NCBI GenBank assembly: GCA_004321925.1
Contig: SCQH01000096.1
Coordinates: 1 to 63,010, forward strand
DNA from: Nitrospirota bacterium
Lineage (GTDB): Bacteria > Nitrospirota > Thermodesulfovibrionia > Thermodesulfovibrionales > UBA6898
Length of the DNA stretch: 63,010 bases
Direction: 5' to 3'
Made by a program: the position numbers and the translations under genes. This document shows positions 1 through 63,010 of this stretch, piece after piece; the stretch's first letter is position 1, and each line of letters opens with the position of its first letter. Under the pieces are notes generated by a model that saw nothing but the letters and a program-made list of their open reading frames with translations, had not been told where the DNA came from and searched no databases.

Positions 1-1770
1 CCTGCGTCTGAACCTGCCGCGCGATTTCCTTTTGGCCTGGCCCGTCTCGGGCTGTTTCTGCTCCTGACCTTCTGCTGCCTCGGCATTCTGCTCCGGGACC
101 GTGGTCTCATCAGACATCGCCTCTGCCAGCGTCTCATCCTGGGTCGTGGTCTCAACAGCATCGGGAGATTTCACGGCCTCCCGGGGCTTCTGCTTATGCC
201 TCTGGTCAGTCTGCTGCCGCGGCTTCTGCTGCTGGTGAGGCGTCCTGGCATGCGGTTTATGATCGCCTGCGGCCTCCGTCTTATGATGGTCCTTTGCCTC
301 TGCCTCTTTATCGGTATCGACCTTGAACTGGCCGGCGAGGTCCCGGTCGGCCAGGATGGTGACCTTGATCGCATAGTCCTTCTCTATGTCCCAGATCTCC
401 GCATGCTTGCTGTTCAGGAGGTAATTCAGGCTTTCGACGGGCATGCGGCAGGTTATCGACTTGATCCCGCCCTTGGCTGCCAGGGCATGGATGTTCCTGA
501 AGGCGGAGATGGCGATCATCTCGCTGGATTTGACGATGCCGGTGCCGTCGCAGGCTTCGCATTTCCTGTTGGTGGCCTCAAGGTAGGCAGGCCGCAGCCT
601 CTCGCGCGTCATCTCGACCATGCCGAACTTGGATATGCCGCTTATCTCGGTATGGGCCTTGTCGGTCGAGAGGACGTCACGCAATTTCCGTTCGACCTCC
701 CGCCTGTTCTTCGAAGACTCCATGTCGATGAAATCGATGACGATCAGTCCCCCGATGTCCCGGATGCGGAGCTGCCGCGCTGCCTCATTGGCCGCCTCCA
801 TATTCGTCTTGAAGGCGGTCGCCTCGACATTCTCCTCTTTCCTGCTCCTGCCGGAATTGACGTCGATGGCAGTGAGGGCCTCGGTCTTGTCGATGACCAG
901 GTATCCGCGCGACGGCAGGTAGACATGCCGTTCATGGATCTTCGAGATCTGCTCCTCAATGTTATGATTCGAGAAGATCGGTTTTTTGTCCTTATAGTCC
1001 TTGATATTGATCTTGTGCCAGGGCATGGTCTTCTTCAGGAAGTCCTTGGTGATCTTAAAGGCGGTCGGGTCGTCGATAAGGACCTCGGCGACATCCGAGG
1101 TCAGGTAATCCCTGACCGTCCTGACCGCAATGTCCTGCTCCTTGTATATCAGGGCCGGCGCCTTGGCCTTTTTCGATTCTGTCTTGATCTTGCTCCAGAG
1201 CTTGGTCAGATACTGCAGGTCATGCTCGAGGTCCTCGGCGGTCTTGTCCCCTCCTGCGGTCCGCAGGATGAAGCCCATGTTCTTGGGCAGCTTCAGGGCG
1301 TTGAAGATCTCCTTGATCCTCTCGCGGTCCTCCCTGCCTTCGATCTTGCGGGAGACCCCTACCTTGTCCTGCCCCGGCATCATGACGATGTATCTCCCGG
1401 GCAGGGAGATGAAGGTCGTCAGGCTTGCGCCTTTCGTGTCACGCTCATCCTTTTCGACCTGGACGATAAGTTCCTGCCCCTTCGTAATGACGTCCTGTAT
1501 CCGCCCCCGCCTGCCCTCCTCAGGGTCCTTCTGGAAATTCTCCTTCATGATCTCCTTGAACTGCAGGAAACCGTGCTTTTTCGGTCCGAAGTCGACAAAG
1601 GCCGCCTGGAGGCCGGGCTCGACCCGTGCGACCACCCCTTTGTAGATATTGCCCTTCAGATGCTCCTTGCCCGAGGACTCAACATAAAAATCCACCAGGG
1701 TGTCGCCTTCCACAATGGCAACCCTCTTTTCCTCGGCATGGAGTGCGTTGATCAGTATTTTTTTCTTCAT
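1..1770 (-). CDS. rng: Ribonuclease G/E family endoribonuclease (3' end outside window)
   Basis: Single-strand-specific endoribonuclease of the RNase E/G family (rRNA processing and mRNA decay). 590 codons are visible and the frame is still open at position 1, so the C-terminus lies beyond the window. An S1-like RNA-binding domain lies around residues 35-125 (GNIYKGVV). Two metal-binding aspartates fall in AIDVNSG (about residue 302) and IVIDFID (about 345), matching the spacing of the E. coli RNase E catalytic pair. CEAC at about 404-407 corresponds to the Zn-link. After about residue 470 the chain becomes a low-complexity H/K/Q-rich then acidic tail, more like RNase E than compact RNase G; it could serve as a degradosome scaffold or RNA-binding arm (inference). 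Its ATG overlaps the stop of the upstream gene (ATGA, 1767-1770), indicating translational coupling behind ychF. Whether to call it rng or rne cannot be settled here. Confidence 0.93.
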   Translation of the reverse strand, partial: MKKKILINALHAEEKRVAIVEGDTLVDFYVESSGKEHLKGNIYKGVVARVEPGLQAAFVDFGPKKHGFLQFKEIMKENFQKDPEEGRRGRIQDVITKGQELIVQVEKDERDTKGASLTTFISLPGRYIVMMPGQDKVGVSRKIEGREDRERIKEIFNALKLPKNMGFILRTAGGDKTAEDLEHDLQYLTKLWSKIKTESKKAKAPALIYKEQDIAVRTVRDYLTSDVAEVLIDDPTAFKITKDFLKKTMPWHKINIKDYKDKKPIFSNHNIEEQISKIHERHVYLPSRGYLVIDKTEALTAIDVNSGRSRKEENVEATAFKTNMEAANEAARQLRIRDIGGLIVIDFIDMESSKNRREVERKLRDVLSTDKAHTEISGISKFGMVEMTRERLRPAYLEATNRKCEACDGTGIVKSSEMIAISAFRNIHALAAKGGIKSITCRMPVESLNYLLNSKHAEIWDIEKDYAIKVTILADRDLAGQFKVDTDKEAEAKDHHKTEAAGDHKPHARTPHQQQKPRQQTDQRHKQKPREAVKSPDAVETTTQDETLAEAMSDETTVPEQNAEAAEGQEQKQPETGQAKRKSRGRFRRR

Positions 1771-2066
1771 CGATCCGTTCCCTCTTTCTCTTCCCCAAAA
1801 ATTCTTGTTATCTCGGCGTCCATCTCCTGGTGCAGGAGCTTGAGCGACTCACTCAACAAGAGCGAGGGGTATTTTATAATCGCCTCGATCACCTCTTCTA
1901 TCGGGTAATCGGCGTAATGACCATCCGGATATGCTATCCGTATGAATTTTCTCTTCAGTAAAAAACAGCGTGCGGGTTTACCGTCTTTTCCCCTGAACGG
2001 TATTATTATATGCTCAAGGTCTTCATCAAGTCCATACCGCTGTATCAGTTCATGCAGCTCGTGCAT
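1767..2066 (-). CDS. Hypothetical protein, 99 residues, between ychF and RNase G/E
   Basis: A soluble 99-residue protein of unrecognised family, with no signal peptide or membrane segment. It has mixed charge, a basic beta-like stretch in the middle (CFLLKRKFIRIAYPDG) and an acidic helical C-terminal half. It starts 5 nt after the ychF stop and its TGA overlaps the ATG of the RNase G/E gene, so the three genes are almost certainly one transcript. No good Shine-Dalgarno sequence precedes the ATG; translation probably depends on coupling to ychF. A role in RNA metabolism would rest only on its neighbours. Confidence 0.7.
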   Translation of the reverse strand: MHELHELIQRYGLDEDLEHIIIPFRGKDGKPARCFLLKRKFIRIAYPDGHYADYPIEEVIEAIIKYPSLLLSESLKLLHQEMDAEITRIFGEEKEGTDR

Positions 2067-2071
2067 CGGAT

Positions 2072-3160
2072 CTATACGTTAAATCTGAAATTGATTATGT
2101 CCCCGTCCCTGACCTCATAGGTCTTGCCCTCAAGCCTCAGGAGCCCCTTGTCGCGCGCAGCGGACATGCTGCCGCCGTGCCCGATAAAGTCGTCATAGGA
2201 GACGACCTCGGCCCGGATAAAGCCGCGCTCGATATCGGAATGTATCCTGCCGGCGGCCTTCTGGGCGTTCATGCCCTTTCGGATGGTCCAGGCCCTCACC
2301 TCATCTTCTCCCGACGTGAGAAAGGATATGAGCCCGAGGAGCTGATACGAGACATTGATAAGCTTGTTGAGCGCCGGTTCCTTTATGCCGAGGTCCTCAA
2401 GGAAGGCCGCTGCATCGTCGCCGGGCATCTGGGCTATCTCCATCTCGATCTTTCCGCAAAGGCTCATGACCGTCACCTGGTCCCCCTTGAAAAGGCCTTT
2501 AATGGCGGTCACCAGGGATGCCGTGGCATCGGCGTTGATCGCGGACTCCCCGACATTCAGCAGGACCACTTCAGGTTTGATGGACATGAACTGCAGATGG
2601 CTCATCGCCTTCTGTTCGTCGTCGGTAAAGGCGACAGCCCTGAGCGGCCTTTCAGCCTCAAGCGCCTCCTTGCATTTCAGCAGGAGTTTCTTTTCGGCCT
2701 CATCCGGCTTCTTGCCCCTCTTGAGGCCCTGCTCCATCCTCTCGAGCCTCTTATCGACAAGCTCGAGGTCCCCATAGATCATTTCGAGTTCGACCGTCTC
2801 GGCATCCCGTTTCGGGTCGATATTGCCGAGGGGATGGACAATGCCCTCATCCTGAAAGCACCTGATGACATGGACCACGGCATCAGCATCCCTGATCAGG
2901 TCAAAGACCTTGCGGTTCTGATCCATATCCCCCTTGGTCAATCCCATGTAGTCGACATATTCAACCGCTGCATAGGTGGTCTTCTTCGGTCTGTAGATCC
3001 CGACAAGCCGCTCGATGCGGGCATCCGGGACCTTGACCACACCAGTATGGGGCTCGGTCGCGACGGTCGCATAGCTGGTCGTCTCGAGGTTCAGCCCGGT
3101 CAGTGCATTGAATATGGTGGTCTTGCCCGAATTTCCAAGACCGGTTATGGCTATCTTCAC
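2072..3160 (-). CDS. ychF: Redox-responsive P-loop ATPase/GTPase YchF (Obg-like)
   Basis: Ribosome-associated P-loop NTPase of the Obg/YchF family. The P-loop GLGNSGKT spans residues 8-15, the G3 element DYMG is at 70-73, and the G4 position carries NVGE (202-205). NxxE in place of NKxD is the YchF hallmark and explains the preference for ATP in known members. The C-terminal third ends in a TGS domain (about 280-362, finishing DGDIINFRFNV). The length of 362 residues is normal for the family. A clear Shine-Dalgarno (AAGGAG) precedes the ATG. It is the first gene of a three-gene run with the 99-residue hypothetical and the RNase G/E gene. Confidence 0.95.
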   Translation of the reverse strand: MKIAITGLGNSGKTTIFNALTGLNLETTSYATVATEPHTGVVKVPDARIERLVGIYRPKKTTYAAVEYVDYMGLTKGDMDQNRKVFDLIRDADAVVHVIRCFQDEGIVHPLGNIDPKRDAETVELEMIYGDLELVDKRLERMEQGLKRGKKPDEAEKKLLLKCKEALEAERPLRAVAFTDDEQKAMSHLQFMSIKPEVVLLNVGESAINADATASLVTAIKGLFKGDQVTVMSLCGKIEMEIAQMPGDDAAAFLEDLGIKEPALNKLINVSYQLLGLISFLTSGEDEVRAWTIRKGMNAQKAAGRIHSDIERGFIRAEVVSYDDFIGHGGSMSAARDKGLLRLEGKTYEVRDGDIINFRFNV

Positions 3161-3188
3161 ACTCTTCTCCTTAGGGTAATTAGGTGTT

Positions 3189-3194
3189 ATTATA
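3189..3194 (-). promoter_or_regulatory. Candidate -10 box for ychF
   Basis: On the minus strand this reads TATAAT, 28 nt before the ychF start codon. No convincing -35 box is seen at 16-18 nt upstream, so the assignment is tentative. Confidence 0.35.
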
Positions 3195-3260
3195 CCTGAT
3201 ACACCAGCAAATCATAGCAGGGAAAAGGGAAAAAAGCACCCCCGGTGCCGGCACCATACG

Positions 3261-3770
3261 ATGAATGCTGAAGATCATGAGATACTCGAGGTCGTGGATA
3301 AGGAGGGAAACGTCCTTGGCCTGGCCGCGCGGTCTGTCCTGCATGCCGATCCGTCGCTCATCCACCGTGTGGTCCATGTCCTGGTCTTCAATGACAACGG
3401 CGAGCTGCTCCTCCAGAGGCGCTCGATGAATAAGGATGTCGCACCCGGGATGTGGGACACCTCGGTCGGCGGCCATATCAGCCCCGGGGAGGACCCGCCG
3501 GCCGCCGCCCGCCGGGAGATGCGGGAGGAACTCGGGATAGAGGGACCGGACGAGCTTGAGTTCCTTTATACCTATCTCTTCACCAACCACCGCGAATCAG
3601 AGCTCGTCAGCACCTTTAGATATATCTGCAACAGCGGGTTCAGTATCAACCGGGACGAGATCGACGAAGTGCGTTACTGGAGTTTGGATGAGATACGCAA
3701 GGGGCTCGGCTGTAACCTTTTCAGCCGGCATTTCGAACAGGAGATCAGGACCTACCTCGGGATCTATTAA
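3261..3770 (+). CDS. NUDIX hydrolase, IDI/YfcD-like
   Basis: NUDIX-superfamily pyrophosphohydrolase of 169 residues. The full Nudix box spans about residues 71-93 (G71, E77, R85-E86, E89-E90, L91-G92), with the segment MWDTSVGGHISPGE typical of the isopentenyl-diphosphate-isomerase-like and YfcD-like subgroup. The first 35 residues (EVVDKEGNVLG...HRVVHVLVF) also fit that subgroup. The substrate cannot be read from sequence. It is monocistronic, divergent from ychF, and followed by an inverted repeat that may terminate it. The Shine-Dalgarno is weak; the ATG was chosen because the family's N-terminal motif starts within ten residues of it. Confidence 0.88.
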   Translation: MNAEDHEILEVVDKEGNVLGLAARSVLHADPSLIHRVVHVLVFNDNGELLLQRRSMNKDVAPGMWDTSVGGHISPGEDPPAAARREMREELGIEGPDELEFLYTYLFTNHRESELVSTFRYICNSGFSINRDEIDEVRYWSLDEIRKGLGCNLFSRHFEQEIRTYLGIY

Positions 3771-3793
3771 CCCGGCAATAGAATATCCCAATC

Positions 3794-3860
3794 TGTCATC
3801 CCCGCTTGTCGGGGATCTTTCTTTGTCTTCGGAGAGATTCCGGACAAGCCGGAATGACAC
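3794..3860. repeat. Inverted pair of palindromic intergenic repeats
   Basis: Two head-to-head copies of a roughly 29-bp unit: a copy at 3794-3822 with core CCCCGCTTGTCGGGG and its reverse-complement relative at 3832-3860 with core CCGGACAAGCCGG. Each core is itself a hairpin. The element lies between convergent genes, and the plus-strand hairpin is followed by a T-rich stretch (ATCTTTCTTT), so it may act as a terminator. A related unit occurs at 46529. Confidence 0.7.
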
Positions 3861-3954
3861 AGTTAAAATATTTGCTTGCCGAGTTAATTGTATTTCGTTT
3901 CGGCATAGTTGTCATTTCGACCACAGGGAGAAATCTGATTATGTGAAACGGGTC

Positions 3955-4593
3955 CTAGACACCCCGTTCGTTCAGGCCGAAGATATATTTGTGGAGCTGG
4001 AGATTAAGTCTCACCCGGAGCCTGTCCTGTATGATCCATTCCGAAAGCAGCCGCGGTTCAAGCCTGCCGATGGCCGGTGAGAGGAGGACCGTGCATCTGT
4101 CCTGCAAATCGTATCTCCCGATGACATCCTTTGCCCAGACATAGTCGGCTCGGTCGCAGATCACAAACTTCACTTCATCGGCAGGCTTCAGGCAGGCAAT
4201 GTTCGAGAAGTCGTTCATATCTCCCATACCGCTTCCGGGCGTCTTAAGGTCAAGGATAATGACCGCCCTCACGTCAATGCCCCCCACATTCTGCGAGCCG
4301 TTCGTTTCGATCAGCACCTGAAAGCCGCTGTCGAGGAGGCGGCTGACCAGCAGCTGCAGTTCTGCCTTCTGCATGAGCGGCTCTCCCCCAGTGATCTCGA
4401 CCAGCGGTATGCCGGCCTTCCGGACCAAGGCGATAATATCCCCGATATCATGGGCCGCGCCCTCTTCAAATGCATACTGCGTGTCACAATAAGAACATCT
4501 GAGATTGCAGCCGGTGAGCCTGACGAAGGTACACGGAAGTCCGGCGTACGTGGATTCACCCTGGATGCTCGTGAATATCTCGCAGACCTTCAT
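3955..4593 (-). CDS. queE: 7-carboxy-7-deazaguanine synthase (radical SAM)
   Basis: Radical SAM enzyme that converts 6-carboxytetrahydropterin to 7-carboxy-7-deazaguanine in queuosine biosynthesis. The cluster-binding CxxxCxxC is at C29, C33 and C36 (CNLRCSYCDT), the N-terminus shows the QueE pattern FTSIQGES, and the SAM-binding Gly-rich strand is ITGGEPL (about 68-74). The length of 212 residues is typical. The start ATG overlaps the TGA of the upstream transporter gene (ATGA), so it is probably translated by coupling, as the last gene of glgB/transporter/queE. No other queuosine gene is in the window. Confidence 0.94.
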   Translation of the reverse strand: MKVCEIFTSIQGESTYAGLPCTFVRLTGCNLRCSYCDTQYAFEEGAAHDIGDIIALVRKAGIPLVEITGGEPLMQKAELQLLVSRLLDSGFQVLIETNGSQNVGGIDVRAVIILDLKTPGSGMGDMNDFSNIACLKPADEVKFVICDRADYVWAKDVIGRYDLQDRCTVLLSPAIGRLEPRLLSEWIIQDRLRVRLNLQLHKYIFGLNERGV

Positions 4594-5432
4594 CCGGCGA
4601 GGACCTCTTCCCTGTTCCTGAGCATCATGTATCCGGAGAGGATGATCAGCAGGCCCCCTCCCAGGGACCTGAGACCCGGCAGCTCCTTCAGCAGCAGCAT
4701 GCTGAAGAGGATCGCCATGACCGGCTCGAGATAGCCGAGGACCGCAGCCTTGTTGGCGCTTACCGATCTCATTCCCCGGTAATATAATATCGGGGCGGCC
4801 GTCGAATGGACCACGCCGATCAGGACAAAGACCCAGGCCGCATGCAGGGGGAATTCCCTGATGAAGGGGGCAAGCAGGACAACGATGACCACGTTGGGGA
4901 TAAAGGTCATGACCAGCGGATGCACCCGGGGCGCATAGGTCCGGGCCAGGATTATGATGACCGCATAGGCACAGCCGGAGACGAGTCCGGCGATGATACC
5001 CGCGGTGTCAGAGCCTCCCGGGGCGACCCCGCCGAGCATGATCAGGAGCCCGGCCGACGACAGAATGATCGCAGCGACGATCAGCCGCGTCGCTTTTTCT
5101 TTCAGGAACAGGGCTGCCAGGAACGCCACGATCACCGGTGCGATGTAATGGGTCAGGACGGCATTGGCGATCGTGGTATGCCTGAAGGCATAATAAAAGG
5201 CAAAGGTATTGAGCAGACCGACACAGCCCAGGAGGACCACATATTTCAGATGGCCCCGCTGAGGCGCATGCCGCGACCAGCCCATGACCGTAAGGATGAC
5301 CCCCTGGAGCCCTGCCGCGACAACAGAAGAATAGAAGATGAGCTCGATCTCTGAGACACCCGCAAGCCGGACAATAACGCCGAGAGAGCTCCAGAGAAGC
5401 AGTGCAAGCAGGATGCTCAGCGACGGCATCAT
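4590..5432 (-). CDS. EamA/DMT-superfamily inner-membrane transporter
   Basis: Ten-helix drug/metabolite transporter superfamily permease with the usual two EamA halves (about residues 5-135 and 145-275). The first helix begins right after the start (MPSLSILLALLLWSSLGVIV) and the second half closes with the family pattern GYLEPVMAILFSMLLLKE. The open frame runs further upstream into glgB, but the extra 60 residues are Cys/Arg/Pro-rich and unlike a membrane protein. I therefore start at the tandem ATG at 5432 (280 residues), 61 nt after the glgB stop. The substrate is unknown; the queE neighbour does not by itself imply a queuine or precursor transporter. Confidence 0.88.
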   Translation of the reverse strand: MMPSLSILLALLLWSSLGVIVRLAGVSEIELIFYSSVVAAGLQGVILTVMGWSRHAPQRGHLKYVVLLGCVGLLNTFAFYYAFRHTTIANAVLTHYIAPVIVAFLAALFLKEKATRLIVAAIILSSAGLLIMLGGVAPGGSDTAGIIAGLVSGCAYAVIIILARTYAPRVHPLVMTFIPNVVIVVLLAPFIREFPLHAAWVFVLIGVVHSTAAPILYYRGMRSVSANKAAVLGYLEPVMAILFSMLLLKELPGLRSLGGGLLIILSGYMMLRNREEVLAG

Positions 5433-5493
5433 CCCTGAGCGCCCGCGGCCGGCGGGACACTGCTCACACAGTCCACTGCATCTGCATTGCGGA

Positions 5494-7410
5494 TCATCGT
5501 ACGGGCTTGAAATAGAGGACTGACAGCGGGGGCAGGACCATGGGAAGCGAATACGGCTTGCCATGCCAGGGAAGGTTCTCCGCCTGCATGCCGCCCGCAT
5601 TGCCAAGGTCACTGCCGCCGTACAGGCGTGAGTCGCTGTTGAGGACCTCGCGGTAAAACCCGGGCGCCGGCACCCCTACCCGGTAGCCGAAACGCGGCAC
5701 CGGGGTGAAATTGCAGACGACGATCATATGGTCATCCCTGTCCTTTGCATACCGGGCAAAGGAGATGACGCAGCTTTCGACATCATGAAAGTCTATCCAC
5801 TCAAAGCCGCGGTGGTCATAGTCGACCTCATACAGCGAACGTTCCGACGCGTAGAGCCTGTTAAGGTCCTGGCAGAATTTCTGAAGCCTGTTGTGCGGCC
5901 TCTCCTGCAGCAGGTGCCAGTCAAGGCTCTGGTCAAAGTTCCATTCGCTGCGCTGTCCGAACTCCCCGCCCATGAAGAGCAGTTTTTTCCCGGGGTGGCT
6001 GAACATAAAGGCGTAAAAAAGCCTGAGGTTCGCGAACTTCTGCCAGTCGTCACCCGGCATCTTGTTCAGCATGGAATACTTGCCGTGGACCACCTCATCA
6101 TGGGAAAGGACCAGGACGAAGTTTTCCGTGAAGGCATAGAGCAGACTGAAGGTGAGGCTCCCGTGATGAAACTTCCTGAAGACAGGGTCCTTCGCAATAT
6201 ATTCAAGCATATCGTTCATCCAGCCCATGTTCCATTTCATGTCAAACCCGAGCCCGCCGAGATAGACCGGTTTCGAGACCAGGGGCCAGGCGGTCGACTC
6301 CTCGGCTATCGTCAGGATGCCGGGGAAGTACTCATGGGTCGCGATATTGAAGCTCTTGATGAACTCTATCGCCTCGAGGTTCTCCCTTCCGCCATGGACA
6401 TTGGGTATCCAGGCGCCGTGCTCCCGTGAGTAATCGAGATAGAGCATCGAGGCAACCGCATCGACCCTCAGCCCGTCAATATGATATTTGTCGAGCCAGA
6501 AGAGCGCGTTTGAGATCAGGAAGTTCCTGACCTCGTTCCTGCCGTAGTTGAAGATCAGGGTGCCCCACTCACGGTGCTCGCCCTTGCGCGGGTCCTGGTG
6601 CTCGTAAAGACAGGTGCCGTCAAAGAACGCGAGGCCATGCCCGTCCTTCGGGAAATGGGCAGGCGCCCAGTCCAGGATGACCCCGATGTTGTTGCGGTGA
6701 CAGGCATCGATGAAGAACCTGAAATCGTCAGGGGTCCCGAACCTGCTGGTCGGCGCAAAATAGCCGATCGTCTGGTAACCCCAGGATGCGTCCAGCGGAT
6801 GCTCGCAGACCGGCAGGAGCTCGATATGGGTATAGCCCATCTCTTTGACATATTCGATGAGCGTGTCGGCAAACTCACGGTAGGTCAGGAAGCGGTCCTC
6901 CTCATCCGGCACCCGCATCCAGGAACCGAGATGCACTTCATAGACCGATACCGGGGACTCGAACCAGTTCGTCCTTCTTCTTTTTTTCATCCATTCGCCG
7001 TCATGCCAGCGGTAGTTGTCGATGTTATAGACGATCGAGGCGCTCTTTGGCCGGTGCTCGAAATACAGTCCGTAAGGGTCGGCCTTGACCGCATGATGCC
7101 GGTGATACCGTGAACGGATATCGAACTTGTAGACCTCCCCTTCCCCGATGTCCGGGACGAACGTCTCCCATACCCCGGAGGAGCCGATAAGGCGCATGGG
7201 GTTCCTGGCCGCATCCCAGCTGTTGAAATCGCCGATGACACTGACGGTCTTCGCATTGGGGGCCCAGACCGCAAAGTGCACCCCTGTCCGGCCGTCAACC
7301 TCCAGGACATGCGCCCCGAGTTTTTCGTAGCTCCTGAAATGGGTCCCCTCACCGATAAGATGCAGGTCGTAATCGGTCAGTATCTGTTTCTCACTCAGAG
7401 GTTTTTTCAA
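5494..7410 (-). CDS. glgB: 1,4-alpha-glucan branching enzyme (GH13)
   Basis: Introduces alpha-1,6 branches during glycogen synthesis. An N-terminal CBM48-like beta-sandwich (about 35-130) precedes a GH13 barrel containing the nucleophile in [10 protein letters not shown] (D317), the acid/base glutamate in TIAEEST (E370/E371) and the transition-state residue in [12 protein letters not shown]-terminal beta domain follows. At 638 residues it lacks the extra N1 domain of longer forms. The start is TTG, well supported by AAGGAG eight nt upstream; the next in-frame ATG would remove conserved sequence. It heads a run with the EamA transporter and queE. Together with the GH57 enzyme at 38-40 kb it shows alpha-glucan metabolism. 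Confidence 0.95.
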
Positions 7411-7428
7411 CAGGATATCTCCTTAGCT

Positions 7429-9372
7429 TTATATTCCATCTGCGGCCTTTCCCTTGCAGGCGAGGATCCGTACCTCCTGCTCCTTGCCCTTCACCTTGAC
7501 CGATGCCAGGTCCTCAAAAAGACAATGTCCGAATACGCCGTGATCCGGGGTCGCCTCGATCGCCCGCTGCGTATTCTCTGTAATAAGTATCCTTGTAGCG
7601 TACTGCCGTGTCAACTTTTCGACCCGCGCGGCCAGGTTCACATGGTCGCCGATCGCCGTATAATCCATCTTCTTGCCCTGAGCCCCTATATTGCCGATGA
7701 TGACCTCGCCGGTATTGATCCCGATGCCGCAATCAAGCCCTTCGATGCCGCGGGCAGCCCAGGTCTTCCGCATTTCATCCAGCTTGTCGGACATGTGCAT
7801 GGCACAGCGCACGGCGCGCTCAGCGTGGTCGGGCTGGTCCAGGGGAGCGCCCCAGAAGACCATGATCTCATCCCCCACGAATTTGTCGAGGGTGCCGTCC
7901 CACTTGAAGATGATGTCGGTCATCTCCTTGAAGTATTCATTCAGGAGCGCCACAACGGCCTCGGGCTCGTTCTTCTCCGAGATCGTGGTAAAGCCGATGA
8001 CATCGGAAAAGAGGATCGTCACCATCCGCCGCTCTCCGCCGAGCTTTGCCTTCTCGGGGTGCTCGATCAACTGCTGAACGATCTTCGGGGAGACATAACT
8101 TGAAAATATCTGGCGAATCTCCCGTGCCCTGCGCTCCTCATAAAAGAACCTGATGACGGTCTGGACCGCCGCAATGATGAGCATGTTCAGGGTCGGGTAG
8201 AGAAGGTTCGTCCAGAGGTTCTGGTAGATCAGCAGGTAACAGCTGACGGCCACATAAAGGCTGATTATACTGACAGCGACCGTGGCGCTCAGCAGTGCCT
8301 TGAGCCTTGGCAGCAAAAACCCCAAAAAAATACCCGTTACAATTATAACTATGATCTCAACGACCCCGGGGCTCGGCCTGATGAAGTTGTTATTGATAAT
8401 ATTGCTTATGGCATTGGCGTTCTTTTCGACGCCGGGAGTGTCGGCAGATAGCGGGGTGATCTTCTGGTCATAGGTCGCAAGAGCAGATGTTCCGATAAGA
8501 ACAATCTTGTCCTTTAATCGGCGGGGATCAGTTCTTCCCTTTATCAGATCTGAAGCAGAGACATACTCAAATGTATGTTCCCGTCCGGCGTAATTGATGA
8601 GGACCCCGCCACCAAGATTGGAAGGAATAAATATCGCGCCAAGCTGAATGCCCGCCCCGAGGTTAACAGCAACATCCTTCGGTGCAATACCAAGTGCCAG
8701 CCGGGCCACCTGGAGCGAGAACGGAGGATAACAGTCGTCCCCATATTTGAGGTAGAGAAGCTCCCAGCGGGTCACTCCGTCCATATCTGTCCGTGCGTTG
8801 ACATGACCCAGCACCGCACCGCGTGCGATCGTTTCAAGCGGAGGGTTTACACTGTCAGCCTCGGTCACCCAAAGCTTCCAATCGATGCCTTTTTGGGGTC
8901 TCGTCACCATGAATGCCGAATCCCAGAGGAGAGCGGGCGGCTCGACGACTTCCTGCTTTGCTGACTTTTTCCCTGTCGGGATATTGAACGGTGTTGCCAG
9001 CACCACGTTGCCGGCCCTGCTGATAGCATCCCCGAGTTTCTGATCAGATGCTCTGTTTTCTGATTCAGTATACATGATATCAATGCCGATGACCTTCGGA
9101 CCGCCGCTGGATATTTTGTTGATGAGGTCTGCCTGAACATCCCTGCCCCAGGGCCACCTGCCGATCTCTTTAATGCTCTTTTCATCAATTGCGACAATGA
9201 TGATATTCCCGGGGACGGAAGGTTTTTTAATAATATCCCTGATCAAGAGCCTTAGATCATATGTCTTGCTCTCGATATGCTCCCGGATTATATCAATGTC
9301 TCTGGCCTGAAGTAAGACAAAAAACACTGTTGATATGAGCGCAATAACATAGAACAGATACTTATTTTTCAT
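7429..9372 (-). CDS. CHASE2-domain class III adenylate/guanylate cyclase
   Basis: Membrane sensor cyclase of 647 residues. An N-terminal membrane anchor (residues 5-22) is followed by an extracytoplasmic CHASE2 domain (about 28-325; IIIVAIDEKSIKEIGRWPWGR). Three hydrophobic segments (about 335-405) then lead to a cytoplasmic class III cyclase domain with the metal-binding motif FSDVIGFT and the VGDEIMVFWGAP strand. The product is probably cAMP, but substrate specificity is not proven. The signal sensed by CHASE2 is unknown in general. The gene stands alone, divergent from the GT39 gene and followed by glgB 18 nt downstream. A Crp/Fnr-type regulator that could read a cyclic nucleotide lies at 51.4 kb. 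Confidence 0.92.
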   Translation of the reverse strand: MKNKYLFYVIALISTVFFVLLQARDIDIIREHIESKTYDLRLLIRDIIKKPSVPGNIIIVAIDEKSIKEIGRWPWGRDVQADLINKISSGGPKVIGIDIMYTESENRASDQKLGDAISRAGNVVLATPFNIPTGKKSAKQEVVEPPALLWDSAFMVTRPQKGIDWKLWVTEADSVNPPLETIARGAVLGHVNARTDMDGVTRWELLYLKYGDDCYPPFSLQVARLALGIAPKDVAVNLGAGIQLGAIFIPSNLGGGVLINYAGREHTFEYVSASDLIKGRTDPRRLKDKIVLIGTSALATYDQKITPLSADTPGVEKNANAISNIINNNFIRPSPGVVEIIVIIVTGIFLGFLLPRLKALLSATVAVSIISLYVAVSCYLLIYQNLWTNLLYPTLNMLIIAAVQTVIRFFYEERRAREIRQIFSSYVSPKIVQQLIEHPEKAKLGGERRMVTILFSDVIGFTTISEKNEPEAVVALLNEYFKEMTDIIFKWDGTLDKFVGDEIMVFWGAPLDQPDHAERAVRCAMHMSDKLDEMRKTWAARGIEGLDCGIGINTGEVIIGNIGAQGKKMDYTAIGDHVNLAARVEKLTRQYATRILITENTQRAIEATPDHGVFGHCLFEDLASVKVKGKEQEVRILACKGKAADGI

Positions 9373-9379
9373 TGCTAAA

Positions 9380-9408
9380 ATTATACAGCTTTAGGGTAAA
9401 ATGGACAA
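9380..9408 (-). promoter_or_regulatory. Promoter of the CHASE2 cyclase, leaderless-type
   Basis: On the minus strand: -35 TTGTCC (9403-9408), a 17-nt spacer, then -10 TATAAT (9380-9385), followed after 7 nt by the ATG. The transcription start would fall at or next to the start codon. No Shine-Dalgarno sequence is present. Confidence 0.55.
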
Positions 9409-10811
9409 TGCCGCAGGCACTAAAACATTTTTTCCGCACCCATATATTCATCATTCCCCTGCTCGCCGGCCTCGCTATGCCCCTCTTTTTCCTGCGCTTC
9501 GTAAATTATGAATTCAATCCGGCGGATGTCAATGACCAGGGACTGCACCAGCGGATAGCGATAAATCTTGCCCATGAAGGCGCCTTCTCCGGGGCAGCAG
9601 GGCCACTAAAGCCCTTCTGCCCGGTCAGACCACCCCTCTACCCGCTGCTGCTGGCCCTTATCATGAAACTGTCAGGCAGCAGTTGGTTCTTTATTGTCAG
9701 GGCGATCCAGGTCCTTCTGCACCTGTCGACCATATGGCTTATCGGGAGGATAGCCCTCCTCCTCTATGACGGAAGCCGCCTGGCTGCATTCACAGCCGCG
9801 CTGACCGCTGCCCTCATACCCCATACCGCGCTCATTGCCCTTGATCTCATGTCCGAGACCCTGAGCATTTTCCTGCTCGTGGCATCTGTTTTCCTGGTGC
9901 TGAGGGCAGCCTCCGCTCCGGGATATGCAAACCATATCCTGCTGGGGATATGCGCAGGCCTCCTGATATTGGCGCGCCCGGTATTCATGCTCCTGCTGCC
10001 GGTCCTTTGGGCCTATCTCATAATTCACAGTCCGGCCAGAAAGGATGCGCTCTTAAAGATCTGCCTATCAGCCGCTGCGGTCATTATCATGATGCTGCCC
10101 TGGATGGTAAGCAGCTCAAGGGTGCTGCATCAGGTCAGGGCCTTTCAGAACACCGGTGTCGGGTTCAACCTGATGGGAGGCATCTTCCGGTCCTATCCCT
10201 TCTTTGCACGGGACATGCGCAGCGCGGCGTATGAGTTCGGGGCTGACCGTGCAGCCAGGGAGCTGCTCATCCGGACGATCAAGCCTGACTATCTTGGCCT
10301 CAGCCCGAAGGATATCGATCTTTCACTGCCGGAGGTCAGAAGGCTTATTGCCGTGTCCTTTATGATATATGCAGATGCCTGGAGGGAGGAGCCGCCCGAT
10401 CCTGAACTGGTCATGAATGCAGACCTCTTCCTGAAAAAGGCTGCCGCCGTATGGATACGGTCACATCCCGGGGAATACCTGCCGGTCCTGATAAAGAACC
10501 TTGACTATCTGCTCCTGCAGCGTTATCAGCCTGATATTTATCAGGACCTCATGCAGCGGTCATTTCAGGTCCCGGATTATATAAAGTATCTCTTATATGC
10601 CCTGTTCCTGGCCGGTGTTATCTCAAGCAAAAAAAAGGGCAGGACCGCGGCTGCGGTCCTGCCTCTCATCGTTATCCTCTACCTGGTTTCGATCTATCTT
10701 CCCATGGGCAACATGCCGAGATATTTTTTCCCGGCATATCCTCTCATGGCCCTCATGCTGCCGATGCTCCTCCTTCCGGCCAAGCCAAAGGAACTCCCCC
10801 ACCCCCTTTAG
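9408..10811 (+). CDS. GT39/ArnT-like membrane glycosyltransferase
   Basis: Polytopic inner-membrane protein (about 467 residues, roughly ten hydrophobic helices) resembling the GT39/PMT-ArnT-like family that moves sugars from polyprenyl-phosphate donors in the periplasm. The first periplasmic loop carries FNPADVNDQGLHQRIAINL, where such enzymes hold their catalytic acidic residues, followed by PVRPPLYPLLLAL. The frame is also open from a TTG at 9372, but that codon coincides with the start of the divergent cyclase gene, so the ATG at 9408 is preferred. The acceptor is unknown. Its last codons overlap the stop of the convergent lipoprotein gene by 4 nt, and its 3' part contains that operon's terminator (10629-10664). 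Confidence 0.8.
   Translation: MPQALKHFFRTHIFIIPLLAGLAMPLFFLRFVNYEFNPADVNDQGLHQRIAINLAHEGAFSGAAGPLKPFCPVRPPLYPLLLALIMKLSGSSWFFIVRAIQVLLHLSTIWLIGRIALLLYDGSRLAAFTAALTAALIPHTALIALDLMSETLSIFLLVASVFLVLRAASAPGYANHILLGICAGLLILARPVFMLLLPVLWAYLIIHSPARKDALLKICLSAAAVIIMMLPWMVSSSRVLHQVRAFQNTGVGFNLMGGIFRSYPFFARDMRSAAYEFGADRAARELLIRTIKPDYLGLSPKDIDLSLPEVRRLIAVSFMIYADAWREEPPDPELVMNADLFLKKAAAVWIRSHPGEYLPVLIKNLDYLLLQRYQPDIYQDLMQRSFQVPDYIKYLLYALFLAGVISSKKKGRTAAAVLPLIVILYLVSIYLPMGNMPRYFFPAYPLMALMLPMLLLPAKPKELPHPL
10629..10664 (-). terminator. Intrinsic terminator of the envelope operon, inside a convergent gene
   Basis: Read on the minus strand this is a perfect 11-bp GC-rich stem (GGCAGGACCGC paired with GCGGTCCTGCC, 4-nt loop) followed directly by eight T residues. 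It sits about 145 nt after the stop of the lipoprotein gene but wholly inside the coding sequence of the plus-strand glycosyltransferase, where the A8 run encodes Lys-Lys-Lys. Confidence 0.85.
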
Positions 10812-11956
10812 GGCGCAGGCCCGGCACCAACGCACTGCCTGGGCAGTAACGGAGGGTTCTTGCAGAAGGCCCCGCCACAGGCGACATTGTTCGACTCGCT
10901 GCTCTCAGCAAAGGCATTTTTCGGATCGACAACTATCAGGTAATTTCCGTTAAAGAAAATAAAGGCAGTGAACTGTAACGGTTTTCCCGGATTCATGTTA
11001 CGCCCGTTGAATTCCACACATTCCGGACCGAAGCTGGTAACTCCGGGATCGGACAGGACCCATATCGGAACATTGTACGCAGGTACGTTCCCATTGTTGA
11101 CGACGCTGAAGGTCAGATCAAAATAAGCAACAATGCTGCCGTTCGAAGGGGTAAAGTCAATGAACTGACCAGGCGGCGGTGGAGGCGGTGGCGGGGGGGT
11201 AACACCCGGGATGAGCGTTGTCCCGCTTTTTTCGACCGCGTTAGGGTCGATGTTGCCTCTTTCATCCATCGCCCTGATCTTGAAATAATAGGTGGTACCG
11301 GGGGCCAGGTTGTTTATCACATAGGTGAGCAGCCCGTTTGCCGGGAGCAGTCCCGGGCCGGGTCTGAAAGACGGGTTTGCCATGTCCTGCCCGCCCGGGG
11401 TGGTCGACATATAGATGAGATACTGTATCCGCTCCGGAGGTGTGATGTTGTCAGACCCCGGTCTCCAGATAAGGGAGAGTGAACTCGTTGTGGGGGAGAT
11501 AACACCCTCTATCCCCGGAAAAGCGGGAGGTGCGTCGACAGATACCATATGGACCGTCAGGGGGACCGGGGTCCCGTTCAGGTCTGCAAAGACCTCACCC
11601 CGGTACAGGACATTGCCGGCCGCATCAAGCCCCTCGACCACAAAATGCCTGTTAAGACCGTTCGGGACATCAAGGACCACCGAGGCCAAGGACCCGCCGG
11701 AAACATCGACGATCCTGATGATCGTTATCATGTCAGGTGCCGTTACCGTGATCCTGAGCGAGACAACATCCAGGGGAATGTCCCTGGCGACCTTCGCAGC
11801 TGCCTCGGCACGCGGAACCGGGGCGGCAAGTCCAAGGCTTATCGTAACAGGTGTGCTCCCGGACACGGTCGCTGAGCCGCCGCCTCCTCCGCAACCCGCC
11901 ACCAGTGCAAGTGCAACCAGCATTACTGACATCACGATAACAATAATTCTTTTCAT
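10808..11956 (-). CDS. Lipoprotein with FN3-like and CARDB-like domains
   Basis: Outer-envelope lipoprotein of about 382 residues. The signal peptide ends in the lipobox LVAGC (Cys22), followed by a Gly/Ser linker. A beta-rich region (about 30-140) precedes an FN3-like domain (about 145-250; TYVINNLAPGTTYYFKIRAMD), a run of nine prolines, and a C-terminal CARDB-like domain (about 265-365; ending AESSESNNVACGG). An in-frame ATG lies 12 nt upstream, but GAGGT stands five nt before the ATG chosen here. It is the last gene of TPR-barrel/FecR/lipoprotein. An extracellular binding or scaffold role is plausible from the domains; the ligand is unknown. Confidence 0.8.
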   Translation of the reverse strand: MKRIIVIVMSVMLVALALVAGCGGGGGSATVSGSTPVTISLGLAAPVPRAEAAAKVARDIPLDVVSLRITVTAPDMITIIRIVDVSGGSLASVVLDVPNGLNRHFVVEGLDAAGNVLYRGEVFADLNGTPVPLTVHMVSVDAPPAFPGIEGVISPTTSSLSLIWRPGSDNITPPERIQYLIYMSTTPGGQDMANPSFRPGPGLLPANGLLTYVINNLAPGTTYYFKIRAMDERGNIDPNAVEKSGTTLIPGVTPPPPPPPPPGQFIDFTPSNGSIVAYFDLTFSVVNNGNVPAYNVPIWVLSDPGVTSFGPECVEFNGRNMNPGKPLQFTAFIFFNGNYLIVVDPKNAFAESSESNNVACGGAFCKNPPLLPRQCVGAGPAP

Positions 11957-11971
11957 GGCTGACCTCATATA

Positions 11972-12745
11972 TTATTGTGGGAATGTTATGTTTATATTGA
12001 CTGGGGTGACCCGGTTCACATTCTGCTGGTTCCACAGGGGATTATAGGGCAGCTCAAAGAACAGTTCCCAGCCGCCAAGATCCACTATGGCCGGTCCCGG
12101 CACCGAGATCTCTCCCCCCGAGACATCCGTGTCCTTCAGCAGGCGCTGTATCTCGGCTTCCGTCGCCATCCTCGGCTCGCCAATGGGCTCACCCTCGATG
12201 AGGGTTATCATCATCCCCTGCTTCAAGGTGACATTCCCCGGGATGTTGGGGTCGGAGCTTACGACCGTGCCCTCGCCCTCGTAAAAGATCACCGTCGTGA
12301 ACTTCTTGCCGTTTATCACCCCTGTCTCAAAAAGGACGATCGTGCCCCGGGCAGCTGCCACGGCCGTCGGGGTATGCACCTCAAACCCCGCCCGGCCGAC
12401 CACTGACCGCATCTTGCCGTCGATGAGATTAAAGATGGACCTGTCACCCTTGTCCTTGCCCTGAATGAACTCCCTGATCGAGACCCGGGATTTCTCACCC
12501 AGAGTCAGGACGCTGTCGTCGATAAAAAGCATTTTTGCCCGCGATGCATCAGCGGTCGAGATGATGTCGTTTGCCTGAACAGTGTCCTTGACCCTGGCAT
12601 CAAAGCTCTTTTTGTCCCTTTCAATGACCGCCTTGCCCCTGACCGCGACCACCGACCCCGCATCGTTCTTCGCCCGTGCTGTCCCCGAGAGAATAAGCAG
12701 CAGTGCGATAATTGCCCATGTGCTGTAGTTATATAGAGTTCTCAT
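11972..12745 (-). CDS. Secreted FecR-domain protein
   Basis: 257-residue exported protein: signal peptide at residues 1-25 (cleavage after ARA), then a FecR domain (about 45-150) with the usual pattern ANDIISTADASRAKMLF... and VHTPTAVAAARGT. Here FecR is a stand-alone periplasmic domain with no anti-sigma transmembrane segment. The C-terminal third is unassigned. No sigma-factor gene is nearby, so classical FecR/FecI regulation is unlikely. A GAGG ribosome site lies inside the end of the upstream gene, and the two genes abut without a gap, so TPR-barrel and FecR are probably produced together. Confidence 0.85.
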   Translation of the reverse strand: MRTLYNYSTWAIIALLLILSGTARAKNDAGSVVAVRGKAVIERDKKSFDARVKDTVQANDIISTADASRAKMLFIDDSVLTLGEKSRVSIREFIQGKDKGDRSIFNLIDGKMRSVVGRAGFEVHTPTAVAAARGTIVLFETGVINGKKFTTVIFYEGEGTVVSSDPNIPGNVTLKQGMMITLIEGEPIGEPRMATEAEIQRLLKDTDVSGGEISVPGPAIVDLGGWELFFELPYNPLWNQQNVNRVTPVNINITFPQ

Positions 12746-14038
12746 TTAAAACCTCGCATTCAAAAAGACGCTCGTGATCGACCGCTTATAGTCGAAGACC
12801 TCGACGTTCGACTTGTTTCTGATATAGAGCTCTCCCACCGTGATACTGAATCTGTCAGATAAGGGCTTTGTCAGGGAAACCGAGGCGGTATAGACCTTGT
12901 CGCTCCGCTTCACCCCCTCTATGGGATCAAGGCCCTGGTACTGTTTCTTGTAATACTCTCCATTAAGGTTCAGCAGCATCTTTTGCGGAAGCATGAACCC
13001 GATATCGATCCTTCCCTTGTTGCCGCGGTAGTCCCAGAAATCCTTTCTGGTCGAATCAGTATCATGCGCGTATGCGACCCTCAGGCGCACTGCCGCGCCG
13101 AGTTTCATCTCCTGGATGACGCCGACCGTGTGGTTCGTCCCTGAACGGTCCGCATTGTCGCGGAACAGCTCATCGTTCATATAATGGTTCTTCCGGTAGC
13201 GGTATTCAACGATCGTCGACATGCCCGGCCCCTCGGATATTTTCAGCGAAGGGTTGAGCGAATGTGCGAAGCCATAAGCCTCGCCTCCTGCAAATATATA
13301 TTCAAAGTTATACGACCCTCCCAGGGCAAACGTCTGGCTGATCCGGTAGGCCCCGCCAAGTTCAAGCAGCTGCTGGTTGACATTATAGTCGGAAAGTCTG
13401 CCATGGAGGTTCTGATATAGCCCGTACCCGGCATACATGCTGCCACTCTGCTCATTGACGAAATTATACCGGCCCTTGACATTGACGACCGTCCGCCAGT
13501 CAGACTGCCTGGATATGCCCTGGGGCAGAAAGCCGTCATCCGGGTTCAGGACAACATTGCTGTCATACTGGACGCCGGCCAGTATGCTGGCGGTAAAGGG
13601 CTTTGTCGGGGCGTCGCCCTTTGCAGACTTGATGTATTCCCCGGCCTTTGCCGCATACTCGGTGCCCGGTGCAAGCCGGATCGTGTTTTCGAAATAATCC
13701 GTGGCCTCGTTGTAGACCGCTTTATTGAAATAAAAGATGCCCAGCTCAAGGTTTGTTCTGGGGTCGTCAGGCTTCTGGGAAAGGGCCTTCCTCAATATCG
13801 GTCCCGCGTCACTGTTTCCCGAACGGCTCAGGACGATCCCGAGGTAGAGGGTCGCTGTCCGGTCTCCGGGGCTCTCCCTGAGGGCGGCATTGAACTCGTC
13901 AGCAGCAGCCGTAAAATTGTTCTGTTCGCTGGCAGCTATGCCTTTGGCAACATGCTTTTCATACTCGGATTCCTTGGCAAAGACACCCCCGGTCAAAAAA
14001 AGTGATAGAATGAACGCAGATAATAAAATTTTCCTCAT
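12746..14038 (-). CDS. TPR protein with C-terminal outer-membrane beta-barrel
   Basis: 430 residues: signal peptide (1-21), about three TPR repeats (25-150; e.g. AALRESPGDRTATLYLGIVL and NLELGIFYFNKAVYNEATDYF), then a region of alternating amphipathic strands (about 155-430) ending in phenylalanine (SVFLNARF), the usual outer-membrane barrel C-terminus. The layout resembles periplasmic-TPR plus barrel proteins that export or modify surface molecules, but I cannot name a family. It is first in the operon with FecR and the FN3/CARDB lipoprotein, with Shine-Dalgarno GGGAGG and a strong promoter immediately upstream. Confidence 0.8.
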   Translation of the reverse strand: MRKILLSAFILSLFLTGGVFAKESEYEKHVAKGIAASEQNNFTAAADEFNAALRESPGDRTATLYLGIVLSRSGNSDAGPILRKALSQKPDDPRTNLELGIFYFNKAVYNEATDYFENTIRLAPGTEYAAKAGEYIKSAKGDAPTKPFTASILAGVQYDSNVVLNPDDGFLPQGISRQSDWRTVVNVKGRYNFVNEQSGSMYAGYGLYQNLHGRLSDYNVNQQLLELGGAYRISQTFALGGSYNFEYIFAGGEAYGFAHSLNPSLKISEGPGMSTIVEYRYRKNHYMNDELFRDNADRSGTNHTVGVIQEMKLGAAVRLRVAYAHDTDSTRKDFWDYRGNKGRIDIGFMLPQKMLLNLNGEYYKKQYQGLDPIEGVKRSDKVYTASVSLTKPLSDRFSITVGELYIRNKSNVEVFDYKRSITSVFLNARF

Positions 14039-14056
14039 AGTGACCTCCCTAGAAAA

Positions 14057-14084
14057 AGTATAATATCCCTGGTACGTTTGTCAA
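14057..14084 (-). promoter_or_regulatory. Sigma70-type promoter of the TPR-barrel/FecR/lipoprotein operon
   Basis: On the minus strand: -35 TTGACA (14079-14084, consensus), a 16-nt spacer, -10 TATACT (14057-14062). It is followed by AGGGAGG and the TPR-gene ATG. The -35 box contains the TGA stop codon of the preceding 55-residue gene, so the promoter is embedded in that gene's end. Confidence 0.75.
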
Positions 14085-14248
14085 GCCTCATACTCTCTGA
14101 GATAGGCTATTTTGTCGACCGCAATAGTGATCCAGCCGGCCGAGTCCGACTCAAGATAAACCTCATTTTCGTTAAGTTCGACGAGTTTGCCGATATAGGT
14201 CGTTTCTCCGGTCCCGACCTCGACGATCTTCCCTATGAGCTCTGTCAT
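14081..14248 (-). CDS. Small protein, 55 residues, coupled to yihY
   Basis: A short gene encoding MTELIGKIVEVGTGETTYIG and then a beta-rich body ending AVDKIAYLREYEA. Its ATG overlaps the yihY stop (ATGA) and is preceded by GAGGGGGGAAAC, a very strong ribosome site, so it is very probably translated. The alternating pattern (Gly-Lys-hydrophobic, a turn, then hydrophobic-Tyr-hydrophobic) resembles a small SH3-like or Sm-like barrel, which is only a fold guess. It is acidic, with no signal peptide or membrane segment. It lies third in the der/yihY run. Confidence 0.75.
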   Translation of the reverse strand: MTELIGKIVEVGTGETTYIGKLVELNENEVYLESDSAGWITIAVDKIAYLREYEA

Positions 14249-15068
14249 GTTTCCCCCCTCGTTTTTCTGGTCTTACCGAGATTATAGACGATTTCAGCGC
14301 CAATTAAAAACAGGCTCGAGGAATAGAACATCCAGAGGAGGAAAACGACAAAGGCGGTCAGCGGACCATACACCCTGCCGAGCCTGGCAACACTCACGAC
14401 ATACCAGGTGAAGACATGTTTTGCCAGCTCGATCAGCGTGGTGGTGAACACCCCGCCAAGGAAGGCATTCCTCAGCCGGACCCGGGTCCGGGGAAGTATC
14501 CGGTAGACAAGGGTCAGCATGATAAGGACCATGACAAAAGGGATGATATACCCGAGGATGAAGGCAGTGACCCTTCCGAACCTGATCCCCGGGATATACG
14601 GCTTTAATACGGAGATCAGCGGGATGACCGACGCTGCCAGAAACGAGAGACTTATCAGAACGATAAGCAGGGTAATGACGATCACCGACATCAGCAGGGC
14701 ATGTATGAACCGCCGTCTCTTCTCGATCTTGAACACGACGTTCAGGGAATTCTCAAGAGAGGCAAAGACCTGGATCGAAAGAAGCCCGTAAAGCAGGAGA
14801 CTGAACTTTCCAAGCCCCTTGTGGGAGATGATATTGACGATGTCCCGGGATATCTCATCGGCTGCCGTGGGGAAGAAGCTCGAGAGTTTTACGTAAAGAA
14901 AGGCCGAAAATTCAGGATGGTTACCCAGGACATGACCGAAGAGCGTGACAAGAAAAAGGCAGAACGGAACAAAGGCCATCATGCTGAAATAAGAAAGAGA
15001 GGCTGCCAGCATCAGCCCGTCGTCGCGGAAGAAATCACGTATGCTCCTCCCGATAAGGCGGAGTGACA

Positions 15069-15069
<1 letters not shown>
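14245..15069 (-). CDS. YihY/UPF0761 family inner-membrane protein
   Basis: 274-residue polytopic membrane protein with the family N-terminus (AASLSYFSMMAFVPFCLFLVTLFG) and about six helices. The C-terminal pattern YGPLTAFVVFLLWMFYSSSLFLIGAE is diagnostic. Older annotations call this family RNase BN, which was a misassignment; its function is not established. Its ATG overlaps the der stop by one base (TGATG), and its own stop overlaps the start of the 55-residue gene. Confidence 0.92.
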
Positions 15070-16391
<1,322 letters not shown>

Positions 16392-16397
16392 GCGCCT

Positions 16398-16403
16398 ATT
16401 GTA
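16398..16403 (-). promoter_or_regulatory. Candidate -10 box of der, leaderless-type spacing
   Basis: TACAAT on the minus strand, six nt before the der ATG. No clear -35 box is seen. The spacing places +1 at the start codon. Confidence 0.35.
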
Positions 16404-16606
16404 CTATAAAAGTATAGCTAATAGATTATATTAATTATATTTATGGCCACTGAGAGTTTTCCATCTAGCATGAGTGAAATGACCACATTCCCCATACGCC
16501 TGCCCCGTCGCTGCCATCTAAATCCACCTCAGAGCACCGCTTCCACGGTCATATTTTCATTTGCGATCAGGCATATAATTTGCTTATATCTTACGGGAAA
16601 TATTGT

Positions 16607-18607
16607 ATGGTAATCAGGACAAAGATAATAACGATCATAGCGCTGACGATTCTGCTCACCATCGGCACGACCACCATCGTGCTGATCAGGACCCAGAACA
16701 GCAAGATGATCAATGACAAGTTCAAGGACGCCGAATTTCTCTGCGACCTCATCGAACGGACCACCGAGAGCGCCATGAAGGTGGGGAATACGTCCGAGGT
16801 CCAGAGGATACTGGAGCATATAGGGGAGAACAAGGAGATCCCTCATCTCAGGATACTCTCTCCGGACGGTACTATTCTGAAATCAGCTCACAAGGAAGAA
16901 GTGGGGGCACGCTCCTCCGACTTCATTAAATCGTCGTCCAAGGAAAGTTTTCTTAAGCCCACCCTGGTGAACGACACGACGATCAACTACTTCCACAATA
17001 TACCCAACCAGAAGGAATGCTACGGATGCCACGACAGCAACACCCCTGTAATCGGCATCATCCAGATGAACTATGACATCTCAAGGAATTTTGCCACGTT
17101 CCTTTCGATCAAGAGAATGCTTATCTTTTCGAACATCGCCATCGTCCTGCTGATCTCGGTGATCCTCAGCCTGCTCTTTTCCCGTCTTATCGCCAACCCG
17201 CTGAAGAACCTCCTGTCCGCCATCCGTGATGTCGAGAACGGCAATTGGCAGACAACGGTAAAGGTCACCAGCGGTGACGAGCTTGGCGTGATCGGCCGGT
17301 CCTTCAACTCCATGCTGCAGGAGATCAACAGCCTCTATCAGAAGAATATTTCAAAGGAACGGGAGCTCTCGAAGATAAAGGTAGACCTTGACCATAAGAA
17401 CAAACTTGAAGATCTCAACACACAGCTTGAATTTAAGATCAGGGAGCTGGAGACCGCGAACAAGGCGGTGACCTCCCTCTCAAAAGAGGTCAAAAGCAAG
17501 AACGTAAAACTGGAGAAGGCCGTTGAACGCCTGAAGAAGATCAACGAGATCGGGAGGATCCTGTCCTCTATCATCGAAACACAGGAACTGATGAAGATCA
17601 TCATCCAGACCACGGCGGACCTCGTCAAGGCTGAAAAGGTGACCATGCATCTGAAAAATCCGGACAGGCCCGAGCTGACCATTCAGTACCTGCGCGGCAC
17701 GGGTATTCAGCAGCTGGCCGAATGCTCCCTGGACCTCAGTGACGATTACCGGGACCTTTACTCGCACGGCAGGCCCATTTTCAGGCCGGGAAGCGGCGAT
17801 GCGGTGTCTCCGGAGGACCGGACACAGGGGTCCCAGATCGCGGTGCCGCTCCGGATGAAAGGGCAGATCATCGGGGCCATGATGATCGAGAACGATGTGC
17901 AGAGCGGTCACTATACTGAAGAGGAACTGCAGCTGCTGACCACCCTGTCCAACCAGGCGATGGTCGCCCTTGAGAACGCCTGGCTCTATGAAAATGTCAA
18001 GAGCAACTATTTTTCGACGATACAGTCGCTGGTCAACGCCCTGGAGGCCAACGACCGTTTCACCAAGGGCCACTCTGAACGGGTGCGGCTGCTCTCGGTC
18101 GAGCTCGGCAGATACATAGGCCTGGATTTCAAGGAACTCGAACTCCTTGAGCACGCCGCGATACTGCATGACATCGGCAAGATCGGCATCGACAACTTCA
18201 TCCTGCAGAAGAACGGCAGGCTCACGGACAAGGAATACAGCATCATCAAGACGCACCCGATGATCGGCGACGAGATATTGGGCCCCATCGGCACCCTGGA
18301 GGGAGTGAGAAGGACCATCATCCAGCACCACGAACGCTATGACGGGAACGGGTATCCCTCGGGTCTGCGCGGAGATGAGATATCGCTCAAATCGAAGATC
18401 CTCTCGGTCATCGACACCTTTGATGCCATGATGTCCGAGCGCCCCTACCGCAAGGCCCTCAACCTCTATGAGGTCAAGACAGAGCTCAAGACGAACGCAG
18501 GGAGCCAGTTCGATCCGTATGTCGTAGAGGCCTTCGTTGATCTCCTCAATGCCGACGAGGATAAGCTCCTGTCCCTGGCAGGATACGAACCCTGCTGTCC
18601 CACCTGA
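16607..18607 (+). CDS. Membrane sensor with heme-c motif, HAMP, GAF and HD-GYP domains
   Basis: Putative cyclic-di-GMP phosphodiesterase of about 666 residues (numbering from this ATG). A membrane helix (about 5-27) is followed by a periplasmic sensor domain (28-170) containing CYGCH (C138, C141, H142), a heme-c attachment motif on the correct side of the membrane. A second helix spans about 172-192, HAMP 193-245, a coiled coil 250-320 and GAF 325-460. The HD-GYP domain has HD at 521-522 (AILHDIGKIG) and GYP at 582-584 (HHERYDGNGYP). All signature residues are present, so it should be catalytically competent. The frame extends nine codons upstream to a TTG with poor context, so ATG was chosen. 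The gene stands alone and is followed by the K+ channel gene in the same direction. Confidence 0.9.
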   Translation: MVIRTKIITIIALTILLTIGTTTIVLIRTQNSKMINDKFKDAEFLCDLIERTTESAMKVGNTSEVQRILEHIGENKEIPHLRILSPDGTILKSAHKEEVGARSSDFIKSSSKESFLKPTLVNDTTINYFHNIPNQKECYGCHDSNTPVIGIIQMNYDISRNFATFLSIKRMLIFSNIAIVLLISVILSLLFSRLIANPLKNLLSAIRDVENGNWQTTVKVTSGDELGVIGRSFNSMLQEINSLYQKNISKERELSKIKVDLDHKNKLEDLNTQLEFKIRELETANKAVTSLSKEVKSKNVKLEKAVERLKKINEIGRILSSIIETQELMKIIIQTTADLVKAEKVTMHLKNPDRPELTIQYLRGTGIQQLAECSLDLSDDYRDLYSHGRPIFRPGSGDAVSPEDRTQGSQIAVPLRMKGQIIGAMMIENDVQSGHYTEEELQLLTTLSNQAMVALENAWLYENVKSNYFSTIQSLVNALEANDRFTKGHSERVRLLSVELGRYIGLDFKELELLEHAAILHDIGKIGIDNFILQKNGRLTDKEYSIIKTHPMIGDEILGPIGTLEGVRRTIIQHHERYDGNGYPSGLRGDEISLKSKILSVIDTFDAMMSERPYRKALNLYEVKTELKTNAGSQFDPYVVEAFVDLLNADEDKLLSLAGYEPCCPT

Positions 18608-18685
18608 TCCCTTCCGCGATTCACCGATTGTCATCAGCCGGCCCGCTCAGGTATCATTATCGTATCTCTGATCCAGGCGCTTTGA

Positions 18686-19693
18686 ATGATACTCAATAAA
18701 CTGACAGGAATTCTCTTCACCCTCGCGGTGATCATACTGACCGGCATTCTGGGGTATTCGACCCTTGAAGGCTGGTCTCTTCTGGAATCTCTCTACATGA
18801 CGGTCATCACCCTCTCTTCGGTCGGTTTCATGGAGGTGCACCCGCTTTCAAACAGCGGCAGGGTCTTTACGATCCTGATGATCCTCTGCGGGTCAGGGGT
18901 GCTCATCTACGGCGTATCCGTGATCACGGCCTTCATTGTCGAGGGAGAATTGACCGATGTCCTCAGGAGGAAAAAAATGGATACAAAGATCCAGGCATTA
19001 AAGGACCATTACATCGTCTGCGGTGCAGACCAGACAGGACGGTATGTCATCGACGAACTGTCCAAGATACAGAAGGACTTCATCGTGATCGAGAAGGACC
19101 CTGAAAAGATCAGAAAGCTCATGCAGGACAATATCCTCTGCATTGAAGGTGATGCGACCCATGATGCAGCGCTCCGAAAGGCAGGCATAGAGCGTGCCCG
19201 GGGGTTCATCACGGCCCTGCATTCCGACGCGGAGAATGTTTTTGTGGTGATCACGGCCAAGAGGCTGAACCCCTCGCTTCGGGTCATATCCAAGGCAGTG
19301 GAGGAGGAATCCGAGCAGAAGATCAGGCTGGTCGGGGCCGACAGCGTTGTCATGCCGAACTACATCGGGGGGCTGAGGATGGTCTCGGAACTTGTCCGGC
19401 CCTCGGTCGTCAACTTCCTCGATATCATGCTGCGGGTCAAGGACAGGACCATCCGCGTTGAAGAGATCGATATCCCTCACGGGTCGGCCTTCAACGGGAA
19501 GGCCCTTGAAGAGGCCGGCATCCTCGAGCGTGAAGGGGTCACCATAGTGGCCCTGAAGGACAAGAAAAAGGACTCCTATATCTTCAACCCGTCCCGGAAG
19601 ACCGTTCTGACCGGGGACCATATGCTCATCGCCATGGGGGATGTCGACAGCATCAGTGAGATCGCCGGGATGGCAGCAGCCGATGCTGTATGA
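18686..19693 (+). CDS. Two-helix K+ channel with RCK (TrkA-N/TrkA-C) domain
   Basis: 335 residues: two membrane helices (about 8-27 and 62-85) flank a pore loop, followed by an RCK N-domain (about 110-235; nucleotide-binding VCGADQTGRYVIDEL) and a TrkA-C-like domain (about 250-330). The architecture matches MthK/GsuK-type channels gated by cytosolic ligands. The filter reads TLSSVGFMEV (42-51), so the second filter glycine of the usual TVGYG/TVGFG is Met, and K+ selectivity is less certain than usual. The start ATG has no strong ribosome site; the upstream HD-GYP gene ends 78 nt before it. Confidence 0.87.
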   Translation: MILNKLTGILFTLAVIILTGILGYSTLEGWSLLESLYMTVITLSSVGFMEVHPLSNSGRVFTILMILCGSGVLIYGVSVITAFIVEGELTDVLRRKKMDTKIQALKDHYIVCGADQTGRYVIDELSKIQKDFIVIEKDPEKIRKLMQDNILCIEGDATHDAALRKAGIERARGFITALHSDAENVFVVITAKRLNPSLRVISKAVEEESEQKIRLVGADSVVMPNYIGGLRMVSELVRPSVVNFLDIMLRVKDRTIRVEEIDIPHGSAFNGKALEEAGILEREGVTIVALKDKKKDSYIFNPSRKTVLTGDHMLIAMGDVDSISEIAGMAAADAV

Positions 19694-19722
19694 GCCGGGG
19701 GGATGGATCTGAGGCCTGCCAA

Positions 19723-19752
19723 TAGCGGCCATAGGTTCAACTATGGCCGCTA
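19723..19752. terminator. Perfect 12-bp hairpin between convergent genes
   Basis: TAGCGGCCATAG, a 6-nt loop, then its exact reverse complement. It lies between the convergent K+ channel and Cys-rich repeat genes. Neither strand has a U-run after the stem, so it is not a classical intrinsic terminator; it could block 3' exonucleases or be a repeat or recombination site. Confidence 0.5.
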
Positions 19753-19779
19753 CGCTAAGGAAGCATCAAATGGCCTAAG

Positions 19780-20421
19780 CTACTGAGTACCGACGCAGGA
19801 CAGCCCACCCTCTTTTTCGACAACGATACCCGGACCATTCGCTGCCGGGCATGATTCCCCGAGACCGGCGCATTTCATATTATTAGGAGTACCGAACACA
19901 AAACCCGGGCCATTCTTTGCCGGGCATGGCTCACCGAGACCGGCGCATTTCATGTTATCAGGCGTCCCGAAGACAAAGCCAGGACCGTTCTTTGCAATGC
20001 ACGGGTCTCCAAGTCCGGCGCATCTCATGTTGTCCGGGGTACCGAACCAACGTCCGTCCTTCCCTGTGCTCGTTTTGCAGGAAGAACCGAGCGATGGGGC
20101 CTGTTCCTTGACGCTCTCGCACCTTAGATTACCGGGGGTGCCGATGACCTTGCCGGGGCCGTCCTGGGCAGGACAGGGTTCACCGGGACCGGCGCATTTC
20201 ATATTGTCAGGGGTGCCGAAGACCACCCCGGGACCGCTCCTTGCAATGCACGGGTCCCCGAGGCCGGCACACTTCATGTTCTTAGGGGTGCCGAACCACT
20301 TGCCGGGCTTCCCGTTCCTTGTCTCACAGGAAGAACCCAGTGCCGGAGGCGCTGCAGCCATTGCTGTCTGAGCCAGCACTAACACCACCACGCTCAATAA
20401 AGCTGAGAACCTGATCTTCAT
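19780..20421 (-). CDS. Secreted Cys-rich protein of seven 25-residue repeats
   Basis: 213 residues: signal peptide 1-22 (cleavage near AMA), then seven tandem units of about 25 residues. The consensus is LG-x-x-C-x4-GPG-x-x-FGTPdNMkCAG, with two cysteines per unit and 14 in all. The units group as two triplets (SSC, DPC, EPC; SSC, DPC, EPC) plus a last degenerate unit (ESC), suggesting duplication of a three-unit block of about 75 residues. No transmembrane segment or lipobox is present. Even cysteine spacing suggests disulfides or metal binding in the periplasm or outside the cell. I do not recognise a family. Strong ribosome site AAGGAGGGAGT. Confidence 0.8.
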   Translation of the reverse strand: MKIRFSALLSVVVLVLAQTAMAAAPPALGSSCETRNGKPGKWFGTPKNMKCAGLGDPCIARSGPGVVFGTPDNMKCAGPGEPCPAQDGPGKVIGTPGNLRCESVKEQAPSLGSSCKTSTGKDGRWFGTPDNMRCAGLGDPCIAKNGPGFVFGTPDNMKCAGLGEPCPAKNGPGFVFGTPNNMKCAGLGESCPAANGPGIVVEKEGGLSCVGTQ

Positions 20422-20512
20422 ACTCCCTCCTTTATGCAGATATTATTGGAAACATTGTTGATCTTCTCTGACTACTGTAAACTGCACCATACGGTCACTG
20501 TCAACATATAGA

Positions 20513-20531
20513 TTCCGGCAGCAGACCGGAA
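20513..20531 (-). terminator. Weak hairpin just after the CARDB-like gene
   Basis: TTCCGG, a 7-nt loop and CCGGAA, a few nt after the stop of the minus-strand gene, followed by TCTATAT rather than a solid U-run. Possible weak terminator. Confidence 0.35.
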
Positions 20532-20534
20532 CTC

Positions 20535-21530
20535 TCAGGGGATCACAAAATCATAGAGCTGGGACGGATACGACTCTATATTAGGCATTTCGCCCGGAGC
20601 AGACCATGCGACCCTCGTTACCGCAAAGCTGACCTTACCGGTGCAATAAATATAGTCGGTCGGCCTGATCGAAACATTGGTGACCCCTCCCACTGCCCGG
20701 AAGTTCTGGTCAGGCATCTGACCGCCCATTATGCCAGGTCGCATACCGTCAGGGCAGAAGACCGTGACATCGATAGAAACCGTTGCCTGAGGATGCAGGG
20801 CCTGATTACCCGTATTCTTGACAGGGACCGTGATCAGGCCCTTGTTCTTGAATGGAGCAAGCGCAACGATATGGGGTGCGGGTGTCTTGATAACTATCGA
20901 GCGGTGGGTAACGTTGTTCTCTTCGTTGGACTCGACCTCAAGCGCCCCCGAGTCGACCATGACCACGAGTTTATGGTCGAGGCTCGGACGGGAGTTCGGA
21001 TTAGGGATGACAGCCGGGATCTTCAGTCCTGAAAATTCAAGGTCCTTCTGGCTTTTGCCGGGCATATTCTGGAGCACAATGCCTCCCTGCCCCAGGATCA
21101 TCGGGTTCACATACTGCCCTCCCGGGGATATTTCCAGGGTTGATATGTAGTCGGGCTGAGGCTTAACTGTTGTCGCGGAATCACACAGCACGATGATGAC
21201 CGTCGCCTTTTTCACGGTTTTGGGACCATCATTAAAGACCCTGACGCGGATGGTCGGCAAGGTAGCCCCGGCATCGACAAGGTATGGCGGCAGGGGGTCC
21301 AGGAATATGGCGCGCAGGTCGCTCGTTACTAACGGCTTCACCACATCAGCCCCGGCGGGCAGATTAACCTTTGGCTGGGTTTGCACTGCAGCAGGCTCTG
21401 CAGCCTTTTTTGCCTTAAACGGTGATGGTGCGATACCTGCATAAGAGGAGGTTGCCGCGATCATGACCAATGCCAGGGCAACAGACAAGCCTTTCAAAAC
21501 AATGTCGGATTTTGATCTTCTATTTCTCAT
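20535..21530 (-). CDS. Secreted CARDB-like adhesion or binding protein
   Basis: 331 residues with a signal peptide (about 10-31, after TSSYA), a short Ala/Lys/Pro-rich linker and two beta-sandwich regions. The first (about 70-215) has the CARDB pattern IRVRVFNDGPKTVKKATV... ending VESNEENNVTHRSIVIKT. The second (about 220-330) starts with VPVKNTGNQALHPQATVSI, also CARDB-like. CARDB domains occur in extracellular proteins and bind other proteins or cell surfaces. Good ribosome site (AAGGGGGAATAGAG). It lies between mfd and the Cys-rich repeat gene, on the same strand; whether they share a transcript is unclear. Confidence 0.75.
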   Translation of the reverse strand: MRNRRSKSDIVLKGLSVALALVMIAATSSYAGIAPSPFKAKKAAEPAAVQTQPKVNLPAGADVVKPLVTSDLRAIFLDPLPPYLVDAGATLPTIRVRVFNDGPKTVKKATVIIVLCDSATTVKPQPDYISTLEISPGGQYVNPMILGQGGIVLQNMPGKSQKDLEFSGLKIPAVIPNPNSRPSLDHKLVVMVDSGALEVESNEENNVTHRSIVIKTPAPHIVALAPFKNKGLITVPVKNTGNQALHPQATVSIDVTVFCPDGMRPGIMGGQMPDQNFRAVGGVTNVSIRPTDYIYCTGKVSFAVTRVAWSAPGEMPNIESYPSQLYDFVIP

Positions 21531-21634
21531 CTCTATTCCCCCTTTGAGCCCACTGTAGCACAGAAAGGGTGAGGTTTCCAGAATTATTTTCCCTGGTTAT
21601 ATAGTTTGATATTGATGATCATGGACTGATGCCG

Positions 21635-24600
21635 CTATGAGGCATCAGCTTCCGGGAGCTGGCAGGAAAGCTCCTGAAGGATCTCAGAGAGGCCCGTATA
21701 GAGCTGCTCAAAATCAGCACCTTTATAATCAACCTCGAAACCGTCCTGCAGGAACTTCATCCTGCCCTTTCTGCTGTCATGCAGACTGAGGATCTGCCCG
21801 GGCTGGACCTTTGTATCAGGGTGGAAGATGACCCTCACCTTCCCCTGGGCCTCGGCGATCTTCATGATCATGAGCCTCCGGGCAGAGGACTTGAGCCTCA
21901 TGATCTTTAACAGGGAAATGACCTCCTCGGGGGGCGAACCGAAACGGTCCCGCAGCTCGGCCTGAAACTCGTCAATGGCCGCCTCGTCACTCAGGGATGC
22001 GATGCGCCGGTAGAAATTCAGCCTCAGGCCGATCTCCTCGATATACTGCTCGGGGATAAAGGCGGAGGGCTTCAGTTCGATCACCGGCTCAAGCTCCTCT
22101 TTTACCTCAATGCCCTTTGCCTCTGCAACCGCCTGTTCGAGCATTTCCATGTACAGGTCAAACCCGATCTCATGCACCTGGCCTGACTGTTCAGCCCCGA
22201 AGATGTCTCCGGACCCGCGGATCTCGAGGTCCTTCATCGCCAGCCTGAAGCCGGCCCCGAGGTAGCTCATCTCCTGGACTGCCTGGAGCCTTTTGCGCGC
22301 CTCTTCCGTGAGCACGGACTCCGGCGGTGCAATGAAAAAGGCATATCCCTTGACGCTGGAGCGTCCGACCCTGCCCCTCAGCTGGTAGAGGTCGGCCAGG
22401 CCCATCCTGTCGGCCCTGTTGATGATGATCGTGTTGGCGCGCGGAATATCCAGCCCTGACCCGACGATAGCGGTCGAGACGAGGATGTTTATCTGCCGGG
22501 TAAAAAACCTGTGCATGACCGTTTCCAGCTCTTTTCCGGGCATCTTGCCATGGGCCACACCGATCTGCGCCTCAGGGACGAGCTCTGAAAGATGATTGGC
22601 GATCGTATAGATGTCGTGAATCCGGTTATGGACAAAAAAGACCTGCCCGCCGCGCATGAGCTCATGCTGCAGGGCCTCCCTGATGAGCTTGTCGTCAAAG
22701 ACGCTTACCACGCTCTTGACCGAAAGCCGCTCCTCGGGGGGCGTCTCGATCACGCTGATGTCCCGGATGCCGGATAGCGACATATGCAGCGTCCGGGGGA
22801 TCGGGGTCGCCGTGAGGTTCAGCGCATCGATGCCCCGGCTCAGCTCCTTGACCTTCTCCTTCTGACCGACTCCGAATTTATGCTCTTCGTCGATGATCAG
22901 AAGCCCCAGCCTGTTGAAAACGACCTTTGAGGAGAGGAGGCCGTGCGTCCCGATGATAATATCGACCTGCCCCTGACTGAGCCGCTTCAGGACGTCATCC
23001 GTCTCTTTCTTTGACTTGAACCTGCTGATAAAATCGATCGTGACAGGAAACCCGGAAAAACGCTCCCTGAAGGTCCGGTAATGCTGCTCGGCAAGGATCG
23101 TCGTCGGCACGAGCACCGCAACCTGGCGGTGGTCGAAGACCGCCTTGAAGGCAGCCCGCATCGCGACCTCCGTCTTCCCGTATCCCACATCGCCGCAGAG
23201 GAGCCTGTCCATCGGTTTTTCGGACTCCATATCCTTTTTAATGTCCTGAATGGCCCTGAGCTGGTCCGCAGTCTCCTCATAGGAAAAAAAACTGTCGAAC
23301 TCGTGATGCAGCTCAGTATCGGGGCTGAAGACGAACCCCCGGGCCATGCTCCTGCCTGCATACAGCGACAGCAGTTTGGCCGCGATCTCCTGAGCCCTTT
23401 TCTTCGCCCTCGCCTTTTTGTTCTGCCAGGACTTCCCCCCGAGCTTGTCCACCTTCGGGACAACCCCTTCCTCTGCCCGGTACTTCGAGATATTCTGTAT
23501 GTTCTGGACGGGTATGAATATTCTGCCCCCGTCATAATCTATCTGCATCAGTTCGATAGCGGCATCATCCATGGACCGCCTGACCGTCCCGGTGAACCGT
23601 CCAACGCCGTAGTCCCGGTGCACGACAAAATCACCGGGGGTTATATCGTCGAGGGATGAAAGGAGGTTCGCGAGCTTCGTCTTCTTTATCGACCTGAAGG
23701 CAGCCCTTTCCCCGAAGATCTCCTTTTCCGTGAGGATCAGAAGGCCCTCGATAAAGACCCCGCCGGAAAGCTCTCCAACCACGATGCTGATATTCCCCTC
23801 ATAGGCCTCTGCATCCCTGATCTCAATGACCGGGGCGATACAGTCTGCCTCACGAAATATATCTGTCAGCCTCTCGGCCTGGCCCCTGGACGATGCAACG
23901 ATAAGGACCCGATGCTGATGGCTCAAAACCCTGATGGTGCCGGCCAGCCCGGCCAGGCTGCCGCGTTCCTCAGGAAGGATACCGCAGCCCTTTAACGACA
24001 GGATCCCTGCATCGGAGTCAGGCCATTGCGCCGCAGTGCCCCCGGTCTCAAGCTCAAGCTCAAGCTCATGATCATGGTCATTGTCCGGACCGGAGCCCTG
24101 GAAGGAATACCGTGACAGCAGAGATGAACCTTCAGGCAGTTTCAGGAGGTCCGGGGCAGGATCAAGACTGAATATCGCCCTTCCCGGAAAGATCTCGGAT
24201 ATGCTCCGTGATCCTTCCGGTTCCTGGGCAGGAAAGACGATATAGTCGGCAAGTTCGGCCCTGGACCTTTGTGAATCAGGGTCAAAGGTCCTGAGCTGTT
24301 CGATCTCGTCACCGAAGAACTCAATGCGCAGCGGGTCCTCGGACATCGACGGGAAGAGGTCCAGGACCCAGCCCCTGAGGCTGTATTCGCCCTTCCCTGA
24401 AACCATCGGGACATGCCGGTAGCCAAGCAGGAGGAGGAACTGTTCGAGTTCTGCCCGGGAGACGACGGTCCCCGGCTTTAAGGCCACGGCACTTGCTGCA
24501 AGCGAGGTCCTGTCCCACAAGGACGTCTCCAGATTTTCAGAAGACGTGACGAGCGACCCGCCTGACTCCAGCGACCAGACCAGTTCTGCCCGCTGCCCGA

Positions 24601-24841
24601 TCGACTCGGGACCTGAAGGATCAGGCAGAAAGAAGACCCGCTCCCCGGCAAACAGTCCGCGGTAGAAATTAATATCCTTGCAGAGGAGCTCTGCCTTTGA
24701 CTCGTCGGTCTCAAGCGCAATGAACGGTCTTTCCCGCAGGGCAAGCAGGACTGCAGGGGCAGAGCCGGTGAGGTTATAGATGCGGGACTTCCCGGCCGGC
24801 AGAGAAGCAAAGTGTGTTTTAAAGAGGCTGAGGATACCCAC
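21635..24841 (-). CDS. mfd: Transcription-repair coupling factor
   Basis: Removes stalled RNA polymerase and recruits UvrA to lesions. 1068 residues: N-terminal UvrB-like/UvrA-binding modules (about 1-400), a CarD-like RNA-polymerase-interacting domain around 400-480 (GDFVVHRDYGVGRFTG), then RecG-like translocase domains with Walker A GDVGYGKTEV, the DEEH box IIDEEHKFG and motif VI QLRGRVGRS. A C-terminal TRCF domain follows. Slightly shorter than E. coli Mfd (1148). It starts three nt after the stop of the heptose adenylyltransferase gene, as the last gene of the chain from dxr. An 8-bp hairpin overlaps its stop codon (21624-21646), without a U-run. Confidence 0.97.
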   Translation of the reverse strand: MGILSLFKTHFASLPAGKSRIYNLTGSAPAVLLALRERPFIALETDESKAELLCKDINFYRGLFAGERVFFLPDPSGPESIGQRAELVWSLESGGSLVTSSENLETSLWDRTSLAASAVALKPGTVVSRAELEQFLLLLGYRHVPMVSGKGEYSLRGWVLDLFPSMSEDPLRIEFFGDEIEQLRTFDPDSQRSRAELADYIVFPAQEPEGSRSISEIFPGRAIFSLDPAPDLLKLPEGSSLLSRYSFQGSGPDNDHDHELELELETGGTAAQWPDSDAGILSLKGCGILPEERGSLAGLAGTIRVLSHQHRVLIVASSRGQAERLTDIFREADCIAPVIEIRDAEAYEGNISIVVGELSGGVFIEGLLILTEKEIFGERAAFRSIKKTKLANLLSSLDDITPGDFVVHRDYGVGRFTGTVRRSMDDAAIELMQIDYDGGRIFIPVQNIQNISKYRAEEGVVPKVDKLGGKSWQNKKARAKKRAQEIAAKLLSLYAGRSMARGFVFSPDTELHHEFDSFFSYEETADQLRAIQDIKKDMESEKPMDRLLCGDVGYGKTEVAMRAAFKAVFDHRQVAVLVPTTILAEQHYRTFRERFSGFPVTIDFISRFKSKKETDDVLKRLSQGQVDIIIGTHGLLSSKVVFNRLGLLIIDEEHKFGVGQKEKVKELSRGIDALNLTATPIPRTLHMSLSGIRDISVIETPPEERLSVKSVVSVFDDKLIREALQHELMRGGQVFFVHNRIHDIYTIANHLSELVPEAQIGVAHGKMPGKELETVMHRFFTRQINILVSTAIVGSGLDIPRANTIIINRADRMGLADLYQLRGRVGRSSVKGYAFFIAPPESVLTEEARKRLQAVQEMSYLGAGFRLAMKDLEIRGSGDIFGAEQSGQVHEIGFDLYMEMLEQAVAEAKGIEVKEELEPVIELKPSAFIPEQYIEEIGLRLNFYRRIASLSDEAAIDEFQAELRDRFGSPPEEVISLLKIMRLKSSARRLMIMKIAEAQGKVRVIFHPDTKVQPGQILSLHDSRKGRMKFLQDGFEVDYKGADFEQLYTGLSEILQELSCQLPEADAS

Positions 24842-24844
24842 TGC

Positions 24845-25306
24845 TCAGCGCGAAAGTCTGCAGATCTTCCTGATGATGCCGGTGGTCGAGGCGCCCCGGG
24901 TAAAGGGCAGGCTGAATGTCTCTTTGACAATGTCCGAACCCACGATATCTTCCTTCTTCCAGTCGCCTCCCTTGACCAGGATGTCGGGTCTTAACGACCG
25001 GATGAGGTTATAAGGGGTCTTCTCCTCAAAGACGGTCACGTAATCGACCATCGAGAGGGCGGCCAGGACCTCGGCCCTGTTGGCTTCGGAATTCACCGGC
25101 CGGCCCGGTTTTATCCGTGATACGGAACTGTCTGCGTTGAGACCGACAATGAGCAGGTCCCCGAGGGCCCTCGCCTTTTTGAGATAGCGCACATGCCCGA
25201 CATGGAGGATATCAAAGCAGCCGTTCGTAAAGACGATCCTCCTGCCTTCCCGCTGCAGCGCCCTGCAGATCTTCCTGAGGCTCTCGCGGTCCTGTATCTT
25301 CTTCAT
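24845..25306 (-). CDS. hldE: D-glycero-beta-D-manno-heptose 1-phosphate adenylyltransferase
   Basis: Nucleotidyltransferase (RfaE domain II) making ADP-heptose for lipopolysaccharide inner core. 153 residues with the HxGH motif in [12 protein letters not shown] (H35-H38) and the family pattern [13 protein letters not shown]-like (here [29 protein letters not shown] given in part). The kinase half of bifunctional HldE is absent, so a separate HldA-type kinase should exist elsewhere. Its ATG overlaps the NUDIX gene stop (ATGA) and mfd starts three nt after its stop. Confidence 0.92.
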
Positions 25307-25752
25307 CCCTGTCCGCGCTCAGCCAGCATGGTCCGCGCCTTTTCCAGGATGGAACGGTCCCCTTTAAAGCTTATCTTTTCGATGGCCTCATCGATCGGGA
25401 ACCATTCAGCCGCATCCACCTCGCTGTCATGCTGCGAGGTCTCACCGCCCTCATACTCCATGAGATAGAAATGGACCGTCTTGCGGTATTTCGTATTCTC
25501 CCCCCTGATGTAATACCAGTAGGTGATCTCTCCCAGCGACCCGACGATCTTTCCTGTCAGGCCAGATTCCTCCCTGACCTCCCTGACCGCGGTCATCTCG
25601 GTCGTCTCACCTTTATCGACCAGCCCTTTCGGAAGGCACCAGAACCTGCCTCCCCGGACAGAGACCAGCACCACCTGGAACCCGCCGTCCGCTTTTTTGA
25701 AGATGACGCCCCCTGAGGAGGTCTGATGTTTGAGCACCGCCGGTTTGATCAT
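25303..25752 (-). CDS. NUDIX hydrolase
   Basis: 149-residue NUDIX protein, with the box from G43 to about 65 (G43, E49, R57-E58, E61-E62) and the preceding motif [13 protein letters not shown], typical of Ap4A/dinucleotide-polyphosphate or MutT-like enzymes. The substrate is not determinable. The frame is open 22 codons further upstream, but the ATG at 25752 overlaps the TGA of the thioesterase gene (ATGA), the same coupling seen along this chain, and the extra residues overlap conserved sequence of the neighbour. Confidence 0.87.
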
Positions 25753-26150
25753 ATGGAGGAAACAGCCCTTCTTATTTCGTCGGGCAGCCTCATGGGCTTC
25801 ATATCCTTTCCGACACACCCGAGCTTTACGCTTGCCTCGACCAGCTCCTCTTTCGTCCCTTCCCTGCCCACGCTATGCCGGAACACGATCGAGGCCGGCC
25901 CTGTCTTTTCAACGACCGTCGAGATAACGAGTATGTCGCCATACCTGCCCGGCGCGCGGTACTTCAGCGCTGCCTCAGCGACCACAAAAAAGACGCCCTC
26001 GTCCATGAGTCCTTTCAGGCTGGCACCCGCTGCTTCAAGGAACTCTGTCCGCGCCCGCTCCAGGTACCTGAGATAGTTGGCATAATAGACCACCCCCCCG
26101 CAGTCAGTGTCTTCATAATATATCCTGACCTTATGGATATGTGCGGTCAC
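25749..26150 (-). CDS. ybgC: Acyl-CoA thioesterase, YbgC/4HBT family
   Basis: 133-residue hotdog-fold thioesterase. The family signature YYEDTDCGGVVYYANYLRYL includes the catalytic aspartate just after the first strand, and RARTEFL follows. The start is GTG, overlapping the rseP TGA (GTGA), so it is translationally coupled. YbgC proteins hydrolyse short acyl-CoAs or act with phospholipid enzymes; the substrate here is unknown. Confidence 0.88.
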   Translation of the reverse strand: MTAHIHKVRIYYEDTDCGGVVYYANYLRYLERARTEFLEAAGASLKGLMDEGVFFVVAEAALKYRAPGRYGDILVISTVVEKTGPASIVFRHSVGREGTKEELVEASVKLGCVGKDMKPMRLPDEIRRAVSSI

Positions 26151-27232
26151 GGGAGCATTTTGCCGCTGATAAGGCGGCCGATATCGTTATAGAGGGCAAA
26201 GACCATCAGGGAGACCAGAAGGGCTATGCCGACACGCTGCGACATAAGGATCACCTTGTCGCTCAGCGGTTTGCGCCGCACGGCCTCGATGCCGAGGAAG
26301 AGCAGGTGGCCCCCGTCAAGGACCGGGACAGGAAAGAGGTTCAGTACCCCGAGGTTGATGCTTATGATCGCCATGAACGTGAAGAAATTCATGGCCCCCT
26401 GGGCGGCCTGCTGGCCCGCCATCTGGAAGATCATGATCGGCCCGCCGATCGTATCGGCCGGTATGATCCGCTGGAACAGCTTGATGATCGAGACCACGGT
26501 CAGCACGGATATGTCCCAGGTCCTTGTCACTGCCAGGACAGCGGCCCCGGCAATACCCTCTTTTTTGGTCTCTGACCTGCCCGAAGGCAGGATCCCGATA
26601 AGGCCCACTTCCTTGCCCTCTCCGAAGATGTCCTTGGCGACCTTCTTTTCGGGCGTCAGGGCAATATCGATTATCTCATCTCCCCGTTTGATCTTCAGGG
26701 TCACCTCAATGCCCGGGCTTTTATGGATCATCGCGGTCATGTCATCCCATCTGTTTATCGGGGTGCTGTTTATCTGGATGATGCGGTCTCCTTTTGCGAG
26801 CCCGTGCTGAAACGCAGGCGAACCGGCATTCACCTCACCGATCTCCGGTAGAAGGAAGGGCACACCATTGAGGGCGATCATGAAGAAAAAGAGGACGCCG
26901 GCAAACAAGAGGTTAAAAAGAGGACCCGAAAGGATTATCGAAAACCTCTTCCAGATGGGCTGGAAATTATAAGCCCTGTGTTTTTCCGATTCGGAGATCT
27001 CCTCCGCCTCTGAAGGCATATCCTCCTGGCCCAGCATCTTCACATACCCACCCAGGGGGAAGGCGGACAGGAGATATTCCGTGTCGCCATACGTTTTCCC
27101 GATAACCTTCGGGCCGAATCCCAGCGAAAATTTCAGGACCTTAACCCCGACCGATTTTGCGACTAAGAAATGTCCGAGTTCATGGACAAAGATAAGGATG
27201 CCGAGAAGAACGACGGCGTAAATTATGGTCAT
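26147..27232 (-). CDS. rseP: Site-2 zinc metalloprotease RseP
   Basis: Intramembrane protease that cleaves anti-sigma factors. The first helix carries HELGH (H17, E18, H21), the last part has LNLFPVPVLDGGHLLF with the zinc-ligand Asp, and one PDZ domain lies at about 115-195. 361 residues with a single PDZ, shorter than E. coli RseP with two. The ATG overlaps the dxr stop (ATGA). Its partner anti-sigma gene is not in the window. Confidence 0.94.
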   Translation of the reverse strand: MTIIYAVVLLGILIFVHELGHFLVAKSVGVKVLKFSLGFGPKVIGKTYGDTEYLLSAFPLGGYVKMLGQEDMPSEAEEISESEKHRAYNFQPIWKRFSIILSGPLFNLLFAGVLFFFMIALNGVPFLLPEIGEVNAGSPAFQHGLAKGDRIIQINSTPINRWDDMTAMIHKSPGIEVTLKIKRGDEIIDIALTPEKKVAKDIFGEGKEVGLIGILPSGRSETKKEGIAGAAVLAVTRTWDISVLTVVSIIKLFQRIIPADTIGGPIMIFQMAGQQAAQGAMNFFTFMAIISINLGVLNLFPVPVLDGGHLLFLGIEAVRRKPLSDKVILMSQRVGIALLVSLMVFALYNDIGRLISGKMLP

Positions 27233-28383
27233 TTTTCTAACCTCTTTATATGATTTTCTGCTGTCTCACGCGCCCACCGGTCCGCCTCGAGCACTGCCTC
27301 GAGGGACGAGCCCCGGTTCACCGCGTGTTTGTCGATGGTCTTTCTGATCACTGACGGGATATCGTTAAATCCGATGCGGCTGCCGAGGAAGGCATGGACA
27401 GCCGCCTCGTTCGAGGCATTCAGCACGCAGGGCATGGTGCCGCCCTCCCTGAGCGTGCGATAGGCATACGAAAGGCAGGGGAAGGTCTTATGGTCCGGTT
27501 TCTTAAAGGTAAGCGTTTCTATCTCATGGAGCTTCAGACCACCGATGGGGTCCTCCACCCGGTCGGGATACGAGAGGGCATAGGCTATCGGCCCGCGCAT
27601 GTCCGGCATCGACAGCTGGGCAAGACAGCTTCTGTCCTTGAACTCGACCAGGGAATGGACAATGCTCTGCGGATGGATCAGCACGTCAATTGCCTCGGGT
27701 TTCATATTAAAAAGCCAGCGCGCCTCGATGACCTCGAGCCCCTTGTTCATCAGCGTTGCAGAGTCTATGGAGATCTTTCTGCCCATGCTCCAGTTGGGAT
27801 GCTTCAGCGCCTCCCGGGCAGTAATATTGGCCAGCTCCTTTTGGGTCCTGTTCACAAAGGGGCCTCCGGAGGCGGTCAGGATGATCCTCCTCACCTCAGA
27901 CGGCCGGTGACTGCCGATGCACTGGAAGACGGCCGAATGTTCACTGTCGACCGGGATGATCCGCACCCGGTTCTTCAGCGCCTTCTTCATGACGATCTCC
28001 CCGGCCATGACCAGGGACTCCTTGTTCGCAAGCCCGACCGTCTTTCCGGCCTCGATCGCAGCGATGGTCGGGATAAGACCGGCCGCCCCGACAATGGAGG
28101 AGATGACGAAATCGGCTTTATGGTATGCGGCCACCTCTTTGATGCCGCCGGGACCTGAGAGGATATCTATGTTCTTGACCTTCTTGCTCAGGGCATCGGC
28201 CGTCTTTTTGTCGGCAACGGCAACGACCTCAGGTCTGAAGGCCCTGATCTGTTTTTCAAAAAGGGCTATGTTCCTGCCTGCGGTCAGGGCAATGACCTTA
28301 AAGGCATGCCGGTTATTTGCGATGACATCGAGACTGCTGCGGCCAATGGAGCCCGTTGCCCCGAGGATGGTGATTTTTTTCAT
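27229..28383 (-). CDS. dxr: 1-deoxy-D-xylulose 5-phosphate reductoisomerase
   Basis: Second step of the MEP isoprenoid pathway: DXP to MEP with NADPH. 384 residues from this ATG: nucleotide-binding GATGSIGRSS (8-17), catalytic metal site in IPVDSEHSAVFQC and the substrate loop SGGPF. The frame extends 37 codons upstream into the intergenic space, but the protein family begins at MKKITILGATG. No Shine-Dalgarno sequence is present; a TATAAT box lies seven nt before the ATG. Confidence 0.95.
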   Translation of the reverse strand: MKKITILGATGSIGRSSLDVIANNRHAFKVIALTAGRNIALFEKQIRAFRPEVVAVADKKTADALSKKVKNIDILSGPGGIKEVAAYHKADFVISSIVGAAGLIPTIAAIEAGKTVGLANKESLVMAGEIVMKKALKNRVRIIPVDSEHSAVFQCIGSHRPSEVRRIILTASGGPFVNRTQKELANITAREALKHPNWSMGRKISIDSATLMNKGLEVIEARWLFNMKPEAIDVLIHPQSIVHSLVEFKDRSCLAQLSMPDMRGPIAYALSYPDRVEDPIGGLKLHEIETLTFKKPDHKTFPCLSYAYRTLREGGTMPCVLNASNEAAVHAFLGSRIGFNDIPSVIRKTIDKHAVNRGSSLEAVLEADRWARETAENHIKRLEK

Positions 28384-28390
28384 GTCTTTT

Positions 28391-28396
28391 ATTATA
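28391..28396 (-). promoter_or_regulatory. Candidate -10 box of dxr, leaderless-type spacing
   Basis: TATAAT on the minus strand, seven nt before the dxr ATG, with no recognisable -35 box. It may drive the dxr-rseP-ybgC-NUDIX-hldE-mfd chain. Confidence 0.4.
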
Positions 28397-28423
28397 CAAA
28401 ATAGGCGGAGGATTAATCTCCGC

Positions 28424-29833
28424 TCAGGAAATCCGGACAGACAGTCTCTTTGCGAGCTCCAGGGCCTCCTGACGGGTAGTGACCTCCCCATCATCCTGCG
28501 CGTCCATCAGTTGGTCAAGCACCCTGCCGATATCCGGCCCGGCTGACATGCCCATTCCGATCAGGTCGCTCCCGGTCACCAGCGGGGCTTTTTCAAGCCC
28601 TGCCCTGATCTCTTCAAAATATCTCCTGACGCTCCTCTTCGACCAGTCGATATGGTTCAGCCGGTATTCCTCTGTAGAGTCCGGGCCGCGGATGGACATC
28701 ACGTCCGCCATGCCGAGGATGATCGCAGGGATCGCGTCGTCCTTCACCCTCCGGAACCATTTCATCTGCGTTAAAGGCTTTGCCCTGCCCGATGCAAGGG
28801 TCAGGATATACAGATGTTCGGCAACGAGGAGCCTCAGAAGGCCGGTGTCCCTGAGCGACATCTTCATCTTCCGGGCCACTGCCTCCAGCATTACAGCCCC
28901 CTTTTCGTCATGCCCGTAAAAACTGATCCGTCCGTTTGCAGAGTCAGTATTCCTGGTGGCCGGTTTGCCAAGGTCATGCAGGAGCGCGGCCAGTTTCAGA
29001 AGCGGCAGCCTGTCCGCAGAGGCGAGGTTCTCTGAAACATCGCCCGTTCTGTCCCCGAAATAATCAGGGAGATCCTTGATGATATTCTCCGCCTGCTGCA
29101 GCACCAGCAGGGAATGCCGCCAGACGTCCAGATGATGGTAGCCGTTCTGCCTGCAGGTCTTCATCGGGACTATCTCGGGGAAGATGATCTCGAGGATGCC
29201 GAGGTCGTCCATCTGCAGGACGAACCGGCTGCTTTCCGGCGTGGCCAGAATCTGCAGCAGTTCGCCCATGATGCGCTCGGCAGACACATCCCCGAGCATC
29301 GGGGCCCTGAGCTTCATCTCCGTCAGGGTTCCCGGTTCTATCTCGTAGCCATACAGGGCCGCAAACCGCACAGCGCGCAGTATTCTCAGGGGGTCTGCAG
29401 CAAACGCCTCTTCAGCGACCATCCTGACCACCCTGTCTTTTATATCAGCGGCACCCCGGGCCGGGTCGATGGCCTCTCCAATACCGCCGTCCTGATCGAC
29501 GCCCATCGCGATGGCGTTGATCGTGAAGTCCCTCTGCATGAGGTCGTCATGGATGGAACTGCCCCTCATCTCCGTTATATCGAGATAGGTGCCGTCATCC
29601 CGGTCAATGACCCTGTAGCAGGGCTGGTGCGGCTTTTTCTCAAGAACGACCAGCGCAGCCTTTTTCCCAGCGGCGAGCCCCGCGGCAAATCTTTCAGCCC
29701 CCCGGCAGACCAGATCCATATCCTTTGGAACACGCCCCATCACCAGGTCGCGCACCGTCCCCCCGACAAGATACAGCTCCGGGACCTGCTCCGGACCGGC
29801 GTGAAGCCAGTTCTTTAAAAGCAAGGTGCGCAT
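28424..29833 (-). CDS. cca: CCA-adding enzyme / poly(A) polymerase family with HD domain
   Basis: tRNA nucleotidyltransferase-family protein of 469 residues. Head domain: GGTVRD (24-29) and catalytic DMDL (38-41). Neck: ADPLRILRAVRFAALYGYEI. A C-terminal HD domain contains LAALLHDLGKP. It could be a full CCA enzyme, or the CC- or A-adding member of a split pair; sequence reading alone cannot decide. It is separated from dxr by 40 nt with a possible new promoter between them. Confidence 0.88.
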   Translation of the reverse strand: MRTLLLKNWLHAGPEQVPELYLVGGTVRDLVMGRVPKDMDLVCRGAERFAAGLAAGKKAALVVLEKKPHQPCYRVIDRDDGTYLDITEMRGSSIHDDLMQRDFTINAIAMGVDQDGGIGEAIDPARGAADIKDRVVRMVAEEAFAADPLRILRAVRFAALYGYEIEPGTLTEMKLRAPMLGDVSAERIMGELLQILATPESSRFVLQMDDLGILEIIFPEIVPMKTCRQNGYHHLDVWRHSLLVLQQAENIIKDLPDYFGDRTGDVSENLASADRLPLLKLAALLHDLGKPATRNTDSANGRISFYGHDEKGAVMLEAVARKMKMSLRDTGLLRLLVAEHLYILTLASGRAKPLTQMKWFRRVKDDAIPAIILGMADVMSIRGPDSTEEYRLNHIDWSKRSVRRYFEEIRAGLEKAPLVTGSDLIGMGMSAGPDIGRVLDQLMDAQDDGEVTTRQEALELAKRLSVRIS

Positions 29834-30111
29834 GATTAATAATGAACTTCTGCCACGACAGTGTCAACAGTGGAGAGCAGGGACACAAAGAAAAAAGGAC
29901 ATCGGATCACGACGAAAGCCAGTCCTCAAATACTTCCCGAAGCTTACCAGATACGGTTTTTGAGTAATGAAGGGTTACTCACGGAAGCCAACAGATTCGA
30001 ACGTCGTTATCTTAAATAGAGGGTTCAAACAGAAGTCTTCATGCTGGCATCCTATTCCCCTCGTTCTCAAAACCTGTGATTTATCTTTCAAGTATGCCAC
30101 GAAATACTCGT
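29834..30111. other. Gene-free stretch before higBA
   Basis: About 280 bp of more AT-rich DNA with no credible coding frame. It contains a short hairpin (GAGTAA...TTACTC near 29963-29982). On the minus strand near 30000 a T-arm-like sequence (TTCGAATC between weakly pairing arms) occurs, but no tRNA can be completed around it. It may be the boundary of an inserted segment. Confidence 0.4.
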
Positions 30112-30153
30112 TTGACATGGCATATCGTACAATGATAGTATCATATTATGATA
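30112..30153 (+). promoter_or_regulatory. higBA promoter and operator
   Basis: -35 TTGACA (30112-30117), 16-nt spacer, -10 GATAGT (30134-30139). A perfect dyad ATGATA-G-TATCAT (30132-30144) covers the -10 box. A third half-site ATGATA (30148-30153) includes the higB start codon. This suits autorepression by the HigA antitoxin. No ribosome site precedes higB. Confidence 0.6.
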
Positions 30154-30435
30154 GTGTCGTTCAGGGATGAAGAAACGGAGCTGGTATGGCGTGGGAATTT
30201 CTCGAAAAGGATTAAGCTGCCCACTATTCTTCATAATCTGGCAAGACGAAAGCTTAGGATGATAGCGGCTGCTACTGCGCTGGAAATCCTGAGAGTGCCG
30301 CCTAATAATAGACTAGAGCGCTTAAGCGGCAGCAGAGGAGGGCAGTGGAGTATTCGTATCAATGACCAATGGCGCATTTGCTTCCGATGGCAAGATGGAA
30401 GCGCCCATGAGGTAGAGATAACTGATTATCATTAA
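30148..30435 (+). CDS. higB: HigB-type RelE-superfamily toxin
   Basis: 95-residue ribosome-dependent mRNA interferase family. The family pattern is clear: an N-terminal strand MIVSFRDEET, PPNNRLERLSG and WSIRINDQWRICFRW followed by VEITDYH at the C-terminus, as in HigB/plasmid killer proteins. The basic residues and terminal His/Tyr used for catalysis are retained. It is followed 17 nt later by the antitoxin gene; toxin-first order is characteristic of higBA. Confidence 0.92.
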   Translation: MIVSFRDEETELVWRGNFSKRIKLPTILHNLARRKLRMIAAATALEILRVPPNNRLERLSGSRGGQWSIRINDQWRICFRWQDGSAHEVEITDYH

Positions 30436-30452
30436 GAAGAGGTGATGAAAAA

Positions 30453-30761
30453 ATGAAACATTTGAAGAACATTCATCCAGGCGAAGTCCTGCAGGAAGAG
30501 TTTCTCGGTCCAATGGGAATTTCGGTGTACCGGCTATCAAAAGAGACAGGACTATCCCAGACGCGTCTCGGGCAAATCATCAAAGCCGAGCGGAATATCT
30601 CTGCTGAGACCGCTATCAAGATTGGTCGATTTCTGAATACTGGTCCTGAGTTTTGGATGAACCTTCAGTCGTTGTATGATATCGAGGAAGCCGAAAGACA
30701 GCATGGCAGAGAGGTCAAGGCAATCCATCCATATACTTCAGTGAGCATAGCAGCACATTGA
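30453..30761 (+). CDS. higA: HigA-type antitoxin, XRE helix-turn-helix
   Basis: 102-residue antitoxin. N-terminal IHPGEVLQEEFLGPMGIS, then an HTH_3/XRE domain (about 22-78; LSKETGLSQTRLGQIIKAERNI in part) and the HigA signature GRFLNTGPEFWMNLQ. It should neutralise HigB and bind the dyads upstream. Ribosome site AGAGGTGATGAAAAA lies in the intergenic gap. Confidence 0.92.
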   Translation: MKHLKNIHPGEVLQEEFLGPMGISVYRLSKETGLSQTRLGQIIKAERNISAETAIKIGRFLNTGPEFWMNLQSLYDIEEAERQHGREVKAIHPYTSVSIAAH

Positions 30762-30918
30762 TTCTCACGAAGCATCTCGACTCTACTCCGCCTGCCAATT
30801 ACGACCGAAAACCAACGGCCTCGATAGACTAGCCAGGGTATTAGTTATCAGGTGACATCGACACGCCGGTCGGCCCTGTTCAGTAATCAGATGTTTTATG
30901 GACAGCGTGACAGTTCAA

Positions 30919-32037
30919 TTACACCTGTGGCGTTTGCCGTCTCATCAGGACATAGGCAGAACTTAAACCCGTAAGCAGAGCAAAGACAATCATGCCCCAT
31001 TCTGATATGGTAGGTACAACTGCTGCCGCAGGAGATTGCGCTAAGACAACCTGTCCAATCTTGTTACCACTCGCTTCCACAAACCAGATATTTCCATCCG
31101 GCCCTGATGTAATTCCACGGGGAGCACTAAACGCACCAGGAACCGGATATTCAGTGATGACTCCGTCTGTTGTGATACGACCAATCTTTTTCCCCGACAA
31201 TTCCGTGAACCAGAGAGCGCCGTCCGACCCTGTCGTGATGCACCCAGGCCAACTGATTGATGTAGGGACCGGATATTCAGTGATAACGCCGGTTAGTGTA
31301 ATACGGCCAATATTGTTCCCGGCCCCTTCTGTGAACCAGAGAGCGTTGTCAGGTCCCATGGTAATGCACGTAGGCACGCTATTGGCCGTCGGAATAGGAA
31401 ATTCAGAAAATACGCCCGTAGCCGTGATGCGACCAATACTATTCCCGCCCCCTGCTCCTGTGAACCAGAGATTGCCGTCAGTATCCATCACAATTCCTTC
31501 AGGCGAGTCGTCAAGCGAGGGTATCAGGAATTCAGTGACAACCCCTCCAGTGGTGATAACTCCGATGCTATTGTTGCTATTGTTCCAGTCAGTGAACCAG
31601 AGATTTCCATCCGGCCCTGCAGTGATTGCAAAGGGAGCGTTAAAAACGTTAGGCAATGGAAATTCAGTAAGCACACCGGACGTGGTAATTCGTCCGATTC
31701 TATTAGCATTAAATTCAGTGAACCATAGATTCCCGTCCGGCCCCGACGTGATTCCACGAAGACCATTAAGGCCAAAGGGTGGAAAAGCAAGAGGAACTGG
31801 AAATTCAGTGATGACGCCTGCTGTCGTGATTCGTCCAATACTGTTGGCATTTTCTTCAGTAAACCAAAGATTACCATCCGGCCCTGCTGTTATAAAAAAA
31901 GAGCCGCTCGTGGGTGTCGGAATTGTAAACTCATTGATTGTGACAGCCTTAACCGGCGACGAAATAAACAATACTACAACAACAAAAAACATAGAGGATA
32001 ATACAGGATTTAGGCCCATGATCCGGTTGCAATACAT
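30919..32037 (-). CDS. Virginiamycin B lyase-like beta-propeller with IPTL-CTERM-type tail
   Basis: 372 residues. The signal peptide is near residues 10-32. Seven repeats of about 42 residues follow (consensus GPDGNLWFTE-x3-N-IGRITT-x-GVITEFPVP), making a seven-bladed propeller of the Vgb/SMP-30-like class. The C-terminus has a VPTISEWGM motif, a hydrophobic helix and RRQ, matching the IPTL-CTERM sorting signal (IPTLSEWG). The protein is therefore probably surface-attached via an exosortase-like system, none of which is in the window. Antibiotic lyase activity should not be assumed: the repeats are shared by many uncharacterised secreted propellers. The start is uncertain; an ATG six codons later is equally possible. 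Confidence 0.82.
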   Translation of the reverse strand: MYCNRIMGLNPVLSSMFFVVVVLFISSPVKAVTINEFTIPTPTSGSFFITAGPDGNLWFTEENANSIGRITTAGVITEFPVPLAFPPFGLNGLRGITSGPDGNLWFTEFNANRIGRITTSGVLTEFPLPNVFNAPFAITAGPDGNLWFTDWNNSNNSIGVITTGGVVTEFLIPSLDDSPEGIVMDTDGNLWFTGAGGGNSIGRITATGVFSEFPIPTANSVPTCITMGPDNALWFTEGAGNNIGRITLTGVITEYPVPTSISWPGCITTGSDGALWFTELSGKKIGRITTDGVITEYPVPGAFSAPRGITSGPDGNIWFVEASGNKIGQVVLAQSPAAAVVPTISEWGMIVFALLTGLSSAYVLMRRQTPQV

Positions 32038-32257
32038 TCTTACAATGATCTAACCTTCCACGATAGGCGAATTATTGGAACCCCTTGCCATATCCCCGCT
32101 TGCAAATCGTCATTCATAATACATTAGTGGGTAGGTGAAATCAAGAGCCGCATATGAACAAATTTCGGAAGGGTGACGTCCCTATTGCGCGACTGGACAA
32201 TCTCTTAGCTGATCCTGTCCGGCAGTAAAGACCAAATATCTGTTCCAGGAATCTTGT

Positions 32258-32650
32258 TCACACGAGCAGACTCTTAAGCTCCTTTTCCCGGACGATCGAT
32301 TCGATCTCTTTTTCAAGGATATAGGGGTCGAATGGCTTTTGCAGGAAGAAACATGCACCGGCGTCGAGAAAGGAACTCTCCACCGTATCCCAGGCGCTCA
32401 TCGCAATGATGGGAAGGTTTGCCCAGTGAGCCTTAGCCTGCTTGACGAATTCAAGGCCGTGCATTTTGGGCATCAGGAAATCTACGATGACGAGGCCATA
32501 TGATCCATGCTGGTCCATGAGCTTTAGCGCTTCAGCCCCATTGCCTGCGTAATCAGCCTGATAGCCGTTGACGACGCAAAAATCAACGAGGCATTCCCGC
32601 AGTTCTGAATCGTCTTCAACGACAAGGATCTTAAAGTTCTTTTCTGTCAT
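32258..32650 (-). CDS. Stand-alone response-regulator receiver
   Basis: 130-residue CheY-like receiver with no output domain. Acidic pocket E12-D13-D14, phosphoacceptor D57 (IVDFLMPK), S85 and K105 (QKPF) are all present, so it should be phosphorylatable. No histidine kinase is in the window. Ribosome site CAGGAG. Such lone receivers act as phosphate relays or by protein contacts; the partner is unknown. Confidence 0.9.
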   Translation of the reverse strand: MTEKNFKILVVEDDSELRECLVDFCVVNGYQADYAGNGAEALKLMDQHGSYGLVIVDFLMPKMHGLEFVKQAKAHWANLPIIAMSAWDTVESSFLDAGACFFLQKPFDPYILEKEIESIVREKELKSLLV

Positions 32651-33006
32651 CGCCGTGCTCCTGTGTACAATTCAGGCAGGGATCGGCCTGCTAGCCTTCC
32701 CTTTTCACTGAGATCGATAATTAAGGGGCTGAAGCAGCGGCGTGGCGTGGTTGTCGATAGCAAGACAATAGGCAGGTAACAGTCCGAACGATGAATGATG
32801 ATCATCTTAGCATCCCTCCCCGATGAATCTTAATCATAAAAAAGTTTGCACGACTGCCGAAAAATACTTAAACCGGTTTCGATCTGAAGGTTCTACGTGT
32901 CAGCAATGTGCCTTTGAATCCCCTGGGTAGTCTTCCCCTTCAGCTACTTGACAATATGTTAATGACTTAGCCCGTAATTGTAAAGAGAAAAATACACATG
33001 GGCTTA
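32651..33006. other. Gene-free stretch of about 350 bp
   Basis: Between the TonB receptor end and the receiver start, both on the minus strand. I see no coding frame, tRNA or strong hairpin. A TTGACA occurs on the plus strand near 32947 but has no matching -10 box and no gene downstream. Confidence 0.4.
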
Positions 33007-34875
33007 TCAGAACTTATAGCGTATCCCGCCCTCGATCCATCTGCCGGGGTTCTTCCAGTCCGAAAACATATATTGAGACGCATTGGACAGGTTGTGGCCG
33101 GTCACAAAGATATCAATACTGCTTTTATCCCGTGAAAAGACCTTCTTTGTCAGACTCAGATCGCTCACAAAGGCATATTTGCCCCCGTAGATCTGTTTAT
33201 CCATGTCCCACCGGATAAGTCTGCCCTTTAATACAGCCGTAAAGGACTTATTGTCATCATACAGGATGCCGAGGTCATAGGTCTCTGCCACGGTGCCCAA
33301 TAACTTTTCGCCGGTGACCTGATCTCTGGCCTTGACCATGCATACCCCGGCGCTGAACGAGAATTTATGTATTGGGACCGTCCTGACCTCTATCTCGAAC
33401 CCGTCCCGTTTCACCCGGCTCTTATTGACGTAGGTATAGTTCCCGTCCGGCAGCAGGCTGTATTCAAAGGCATCGGTTATCCTGTGCGAAAAAAGGCTTC
33501 CCTTTATCCGGAAATATTTTACCTCAGAGGTCTCGACCCCTGCCTCAAAAGACCGGATGCGTTCGCTCTTCAGGTCAGGGTTCCCGGTAAATCCGACCCG
33601 TGAAAATGCGGTCCCCAGTGCAGCGATATTAAATCCCCTGGCGGCAAAAAATCTGAGCAGGGTCCGCTCACTGAGTCTAACCGTAATGCCCAGGCTGGGA
33701 TCCAGAAGGTCCTGGTTCCTGAGAGAGTCATACCTGACGCCGGGCGTAATGGTAAGCCGGCCGAGAGCGATCGTGTCATTAAGATACACAGCAGACTGCG
33801 TAAACTTCTGCCTGACAAATTGAGGATCGGCCGCACCCCTGCTCTCGTCATATCCATGGTCATAATCAGCGCCTGCCGTTATTGTATGTATGCCGGCCTT
33901 TGAAGATATTTTAAGGCTTGCCCCGTCGGTCCTTTCATGGTTGCCAGCAGGGCCGGAATCGGTCAATTCGCCCAATGAACGGTATGCATTGAACGTATGA
34001 TGTCTCTTTTCCCTCAACGAAAGGTTCAATTCACTTGTGTTGCCGATGCGGTACGTCCCGGACAGGGTAAAGAAGACGGTCTCAACGTTATAATGCTGTC
34101 TCAGGTCCGGGGGGAAATATTTGAGATCAAAGGCTTCAGTTCTAATATACCAGGAACTGAACTGAAGGCTGAGCCTCTCGGTTAGCTCATACCCGAGTTT
34201 CAGATAAAGGTTATTGTCCTGCAGCCAGGTTTTGGGACCACGACCGTTGGAACCGAGATTGCCTCCGGTTGCATAGTAGGAGAACTTGCCGGCACTGCCG
34301 GAAAATTCAGCTCTCGTATCGGTGGTCCTTCTCTCTCCCAGGGATGTCGTGACCAGCCCGTCCAGTTTTGCCGGACCTCCGGATTTTGTGATGATATTTA
34401 TTACGCCCCCCAGGGATGAGCCCCATGAGGACGACGCAGGTCCTTTTATTATCTCGATCCTCGAAATATTCTGAACCGGGATCTCCCCCGCATAAGCCCA
34501 GCCCTCGACGAGATTATTCATGGTAACCCCGTCCATAATGATACGGACATGCTCATACTTGGACCCCTGAATGGAGGCAAAGAACGTTCCCCCCGGGAAG
34601 GTCAGTGTATCATGGCCGGCCCCGACAACAATATTTACCACGTCGGAAAGGGTATGGGCGTTCATCATTTCGATCTGTTGGGCTGTGACGACCGTGATAT
34701 TCTCCGCAACCTGGGATAAGGGCTTCGGAAATCTGGTAGGGGTTACGACGACATCATCCTCATAAAAGTACATGAGCAGAAATGATTCCTCTGTCTGGCT
34801 CGCAGCAAAAACAGAAGAACCAAGAACCGAAAGAAGAACGAACGCTGAAAGCAGACCTGATAACCCTTTTATCAA
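33007..34875 (-). CDS. TonB-dependent outer-membrane receptor
   Basis: 622 residues: signal peptide 1-24, a TonB-box-like start (EDDVVVTPTRFPKP), plug domain (about 45-155; TLSDVVNIV, MDGVTMNN, RIEIIKGPASSSWGSSLGG) and a 22-strand barrel ending in F. The overall pattern resembles the BtuB/CirA siderophore or corrinoid group; the substrate is unknown. The start is TTG, 16 nt after the cdsA stop with only a weak ribosome site, so it may be read through from the uppS-cdsA transcript. No cobalamin riboswitch lies in the 16-nt gap. Confidence 0.92.
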   Translation of the reverse strand: MIKGLSGLLSAFVLLSVLGSSVFAASQTEESFLLMYFYEDDVVVTPTRFPKPLSQVAENITVVTAQQIEMMNAHTLSDVVNIVVGAGHDTLTFPGGTFFASIQGSKYEHVRIIMDGVTMNNLVEGWAYAGEIPVQNISRIEIIKGPASSSWGSSLGGVINIITKSGGPAKLDGLVTTSLGERRTTDTRAEFSGSAGKFSYYATGGNLGSNGRGPKTWLQDNNLYLKLGYELTERLSLQFSSWYIRTEAFDLKYFPPDLRQHYNVETVFFTLSGTYRIGNTSELNLSLREKRHHTFNAYRSLGELTDSGPAGNHERTDGASLKISSKAGIHTITAGADYDHGYDESRGAADPQFVRQKFTQSAVYLNDTIALGRLTITPGVRYDSLRNQDLLDPSLGITVRLSERTLLRFFAARGFNIAALGTAFSRVGFTGNPDLKSERIRSFEAGVETSEVKYFRIKGSLFSHRITDAFEYSLLPDGNYTYVNKSRVKRDGFEIEVRTVPIHKFSFSAGVCMVKARDQVTGEKLLGTVAETYDLGILYDDNKSFTAVLKGRLIRWDMDKQIYGGKYAFVSDLSLTKKVFSRDKSSIDIFVTGHNLSNASQYMFSDWKNPGRWIEGGIRYKF

Positions 34876-34891
34876 AGCAGGTGCCTACCCT

Positions 34892-35680
34892 TTAAAAGAC
34901 CTTGAGGGCCAGACAGACCCAGAAAAAGACAGGACCGGCAAAGGTGACGCCGTCGATCTTGTCGAGGATGCCGCCATGCCCGGGGAAGATGATGCCCGAG
35001 TCCTTTACCCCGGCATCGCGCTTCAGCATCGACTCCACGAGGTCCCCGATGATCGTCGCCGCGCCGACGGCAAGCCCGAGGATAAGGGCCTTGACGACCG
35101 GCAGCTGCGCAACGAGGGCGTACTTTATGAGGACAGCGCCGAGGATACCGCCGAGCAGCGACCCCACAGCGCCTTCCATCGTCTTGTTCGGGCTCATCGC
35201 CTCATAGAGCTTATGCCTGCCGATGCCCTTGCCGACATAGTAGGCCATACTGTCGGCTGCCCAGACAGACCCGTAGAGAAGGATGATCCATTGAGGCGAC
35301 CGCATCACCAGATTCAGCTGAAAGGTCAGAAGCCCCGGAACGTAGACCAACCCCAGCATGACCGTAGCGATATGGAGCATGGAGGATTCAGGGTCACGGG
35401 ACAGAAAAAGCCTGAGTGCAAGGAACATCAGGGCGGCGATCAGGTAGAGGTTGAACATATTTCCGAGGGACATGAACGAGGCGACCATGAGGCCGATGCC
35501 CCAGGCAATGCCGAGATATTTCATGACCGCATGCAGCCGGAACATGGAATAGAATTCGTAAAGCCCCAGCGCGGCAACGGCCGTTATGAGCCAGCAGGAA
35601 TAGATGACCGGGAGCTTCATCACCGCCAGATATAACAGGGGGACGACGATGATGGCGATGATGAGCCGCTTAAGATGCAT
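34892..35680 (-). CDS. cdsA: Phosphatidate cytidylyltransferase
   Basis: Makes CDP-diacylglycerol for phospholipid synthesis. 262 residues with about seven membrane helices and the family signature near the C-terminus (SMLKRDAGVKDSG then FPGHGGILDKIDG). It overlaps the uppS 3' end by 11 nt. Membrane location: inner membrane. Confidence 0.95.
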   Translation of the reverse strand: MHLKRLIIAIIVVPLLYLAVMKLPVIYSCWLITAVAALGLYEFYSMFRLHAVMKYLGIAWGIGLMVASFMSLGNMFNLYLIAALMFLALRLFLSRDPESSMLHIATVMLGLVYVPGLLTFQLNLVMRSPQWIILLYGSVWAADSMAYYVGKGIGRHKLYEAMSPNKTMEGAVGSLLGGILGAVLIKYALVAQLPVVKALILGLAVGAATIIGDLVESMLKRDAGVKDSGIIFPGHGGILDKIDGVTFAGPVFFWVCLALKVF

Positions 35681-36389
35681 CGGACCTCACCGGTATCGCC
35701 CCAAAGCGCCTTTCCCTTCCCTGGAAATCACGCAGGGCGCGCACAAACTCCTCTTTATCGAAATCGGGCCAGAGGGTGTCCGAAAAATAAAGCTCCGCGT
35801 AGGCGCTCTGCCAGAGAAGAAAATTGGAGAGCCGCCTCTCTCCGCTCGTCCTGATGATGAGGTCGGGAGGCGGGATGCCGGCAGTGTCAAGGCAATCGTT
35901 AAAAGACTCTTCGGTCAGGTCTTCCGGCCTGCCGGCTGTGGTCATAAGCTTCCTGACGGCCCGGACGATCTCGTTCCTGCCGCTGTAGCTCAGGGCCGTG
36001 ACCAGGGTCATGCCGCTGTTGGAGGCGGTCTTCGCCTCGGTATCCCTGATGAGCGCCTGTATGTTCTCCGGCAGCCGCCAGATCTCACCGATCGCCCGGT
36101 AGACGATGCCCTTTTTCATAAGGTCCGCCATCTCTTTTCGCAGATAGAGCTCAAGGAGCTTCATCAGCATCGAGACCTCTGATACCGGCCGCTGCCAGTT
36201 CTCCGTTGAAAAAGTATAGAGCGTCAGGCACTTTATTCCCAGTCCGGCCGAGGTCTCGATGACCTCTTTTGCCCTTTCAGCGCCGACCCGGTGGCCCTCG
36301 ATCCGCGGAAGACCCCTCAGCTGGGCCCAGCGTCCGTTGCCGTCCATGATGACGCCGACATGTAAAGGCAATTCGCCTGAAAGACTCAC
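35670..36389 (-). CDS. uppS: Undecaprenyl diphosphate synthase
   Basis: cis-prenyltransferase making the C55 carrier for peptidoglycan and O-antigen. 239 residues; catalytic D16 in VGVIMDGNGRWA, then GHRVGAE, LTLYTFSTENW and the C-terminal RTSGERRLSNFLLWQ and ELYFSDTLWPDF. Starts four nt after the stop of the FG-GAP-like gene and overlaps cdsA. Confidence 0.96.
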   Translation of the reverse strand: MSLSGELPLHVGVIMDGNGRWAQLRGLPRIEGHRVGAERAKEVIETSAGLGIKCLTLYTFSTENWQRPVSEVSMLMKLLELYLRKEMADLMKKGIVYRAIGEIWRLPENIQALIRDTEAKTASNSGMTLVTALSYSGRNEIVRAVRKLMTTAGRPEDLTEESFNDCLDTAGIPPPDLIIRTSGERRLSNFLLWQSAYAELYFSDTLWPDFDKEEFVRALRDFQGRERRFGAIPVRSDAS

Positions 36390-36393
36390 GTTC

Positions 36394-38052
36394 TCACCGT
36401 CCCTTGATCGAATAGATATAGAGCATCGAACCCAGCGGATTTTCGCCCTTCAGGATATTCTCGAACTTGAGCCCCATAAAGGGACTTGAGAGCACGATGA
36501 CTTTATCACCGGCGACGGCATAGTCCAGCAGAGCACCTTTTATCCCGTCGATCATGGCCCCTTCTTCCATGGCAAAACCGTTCCACCAGAAATTCCTGAT
36601 CGCTGAACTCTTGTAGCCGACCGTCCTGACCGCCTCGGCAAGAGGGATCCTGGTGACGACCATGATCTCCCTCTGTCTCTGGAGCAGTCTGTCCTTCACC
36701 GACCAGACCTCGGGGTCGAGATAGCCCGCGGGTGACGTTTTTGCAAAGCTGGATATAAAGCCGCCGGTCGGGGCAGCGCTCTTCCAGGTCCTCGTCCCCT
36801 TGTCGTCGTAGAGGTTCAGATAACCCTTTTCATCATATGCAAACACAAGTTTTTCTTTTGAGGGACCTTCAACGAATACGAAGTCGTAGATATTGACCCC
36901 TTTGGGGGTCCTGACCTTTTCGCCGGTCCTGAACTCTCCGTTCCAGACAATGTTGAGGATATCCTTACTGAACCCGTCGTTGGCAGAATAGGCCTGCGCG
37001 ATGAGCCCGTTGCCGCTCCTTCTGAGAAAGTGCCTGGTCTCCCATAGCTTCGTAAAGCCCGAACCGTTAAATTCATAGACAGAGGAGACCACCTCATTGT
37101 TCTTCATCGAGGTGACCACCACCTCGTCCTTTCCGTTCTTGTTAAGGTCAACGGTATCGATCCAGAGGTGATCATCAGTGGCGGACCCTTTGATCTCCCA
37201 TAAGGGCTGCAGATCGGTCCCGGGCATGTAGACGCGAATGTCCTTGCCGTTGCTGATCAGGAGTTCCTGCCGTCCATCCCCGTCAATGTCGGCCGACGCC
37301 ACGAACCTGCCCCTGAAGGACAGATCGAACGTCATGACCGGGTCCCCGCTCCCCGGCGAGAAAAGGCGTTCGCTGAATCTCAGTTCCTTCGAAATATCGG
37401 CCCCGATCTTTATCTCCGTATCCAGAAAGAGTGAACCGTCAGAGACCCAGTACGCGCGCTCCCTGAAAAAAGTTGTCTTGTCCGCCTCCCGTGCGGTCAG
37501 GATGACGGCAACTTCAACGCCGAGCTTGGCGGCCTCGGCCAGCACGGTCTTCTCATCGCCGGTCTCGAGGGCAGTATCGACCATCTCTATCCTGCCCGAG
37601 GACTTCAGCTTCCGGTAGAGGTCATCCGCAAGGTACCAGTCCATCCCCTTGTCCTGACAAAAAAGCATTCTGACCCTGGTGTCCGACAGCCTCACCCTGT
37701 CGCCCGGCCGCGCTTCACCCGTGATCATCACCCCTGAGGATGAGTCAGCCCCGGCCTCTTTTGTCTGAAACACCCCAACGGCCGCCTCGACCTTGCCGAT
37801 AACCTCCCGGGTCACCGGATGCAGGAACGGTTCGCCTTCCCTGAGGGCCTTCAGCCTCATGCCGGGCTTCAGCCCGTCCTTGTCGGAGAGCGTCACCGTG
37901 ACCTTGCCGGATACGACGCTCAGGACCGTGCCTGACATCGGCTTAAAATATGAAAGGGTCGTCTGTGAAAGTTTTGTTATCGGATCATCCTCTGCATGGG
38001 CAAGGGAGCCGAGCAGCAAAAAGCATAATAGAACTATCCCTGATCTTCTCAA
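36394..38052 (-). CDS. Secreted FG-GAP/VCBS-repeat protein
   Basis: 552 residues with a signal peptide (1-20, cleavage at AHA). An N-terminal region (about 40-215) contains a short SH3-like segment (GTVLSVVSGKVTVTLSDKDG). The C-terminal propeller-like part has FG-GAP/VCBS calcium-site motifs (ADIDGDGRQELLIS and VDLNKNGKDEVVVTS). It probably stays in the periplasm or outer envelope. The start is TTG, overlapping the GH57 TGA (TTGA), so coupled translation is likely; it sits between a glucanotransferase and uppS. Function unknown. Confidence 0.8.
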   Translation of the reverse strand: MRRSGIVLLCFLLLGSLAHAEDDPITKLSQTTLSYFKPMSGTVLSVVSGKVTVTLSDKDGLKPGMRLKALREGEPFLHPVTREVIGKVEAAVGVFQTKEAGADSSSGVMITGEARPGDRVRLSDTRVRMLFCQDKGMDWYLADDLYRKLKSSGRIEMVDTALETGDEKTVLAEAAKLGVEVAVILTAREADKTTFFRERAYWVSDGSLFLDTEIKIGADISKELRFSERLFSPGSGDPVMTFDLSFRGRFVASADIDGDGRQELLISNGKDIRVYMPGTDLQPLWEIKGSATDDHLWIDTVDLNKNGKDEVVVTSMKNNEVVSSVYEFNGSGFTKLWETRHFLRRSGNGLIAQAYSANDGFSKDILNIVWNGEFRTGEKVRTPKGVNIYDFVFVEGPSKEKLVFAYDEKGYLNLYDDKGTRTWKSAAPTGGFISSFAKTSPAGYLDPEVWSVKDRLLQRQREIMVVTRIPLAEAVRTVGYKSSAIRNFWWNGFAMEEGAMIDGIKGALLDYAVAGDKVIVLSSPFMGLKFENILKGENPLGSMLYIYSIKGR

Positions 38053-40124
38053 TGTGTATCCTCCAAAAAACGAATCGTAAATTCAAAATCCTTTTTTCCA
38101 TTCAGCTTAAGGGCATGCACGAAAAGAAGCGCGGTGCCCTGGTACAGCCTTTCGATCCCCTGTTCAGACAACGATATGGTCTCGACCGGATAATGCCAGA
38201 GGCTGACCGGTTCCCGGAACGCAAAGACCGTTCTGAGCTTCAGGTAGCCTTCCGTGAGTGCAAACTCTTTCAGGTTGTTATGGGTCCCCATGCTCCTGAT
38301 GGAGAGGGTCTCTTCCCCGGTCTGTATGTTCGCATACGGTGACCCCAGCAGCGAGACATTCATCTCCTGGGCAAAGATGCCTGAATAGCTGCCTTCGAGC
38401 GTATAGGCTATGGTCAGTTCGTTCCTGCCGGTGATCGTGATCCGTTTATCGATCCGCATCGGCCTCTCCAGGATCGTCCCTTCCCGGGTAAAGGTAATGA
38501 TCGTGTCCCTGGTCTTCCGGATGCAGTCCATCGCATAGGGGGCCCCGATAAAATCACCCAGCTCTTCATAGTCTGATTTTGCCACTGCCTGCAGGTCTGT
38601 CCCTGACGACAGGAAATGATCAAGCAGAGAGGCCCTGCGGTACGCATCAAAAACAAGATAATCGGCCAGCCCCTCCTCTTTCAGCACCAGTTGCTCATGG
38701 ATGGTCTTTGTCGCATCTCCGGCCGCTTCCGTGGCCCTGGCGATCTTCGAATGATAGGCCTCGGGCCTTCTTGAGAGTATATCGAGTATATTTACCGGGT
38801 TCTTTTTCAGGGAGATCTCGGTGAGGCTGCCGCCGAGTTCGGTCGCCACGACCGTAAGGTTCCTGGTACTGACAATAACCTCCTCGTGGCCGTCGCAATC
38901 AAAATCAGACTGGACGATCCGCGGATATTCCTTCAGCACGTCCCCGGCGAGCGATTCGGCACGAAGCAGGTGCCGGTAGAGCGCCGATCTCAGGTGAGGC
39001 AGGTAGAGTCCGCCAAAGACCCCGTGCCAGTAAGCATCGTTGCACTGCCCCTTCCATAATTCATCAAGCGCCTTTTTGCCTTTCACGCTGTCCGTCTTCA
39101 GCGCTTCGTGGACCTGGCCGCTGATCATGCTCATGCGCTTGTGCAGATGGTTTGCCTCAGGATATTTCACCATGAACGAACGCCATATGCCCCCCCTGAG
39201 AAGCGGTTTCGACCGCTCTCCCATGACCTTTGAAAGTTCCTTCAGCACATATTCATACTCCAGGGCTGCCTCTGAAGGCAGTGTCCATTCACCCATTTCA
39301 CGGTATGAGGCGGTCGGCAGGTAGACCCTCCCCAGAGGCCGGAACCGGGCATGATAATCGCTGAAGGTCGTGGTCTCGATCCAGTCTGAGTTTCTCCTGA
39401 GCTCGGTGAAGAAATTATTGAGCCACCCGTCCTCATAACAGTGCTTATAGGTCTTCGGCCATACGCCGAACTTTTCACCGTCATCGGCCATGGTCAGCAG
39501 GGGGTCGCCGCCCCGCATATAGATGGACCTGAAATAGGAAAAGAGCTCGTCAACCGACCTAAACGGTATAAAGTAGCGTAACTTCTCGCTCCCCGGGAAG
39601 ACGCTGACGACAGATCCCTCATCCTCAGTGTTGTAGTACCCCAGGAGGTCGCCGTCGACCAGACCCGTCAGTTTGAAGTGATAATCGTCCACCGGGAGAT
39701 AGGAGATATTGGCGCGGGCGATGAACTTCGGCATCTGCGGCTCCCAGACCCTTTCCGCAAGCCACATGCCGCGGGGATCATAGTCCATATGCTTTTTAAT
39801 GAACCCCGAGAGAGCGGTGATCTGGCTCACCCTGTCCTTTTCAGGGAGGACCGACAGGATCGGTTCATAGAACCCGCCGGACAGGATCTCGACCCGCCCG
39901 TCAGAGACGAGCGACCGTATCATACCGATGGCCTCGGGGTGATGGTCATTGATCCAGGAAAGGAGATACCCGGAATAATGGAGCACGACCCTGATCTCGG
40001 GATGTCCCATCAGCGTCTCAAGGAACGGGAGATAGGACTTCAGGTAACAGTCCTCAAGGACATGGTCGAAATTGCCGACCGGCTGATGGTTATGGAACGC
40101 TAAAATAAGATGAAGTTTCGACAT
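38049..40124 (-). CDS. GH57 4-alpha-glucanotransferase/alpha-amylase family
   Basis: 691 residues. The N-terminal GH57 (beta/alpha)7 barrel starts LILAFHNHQPVGNFDHV. The nucleophile is E124 in WLAERVWEPQ and the acid/base residue is D214 in TMADDGEKFG. These align almost number for number with Glu123 and Asp214 of Thermococcus litoralis 4-alpha-glucanotransferase. The C-terminal half matches the DUF1925/DUF1926 beta domains usual for this type. Its likely role is maltodextrin disproportionation with glycogen turnover (glgB is at 5.5-7.4 kb). No signal peptide, so cytoplasmic. First gene of GH57/FG-GAP/uppS/cdsA/TonB. Confidence 0.92.
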   Translation of the reverse strand: MSKLHLILAFHNHQPVGNFDHVLEDCYLKSYLPFLETLMGHPEIRVVLHYSGYLLSWINDHHPEAIGMIRSLVSDGRVEILSGGFYEPILSVLPEKDRVSQITALSGFIKKHMDYDPRGMWLAERVWEPQMPKFIARANISYLPVDDYHFKLTGLVDGDLLGYYNTEDEGSVVSVFPGSEKLRYFIPFRSVDELFSYFRSIYMRGGDPLLTMADDGEKFGVWPKTYKHCYEDGWLNNFFTELRRNSDWIETTTFSDYHARFRPLGRVYLPTASYREMGEWTLPSEAALEYEYVLKELSKVMGERSKPLLRGGIWRSFMVKYPEANHLHKRMSMISGQVHEALKTDSVKGKKALDELWKGQCNDAYWHGVFGGLYLPHLRSALYRHLLRAESLAGDVLKEYPRIVQSDFDCDGHEEVIVSTRNLTVVATELGGSLTEISLKKNPVNILDILSRRPEAYHSKIARATEAAGDATKTIHEQLVLKEEGLADYLVFDAYRRASLLDHFLSSGTDLQAVAKSDYEELGDFIGAPYAMDCIRKTRDTIITFTREGTILERPMRIDKRITITGRNELTIAYTLEGSYSGIFAQEMNVSLLGSPYANIQTGEETLSIRSMGTHNNLKEFALTEGYLKLRTVFAFREPVSLWHYPVETISLSEQGIERLYQGTALLFVHALKLNGKKDFEFTIRFLEDTH

Positions 40125-40279
40125 TATAATTTAGTAGTACAGGACCAGATGCCTCGTTCGTCTACAGTTTCCTCCGGTCAGAACTCTGCTTTATGTATGG
40201 TCTTACACTATACCACAAACAAGAATACGGTTTAAAGCATCAGGAGGCCCGGTATTGAGCTGAATGCCGGGGGACTGTT

Positions 40280-41377
40280 TCAGAGTATGACGAGGTTGTC
40301 CCGATGTATGATCTCGTCGGAATATTTATACCCGAGGGACACTTCGATCTCCGAGGACTGCCTGCCGCTGATCTTCCTGACATCCTCCGACGAGTAATTG
40401 GTAAGACCTTTTGCTATGCGTTTGCCCCTGGCATCGGCGCAATAGACCGGGTCGCCCGGCTCGAATTCGCCGGAAACCGAAACGACCCCCGAGGGCAGGA
40501 GGCTCCTGCCCATCTCTTTGAGCGCCCTGACAGCACCGTCGTCAAGGACGAGCGTGCCCATTGCACGGCTGCTGTAAGCTATCCAGCCCTTCCGGTGGGA
40601 TATCCTCTGGCAGCAGGGCCCGAAGACCGTGCCCTGCTGCTTTCCCTTCATCAGCGAGACGAGCAGTCCCTTTTTCCCGCCGTTGACGATAGAGACGCAA
40701 ATGCCGTGCGACGTCGCCTTCCGGGCAGCAAGGACCTTCGAATACATCCCTCCGGTTCCGACCGCACTGCCGGCTCCTCCGGCCAGCTTTTCGATCGCGG
40801 GGGTGATCTCCGCGACGAGAGGTATCAGTTCGGCCGCGGCATTGACCCGCGGGTCTTCCTTATAGAGCCCGTCGACATCAGAGAGGATGATGAGTTGCTC
40901 TGCCTCGATCAGGATCGCCACCAGGGCGGCAAGGTTGTCATTGTCCCCGAACTTTATCTCATCCGTCACCACCGTGTCGTTCTCATTGACGATCGGGACA
41001 ACCCCATAGGAAAGGAGCGTCTGAAGCGTGTTCTTTGAATTGATATAGCGTTTGCGGTGGGAAAGGTCATCGCGGGTCAGCAGGACCTGGGCGACCTTGG
41101 TGTCATGTTCGCCGAAGCTCTTTTCATAAGCCCACATGAGGCTGCTCTGCCCGATCGCTGCGGCGGCCTGCTTCAGCTTTATGTCCCGGGGCTTTTCCGT
41201 AAGCCCGAGCTTCTTCATGCCGGCGGCAACGGCCCCCGACGAGACAACAACGATCTCATATCCCGTGCCCTTCACCGCGACGATGTCGGAGGCAAGGGCC
41301 AGGATCCGTTTCATATTCAGGCCTTCCTGCTTATCGGCCAGGATATTGCTTCCTATTTTAACAACTATTCGTTTCAT
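40280..41377 (-). CDS. proB: Glutamate 5-kinase with PUA domain
   Basis: First enzyme of proline synthesis. 365 residues: an amino-acid-kinase domain (1-255; VVKIGSNIL, VVSSGAVAAGM, IVNENDTV, FGDNDNLAALVA) and a C-terminal PUA domain (about 275-355). No proA follows in the window. No Shine-Dalgarno is present; a near-consensus promoter ends seven nt before the ATG. Confidence 0.96.
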   Translation of the reverse strand: MKRIVVKIGSNILADKQEGLNMKRILALASDIVAVKGTGYEIVVVSSGAVAAGMKKLGLTEKPRDIKLKQAAAAIGQSSLMWAYEKSFGEHDTKVAQVLLTRDDLSHRKRYINSKNTLQTLLSYGVVPIVNENDTVVTDEIKFGDNDNLAALVAILIEAEQLIILSDVDGLYKEDPRVNAAAELIPLVAEITPAIEKLAGGAGSAVGTGGMYSKVLAARKATSHGICVSIVNGGKKGLLVSLMKGKQQGTVFGPCCQRISHRKGWIAYSSRAMGTLVLDDGAVRALKEMGRSLLPSGVVSVSGEFEPGDPVYCADARGKRIAKGLTNYSSEDVRKISGRQSSEIEVSLGYKYSDEIIHRDNLVIL

Positions 41378-41384
41378 CCCGAAG

Positions 41385-41413
41385 ATTATACCGTACCGGG
41401 CGTCCTTTGTCGA
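41385..41413 (-). promoter_or_regulatory. proB promoter, leaderless-type
   Basis: On the minus strand: -35 TCGACA (41408-41413), 17-nt spacer, -10 TATAAT (41385-41390), then seven nt to the proB ATG. Confidence 0.6.
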
Positions 41414-41450
41414 TACGAAGTCAGACCACGACCTGCAACTGAAGCGTTAC

Positions 41451-41732
41451 ATGAGGAATACAAATTTTATTGAATTGGGCGCACAGGGAGATTACGAAAA
41501 AAAGAAGCTGAGGGAACTGGAAAAAGAGATACTATGCCTTCAGACAGGTCCGGAGGTCTGGCAGTTGGCCAAAACTCTGGCCCAGGAATGCAGAAAGAGC
41601 GGCCGAACGGCTCCGTCTGCTGATCTGATAATAGCAGCCTGCGCCCTGTATAACCATGCAGCAATAGAGCACTCTGATGATCCTATTGACAGGATTCTCA
41701 AAGTCAACGCTGCCGCAAAAAGAAAATCATAA
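41451..41732 (+). pseudogene. Remnant of a PIN-domain (VapC-like) protein
   Basis: 93 codons whose C-terminal half matches the end of VapC-type PIN nucleases: an alpha-helical stretch (VWQLAKTLAQECRKSGRTAP), then SADLIIAACALYNHAAIEHSD. The last two match the conserved acidic residue with DLLIAA and the H-x-D element. The N-terminal catalytic strand (usually DTSxLI) is missing from the reading frame. In-frame sequence just upstream (FVDTKSD, around 41407-41427) may be a decayed relic of it. No antitoxin gene is adjacent. It is interpreted as a truncated, probably inactive fragment; a short active protein is less likely. Confidence 0.5.
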
Positions 41733-41953
41733 AACATGAGACAGGGCACAAGCCCCCTCTTTTAATTCTGACACCACATTCTAAACTTTCGTCTTCTTCC
41801 TGGACTTCAGGTTAATGACCTAAGCGAGCCCTGATACTTATTCTTGTAAATCATCAGTCTGCTGCAAGATCAAGCAGAGCTGTAGAAAAAGTGGTATGGT
41901 CATAGCCCATTCATAGCCTATCGTGAACTTCTGCAAAGTTCCTTTCGCAGGCG

Positions 41954-42970
41954 TTATTGAATCCGGATAATGTTTACCCTGCTAAAATTTGTCACCACAA
42001 GAGTTCCATTGCTTTGGGCAATATAGAATGCAATTTTGTCGCCGGCGGCACAATTAACCAAGCCAGTTGAAGCAATCTCTTTGGTCCAGGGACCGTAAAC
42101 GATATTGGCTCCAGAGTTGCCGGCTTGAATGCCGTTCTTGTGTGTGCGCATGCTCACATAAGATGCTGTCCCGCCCCCCACTGAATAATTATAGTGAAAA
42201 AGATACAATCCGGCATTGGTGACGGTAAAGGAGGTCGCCCCATCAGGGGTGATATCAGTGCCAGTGATGCCCGAGGCGAAATTCGTCAGATTAAAGGGGA
42301 TATATGAGCCCTGGATTAAAGTAGGGGTAGAGTTCGCAACTCCATCGTAATAGGCACTGGCGAGAGAACCCTGTGGCCCGGTAGCCCCAGTCGCCCCGGT
42401 GGGTCCCTGTGGGCCGGTGGCACCAGTCGGCCCGGTTAAACCTACAGGACCCTGAAGACCTGTTGGCCCAGTGGCACCCGTTAAGCCGATCGGACCCTGT
42501 GGCCCCATAGCACCTGTTGCCCCGGTGTCCCCTTTCGGGCCGCGCGGCCCCATCGGACCCCTGTCGTCAACGCCAACCTGCAGCCCGTAAACACCCTTCA
42601 CCTTAAACCTCATCGGATCTGATCCGGGGATGAGCTCAAGATCCACATCCACATACTTCGTGTCGTTGCTCACCCCGTTCATGGCAAGCTTTGGGATGCT
42701 CAATATGCCTGTCTCTGAGTTAAAGGTAGCCACGATGCCCAACCCGGGGGCAACCTCCTGTGCACTGTTGAGTTGAAACTCCATTCCTGTACCATCCGTT
42801 GCCTTCAGATAGGCATCATACATGCCTGACCCCGGAACATCCACCATATACAGATGCAGGTTCCCGTCGGATGAAAAGGTCGCATCTCCCCAGGCACTGC
42901 CCATTACTGTAAAAACAAGCAGAACAACCCTAACAACGGAACCGATATATCCCTTCTTCTCCTTTTTCAT
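41954..42970 (-). CDS. Secreted collagen-like repeat protein
   Basis: 338 residues: a signal peptide (about 10-29), a beta-rich N-domain (30-135), about 22 Gly-X-Y triplets (about 137-203; [20 protein letters not shown] and on, rich in GAT/GPT/GPQ), then a C-terminal domain (205-338) resembling the trimeric C1q/TNF-like heads of bacterial collagen-like proteins ([15 protein letters not shown] in part). Probably an extracellular fibre. The triplet region is repetitive at DNA level and could vary in length between strains. Confidence 0.85.
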
Positions 42971-43239
42971 ACTACCTCCCTATTAATTTCGGTATCATAA
43001 AATGCTGTCTTTTTTAGTGAATATAGTGAATCGTATATCAGGTCTTTTTTTTGGCTCACTGCGATTTTCTGACACATTGTATCACAAAAACTGCTTTTGA
43101 AATCTCTCTCCAGGTATTTCCGAAGGTGTCTTATTCTGGTTGTAATCTCGAAAAGTTTGCGGTTTCTTGAAAGTAGCGGATTGTCGATGAACTATTCTGA
43201 CACTGTCCGCTAGGCCAGACAAGCGATAACATAAACTTA

Positions 43240-44274
43240 TTAGAGCGGCAGGTACGGCTTTGGGTTTAGGCCGGGACCGGCGCATTCTCCTTTTGCAAAA
43301 CGGTGGTAGCCGGCAGCGGCGATCATCGCGGCATTGTCCGTGCATAAGGCGATCGAGGGGATGAAGACCCCGATATTTTTTTGCCGGCACATTTCGATCA
43401 TTGCTTTCCTGAGGCCGCTGTTGGCAGAGACCCCGCCTGAAAGGACGACCCGGGTCAGTCCCTGCTGCTGCAGCGCCGCTTCTGTCTTTCTGACGAGAAC
43501 ATCAATGACCGCAGACTGGAAGGACGCGGCAATGTCCCTGATCAGCCGGGGCTCAAGCGCTTCCCGCGCCTCTGTCTTGCCGGCCCTCCCGGCCCCTGCC
43601 CCCTGCCGCCTGACAAAATTGAGCACTGCGGTCTTCAGACCGCTGAAGCTGAAATCAAGGCTCTCGGGAAGATATGCCCGGGGGAAATCGATAGCACCGG
43701 GGTCCCCCTCAGCGGCAAGCCTGTCGATCACCGGCCCGCCGGGATATCCGAGTCCGAGGATCTTTGAGACCTTGTCATAGGCCTCACCGGCAGCATCGTC
43801 ACGGGTCCTGCCGAGTTCGCGGTATTGTCCGTAATCCGTCGCAGCATACAGGCTGGTATGCCCTCCGGAGACGACCAGGGAGAGGAACGGAAATTCCGGT
43901 TTCGGCTCTTCGAGGAAGGCTGACAGCAGGTGTCCCTCGAGGTGGTTGACGGCAACAAGCGGGATACCCGCCGCATAACATACTGCCTTGGCAAAGGAAC
44001 ATCCGATGAGGAGAGACCCGATCAGTCCCGGGCCGTGACAGACGGCGACCGCAGATAGGTCCTTCAGGGAGATCCCGGCCGATCTCAGCGCCTCGTCGAC
44101 CACCGGCATGATCCTCTCAATATGCATCCTCGAGGCGAGTTCCGGCACAATACCGCCGTATTTCGCATGGGTGTCGGCCTGGCCGGAAACGATATTTGAT
44201 ATGATCCGGTCCCCGTCCTCCACAACTGCCGCTGACGTATCATCGCATGAGGTGTCAATTCCGAGAATAAGCAT
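43240..44274 (-). CDS. tsaD: tRNA N6-threonylcarbamoyladenosine transferase subunit TsaD
   Basis: Transfers threonylcarbamoyl to A37 of ANN-decoding tRNAs. 344 residues, ASKHA fold: GIDTSCDDTSAAVV at the start, iron-site HLEGH in AVNHLEGHLL, LVVSGGHTSLY and VVLSGGVSANSGLR. Length and motifs are complete. A TATAAT box lies five nt before the ATG and no Shine-Dalgarno is visible. It is divergent from rplM. Confidence 0.96.
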   Translation of the reverse strand: MLILGIDTSCDDTSAAVVEDGDRIISNIVSGQADTHAKYGGIVPELASRMHIERIMPVVDEALRSAGISLKDLSAVAVCHGPGLIGSLLIGCSFAKAVCYAAGIPLVAVNHLEGHLLSAFLEEPKPEFPFLSLVVSGGHTSLYAATDYGQYRELGRTRDDAAGEAYDKVSKILGLGYPGGPVIDRLAAEGDPGAIDFPRAYLPESLDFSFSGLKTAVLNFVRRQGAGAGRAGKTEAREALEPRLIRDIAASFQSAVIDVLVRKTEAALQQQGLTRVVLSGGVSANSGLRKAMIEMCRQKNIGVFIPSIALCTDNAAMIAAAGYHRFAKGECAGPGLNPKPYLPL

Positions 44275-44279
44275 GGGGT

Positions 44280-44285
44280 ATTATA
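44280..44285 (-). promoter_or_regulatory. Candidate -10 box of tsaD, leaderless-type spacing
   Basis: TATAAT on the minus strand, five nt before the tsaD ATG. No convincing -35 box. Confidence 0.4.
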
Positions 44286-44296
44286 TAAGAGTCAGG

Positions 44297-44326
44297 TTGA
44301 CATTTTCATGCTGTTTGCATTACATT
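44297..44326 (+). promoter_or_regulatory. rplM-rpsI promoter
   Basis: -35 TTGACA (44297-44302), 18-nt spacer, -10 TACATT (44321-44326). A leader of about 30 nt follows, with AAGGAAGG about 13 nt before the rplM ATG. Confidence 0.5.
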
Positions 44327-44364
44327 ATTCAATCTAATTTTATAAGGAAGGTATTTCATCAGCA

Positions 44365-44790
44365 ATGAAGACTCTGTTCGCAAAAAAAAGTGATATTCAG
44401 CAGAAATGGTATGTTATTGATGCAAAGGACGCCGTGCTCGGCAGACTGGCAGTGAAAATTGCCACCTTCATCAGGGGCAAGAACAAACCGATCTTCACCC
44501 CGAACGTCGATACCGGCGATTTCGTGATCGTGGTGAATGCCGATAAGATCAGGCTGACCGGCAACAAGATGGCCGACAAGGTCTACTACCATCACACCGG
44601 GTATATCGGCGGGATCAAGGCCCAGACCGCTCAGGAGCTTTCGGACAAAAGACCTGAGACGATCATCGAGAAGGCGGTATGGGGCATGCTCCCGAAGAAC
44701 AGGCTCGGCAGGGCAATGATAAAGAAGCTCAAGGTATATAAGGGCCCTGAACATCCGCACCAGGCCCAGGCACCCGAAGTACTGCAATAA
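44365..44790 (+). CDS. rplM: 50S ribosomal protein L13
   Basis: 141 residues, standard length. Family landmarks: [41 protein letters not shown] and [13 protein letters not shown]. First gene of the conserved rplM-rpsI pair, 30 nt before rpsI. The Shine-Dalgarno (AAGGAAGG) is somewhat far from the ATG (13 nt), but the N-terminus matches the family from this codon. Confidence 0.98.
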
Positions 44791-44820
44791 ATAATAAAGG
44801 ATTAAAGGAGTCTATATTTC

Positions 44821-45213
44821 ATGGCAGAAATCAAGTATAACGCAATAGGCCGGAGGAAGACATCGATCGCCCAGGTCAGCCTCACACACGGAACAGGAAA
44901 GATCACCGTCAACAAAAAACCGATTGACACCTATTTCCCGAGGGAGACCCTCCGGATGATCATCCGCCAGCCGTTCGAGCTCATCGGCGCCACCGGCAAG
45001 CATGACATTACCGTCAGCGTCAACGGCGGAGGTCCGACCGGTCAGGCAGGAGCGGTCAGGCTCGGCATTTCACGTGCCCTGCTGAAGATGGATTCCGACC
45101 TGAGACCCAAACTGAAGAAGGAAGGGTTTCTCACCAGGGACCCGAGGGAAACAGAGCGCAAGAAATACGGGCTTAAGGGCGCACGGAAACGTTTCCAGTT
45201 CTCAAAGAGATAA
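44821..45213 (+). CDS. rpsI: 30S ribosomal protein S9
   Basis: 130 residues with the family N-terminus [14 protein letters not shown] and the invariant basic C-terminus [11 protein letters not shown] that reaches the P-site tRNA. Good AAAGGAG ribosome site. It is followed by a strong intrinsic terminator. Confidence 0.98.
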
Positions 45214-45241
45214 TAAGGAAACACTATATAGATTATCTAAA

Positions 45242-45268
45242 GGCCCGTTTCACAACGGGCCTTTTTTT
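45242..45268 (+). terminator. Intrinsic terminator of rplM-rpsI
   Basis: Perfect 8-bp stem GGCCCGTT/AACGGGCC with a 4-nt loop, followed by seven T residues. Confidence 0.93.
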
Positions 45269-45328
45269 ATTATCATTTATTCTATTAAGGGTATCATAGA
45301 AGAGATTTATTGAATAGATATTATTCAG

Positions 45329-45405
45329 AAAATCTCCCCTCACCCCTCTTTTCCAAAGAGGGGCATTATTCCTCCCGTTGGAAAAGGGAGGGTAGGAGGG
45401 ATTTT
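45329..45405. repeat. Intergenic imperfect inverted repeat (CCCCTC...GAGGGG type)
   Basis: About 77 bp whose outer ends (AAATCTCCCCTC and GGAGGGATTTT) are near inverted copies and which also contains nested pairs (CCCCTCTTTTCC with GGAAAAGGGAGGG). It lies between the rpsI terminator and argC. It resembles dispersed non-coding repeats seen in several anaerobe genomes; no second copy is in this window. Confidence 0.6.
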
Positions 45406-45454
45406 ATAAATCAATGTTTCAAGACGGTTCATTAAGAACCAAAGGATAAAAATT

Positions 45455-46495
45455 ATGTTAAACATTGCAATATGCGGCGCAAGCGGATATACCGGGGTCG
45501 AACTCCTGCGGATCCTGGCGCTGCACCCGAACGTCCGGGTCACCGCAGTCACCTCTGAAAGATCTGCAGGCAAAAAGGTCACCGCGCTTTTCCCCCACCT
45601 GGGTATGTACAGCAACCTCGAATATGAGCCGCTGGACCGGGAGAAGCTCCTGAAGAAGGCTGACCTCTTCTTCCTTGCCCTGCCTCACGGCGCCTCGCAG
45701 GAAGCGGTCAACTTCTTTTTCCAGGAGAAAAAAATGGTGGTCGATCTCTCTGCCGATTACCGGCTTGCCGATGAAAGCACCTACCGTCAGTGGTACGGCC
45801 TGGAGCATACCTATATCCCGGCCCTGAGAAAGGCTGTCTACGGCCTGCCGGAGATCTACCGGAAGCGGATAAAAAAGGCCCGGCTGATCGCCAACCCCGG
45901 CTGCTATCCGACGAGCGCCATCCTCGGCCTGATGCCTGCCCTGAAGAACAGGATCCTCGATACGGCACATATCGTCATCGACTCAAAATCAGGCACCAGC
46001 GGGGCCGGCCGCAAGGCCGACCTGGCGGTCTCGTTCTGCGAGGTCAATGAGGGGTTCAAGGCATATGGGCTGGGCGTGCACCGGCATACCCCCGAGATCG
46101 AGCAGGAGCTCTCAGGCCTCGCCGGCAGGAAGATCACGGTCAATTTTACGCCGCACCTGCTGCCGGTCGACCGGGGCATACTGACGACCATCTATGCCCC
46201 GCTGGCGAAGAAGATCAGCCCCGAAAAGGTCCTCGGGATGTATCAGAAGGCCTATAAATCAGAGCCGTTCGTGAAGGTCCTCACGCCGGGGGCCCTCCCG
46301 AACATCAAGAATGTCCGGGGGACGAACTTCTGCCATATAGGGCTGAAACTGGTCGAGCGCACGAACACCCTTATCATCGTCTCGGCGATCGACAACCTCG
46401 TGAAGGGCGCATCCGGTCAGGCAGTCCATAATATGAACCTCATGATGGGGTTCAGCGAAACCGAGGGGCTCAGGAACATGGCGCTGTTCCCCTAG
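45455..46495 (+). CDS. argC: N-acetyl-gamma-glutamyl-phosphate reductase
   Basis: Arginine synthesis, NADPH-dependent reduction of N-acetylglutamyl phosphate. 346 residues: Rossmann motif GASGYTGVEL (8-17) and catalytic Cys150 in ANPGCYPTS. Followed by argJ after about 200 bp containing a repeat. Confidence 0.96.
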   Translation: MLNIAICGASGYTGVELLRILALHPNVRVTAVTSERSAGKKVTALFPHLGMYSNLEYEPLDREKLLKKADLFFLALPHGASQEAVNFFFQEKKMVVDLSADYRLADESTYRQWYGLEHTYIPALRKAVYGLPEIYRKRIKKARLIANPGCYPTSAILGLMPALKNRILDTAHIVIDSKSGTSGAGRKADLAVSFCEVNEGFKAYGLGVHRHTPEIEQELSGLAGRKITVNFTPHLLPVDRGILTTIYAPLAKKISPEKVLGMYQKAYKSEPFVKVLTPGALPNIKNVRGTNFCHIGLKLVERTNTLIIVSAIDNLVKGASGQAVHNMNLMMGFSETEGLRNMALFP

Positions 46496-46528
46496 CGTAG
46501 TGCGTCTTAAGTCTCTTTCCTTATGATT

Positions 46529-46604
46529 GTCATTCCAGCTTGTCTGGAATCTTTCAGAAGGATTGCGGATACCCAAACATCGGGCACAGGCAAGCGCAAT
46601 GACA
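46529..46604. repeat. Palindromic intergenic repeat related to 3794-3860
   Basis: A copy of the same unit (GTCATTCCAGCTTGTCTGGAATCTTTC) in two parts, with the second inverted arm (GGCAAGCGCAATGACA) partly decayed. It lies in the argC-argJ gap. Confidence 0.6.
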
Positions 46605-46700
46605 GCCATTTATACACTGTCACGGGGACTTTGGTAGTCACTTGCACTTATGTAAAGAAGCTTTGGAAATACTACACTTGCCACAGGAAAGGATACAACG

Positions 46701-47876
46701 ATGGCACCCAAAGGTTATTTGTTTTCGACGGTCGAGGCTGCGGTCAAGAAACCGGGGAGAAAGGACATCGCCCTTATCGTTTCAGCCGTTGAGGCCGAAA
46801 TGGCCGGCACCTTCACGACAAATGCGGTCAAGGCCGCGCCGGTAAGGGTATGTATGAAGAAGATCGCCTCCGGCACGGGCCAGGCCATTGTCGTCAACAG
46901 CGGCAATGCCAACGCCTGCACCGGCCTGCAGGGGATGAAGGACGCCCGGGAGATGATCAGCATAGTCTCGAAAGGGTCCGGCATCGGCCAGGACCTCGTC
47001 TATATAGCCTCGACCGGCGTCATCGGCATGCCGCTGCCGATGGACCGGATGCGGCAGCCGCTGAGGACGCTGGCAGGGGATATCGGCGGGGCAGCGCTCG
47101 ACGAGGTCGCACAAACGATTATGACGACCGATACCTTTCCGAAGGTCGTCCATAAGCGGCTGAAACTCGGCGGGGTGAGCGGGACGATCTCGGGCATTTG
47201 CAAGGGCGCCGGCATGATAGCGCCGAACATGGCGACGATGCTCTGTTTTATCCTGACGGATTTTGCTGTCGGAAAAAAGACGCTGACTGCTGTCCTGAAA
47301 AGCAGCGTCGGCAGATCGTTCAACCGGATCACGATCGACGGGGACATGTCCACGAACGATACCGTGCTGATGATGGCAAACGGCCTGGCAGGCAACGCAC
47401 AGTTCAAAACAGATTCCCTTGACCTCGCGAAGTTCCGCAAAGCGGTCGAAGAGATCACGTACGAACTGGCAGAACTTGTGGTGAAGGATGGCGAAGGCGC
47501 GACCAAGCTTGTCGAGGTGCTGGTCAAGGGGGCCCGTACTGAGCGGGATGCGGAGAAGGCGGCGTTTGCCGTGGCGAACTCAAGCCTGGTAAAGACAGCC
47601 GTCTACGGCAACGATGCCAACTGGGGCAGGATCATCTGTGCCGTCGGCTATTCAGGGATCCCGTTCAAAGAGGAGAAGGCAGACATCTTTTTCAACAACA
47701 TCAAAGTGGTGAAGAACGGTCTTGCAAACAACAGGGACAAAGAAGCGACCGCGGCCCTGAAGGCAAAGAAGATCAGGATAACGGTCGATCTGCATGCAGG
47801 CCGGGCCTCGGCAAAGGTGCTGACCTGCGACCTGACCGAAGAGTACATCAGGATCAACGCCGAATACCGGACATAA
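46701..47876 (+). CDS. argJ: Bifunctional ornithine acetyltransferase/N-acetylglutamate synthase
   Basis: Recycles the acetyl group in arginine synthesis. 391 residues; self-cleaves before Thr179 in GMIAPNMATML, where the Thr becomes the nucleophile. ANANACTG-type pattern (VVNSGNANACTG) and NSLVKTA-type C-terminal region are present. Ribosome site AGGAAAGG. The only start consistent with the family is this ATG. Confidence 0.95.
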   Translation: MAPKGYLFSTVEAAVKKPGRKDIALIVSAVEAEMAGTFTTNAVKAAPVRVCMKKIASGTGQAIVVNSGNANACTGLQGMKDAREMISIVSKGSGIGQDLVYIASTGVIGMPLPMDRMRQPLRTLAGDIGGAALDEVAQTIMTTDTFPKVVHKRLKLGGVSGTISGICKGAGMIAPNMATMLCFILTDFAVGKKTLTAVLKSSVGRSFNRITIDGDMSTNDTVLMMANGLAGNAQFKTDSLDLAKFRKAVEEITYELAELVVKDGEGATKLVEVLVKGARTERDAEKAAFAVANSSLVKTAVYGNDANWGRIICAVGYSGIPFKEEKADIFFNNIKVVKNGLANNRDKEATAALKAKKIRITVDLHAGRASAKVLTCDLTEEYIRINAEYRT

Positions 47877-47887
47877 AAAAATAGTTC

Positions 47888-47956
47888 GTCATTCCACGGC
47901 TTGACCGGGGAATCCAGTCTTGGCCTATGGATGCCCCGATCAAGTCGGAGCATGAC
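47888..47956. repeat. Intergenic inverted repeat (GTCATTCC...GCATGAC type)
   Basis: Ends GTCATTCCACGGCTTGACC and the imperfect inverse GATCAAGTCGGAGCATGAC flank a short middle. A different but related class to the unit at 3794, between the convergent argJ and cooC genes. Confidence 0.55.
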
Positions 47957-48049
47957 AGTTAGTTACTCAATAGTTTCAAAGACTTTCTCATGCAAATCAT
48001 CCTTAAACTAGCGCCATTCGGACCTGTTCCCCCTGAGTGCTTCTGACGC

Positions 48050-48817
48050 TCACGGAATATCGTACGAATCCAGCAGGCGAAAGAGTGCGCTGACGGCCGG
48101 TGAGTCTGCCGGCAGATCGAGGATCGCCCTGCCCTGCAGGTCATACTCGAAGATGTTCTGGTCCTGGGGAAGCATCGCCGCAACCGTCAGTCCCAACCCC
48201 CCGGCGTATTTTTTCAGTTCTTCCCCATCCCGGTCCGAAACGCGGTTGATGATGACCGCGTGCGCTGCAACGTCAAGGTTCAGTTCCTTCACCAGGTTCT
48301 GTATGCGCTCGGCGGTCTTGATCCCCCTGACCGACGGATCGCTCACGATCAGCAGCAGATCGACCTTATGCGTTGTCCGTCTGCTGAGATGCTCCATGCC
48401 CGCTTCATTGTCGATCACCACATACGCATAGGTCTCCGAAAGCTTGTCGGTATACTTCCGGATGATATTATTGGCAGCGCAATAACAGCCCGGGCCCTCA
48501 GGCCTGCCCATGACCATCAGGTCAAAGCCCTTTGCCTCGATGACCGACTGCTGGACCTGATAGTCAAAGAGCTGCTCCATCGCCATGCCGCCGGGGCGTT
48601 CACCGCCGCTGCGGATCGCCTCGAGCGACTCTTCCCTGAGGCCGCCGATCGTGGCATGGACCGGGACCCCGAGGGCCTCATTGAGGCAGGAGTTGCTGTC
48701 AGCATCGACCGCGAGCACCGGTCTGCCCTTTTTTTCCTTAAGGTATTTGACGGTCAGGGAGGCAACGCTCGTCTTGCCTGTTCCGCCCTTTCCCGCCAGC
48801 GCTATCACAAAAGCCAT
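48050..48817 (-). CDS. cooC: CooC-type CO dehydrogenase nickel-insertion ATPase
   Basis: MinD/ParA-family ATPase of 255 residues. The deviant P-loop GKGGTGKTS spans 9-17. The CooC-specific Cys pair C111-Y-C113 in GRPEGPGCYCAANN corresponds to the metal-binding CxC of Carboxydothermus CooC1. Further markers are VDADSN and VVIDNEAGMEHLSRRT. It would insert nickel into the C-cluster of carbon-monoxide dehydrogenase. No CODH/ACS gene lies in the window, so its partner is elsewhere. Ribosome site GAGGTG; TATAAT at 48846-48851 with no clear -35. Confidence 0.9.
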   Translation of the reverse strand: MAFVIALAGKGGTGKTSVASLTVKYLKEKKGRPVLAVDADSNSCLNEALGVPVHATIGGLREESLEAIRSGGERPGGMAMEQLFDYQVQQSVIEAKGFDLMVMGRPEGPGCYCAANNIIRKYTDKLSETYAYVVIDNEAGMEHLSRRTTHKVDLLLIVSDPSVRGIKTAERIQNLVKELNLDVAAHAVIINRVSDRDGEELKKYAGGLGLTVAAMLPQDQNIFEYDLQGRAILDLPADSPAVSALFRLLDSYDIP

Positions 48818-48949
48818 AGTGACACCTCATTGTTTTATTTTTTTTATTATAGCCTTTTTTTGTGAAAGACCGTTATGGTATGTTAAGAGTGAAACAGGTT
48901 TTAACTTTCCTGAAGGATCAGGTCACCATAAAGGTTCAGAAAAACATTA

Positions 48950-50491
48950 ATGCTTCTATATTATAAATTTATCCGGTCCGCAAAACAGCAGGGCAGCAAG
49001 CCTGCCTTTATCGACACCTCTGCCGGCAGGACGGTCTCCTATTCGAAGGCCCTGATCGCTACTCTTATCCTCTCAAAGAAGTTCGACCGGTTCGATACGG
49101 GATTTATCGGCATCATGCTGCCGACCTCCGCCGGCTGCGCACTTTCCTACCTCGGTGCACTCATGAGCGGACGGACCCCGGTCATGATCAATTACTCCAC
49201 CGGGATCGAAAGAAATATCCGTTATGCACAAAAGAGGTGCGGGTTCAGGACGGTCATCACCTCAAGGGCCTTCCTGGAAAAGATCAACTGCCCCCCACTG
49301 GACGACATGGTCTTCATCGAGGACATTATGGCAGGGGTCACCGCCACGGACCGTCTCAAGGCCGCTCTCCTGTCCAAGCTTCCGTTCACGTTCATACAGA
49401 AACGCATTTACCGGGGGCACCCCGACGATACGGTCGTGATCCTCTTTACGAGCGGCAGTGAGAAAGACCCAAAGGCAGTGCAGCTCACCCACCGCAGCAT
49501 CGGATCGAACATCGACAGCTTCTGCAGCATGGCGCAGGTCACTGACCGCGACATCATTCTCGCGAACCTCCCTTTCTTTCATGTCTTTGGCCTGACCGTC
49601 AATCTCCTGACACCGCTTCTGATCGGCATGACGGCCATATCACATGCCAATCCGCTCGATTATAAAATGATCTGCAGCATTGTCCGCGAACACAAGCCGA
49701 CCATCATGGTCGGCACCCCGAGCTTTCTGTCGGGATATGTCAGGAAGTCCGAACCGGGAGACTTCAGCAGTCTCAGGCTCGTTCTCTGCGGGGCGGACAA
49801 ATGCCCGGACGCCCTCAGGCAGGAATTTCTCGAAAAGCACGGGATCACCCTCTATGAAGGCTATGGGGCTACCGAAACCTCACCGGTCATCTCGGTCAAC
49901 CTCCCTGAAAAGAACAGACCGGGAAGTGTCGGGCAGGTATTGCCCGGAGTCGAGGTCAGGATAGAGAACTATGACACCGGAAATGACTGCGGGGTGGGCG
50001 AGGTCGGGAGGATCCTGGTAAAGGGCGACCTGCTCATGAAGGGCTATTTCGGCGACTTCGAGGAGACCTCAATGCGCATCAGGCACGGTTGGTACGATAC
50101 CGGTGACATGGGTTTCATGGACAGCAACGGGTTCCTCTGGCATTCCGGCAGGCTCAAGAGGTTCGTCAAGATAGGCGGGGAGATGGTCTCCCTGGTGAGC
50201 GTCGAGAACGTCCTTGAAAAACTGCTCCCCGAGGGCGCCTCCTGCTGCGTGGTCGAGGTCCCTGACCCGGTCAAAGGGGCCAGGATAATAGCCGCGGTCA
50301 CCCAGCCTCTGGATGAAAAACTTCTCCATAAGAAGATGGCCGAGCAGCTGCCGAACATTGCCCTGCCCCGCCAGTTCGTGGTGATGGAGGAACTGCCGAA
50401 GATGGGCAGCGGGAAGATCGATTTCCGCACCGTCACAGAAATGGTCCGGCACGTTACCGCACATAGTCCCGCTGCACAGAAAGAGAGATAA
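48950..50491 (+). CDS. Acyl-ACP synthetase / acyl-CoA ligase (AMP-forming)
   Basis: 513-residue ANL-superfamily ligase. P-loop FTSGSEKDPKAVQLTH (the SE variant common in acyl-ACP synthetases and the ligase half of Aas), YGATETSPVISVN, YDTGDMGFMD and the C-terminal lysine loop MGSGKIDFRT. Resembles the acyl-activating half of Aas, without the acyltransferase half. The carrier (ACP or CoA) is not determined. The ThyA-like gene starts three nt after its stop, so they are cotranscribed. Confidence 0.85.
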   Translation: MLLYYKFIRSAKQQGSKPAFIDTSAGRTVSYSKALIATLILSKKFDRFDTGFIGIMLPTSAGCALSYLGALMSGRTPVMINYSTGIERNIRYAQKRCGFRTVITSRAFLEKINCPPLDDMVFIEDIMAGVTATDRLKAALLSKLPFTFIQKRIYRGHPDDTVVILFTSGSEKDPKAVQLTHRSIGSNIDSFCSMAQVTDRDIILANLPFFHVFGLTVNLLTPLLIGMTAISHANPLDYKMICSIVREHKPTIMVGTPSFLSGYVRKSEPGDFSSLRLVLCGADKCPDALRQEFLEKHGITLYEGYGATETSPVISVNLPEKNRPGSVGQVLPGVEVRIENYDTGNDCGVGEVGRILVKGDLLMKGYFGDFEETSMRIRHGWYDTGDMGFMDSNGFLWHSGRLKRFVKIGGEMVSLVSVENVLEKLLPEGASCCVVEVPDPVKGARIIAAVTQPLDEKLLHKKMAEQLPNIALPRQFVVMEELPKMGSGKIDFRTVTEMVRHVTAHSPAAQKER

Positions 50492-50494
50492 CCG

Positions 50495-51208
50495 ATGGTC
50501 CCCTATTTTTTGAACGCCAAAACCATTTCAGACGCATGGTTTCAGCTCATTTATAATATCTTCGACCATTCCTATGAGCAGAAGATCCAGAAAGGGTCCT
50601 TCGAAAAGGAACAGTACCGGCTGCAATACCCCGGCATGGCGGTGTATATCGAACACCCCGGCGAAGATATGATACCGGTGATGCCGTACGGGTCAAGCAT
50701 CCCGTCCCCGACCACCATGGACTATATCGAGGATTATTTCGCGAATTATCTTATGGACCCTCAGCTTGCTGAAAATGAGACCTACAAATATGCCAGCAGG
50801 ATCCATAACCCCATGCCCAAGGGCGGGACACAGCTTGAGCGGGTCATCGATATGCTGAAAGAGACCCCGCTGACGAACCAGGCGATCGTCGAGATCGGCT
50901 CGCCTGATGATCATGACGTCTGCATCGGCAATGACGGCAAACTTGACCCGCCCTGCCTCAGGCTGATCGATTTCAAGGCCATCCCCGAAGGCGGCGAGCT
51001 GACGCTTACCGTGAGCTGTTATTTCAGGTCGTGGGACCTCTGGGCAGGTTTCCCGACGAACCTCGGCGGCATTGAACTGCTCAAGAGGTACGTTGCCTGC
51101 GAGGCCGGGCTCAGGAGCGGCCCCATGTTCGCCTACAGCGCCGGCGCACATATCTACGGCTACCAGGAAGACATTGCGCGCCTGAGGACCCTCAAGCCGA
51201 AGCAATAA
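50495..51208 (+). CDS. Thymidylate synthase-fold protein, methanogen-type-like
   Basis: 237 residues. The second half carries every key ThyA residue: C154 (DPPC), R178 and S179 (FRSWD), D181, N189 (PTN) and H219 and Y221 (AHIY). Relative to E. coli ThyA (R166, S167, D169, N177, H207, Y209) the spacing is identical at a constant offset of 12; Cys146 maps at offset 8. The N-terminal 120 residues do not look like ThyA and lack its usual DRTGTGT loop. This combination matches what is described for archaeal, methanogen-type thymidylate synthases linked to tetrahydromethanopterin. Uridine or cytosine hydroxymethylases are alternatives. Cotranscribed with the acyl ligase; ribosome site AGAGAG. Confidence 0.75.
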   Translation: MVPYFLNAKTISDAWFQLIYNIFDHSYEQKIQKGSFEKEQYRLQYPGMAVYIEHPGEDMIPVMPYGSSIPSPTTMDYIEDYFANYLMDPQLAENETYKYASRIHNPMPKGGTQLERVIDMLKETPLTNQAIVEIGSPDDHDVCIGNDGKLDPPCLRLIDFKAIPEGGELTLTVSCYFRSWDLWAGFPTNLGGIELLKRYVACEAGLRSGPMFAYSAGAHIYGYQEDIARLRTLKPKQ

Positions 51209-51295
51209 GGGCATATTTCTCCGGGATCATGTGCCGGTATTTTCCTGGCCTCTGACTTCCACTAAGTTATTTTTGCCTTGCCAATTCCCGGATAT

Positions 51296-51342
51296 TTTGA
51301 TAATTTATCAAAGTCATTCGTTACCGGTTTGATAAAATCAGA
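51296..51342 (+). promoter_or_regulatory. Two dyad operators upstream of the Crp/Fnr gene
   Basis: A perfect 17-bp palindrome TTTGATAATTTATCAAA (51296-51312) is followed by a second, shorter dyad TTTGATAAAATCAGA (51328-51342, core TGAT-AAA-ATCA). Centres are 31 bp apart, about three helical turns. The half-sites TTGAT/ATCAA match the Fnr half-site, but the spacers are 5 and 3 nt rather than the usual 4. Possible autoregulation. Confidence 0.55.
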
Positions 51343-51360
51343 TCAGCGGGGAACTATATC

Positions 51361-52050
51361 ATAAAAAAGCCTGAAACGACACAGCCCGGTTGCCCTCCTA
51401 CTGCCGTAGGTCTCAGGACCATTCCCATATTTTCTCAGCTCTCCGAAAAACAGCTTGAGCCCATCCTGTCGCAGTGCAGACAGATCACAAGGCCGAAGGG
51501 AACGGTCATCATCCGCCAGGAAGAGGAAAGCGCTGATCTTTATTATGTGCTGGGCGGAGAACTGAAGGTCTCACTTCTCCACGAGGACGGCAGAGAGGCT
51601 GTCCTGGCAGAGCTCTCCAGAGGGGATTTCTTCGGTGAGATAAGCTTTATCGACAACAAGGCACGCTCGGCCACCGTGACCGCACTGACCGATGTACAGA
51701 TGCTCTTTCTGCCGGGTAAGCACTTCATCGGCGTTCTGCGGGAGAATGCGGATATCGGGATCAGCATCCTCTCGGTGATGGGGAAGCGGCTTAGGCGTTC
51801 AAATGAGGCAATAGAGACACTCACCTTCCTCGACGTGACCGGCCGCGTCTCAAAACTGCTGCTTGAACTTGCCTCTGTCCATGGAGAAAAGAATGCCGAT
51901 GGCTCCATCCGGATAAAGGGGATCACCCATCAAAAAATAGCCCTCCAGGTCGGGGCATCCCGCGAGGCGGTCACCAAGACCCTGCAGTCGCTCGAAGAAA
52001 AGGGTCTGATCAGCGCCAAAAGAGGAGAGATCATCATCTTACGCCGGTAA
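51361..52050 (+). CDS. Crp/Fnr-family transcription regulator (non-canonical start)
   Basis: About 229 residues if translation begins at ATA 51361. Cyclic-nucleotide-binding-type domain (about residues 20-135; SADLYYVLGGELKVSLL, ELSRGDFFGEISFID) and a C-terminal Crp-type HTH (about 185-225; QKIALQVGASREAVTKTL). The conserved N-terminal IPIFSQLSEKQLEPIL lies upstream of the first ATG/GTG/TTG in frame, which is GTG at 51547, so the real start must be non-canonical or the sequence carries an error. GGGGA stands eight nt before ATA. There is no Cys-rich Fe-S motif like Fnr; effector unknown (cAMP, CO, NO or other). The surface operon follows 172 nt downstream. Confidence 0.8.
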   Translation: MKKPETTQPGCPPTAVGLRTIPIFSQLSEKQLEPILSQCRQITRPKGTVIIRQEEESADLYYVLGGELKVSLLHEDGREAVLAELSRGDFFGEISFIDNKARSATVTALTDVQMLFLPGKHFIGVLRENADIGISILSVMGKRLRRSNEAIETLTFLDVTGRVSKLLLELASVHGEKNADGSIRIKGITHQKIALQVGASREAVTKTLQSLEEKGLISAKRGEIIILRR

Positions 52051-52158
52051 TACGTATTGTGCATTTTCCCTTTACTCTTTCAGTCTCCGGAGGGATGTTA
52101 TATGTATGTCACGGGTGGGAGCAGGCGGCCAAATATGTTATTATGTTACGGATCAAAA

Positions 52159-52205
52159 GATCATGGTTCCCCGCGGGACCGGTGGAACATTCGTGACCAT
52201 GGATC
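52159..52205 (+). promoter_or_regulatory. Stem-loop in the leader of the surface operon
   Basis: GATCATGGT (52159-52167) pairs with ACCAT-G-GATC (52196-52205, one bulged G), closing a short GC-rich hairpin (TCCC/GGGA). The Shine-Dalgarno GGAGG begins six nt after the stem. It could modulate translation; no known riboswitch is recognised. Confidence 0.35.
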
Positions 52206-52221
52206 GTTATGGAGGAAAATA

Positions 52222-53343
52222 ATGAAAAGGCTGCTGGTTAGCTTCTCTTTGCTGCTGACGTTGCTCTCGGCCTTTTCTGCCTGGGGCATCGAATTACGGC
52301 AGGTGCAACCCGTCACTCAGCAGCCTGCTGCAGCCAAACCGGTCATAGCACCGGTTCTCGTCCCGGATATCCTGAAGGTTGCGGTACCGCCTGAGGCTCC
52401 GGCCCTGTTTGTCACCCTTACCCAGGGAAGGTCTTACGCACTGAAGCTATCCACAAAGAACTTTGATCTGAGCAAACAACTGAGCTTTGGAGACGGCGTT
52501 GTCCTGCTGGACAAGCCGGCAATGAGCGGGACCGAGGTGACGCTGAACATCAAGGTGAACGCAAATGCCCCTGTCGGAAAACATGCTATCGTTATAACCT
52601 CAGGCACGCAACCCAAAACAGCGACGGCCTACCTGAATGTTGCAGCGGCAACGGTTCAACCGGTAAAGATACAGCCCCTTATAAAACCGGCTGCTGAAGC
52701 TCCGGTCAAAGAAATTACGATACAACCAATAAGCGGAGCGCCGAAGGCTGTGATTACTCCGCCTCCTGCGAATGAGCCGGTAAAAGATATAGTAAGACTT
52801 CCCCTGCCGCCCAAGCCGCCTGTTGCGCCCGTGGCACCTATTGCAGGTGCAATAAAGAAAGACGCGGCAACAAAGATCGGCAGCGAGCCGGTCAGGGTCG
52901 AACCCCGGCAGCTCCCGGTGAAAGACCTTGTTAAGCTTAATCCTCAGCAGGAGCCGTCTCTGCCGGTCGCGGGAAGGAAGCCTCTTGAAACAGTCAATAG
53001 ATCAGAGGCTGCACCAGTGACAAAGCCCGCGCCGAGACCGGTGCCCGTTGCCGGCCCTCCACCAGTGCCTCCGGCCCCACCATTGCCGAGGCCCGTGTAT
53101 ACTATGCCTGCCTCTCCCCCCCAGACTGCTGTTCAGCAGGCCCGTACAGGAGTTCCTTCCGCACCTGCTGACAGAGTGCCGGCGCCAGGCATTCCTTCAA
53201 GACATATGCGTGAGGTATCCGGCTTTAACTTTACCGGTAACATGGTCACTCGCTCCCGCGAGGTCCCGAACGTTGATTTTGCAGGGAGTCCCGTAAGTTA
53301 TAGCCGTGAGATCTTGAAAACTGACTTTATTGGATCGCCGTAA
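52222..53343 (+). CDS. Secreted proline-rich repeat protein, first of surface operon
   Basis: 373 residues from an ATG with a perfect GGAGGAAAATA ribosome site; the frame is open further upstream but without a signal-like sequence. Signal peptide 1-21 (cleavage at AWG). A folded beta-rich region (about 60-140) is followed by a long Pro/Ala/Val-rich section (about 145-330). The C-terminal tail has three imperfect repeats of consensus [ND]F-x-G-x-x-V-x-x-SRE (NFTGNMVTRSRE; DFAGSPVSYSRE; DFIGSP). The tail is likely a docking or export signal. No family recognised. Confidence 0.75.
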   Translation: MKRLLVSFSLLLTLLSAFSAWGIELRQVQPVTQQPAAAKPVIAPVLVPDILKVAVPPEAPALFVTLTQGRSYALKLSTKNFDLSKQLSFGDGVVLLDKPAMSGTEVTLNIKVNANAPVGKHAIVITSGTQPKTATAYLNVAAATVQPVKIQPLIKPAAEAPVKEITIQPISGAPKAVITPPPANEPVKDIVRLPLPPKPPVAPVAPIAGAIKKDAATKIGSEPVRVEPRQLPVKDLVKLNPQQEPSLPVAGRKPLETVNRSEAAPVTKPAPRPVPVAGPPPVPPAPPLPRPVYTMPASPPQTAVQQARTGVPSAPADRVPAPGIPSRHMREVSGFNFTGNMVTRSREVPNVDFAGSPVSYSREILKTDFIGSP

Positions 53344-53366
53344 GAAGAAAGGATAGGGAGAAGAAG

Positions 53367-53825
53367 ATGAAAAGGATGCTGTGCATAATTTATCTTGCCG
53401 TGATGATCTCGGGCCTGCCTGCTGGAGTTGTTTACGGCAGTGAGGCTGACGGGTTGTTCGATCTTTGGGTGAGGGGCAAGCTCACAAACCCGGAAAATCA
53501 GGGGCTTGCAAATTATGATGTCAGATGGGGGACCGCCGGAGTTAATTACTTCACGAAGGGACAATGGCAGATGCTGCCCGGTATGCCGGACAGATGCAAA
53601 GGCAGCGATGACATGGCCTATCGGGGTAATGCTACCGCAATCGAGCCGGGACGGACAGATGCCAACGGCAACTACTCCTTTGGGTTCAAGTTCCTGCTGG
53701 TCCCCGGGTCTGATTGCGAGAAGCTCTTCGAACAGACCCCCATCGACAGGAGTTATTTTAACAGCATGGTCCGTTTTGAACCGCGCGCTGCATCGGCCTC
53801 TCCGCTGACCTTTACACCGAAGTAA
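53367..53825 (+). CDS. Small secreted protein of unknown function
   Basis: 152 residues: signal peptide 1-24, then a beta-rich body with the motif TDANGNYSFGFKFLLVPGSDC and two cysteines (MPDRCKG; GSDC). Resembles the carboxypeptidase-regulatory or SdrD-B type of Ig-like add-on (TDANGNYSF), weakly. Second gene of the operon; ribosome site AGGGAGAAG. Confidence 0.65.
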   Translation: MKRMLCIIYLAVMISGLPAGVVYGSEADGLFDLWVRGKLTNPENQGLANYDVRWGTAGVNYFTKGQWQMLPGMPDRCKGSDDMAYRGNATAIEPGRTDANGNYSFGFKFLLVPGSDCEKLFEQTPIDRSYFNSMVRFEPRAASASPLTFTPK

Positions 53826-53916
53826 TGAAAGATCGGGGATAATGAAAAAAGTCGGCCGTATGCCTGTTCCGGATGGGGATATACATTATTTTTTTGAGAT
53901 CACTGAGGAGGGAAAG

Positions 53917-55884
53917 ATGAGATTATTTTGTCTGAGCACACTCCTGCTCTGCCTGATGCTCTGCCTGCCGGCGGCATATGCCGCGGAGCAGCCTGCTGCG
54001 GGGGCACAGCCGGAACCGCAGGCGTGGGTCCGCGTGTCAGCACCTTTGGAAAATGCCGAGATAATCGGGAAGAAACCTGATATCACGGCTGAGTTCCTGG
54101 TACCGCTGAAAGCGGGCAGTCTGGTCATCATGGTTGACGGTACGGACGTGACCCAGATATCAGAGATATCTGAAAAAGGTTTTACCTATTCGCCGGTCAT
54201 GGTCTTGCCCCCGGGAGGCCATACGGTCAGCATTACCGCCCAGGACCAGAACGGCGGGCAGCTGCAGAAGTCCGTTCCTTTCACCATCCGCCATACAAAG
54301 ATGTTTGAAGAGGCCTATACGCAAAATGACCTGTCGGTGGTTTATGAAGAGAAGCTCACGACGCCTGAAGGCGACACATCTCCCCGTTCAAAGGTCCAGG
54401 GGAATCTTGCTTCCGAGACGAAGGTCAAGCGCAAGGAACTTGAATTTAATTTCAAGACTAACCTCAGATATTTTGACCAGAATACCCCTCTTGCCTTTGC
54501 CGGGCCGGGGGCTGATAAAAAAGGCATTAACCTCGTCAACTATCTCCTCCAGGGAAAATATACCAAGGACCAGTTCATGCTCCTGGCTGAGGCTGGAGAT
54601 GTTCAGATCAATGAAACGCAGAATACCGTATCTGCCCTCGCCCGGAGGGGCGGAAGGCTCTCTCTTCAATATAATGACCTCAGCCTCAGCGCCTTTGTGG
54701 TGAAGAGCGAGAATATTCTCGGCTTCAGGGGTGGAACAGGCATCACGTTTGATGACAACGACCATATCCTCGGGGCATCGGCCGGGATCAAACTTCTCGA
54801 CAAGAAGGTCGAGTTCAGGACCATCTTCGCTACCGGCGAGACCGCAGGCGGGAGCTCCTTTGGCTTTTCAACCGTCCCGGGGCGGACCAAGGGCGATGTA
54901 CTGGGCCTTCTCCTGATAACCGACTTCCTGCAGAACAAATTGCGGACCGAATTCGAGACCGATTTCACCAGCTTTGACCCTGACATTTCCGATGAGTTCG
55001 GGTCAAAGAAGGACAGGGCCTACCGGCTGAAGGCGGGAGGCAGCATCGACACATATACCTACGAGGCCATGTATGAGTACTTCGGCAGGGATTACGCGGT
55101 CGTCGGGAACCAGATGATCCAGAAGGACAAAGAGGGCATCACGGCACGGGCAGGCGCCAGCTTCGGGGCCCACGCCCTTAACCTTAACTTCTCCCGGTTC
55201 AACGACAATGTGAAGGGTGACGAGCTCTTCCCGAAGATCACGAACATGCTGGCAAGCGTGGATTACTCCTTTAGCGGCATACAGCAGGTCCCCATCGGCT
55301 TCAACTTCCAAAAGAGCATCCAGGACAGCAGCCTGGAGCCGGCAGGGACCAGCCCCCTGCAGATGCATACCGGCACCGTCACCGGGAGGATCGGGTATAC
55401 AAAGGACGCCATGAGCATCAATTTTATGACAGCCTTTTCAAAGATGGACGACCGGACCACAACGAACAACGACACCACGACCGCAACCTACACGCTGACG
55501 CCGGCATATAATACGCCGAACCTTGCGGTCAACCCTAATTTCTCCCTGAATCAGACCAAGAACAGCGTAACCGGCGTCAGGGCCGATACGTATACGATCA
55601 GCCTCGACCTGCGCTCGAAGTTCTTTAAAGAGAGGGTAACCTTTGATGTCGGCAGCACCTATAATATCACCAAGACGAGCGATAGACTGACCGACCTGAG
55701 CAATCTAACGGCAAACCTCAGGCTTGGATATCTGCTCGCAAAGAGGTTTATGGGGCTGGTGAACCCGACCCTCGCTGTCCGGGCGACCTATATGCAGATC
55801 ACCGACAGGATCAACCATGCATCCGACCGGGACGCCTTTTCAGCCTTCATGGTCCTGACAACGGCTATTCCGTTCTCATTTTAA
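53917..55884 (+). CDS. Outer-membrane beta-barrel with N-terminal Ig-like domain
   Basis: 655 residues from the ATG with GAGGAGGGAAAG; an upstream extension to 53842 adds 25 residues without a signal pattern. Signal peptide 1-22 (AYA). An Ig-like domain (about 35-125; GSLVIMVDGTDVTQIS, GGHTVSITAQDQNG) precedes a large region of amphipathic strands (130-655) ending FMVLTTAIPFSF, which is characteristic of an outer-membrane barrel. About 530 barrel residues suggest 20 or more strands. Possibly an exporter or anchor for the neighbouring Pro-rich and Ig-repeat proteins. Confidence 0.75.
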   Translation: MRLFCLSTLLLCLMLCLPAAYAAEQPAAGAQPEPQAWVRVSAPLENAEIIGKKPDITAEFLVPLKAGSLVIMVDGTDVTQISEISEKGFTYSPVMVLPPGGHTVSITAQDQNGGQLQKSVPFTIRHTKMFEEAYTQNDLSVVYEEKLTTPEGDTSPRSKVQGNLASETKVKRKELEFNFKTNLRYFDQNTPLAFAGPGADKKGINLVNYLLQGKYTKDQFMLLAEAGDVQINETQNTVSALARRGGRLSLQYNDLSLSAFVVKSENILGFRGGTGITFDDNDHILGASAGIKLLDKKVEFRTIFATGETAGGSSFGFSTVPGRTKGDVLGLLLITDFLQNKLRTEFETDFTSFDPDISDEFGSKKDRAYRLKAGGSIDTYTYEAMYEYFGRDYAVVGNQMIQKDKEGITARAGASFGAHALNLNFSRFNDNVKGDELFPKITNMLASVDYSFSGIQQVPIGFNFQKSIQDSSLEPAGTSPLQMHTGTVTGRIGYTKDAMSINFMTAFSKMDDRTTTNNDTTTATYTLTPAYNTPNLAVNPNFSLNQTKNSVTGVRADTYTISLDLRSKFFKERVTFDVGSTYNITKTSDRLTDLSNLTANLRLGYLLAKRFMGLVNPTLAVRATYMQITDRINHASDRDAFSAFMVLTTAIPFSF

Positions 55885-55894
55885 GGAGGAAACA

Positions 55895-58393
55895 ATGAAA
55901 AAATATATACGGATCATTTTAATAACAGTGCTGATCCTGCCGTTCATACTTTTTGCCTTCGATACGTCGGAGGCCATTACGGTCACTGCCACTCCAAACC
56001 CTTCAGTCGCAGGGCAGAACGTAGCAATATCAGCGGCAATAAATTTTGCAGATGCGCTCGGCTGCACGCTCCAGGTAAATTACGGCGACGGGTCTCCTGT
56101 CAGTGACTTCGGCATTTGCGCGCCGGGGGCCCTCAACTGCACCTTAAACGGAGCCCATACGTACTCTACCGTAGGCACCTACACCATCAGCATCGGCAGC
56201 AAAGCCGGATTTTGCGTTGCCCCCCCGTCGGCACCAAATCCGGGCACGCGATCACTCGTTGTAAACTGCACCACCCGGGCGAATTTAAGCTCCACAACAA
56301 TCCCTGTGGCGAGGAAAGGGCAGTCTTTCTCATACCAGCTTCCGATAACCGGGGGCATTCCCCCCTATTCAGTCAGTCTTTTGGCGGCTGCGCCTCCGCC
56401 CGGGCTGACACTGAGCACGACAGGTCTTCTTTCCGGGACTCCGACAACAACCGGTAGTTTCGCGATGCCGGTCCTGATCAATGACAGCTGTCCGGTCTTT
56501 ATAACGCCGTCAGCCATACCTCTGACGGTCTCTGTCCAGTGCCCGGTGATAACGAGCCCTTCGCCAACAACTCTCACTGCCGCAACGATCGGGGTGCCCT
56601 ATTCCTTTGTCTTTCAGGGATCAGGTGGTCAACCGCCCTATATCTTTCAGGACTTCGGTGATGCCGGTCCCTCCATTCCGCCGGGGCTGACCTTATCTTC
56701 CTCGGGTACGTTAAGTGGAGTTCCTCCGACGGCAGGTACGTTTGGCATGATCATTGGTATATGTGACTCGTGCGGCGGTTCATGCCTGGTCAGAAATTAT
56801 TCTCTGACGGTCAACCCCTGCCCTGCCATGAGCATTTCGACTGCATCGCTGCCTCCCGGAACAGCCGGACAGTCCTATTTTGCTCAGCTGCAGGCCTCCG
56901 GGGCACAGGGAAGGCTCACCTACAACATTGCTGCCGGTCAATTGCCCGGAGGTCTGACCCTTGACTCCTCGACCGGCGCGATCAGCGGCATTCCTTCTGC
57001 CACAGGCAACTATTCTTTCACGGTCTCTGCCAGGGACACATGCGCATCCGGTCCGAGAACAGTACAGAGGGACTTCACACTCTCCGTGACAACGACCCCG
57101 TCAACCCCCTCGTGTGTCCCTCCCGTAATAACTTCGCCGCTTGAAATGCCCGCCGCATCGACCGGGCAGGCATATTCGGCACAGCTTCAGGCATCAGGCG
57201 GCACGCCGCCCTTAAGTTTCAGCCTTGCCGGCGGAACTCTGACACCCGGCCTCAGTCTGTCCCCTTCAGGAAACATTATTGGTGTACCGTCGGCCTCAGG
57301 TAATTTTTCTTTCTCCGTCAGGGTCAGCGACAGCTGTCCCGGCGGCTCTCAGAGTGCACAGGGCACTTTTTCGATCAGGGTGCAGTCGTCTTCCAGCGGC
57401 AGTCTTGCCGCAGTCACTGTGCCCTCTTTTTTCAGCGTCCCGCGGGGCAGAAACAGTTCAGCCGGCATAACGCATCAGTTCACCGGCGACCCGGCAACCA
57501 GGGTAACTCTCCAGTCTCCGACCGGAGTTTTCCTTTTAAACGGTGACATCCTTGATGTCAATGCCATACCTTTAACAGCGGTCGTCGCCAACGGGAGAGG
57601 ACAGGTCTCTGAATCAGTTGTCATACCGGTCAGGATACTTGAGCGGGCGCTCCAGAGAGGCTCAAACCGCTTCACCTATGAAAGGGTATTTGAAGGCAGC
57701 GGCTTCAGCTATGTCTCCAATGTGAACTTCACGATCACCTCTGAGGCCGGGGCAGACTTTAGCCTGGTCAATATCAACCTTTATTTTGAGAACAGGAGAC
57801 CTGAAATAACGGTCCTGCGAAATCAGACCGACCTGCAGGCCTTTGCCGACATCCGCTTCATGGGTTCAGGCCTGCTGCAGGGCTTCTGGGAAGTTGACGG
57901 CAGGGTCCTCAGCTATGTCAACCAGCACCTTACCTATGGATCGAATATCACGCTGCAGTCAAGGATGCCCGCGCTGCCAACCTTTGATCCGGGCAACCAC
58001 GTGGTGAGGTTCGTTGTCACCAGGCCCGCCGCAACCATCCCTGTGCCTGAGGCATCCTATTATGTCACCCCGGATGAGGCCAGACCGAAACCGGTGGTGA
58101 TCGCTCTTCTGGCGCCTGCCGACAAGGCGGCTCCTGATCGCCAGAAGCTGGTCTTCGAATGGGAAAAGTACGGCAGCGCCGCCCTCTACCTGGTGCAGTT
58201 CTTTGACGCGCCTGAGGCCAAGCCGATCTTTACGGCCTACACAAAGGACGGGACGTACAGCATACCGGCAACCTTCATGAACCGCATGTTCGAGGCCGGC
58301 AAGACGTATCATTGGAAGGTAACGGGCTACGACGCCAAGAACAACATCACCGGCGACAGTGCCCTGCGCTCCTTTATGCTGCAAAAGCCATAA
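55895..58393 (+). CDS. Large secreted protein with four putative-Ig (He_PIG) repeats
   Basis: 832 residues. Signal peptide 1-27 (SEA). A PKD-like start (ITVTATPNPSVAGQNVAISA) is followed by four He_PIG-like domains (about 125-205, 210-300, 305-400, 405-500), each with the pattern GxxYS-x-QLxAxGG-x-PP-x-FS and GLxLS-x-G-x-ISGxP-x-x-xG-x-F. A beta-rich region (505-740) and a final FN3-like domain (about 745-832; KLVFEWEKYGSAALYLVQF, KTYHWKVTGYDAKN) complete the chain. Typical of extracellular adhesins or scaffold proteins. Last gene of the operon, 10 nt after the barrel gene (ribosome site AAGGAGG). Confidence 0.8.
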   Translation: MKKYIRIILITVLILPFILFAFDTSEAITVTATPNPSVAGQNVAISAAINFADALGCTLQVNYGDGSPVSDFGICAPGALNCTLNGAHTYSTVGTYTISIGSKAGFCVAPPSAPNPGTRSLVVNCTTRANLSSTTIPVARKGQSFSYQLPITGGIPPYSVSLLAAAPPPGLTLSTTGLLSGTPTTTGSFAMPVLINDSCPVFITPSAIPLTVSVQCPVITSPSPTTLTAATIGVPYSFVFQGSGGQPPYIFQDFGDAGPSIPPGLTLSSSGTLSGVPPTAGTFGMIIGICDSCGGSCLVRNYSLTVNPCPAMSISTASLPPGTAGQSYFAQLQASGAQGRLTYNIAAGQLPGGLTLDSSTGAISGIPSATGNYSFTVSARDTCASGPRTVQRDFTLSVTTTPSTPSCVPPVITSPLEMPAASTGQAYSAQLQASGGTPPLSFSLAGGTLTPGLSLSPSGNIIGVPSASGNFSFSVRVSDSCPGGSQSAQGTFSIRVQSSSSGSLAAVTVPSFFSVPRGRNSSAGITHQFTGDPATRVTLQSPTGVFLLNGDILDVNAIPLTAVVANGRGQVSESVVIPVRILERALQRGSNRFTYERVFEGSGFSYVSNVNFTITSEAGADFSLVNINLYFENRRPEITVLRNQTDLQAFADIRFMGSGLLQGFWEVDGRVLSYVNQHLTYGSNITLQSRMPALPTFDPGNHVVRFVVTRPAATIPVPEASYYVTPDEARPKPVVIALLAPADKAAPDRQKLVFEWEKYGSAALYLVQFFDAPEAKPIFTAYTKDGTYSIPATFMNRMFEAGKTYHWKVTGYDAKNNITGDSALRSFMLQKP

Positions 58394-58484
58394 GGCAAAG
58401 AAAGCATAGAGCTAAGAGCATAGAGTTTCAAAAAAGCTGGCAAGCCTGCAAGCTTACAAGCCGACCAGCTGGGTTATGAGTTAG

Positions 58485-58623
58485 AGAAAAAGGCGGGGTG
58501 GAGTATTCGAACGGATTCTTTTACCGATATTCCGGCAGAAGGTTTTGTCGGGATAAAGAGGTAAAAGCCTCGGAGGTCGATGAGACCGAGAATGAGAGAG
58601 AATACTCTGCCCTGCCTTTTTCT
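58485..58623 (+). ncRNA. Structured intergenic element, candidate non-coding RNA or bidirectional terminator
   Basis: As plus-strand RNA it folds into a three-way junction. A closing stem of about 23-24 bp (58485-58508 with 58600-58623) has three G-U pairs and no mismatch. Hairpin A is CTTTTACC (58518-58525)/GGTAAAAG (58560-58567), then ATTCCGGCA (58529-58537)/TGTCGGGAT (58546-58554), with two G-U pairs. Hairpin B is GGTC/GACC around 58573-58587. The 3' arm ends in a T5 run, as does the other strand, so it also looks like a bidirectional intrinsic terminator. All five wobbles are G-U in the plus sense, which on the other strand would be A-C mismatches. No known RNA family recognised. Confidence 0.5.
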
Positions 58624-58654
58624 TACACTAGTTTATAAAAGACAGCCCGGGGGA

Positions 58655-59134
58655 TTAACGGCTGCGTGAGGCCTCCATGGCCTTGCAGAGGGTCTCAAGG
58701 AAGGCTTGAAGTTCATACGGCGGGAGCAGTGTCTCCGGCACCCGATAATCCAGATGTGAGCTGGTGACGATCTTATCCACCAGACTGGTGACGGCAAAAG
58801 TGACCAGTTCCTCAGGGACCAGGCCTGCTGCATCTTCTATCAATAAGAACTCCGAGCTCCAGGAATCCTTTTTCGGAACAAGGGAGCGACAGGGAGATTC
58901 ATTGAGTTCATGAGGGACCGCCCCCTTTGAGATCGCCAGAGAACAGATCTCGTACTTGATCCGCTGTATCCCGCTGACGATCGGATTGCCGCCAATGCCG
59001 AACCGCCACTTTGTAAGGGGAAAGAACTTCAGGATATTCATGCCGGAGCAATAAAGCAGTACATCCTTGTCCCCCCGTTTTTCGGGAAGTGCCGCAAAAT
59101 AAAGAAAATCGTTGCTATAATCAAATTTTTTCAT
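58655..59134 (-). CDS. Hypothetical protein, downstream of ileS
   Basis: 159 residues (MKKFDYSNDFLYFAALPEKRG...). The frame is open upstream into ileS, but the ATG at 59134 with GGTC upstream is the first sensible start outside it. No signal peptide or membrane helix; four cysteines, two of them close to the middle (CSG, CSLAIS). Family not recognised. Probably cotranscribed with ileS. Confidence 0.55.
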   Translation of the reverse strand: MKKFDYSNDFLYFAALPEKRGDKDVLLYCSGMNILKFFPLTKWRFGIGGNPIVSGIQRIKYEICSLAISKGAVPHELNESPCRSLVPKKDSWSSEFLLIEDAAGLVPEELVTFAVTSLVDKIVTSSHLDYRVPETLLPPYELQAFLETLCKAMEASRSR

Positions 59135-59162
59135 AGGGACCTGACCTTTCAGTGTGGATTGC

Positions 59163-61958
59163 TTATAGTGAGCTGACAACAGGATAGCAGCGTTCGCAGA
59201 GGTCAGGCCGGTCTGTAAATGTGCCGACCCTGACGGACCAGTTCCAGCACCTCTGGCATTTCTCCCCGGAGGCCCTATCAACCAGCACCTGAAGCCCTTC
59301 AAGGACGGTGCTGTCATATGCTGAACTTAGTTGGGCGCTGCTTATCGCTGCTTCGGAAACAAGAAAAAAAGATGAAAGAAAATCCCGGTATGGCTCGCAG
59401 AGCATCCGGTACTTTTCAGGCAGGGCAAGGGTTATCTTCGCCTCAAGCGGGTTGCCGATGAACTTTTCAGCCCTCTTGATCTCAAGGGCCTTGTTCACCT
59501 CGTCCCTGAGGAGGAGCAGGTCCTTCCATCTCGCTTCAAGCTCAGGGTCGACGAATTTTTCATTGATCCCGGGAAACCCGGCCAGAAAGACAGTTCCGCC
59601 GGCTGCCGCTCCCTGCTGCTCCCTGACATACCCCCAGACCTCCTCGGCGGTAAAAGAGAGCACAGGGGCCATAAGCCTGGTCAGGGAGGACAGGATCTCG
59701 GTCAGTACCCACTGGCTCGCCCTGCGCTCCACAGAGGCGGTCCCGGCCGTGTAGAGCCTGTCCTTCAGGATGTCAAGATATATCGAACTCATATCAATAA
59801 CGCAGAAGTTATGGATCGCATGGAAGACCTCATGGAACTCGAACTCCTCATAGGCCTTCGTCACCTTCCGGATCAGGTTCTGCAGGCTGTTCATCGCCCA
59901 CCGGTCTATCTCCTGGAGCCTGTCGCTATAATCGGCATTATCGAAATCGCTCGTATTGCCGAGCAGGAAGCGACAGGTGTTCCTGATCTTCCGGTAGGCC
60001 TCGGTCTGCCGGTTCAGGATCTCTTTCGACAACCGGATATCATCACGGTAGTCCTCAGCCGAGACCCATATCCGCAGAATCTCGGCGCCATACCCCTTGA
60101 TGATCTCCTGGGGGGCAATGACATTGCCGAGTGATTTGGACATCTTCTTGCCTGAGCCGTCAACAACAAAACCATGGGTCAGCACCGTGCCGAACGGCGC
60201 AGTGCCCCGTGTGCCGACAGAGGCGAGGAGTGAGCTCTGGAACCAGCCCCGGTGCTGGTCGCTCCCCTCAAGATACAGGTCGGCAGGCCAGGAGAGCCGC
60301 TCGTCGGCCTCAAGGACCGCTGCATGGCTCACCCCTGAATCGAACCAGACATCGAGGATATCCATCTCCTTGCTGAAGTCTGTTGAACCGCATTTCCTGC
60401 AAACGTATCCGTCAGGGAGAAATTCTTCCGGCTTCTTTATATACCATACGTCGGCCCCTGACTGATCTACCTGCTTTGCGATGCCTTCGAGGACAGCGGC
60501 ATCCTCGATGAACGCCTCGCAGCTTTTGCACCTGAGGGCGGTGATCGGGACGCCCCAGCTCCGCTGCCTGGATATGCACCAGTCCGGCCTGTTCGTCACC
60601 ATACCCTGGATCCTTTCGCGCCCCCACTTCGGTATCCAGCCGACCCGGTCTATCTCGGCGAGGCATTTCCCCCTGAGGTCGTTATGACCGAGAGATATGA
60701 ACCACTGCTCGGTCGCCCTGAAGATGACCGGCTTCTTGCAGCGCCAGCAGTGAGGATAGGAATGGCTGATCTTCTCTTCCTTTATGAGGGTCTTGTTGGC
60801 CGTCATGATCTCTATGATCGTACGGTTCGCCTTGAACACGAACTGTCCTTCAAGCTCGCCGGCCTGCTTTGTGAACTTTCCGCGGTCGTCGACAGGCACA
60901 TAAATATCAAGCCCGTATTTCAGTCCGACCCGGTAATCGTCCTCGCCATGGCCCGGAGCAATATGCACGATGCCGGTGCCCTCTTCGAGAGAGACGAAAT
61001 CACCAAGCACCGCCTGTGACTTCCGGTCGATGAACGGGTGGCTTGCCCGCATACCTTCGAGCTTCGAGCCCATGACCGTGCTCAGGACCTCCCCGCTGAG
61101 GCCGATGCGCTCCTGCAGCGCCGCTCGCCTTCCGTCTGCCACGATCAGGACCTCCCCTTCCTGCTCCACTGCCGCATACTCGAGGTCCGGATGAAAGGCG
61201 ACAGCAAGGTTCGCAGGGAGCGTCCAGGGGGTTGTTGTCCAGATAACGACAGAGACCTTCCTGCCCTTCAGGGACGGAAGGTACTTCTCAATATTCTCCT
61301 GATCAACCCCGAAGGTGACAAAGACCGAGGGTGATTCCTTGTCAGCATACTCGACCTCTGCCTCTGCCAGTGCCGTTACGCAGGACGGACACCAGTGGAC
61401 AGGCTTCTTGCCTTTATATGCATAGCCGTTTGCCATGAACTTGTTGAACTCACGGACAATAGAGCCTTCATACCCATACGTCAGCGTGAGATAGGGCCGC
61501 GCCCAGTCGCCGAAAACTCCGAGACGCCTGAACTCCTCCCTCTGGATATCGACGAATTCTGCCGCATATTCCCTGCAGAGCCGTCTCTTTTCGATAATAT
61601 CGATGGAGTCCTTCTTATCTCCCAGATTCTTGTCCACCTGGAGCTCTATCGGCAGGCCGTGACAGTCCCACCCGGGTATGTATGGAGAATAAAAACCCTT
61701 CATTGACTTATACTTGACTATAATATCCTTAAGTATTTTATTAAGGGCATGGCCCATATGGATATGACCATTGGCATAGGGAGGCCCGTCATGAAGTATG
61801 TATCTTTTCCCCGACCTTCTGTTATGCTCCTGTATCTTCCCGTAGGTGTCTTCTTCTTCCCAATGCCTGAGCATCTCAGGCTCCCTCTGGGCAAGGTTTG
61901 CCTTCATGGGGAAGTCTGTCCGGGGAAGGTTCAAGGTATCTTTATAGTCCTGTGCCAT
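59163..61958 (-). CDS. ileS: Isoleucyl-tRNA synthetase
   Basis: 931 residues, class I synthetase. HIGH-type motif in PPYANGHIHMGHALNK, editing domain (CP1; about 190-390), KMSKS in GKKMSKSLGNV, and a C-terminal zinc finger CQRCWNW...CERCYP. Length is close to E. coli (938). No T-box leader is apparent. Confidence 0.97.
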   Translation of the reverse strand: MAQDYKDTLNLPRTDFPMKANLAQREPEMLRHWEEEDTYGKIQEHNRRSGKRYILHDGPPYANGHIHMGHALNKILKDIIVKYKSMKGFYSPYIPGWDCHGLPIELQVDKNLGDKKDSIDIIEKRRLCREYAAEFVDIQREEFRRLGVFGDWARPYLTLTYGYEGSIVREFNKFMANGYAYKGKKPVHWCPSCVTALAEAEVEYADKESPSVFVTFGVDQENIEKYLPSLKGRKVSVVIWTTTPWTLPANLAVAFHPDLEYAAVEQEGEVLIVADGRRAALQERIGLSGEVLSTVMGSKLEGMRASHPFIDRKSQAVLGDFVSLEEGTGIVHIAPGHGEDDYRVGLKYGLDIYVPVDDRGKFTKQAGELEGQFVFKANRTIIEIMTANKTLIKEEKISHSYPHCWRCKKPVIFRATEQWFISLGHNDLRGKCLAEIDRVGWIPKWGRERIQGMVTNRPDWCISRQRSWGVPITALRCKSCEAFIEDAAVLEGIAKQVDQSGADVWYIKKPEEFLPDGYVCRKCGSTDFSKEMDILDVWFDSGVSHAAVLEADERLSWPADLYLEGSDQHRGWFQSSLLASVGTRGTAPFGTVLTHGFVVDGSGKKMSKSLGNVIAPQEIIKGYGAEILRIWVSAEDYRDDIRLSKEILNRQTEAYRKIRNTCRFLLGNTSDFDNADYSDRLQEIDRWAMNSLQNLIRKVTKAYEEFEFHEVFHAIHNFCVIDMSSIYLDILKDRLYTAGTASVERRASQWVLTEILSSLTRLMAPVLSFTAEEVWGYVREQQGAAAGGTVFLAGFPGINEKFVDPELEARWKDLLLLRDEVNKALEIKRAEKFIGNPLEAKITLALPEKYRMLCEPYRDFLSSFFLVSEAAISSAQLSSAYDSTVLEGLQVLVDRASGEKCQRCWNWSVRVGTFTDRPDLCERCYPVVSSL

Positions 61959-62061
61959 GGGGTATAAATTACCACCCCATGCGTCGCAAAATCAAGCAGA
62001 CCAGCGGGTGAAGACGTCAGGAAGGCTGAGGAAAGGGCTCACAACGGCGCCGGATGTACGA

Positions 62062-62817
62062 TCAGAATGATGCGTGATGGGATCCTTCCGGGGACTCCTG
62101 TCTCTCAGGGTTGATGATCCAGATAGATCCGAACTCTTTTTCCTGATAGACCCTGGCCAGACCGAGCCGCAGCAGTTCCAGAAGCGACAGGAACGTTACG
62201 ATAAGCTGGACCCTTGTGACATTGTCCTTAAAGACCTCTTCAAACCGTATACTGTCGGCCTCTTCGAGCATCCCGATAATGGCGGACATCCGGTCTTTAA
62301 CGGTGAGGGTCTCTTTGGTTATGGTGCGGACCTCGGGAGGGGCGGTATCGAGTATCTTCTTGAAGGCACCGAGCAGGTCGAAGATGTTCACATCAAAGAG
62401 GTAGGGCTGTTCAGTCTCCTCCTCACCCTCTTCCTCCTGCGGAGACCTCCCAAAGACACGAAGGGAATCGTCCTCCTTCCCCTTCAGGATTGTCGCGGCA
62501 TCCTTATAGGCCTGATATTCAAGGAGCCTCTGGACGAGTTCGAGGCGGGGGTCTTCCCTCTGGTCCTCCTCGGTCACCTCATCGACCGGCAGGAGCATCC
62601 TCGATTTAATATGAATGAGCGTCGCCGCCATAACGAGGAAGTCGCCGGCGATCTCAAGGTCCAGATCACGCATCATATCGATATACTGAAGATACTGGCC
62701 GGTTATGAACGATATCGGGATATCATAGATATCGATCTTGTTCTCCCTGATAAGATGCAGGAGAAGGTCCATCGGCCCCTCAAAGGCCGGCAGTTTTATT
62801 TTATAGAGTTCTTCCAT
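62062..62817 (-). CDS. scpA: Segregation and condensation protein A
   Basis: Kleisin of the SMC-ScpAB condensin. 251 residues; N-terminal signature FEGPMDLLLHLIRENKIDIY and the motif LVMAATLIHIKSRMLLP, followed by an acidic variable middle (about 120-150) and a C-terminal winged-helix domain. ScpB is not seen within the window. Confidence 0.95.
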   Translation of the reverse strand: MEELYKIKLPAFEGPMDLLLHLIRENKIDIYDIPISFITGQYLQYIDMMRDLDLEIAGDFLVMAATLIHIKSRMLLPVDEVTEEDQREDPRLELVQRLLEYQAYKDAATILKGKEDDSLRVFGRSPQEEEGEEETEQPYLFDVNIFDLLGAFKKILDTAPPEVRTITKETLTVKDRMSAIIGMLEEADSIRFEEVFKDNVTRVQLIVTFLSLLELLRLGLARVYQEKEFGSIWIINPERQESPEGSHHASF

Positions 62818-63000
62818 GGCAATTGATCCGGACGATATTTTAACAGATTGCAGAGACTTTTACTGCGCGCTGACGGCAGGGTAGATAAGATGCAGTAGTC
62901 GAGAATTGCGTTGACAGTTAGCAGCTCAGAGAAGTAGCTGAGCCATGGTCTTCCGGTTAAGATAGTTTACCCAAACATCTTGACCTAAGGAGGAAGTACC

Positions 63001-63010
63001 ATGACTCAAG
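63001..63010 (+). CDS. Start of a gene, continues outside window
   Basis: Only ATG ACT CAA G is visible. AAGGAGG stands seven nt before the ATG, giving a strong ribosome site. Upstream lie TTGACA at 62911-62916 and a 6-bp hairpin GCTCAG/CTGAGC (about 62924-62943) in the leader. The product is unknown. Confidence 0.5.

Follow-up and report, generated by a model that had tools for sequence, protein, structure and literature searches.

Thymidylate synthesis is essential, and the usual account offers two solutions, ThyA with a dihydrofolate reductase (DHFR) or ThyX without one. The window, that is, the whole 63,010-nt stretch of DNA analysed here, carries a gene for a 237-aa ThyA-fold protein (50495-51208, + strand). 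The question is whether this protein makes dTMP for its Nitrospirota host and, if so, from which carbon and hydride donors. The host genome (3.23 Mb, 100% complete) holds a single PF00303 match, which is the 237-aa protein itself. The initial annotation had advised looking for a normal ThyA or ThyX alongside; a profile search of this complete genome found no ThyX (PF02511) and no other ThyA. Judged from gene content, the host appears to have no thymidylate synthase candidate other than this protein.

Sequence family and active-site residues

The start codon of the 237-aa open reading frame lies 3 nt past the stop of an acyl-ACP/acyl-CoA ligase-like gene (48950-50491, +), and GAGAG at 50483-50487 (+), 7 nt 5' of the ATG, is the probable ribosome-binding site. 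The N-terminus is kept in relatives. The two genes are probably co-transcribed, and we regard the ligase-like neighbour as no part of the thymidylate synthase function. Its cluster is found directly upstream in only two other loci (L062 and L064), both from congeners. The commonest neighbour is a CooC/MinD-like ATPase (48050-48817, - strand), which recurs in 15/38 loci of relatives in varying orientation.

Pfam recognises the protein over residues 102-224 (PF00303, E=4.1e-11, 43 bits against a cut-off of 24.3) and the predicted model aligns to ThyA structures, so the initial assignment to the ThyA fold holds. The ThyX domain (PF02511) gave no match in the protein. The canonical ThyA models stayed below their cut-offs (TIGR03284, 30.5 bits vs 108.35; PRK01827, 32.7 vs 325), and TIGR03283, the model of the methanogen thymidylate synthases, scored above every one of them with 79.5 bits over residues 5-226 (cut-off 174.55).

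We aligned the protein with E. coli ThyA (sequence checked against PDB 1aob), T4 gp42 and RB69 ORF048c. The E. coli residues C146, Y94, R166, S167, D169, N177, H207 and Y209 correspond to C154, Y99, R178, S179, D181, N189, H219 and Y221, and all of them are invariant in 128/128 members of a set composed of 37 sequences from the host's order and class, 79 of Desulfobacterota type and 12 viral ones. The presumed catalytic nucleophile C154 is positioned in DPPCLR (50954-50956, +), R178, S179, D181 and N189 in FRSWDLWAGFPTNL (residues 177-190; 51023-51064, +), and H219-I-Y221 at the deoxyribose site (51149-51157, +). Seven of these residues had been noted at E. coli spacing before; the correspondence is exact, with an offset of precisely 12 from R166 to Y209, it is extended by Tyr94, and it goes far beyond chance.

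Where E. coli ThyA has its phosphate-binding R126-R127, the alignment with the three proteins puts N128-Q129 (50876-50881, +), with N in 128/128 and Q in 127/128 members. Neither the W80/W83 loop nor the C-terminal tail that closes over the folate is present. Since T4 gp42, RB69 and the f3 proteins described below keep the RR pair, its loss is a mark of the family, which is a distinct ThyA subfamily that has N128-Q129 for R126-R127 and no W80 loop or C-terminal tail. We refer to it as the NQ-type, and found no description of it in the open-access literature. Compared with ThyA (PF00303, TIGR03284), it shares the fold and the equivalents of the catalytic Cys, Tyr94 and the other residues listed above, whereas identity in structural alignments is only 15-21% and the PF00186 (DHFR) partner is lacking. 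Because R126-R127, W80 and the tail are missing, the phosphate and folate contacts must differ from those of ThyA and activity is not to be assumed. R42 and R156 are likewise invariant in the 128-member set and, judged by conservation, they could act together with R178 as candidate phosphate partners. Inserts of variable length directly precede the helix leading to the N-Q segment in many Desulfobacterota copies (L117-L127, L129, L132 and L133) and in some viral ones.

Distribution of NQ-type genes and exchange with ThyX

Among 149 genomes of the host's order, 59 carry an NQ-type gene and 70 carry ThyX, with both in 3 and neither in 23; a weak match in G057, a different protein, was left out of the 59. 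Fisher's test gives p=2.7e-18 for NQ-type versus ThyX, with genomes taken as independent though they are not. Alternation within genera is better evidence for replacement than this value. Both states are present within the genera g1, g14, g34 and g69, the first of which is the host's own and includes a ThyX carrier (G035), so NQ-type and ThyX look interchangeable. The two would share the same apparent cellular role, and ThyX too is present in DHFR-less genomes, but it is unrelated to the NQ-type in sequence and fold. PF00186 DHFR was found in 0/149 genomes of the order (9 positive controls matched), and the swaps between ThyX and NQ-type come without a gain of DHFR. No conserved partner reductase stood out beside the gene in the loci of the host's order, the Desulfobacterota or the viruses.

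NQ-type copies in the order, present in at least 59/149 genomes, are 70-90% identical to the 237-aa protein, and the GC content of the gene equals that of the adjoining genes. A recent lateral transfer to the host, which the initial annotation had counted among the implications of this protein in a bacterium, is not indicated. Contamination was likewise considered and is disfavoured, as is recent transfer, by the identity across the order, the GC content and the recurrence of the ligase-like gene upstream in two congeners. One genome, G134, has an intact NQ-type copy and, on another contig (C16:25164-25682), a second, apparently broken one consisting of two abutting pieces with 66% and 79% identity to the 237-aa protein.

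Six of the 23 genomes with neither NQ-type nor ThyX carry instead a TS-like protein of about 490 aa, that of family f3 in the order. No ThyX, NQ-type or any PF00303 protein was found in 17/149 genomes, few of which have a listed completeness and where gaps in the metagenome-assembled genomes (MAGs) are possible; absence of ThyX alone is therefore no proof that another protein does its job. The f3 protein is a TS-DUF4346 fusion of the same order (L032:1219-2706, -; L034:922-2364, +; L036:934-2382, +), its gene adjoins one for a ParB-CE protein, and some of the genomes are without ThyX. Its TIGR03283-like TS domain scores 122-128 bits. Unlike the NQ-type, it keeps RR, has lost FRSWD and H-x-Y, and carries an MtrA-like part at its N-terminus and PterinBD-DUF4346 at its C-terminus, which makes it a different family. 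G015, a genome of family f3, encodes in addition a short TS-fold protein of 214 aa (L093:7887-8531, -), with 69 bits for TIGR03283 and CPRA for SRR.

The NQ-type extends far beyond the order. A genome scan gave at least 585 matching stretches in species genomes, at least 576 of them confirmed. The best 80 of these (at least 576) are from MAGs mostly named Deltaproteobacteria or Desulfobacterales, where we counted the names 'Deltaproteobacteria' and 'Proteobacteria' as Desulfobacterota. We examined 40 Desulfobacterota genomes with an NQ-type gene, which come without completeness values, but one of them, L177 (CP070673.1), is titled a chromosome. Of these 40, 38 have no ThyX and 39 have exactly one PF00303 match, while PF00186 DHFR is missing from 38 and present in 2. 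The gene often stands among replication genes, with gyrB directly upstream in 34 of the best 80 Desulfobacterota loci and dnaN at position -2 in 27. Another Desulfobacterota group has rlmN directly downstream (23 loci) and further on hisI, hisG and a YihA/EngB-like GTPase (rlmN and hisG named by Pfam, hisI and the GTPase from sequence reading). A published genome of Desulfotignum is described as lacking DHFR and having a thymidylate synthase (PMC4046663), which may or may not be of the NQ-type.

The loss of R126-R127 would also fit an inactive or regulatory ThyA remnant in cells that salvage thymidine. We find this hardly credible, since copies in different families of the order remain 70-90% identical, the catalytic set is invariant in 128 members, and 39/40 Desulfobacterota genomes keep the protein as their single PF00303 match.

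Relatives are also encoded on at least 161 viral contigs, next to genes for DNA polymerases, DnaB-like helicases, ribonucleotide reductase and 7-deazaguanine-type genes. Isolate phages and plasmids gave only distant ThyA relatives, with at most about 33% identity among the matches listed. Viral relatives often lie beside QueE-like, GTP cyclohydrolase and DpdA-like genes (L102, L112, L231 and L253; DpdA-like from sequence reading), which suggests 7-deazaguanine DNA modification in phages that carry them. Two viral DNA polymerases near the thymidylate synthase gene, of family B (L104:29-3274, +) and family A (L110:1689-4070, +), have an N-terminal uracil-DNA-glycosylase-superfamily domain fused on. 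Viral copies branch off at several places in the tree, so exchange of the gene between hosts and viruses is probable. Deep placement in this tree is unreliable, since its only outgroups are E. coli ThyA and the f3 proteins on very long branches.

Predicted fold

An AlphaFold2 model of the 237-aa protein, built on a 53-sequence alignment, had a mean pLDDT of 94.8 and a pTM of 0.92, and the structure prediction proposed in the initial annotation thus returned a TS fold. The top PDB matches in Foldseek were MilA and E. coli thymidylate synthases. VIA-align ranked the phage dCMP hydroxylase AfhB first (9iqu, Z 23.7, rmsd 2.5, 209 residues; 9iqc/9iqu, Z 23.1-23.7), followed by the CMP hydroxymethylase MilA (5jnh, Z 21.5). 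Thymidylate synthases came slightly below, at Z about 20 and rmsd 2.3-2.5 over some 200 residues spanning positions ~9-234. Since the structural match covers this whole span, the N-terminal half is predicted to belong to the TS fold despite its non-ThyA sequence. It had been called unrelated to ThyA, which is right for the sequence but not for the fold.

The similarity to AfhB and MilA (Z 21-24, rmsd 2.1-2.6, 203-210 residues) says nothing about function by itself. These nearest folds raise the alternative that the protein is a hydroxymethylase or hydroxylase of dCMP or dUMP for base modification, like T4 gp42, MilA or phage AfhB, and a new pyrimidine hydroxymethylase had been proposed before. 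The Trp of the W80 loop, which in ThyA guards the methylene intermediate, is lost, and phage relatives lie near the QueE, DpdA-like and GTP cyclohydrolase modification genes. However, N189 at the place of N177, the uracil-type residue, is conserved in 128/128 members, whereas T4 gp42 and RB69 have Asp at this position and keep R126-R127. Such an activity would moreover leave the cellular genomes without a thymidylate synthase, and it fits neither the mutual replacement with ThyX nor the gyrB-dnaN context. We therefore regard modification of this kind as quite unlikely.

Cofactor and proposed reaction

The initial annotation had likened the organisation of the protein to methanogen thymidylate synthases, with a methanopterin-like cofactor as one consequence. 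For an enzyme acquired from archaea and dependent on tetrahydromethanopterin (H4MPT), it speaks that TIGR03283 matches 53/53 members scanned with the lowest E-values among NCBIfam models, and that the short architecture is common to both, alignable over residues 5 to 226. This much of the comparison stood. The score of 79.5 bits is nevertheless far under the cut-off of 174.55, which 0/395 genomes of the phylum exceeded, and RB69 ORF048c, an AfhB homologue, reaches 68.5 bits with an equally full-length match. It is also short and without the ThyA C-terminal tail, and its type makes 5-hydroxy-dCMP in phage (PMC13390438). The short arrangement is therefore not specific to methanogens, and the model responds broadly to a short TS architecture. 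Experimental work on thymidylate synthases from archaea has been sparse (PMC9931769). The sampled family is bacterial and viral, with no archaeal member found, though the tree covered bacterial and viral sequences only.

The genome content points in the same direction. The gene for beta-RFAP synthase (TIGR00144), a marker of H4MPT synthesis, was absent from the host genome and not above the cut-off in any of 33 genomes, with 4 archaeal controls positive. The dihydropteroate synthase gene folP is present in the host (C35:17943-18713) and in 31/32 other genomes tested, one of these 31, G141, having only a fragment. In contrast to the methanogens, the host is thus a bacterium with folate synthesis and without the H4MPT marker, which makes a methanogen-type enzyme very improbable and leaves a methanopterin-like cofactor unsupported. 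In 9/38 loci a panB gene, whose product uses methylene-tetrahydrofolate, lies near the NQ-type gene, in many cases as its immediate upstream neighbour. With no H4MPT marker, folP present and panB nearby, folate is the likely carbon carrier.

Our preferred reading is that the NQ-type protein is a genuine folate-dependent dTMP synthase on the ThyA fold, which works in a DHFR-less folate cycle and is able to take the place of ThyX; we hold this to be very likely. It is supported by its status as sole thymidylate synthase, the replacement of ThyX, the replication-gene context, the invariant residues, the fold, and folP and panB. Counted against it are the folds of AfhB and MilA, which are nearer by Z than thymidylate synthases, and that no DHFR partner was found. 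We infer the activity, the cofactor, the hydride source and the role of the three arginines.

The overall reaction would be dUMP + methylene-pterin -> dTMP, with 5,10-methylene-tetrahydrofolate as the most likely carbon donor. By analogy with the roles in ThyA, C154 would attack C6 of dUMP for covalent catalysis, N189 would recognise the uracil, H219 and Y221 would hold the deoxyribose and D181 the pterin. Phosphate binding would be remodelled through N128-Q129, with R42, R156 and R178 as candidate partners, and the lid would differ from that of ThyA since there is no W80 loop and no C-terminal tail. The folate could supply the hydride, as it does in ThyA, and the resulting dihydrofolate would then be reduced by a non-PF00186 enzyme; alternatively, the hydride could come from another donor.

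The second option is a sub-case of the preferred reading, in which the ThyA scaffold takes the hydride from NAD(P)H via a flavin or other reductant and returns tetrahydrofolate, so that no DHFR is needed. PF00186 is missing from the 149 genomes of the order and from 38/40 Desulfobacterota, ThyX is swapped without a gain of DHFR, and the folate-closing C-terminus and W80 loop are gone. The closest solved fold is also a phage enzyme with the TS fold whose PDB titles (9iqc/9iqu) list FAD and dCMP as ligands, an indication that the TS fold can accommodate a flavin. On the other hand, the 9iqc protein is a monooxygenase acting on dCMP with only 18% identity, the homologous RB69 protein carries Asp where ThyA has N177, and we identified no flavin motif in the NQ-type protein. 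Bacteria with ThyX and without DHFR are known, and the folate makers among them must still reduce some dihydrofolate (PMC1971073). A reductase of this sort, outside PF00186, may suffice and is the simpler answer, so we consider the flavin or other-donor route rather doubtful.

In a great many uncultured bacteria the NQ-type seems to be the sole thymidylate synthase (at least 576 stretches, beside at least 161 viral contigs), and it lacks residues held to be central to ThyA, in cells without the DHFR of ThyA. If it is active, either the Arg pair and the Trp loop are dispensable or a new supply of hydride exists. Should the ThyA fold indeed work here without oxidation of tetrahydrofolate, this would be a third route to dTMP, with a flavin or some other donor as the reductant, and it would account both for the replacement of ThyX without DHFR and for the disappearance of the Arg pair, of the Trp loop and of the tail that closes over the folate. 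For annotators, the NQ-type family means that 'no ThyX, no canonical ThyA' should not be read as auxotrophy.
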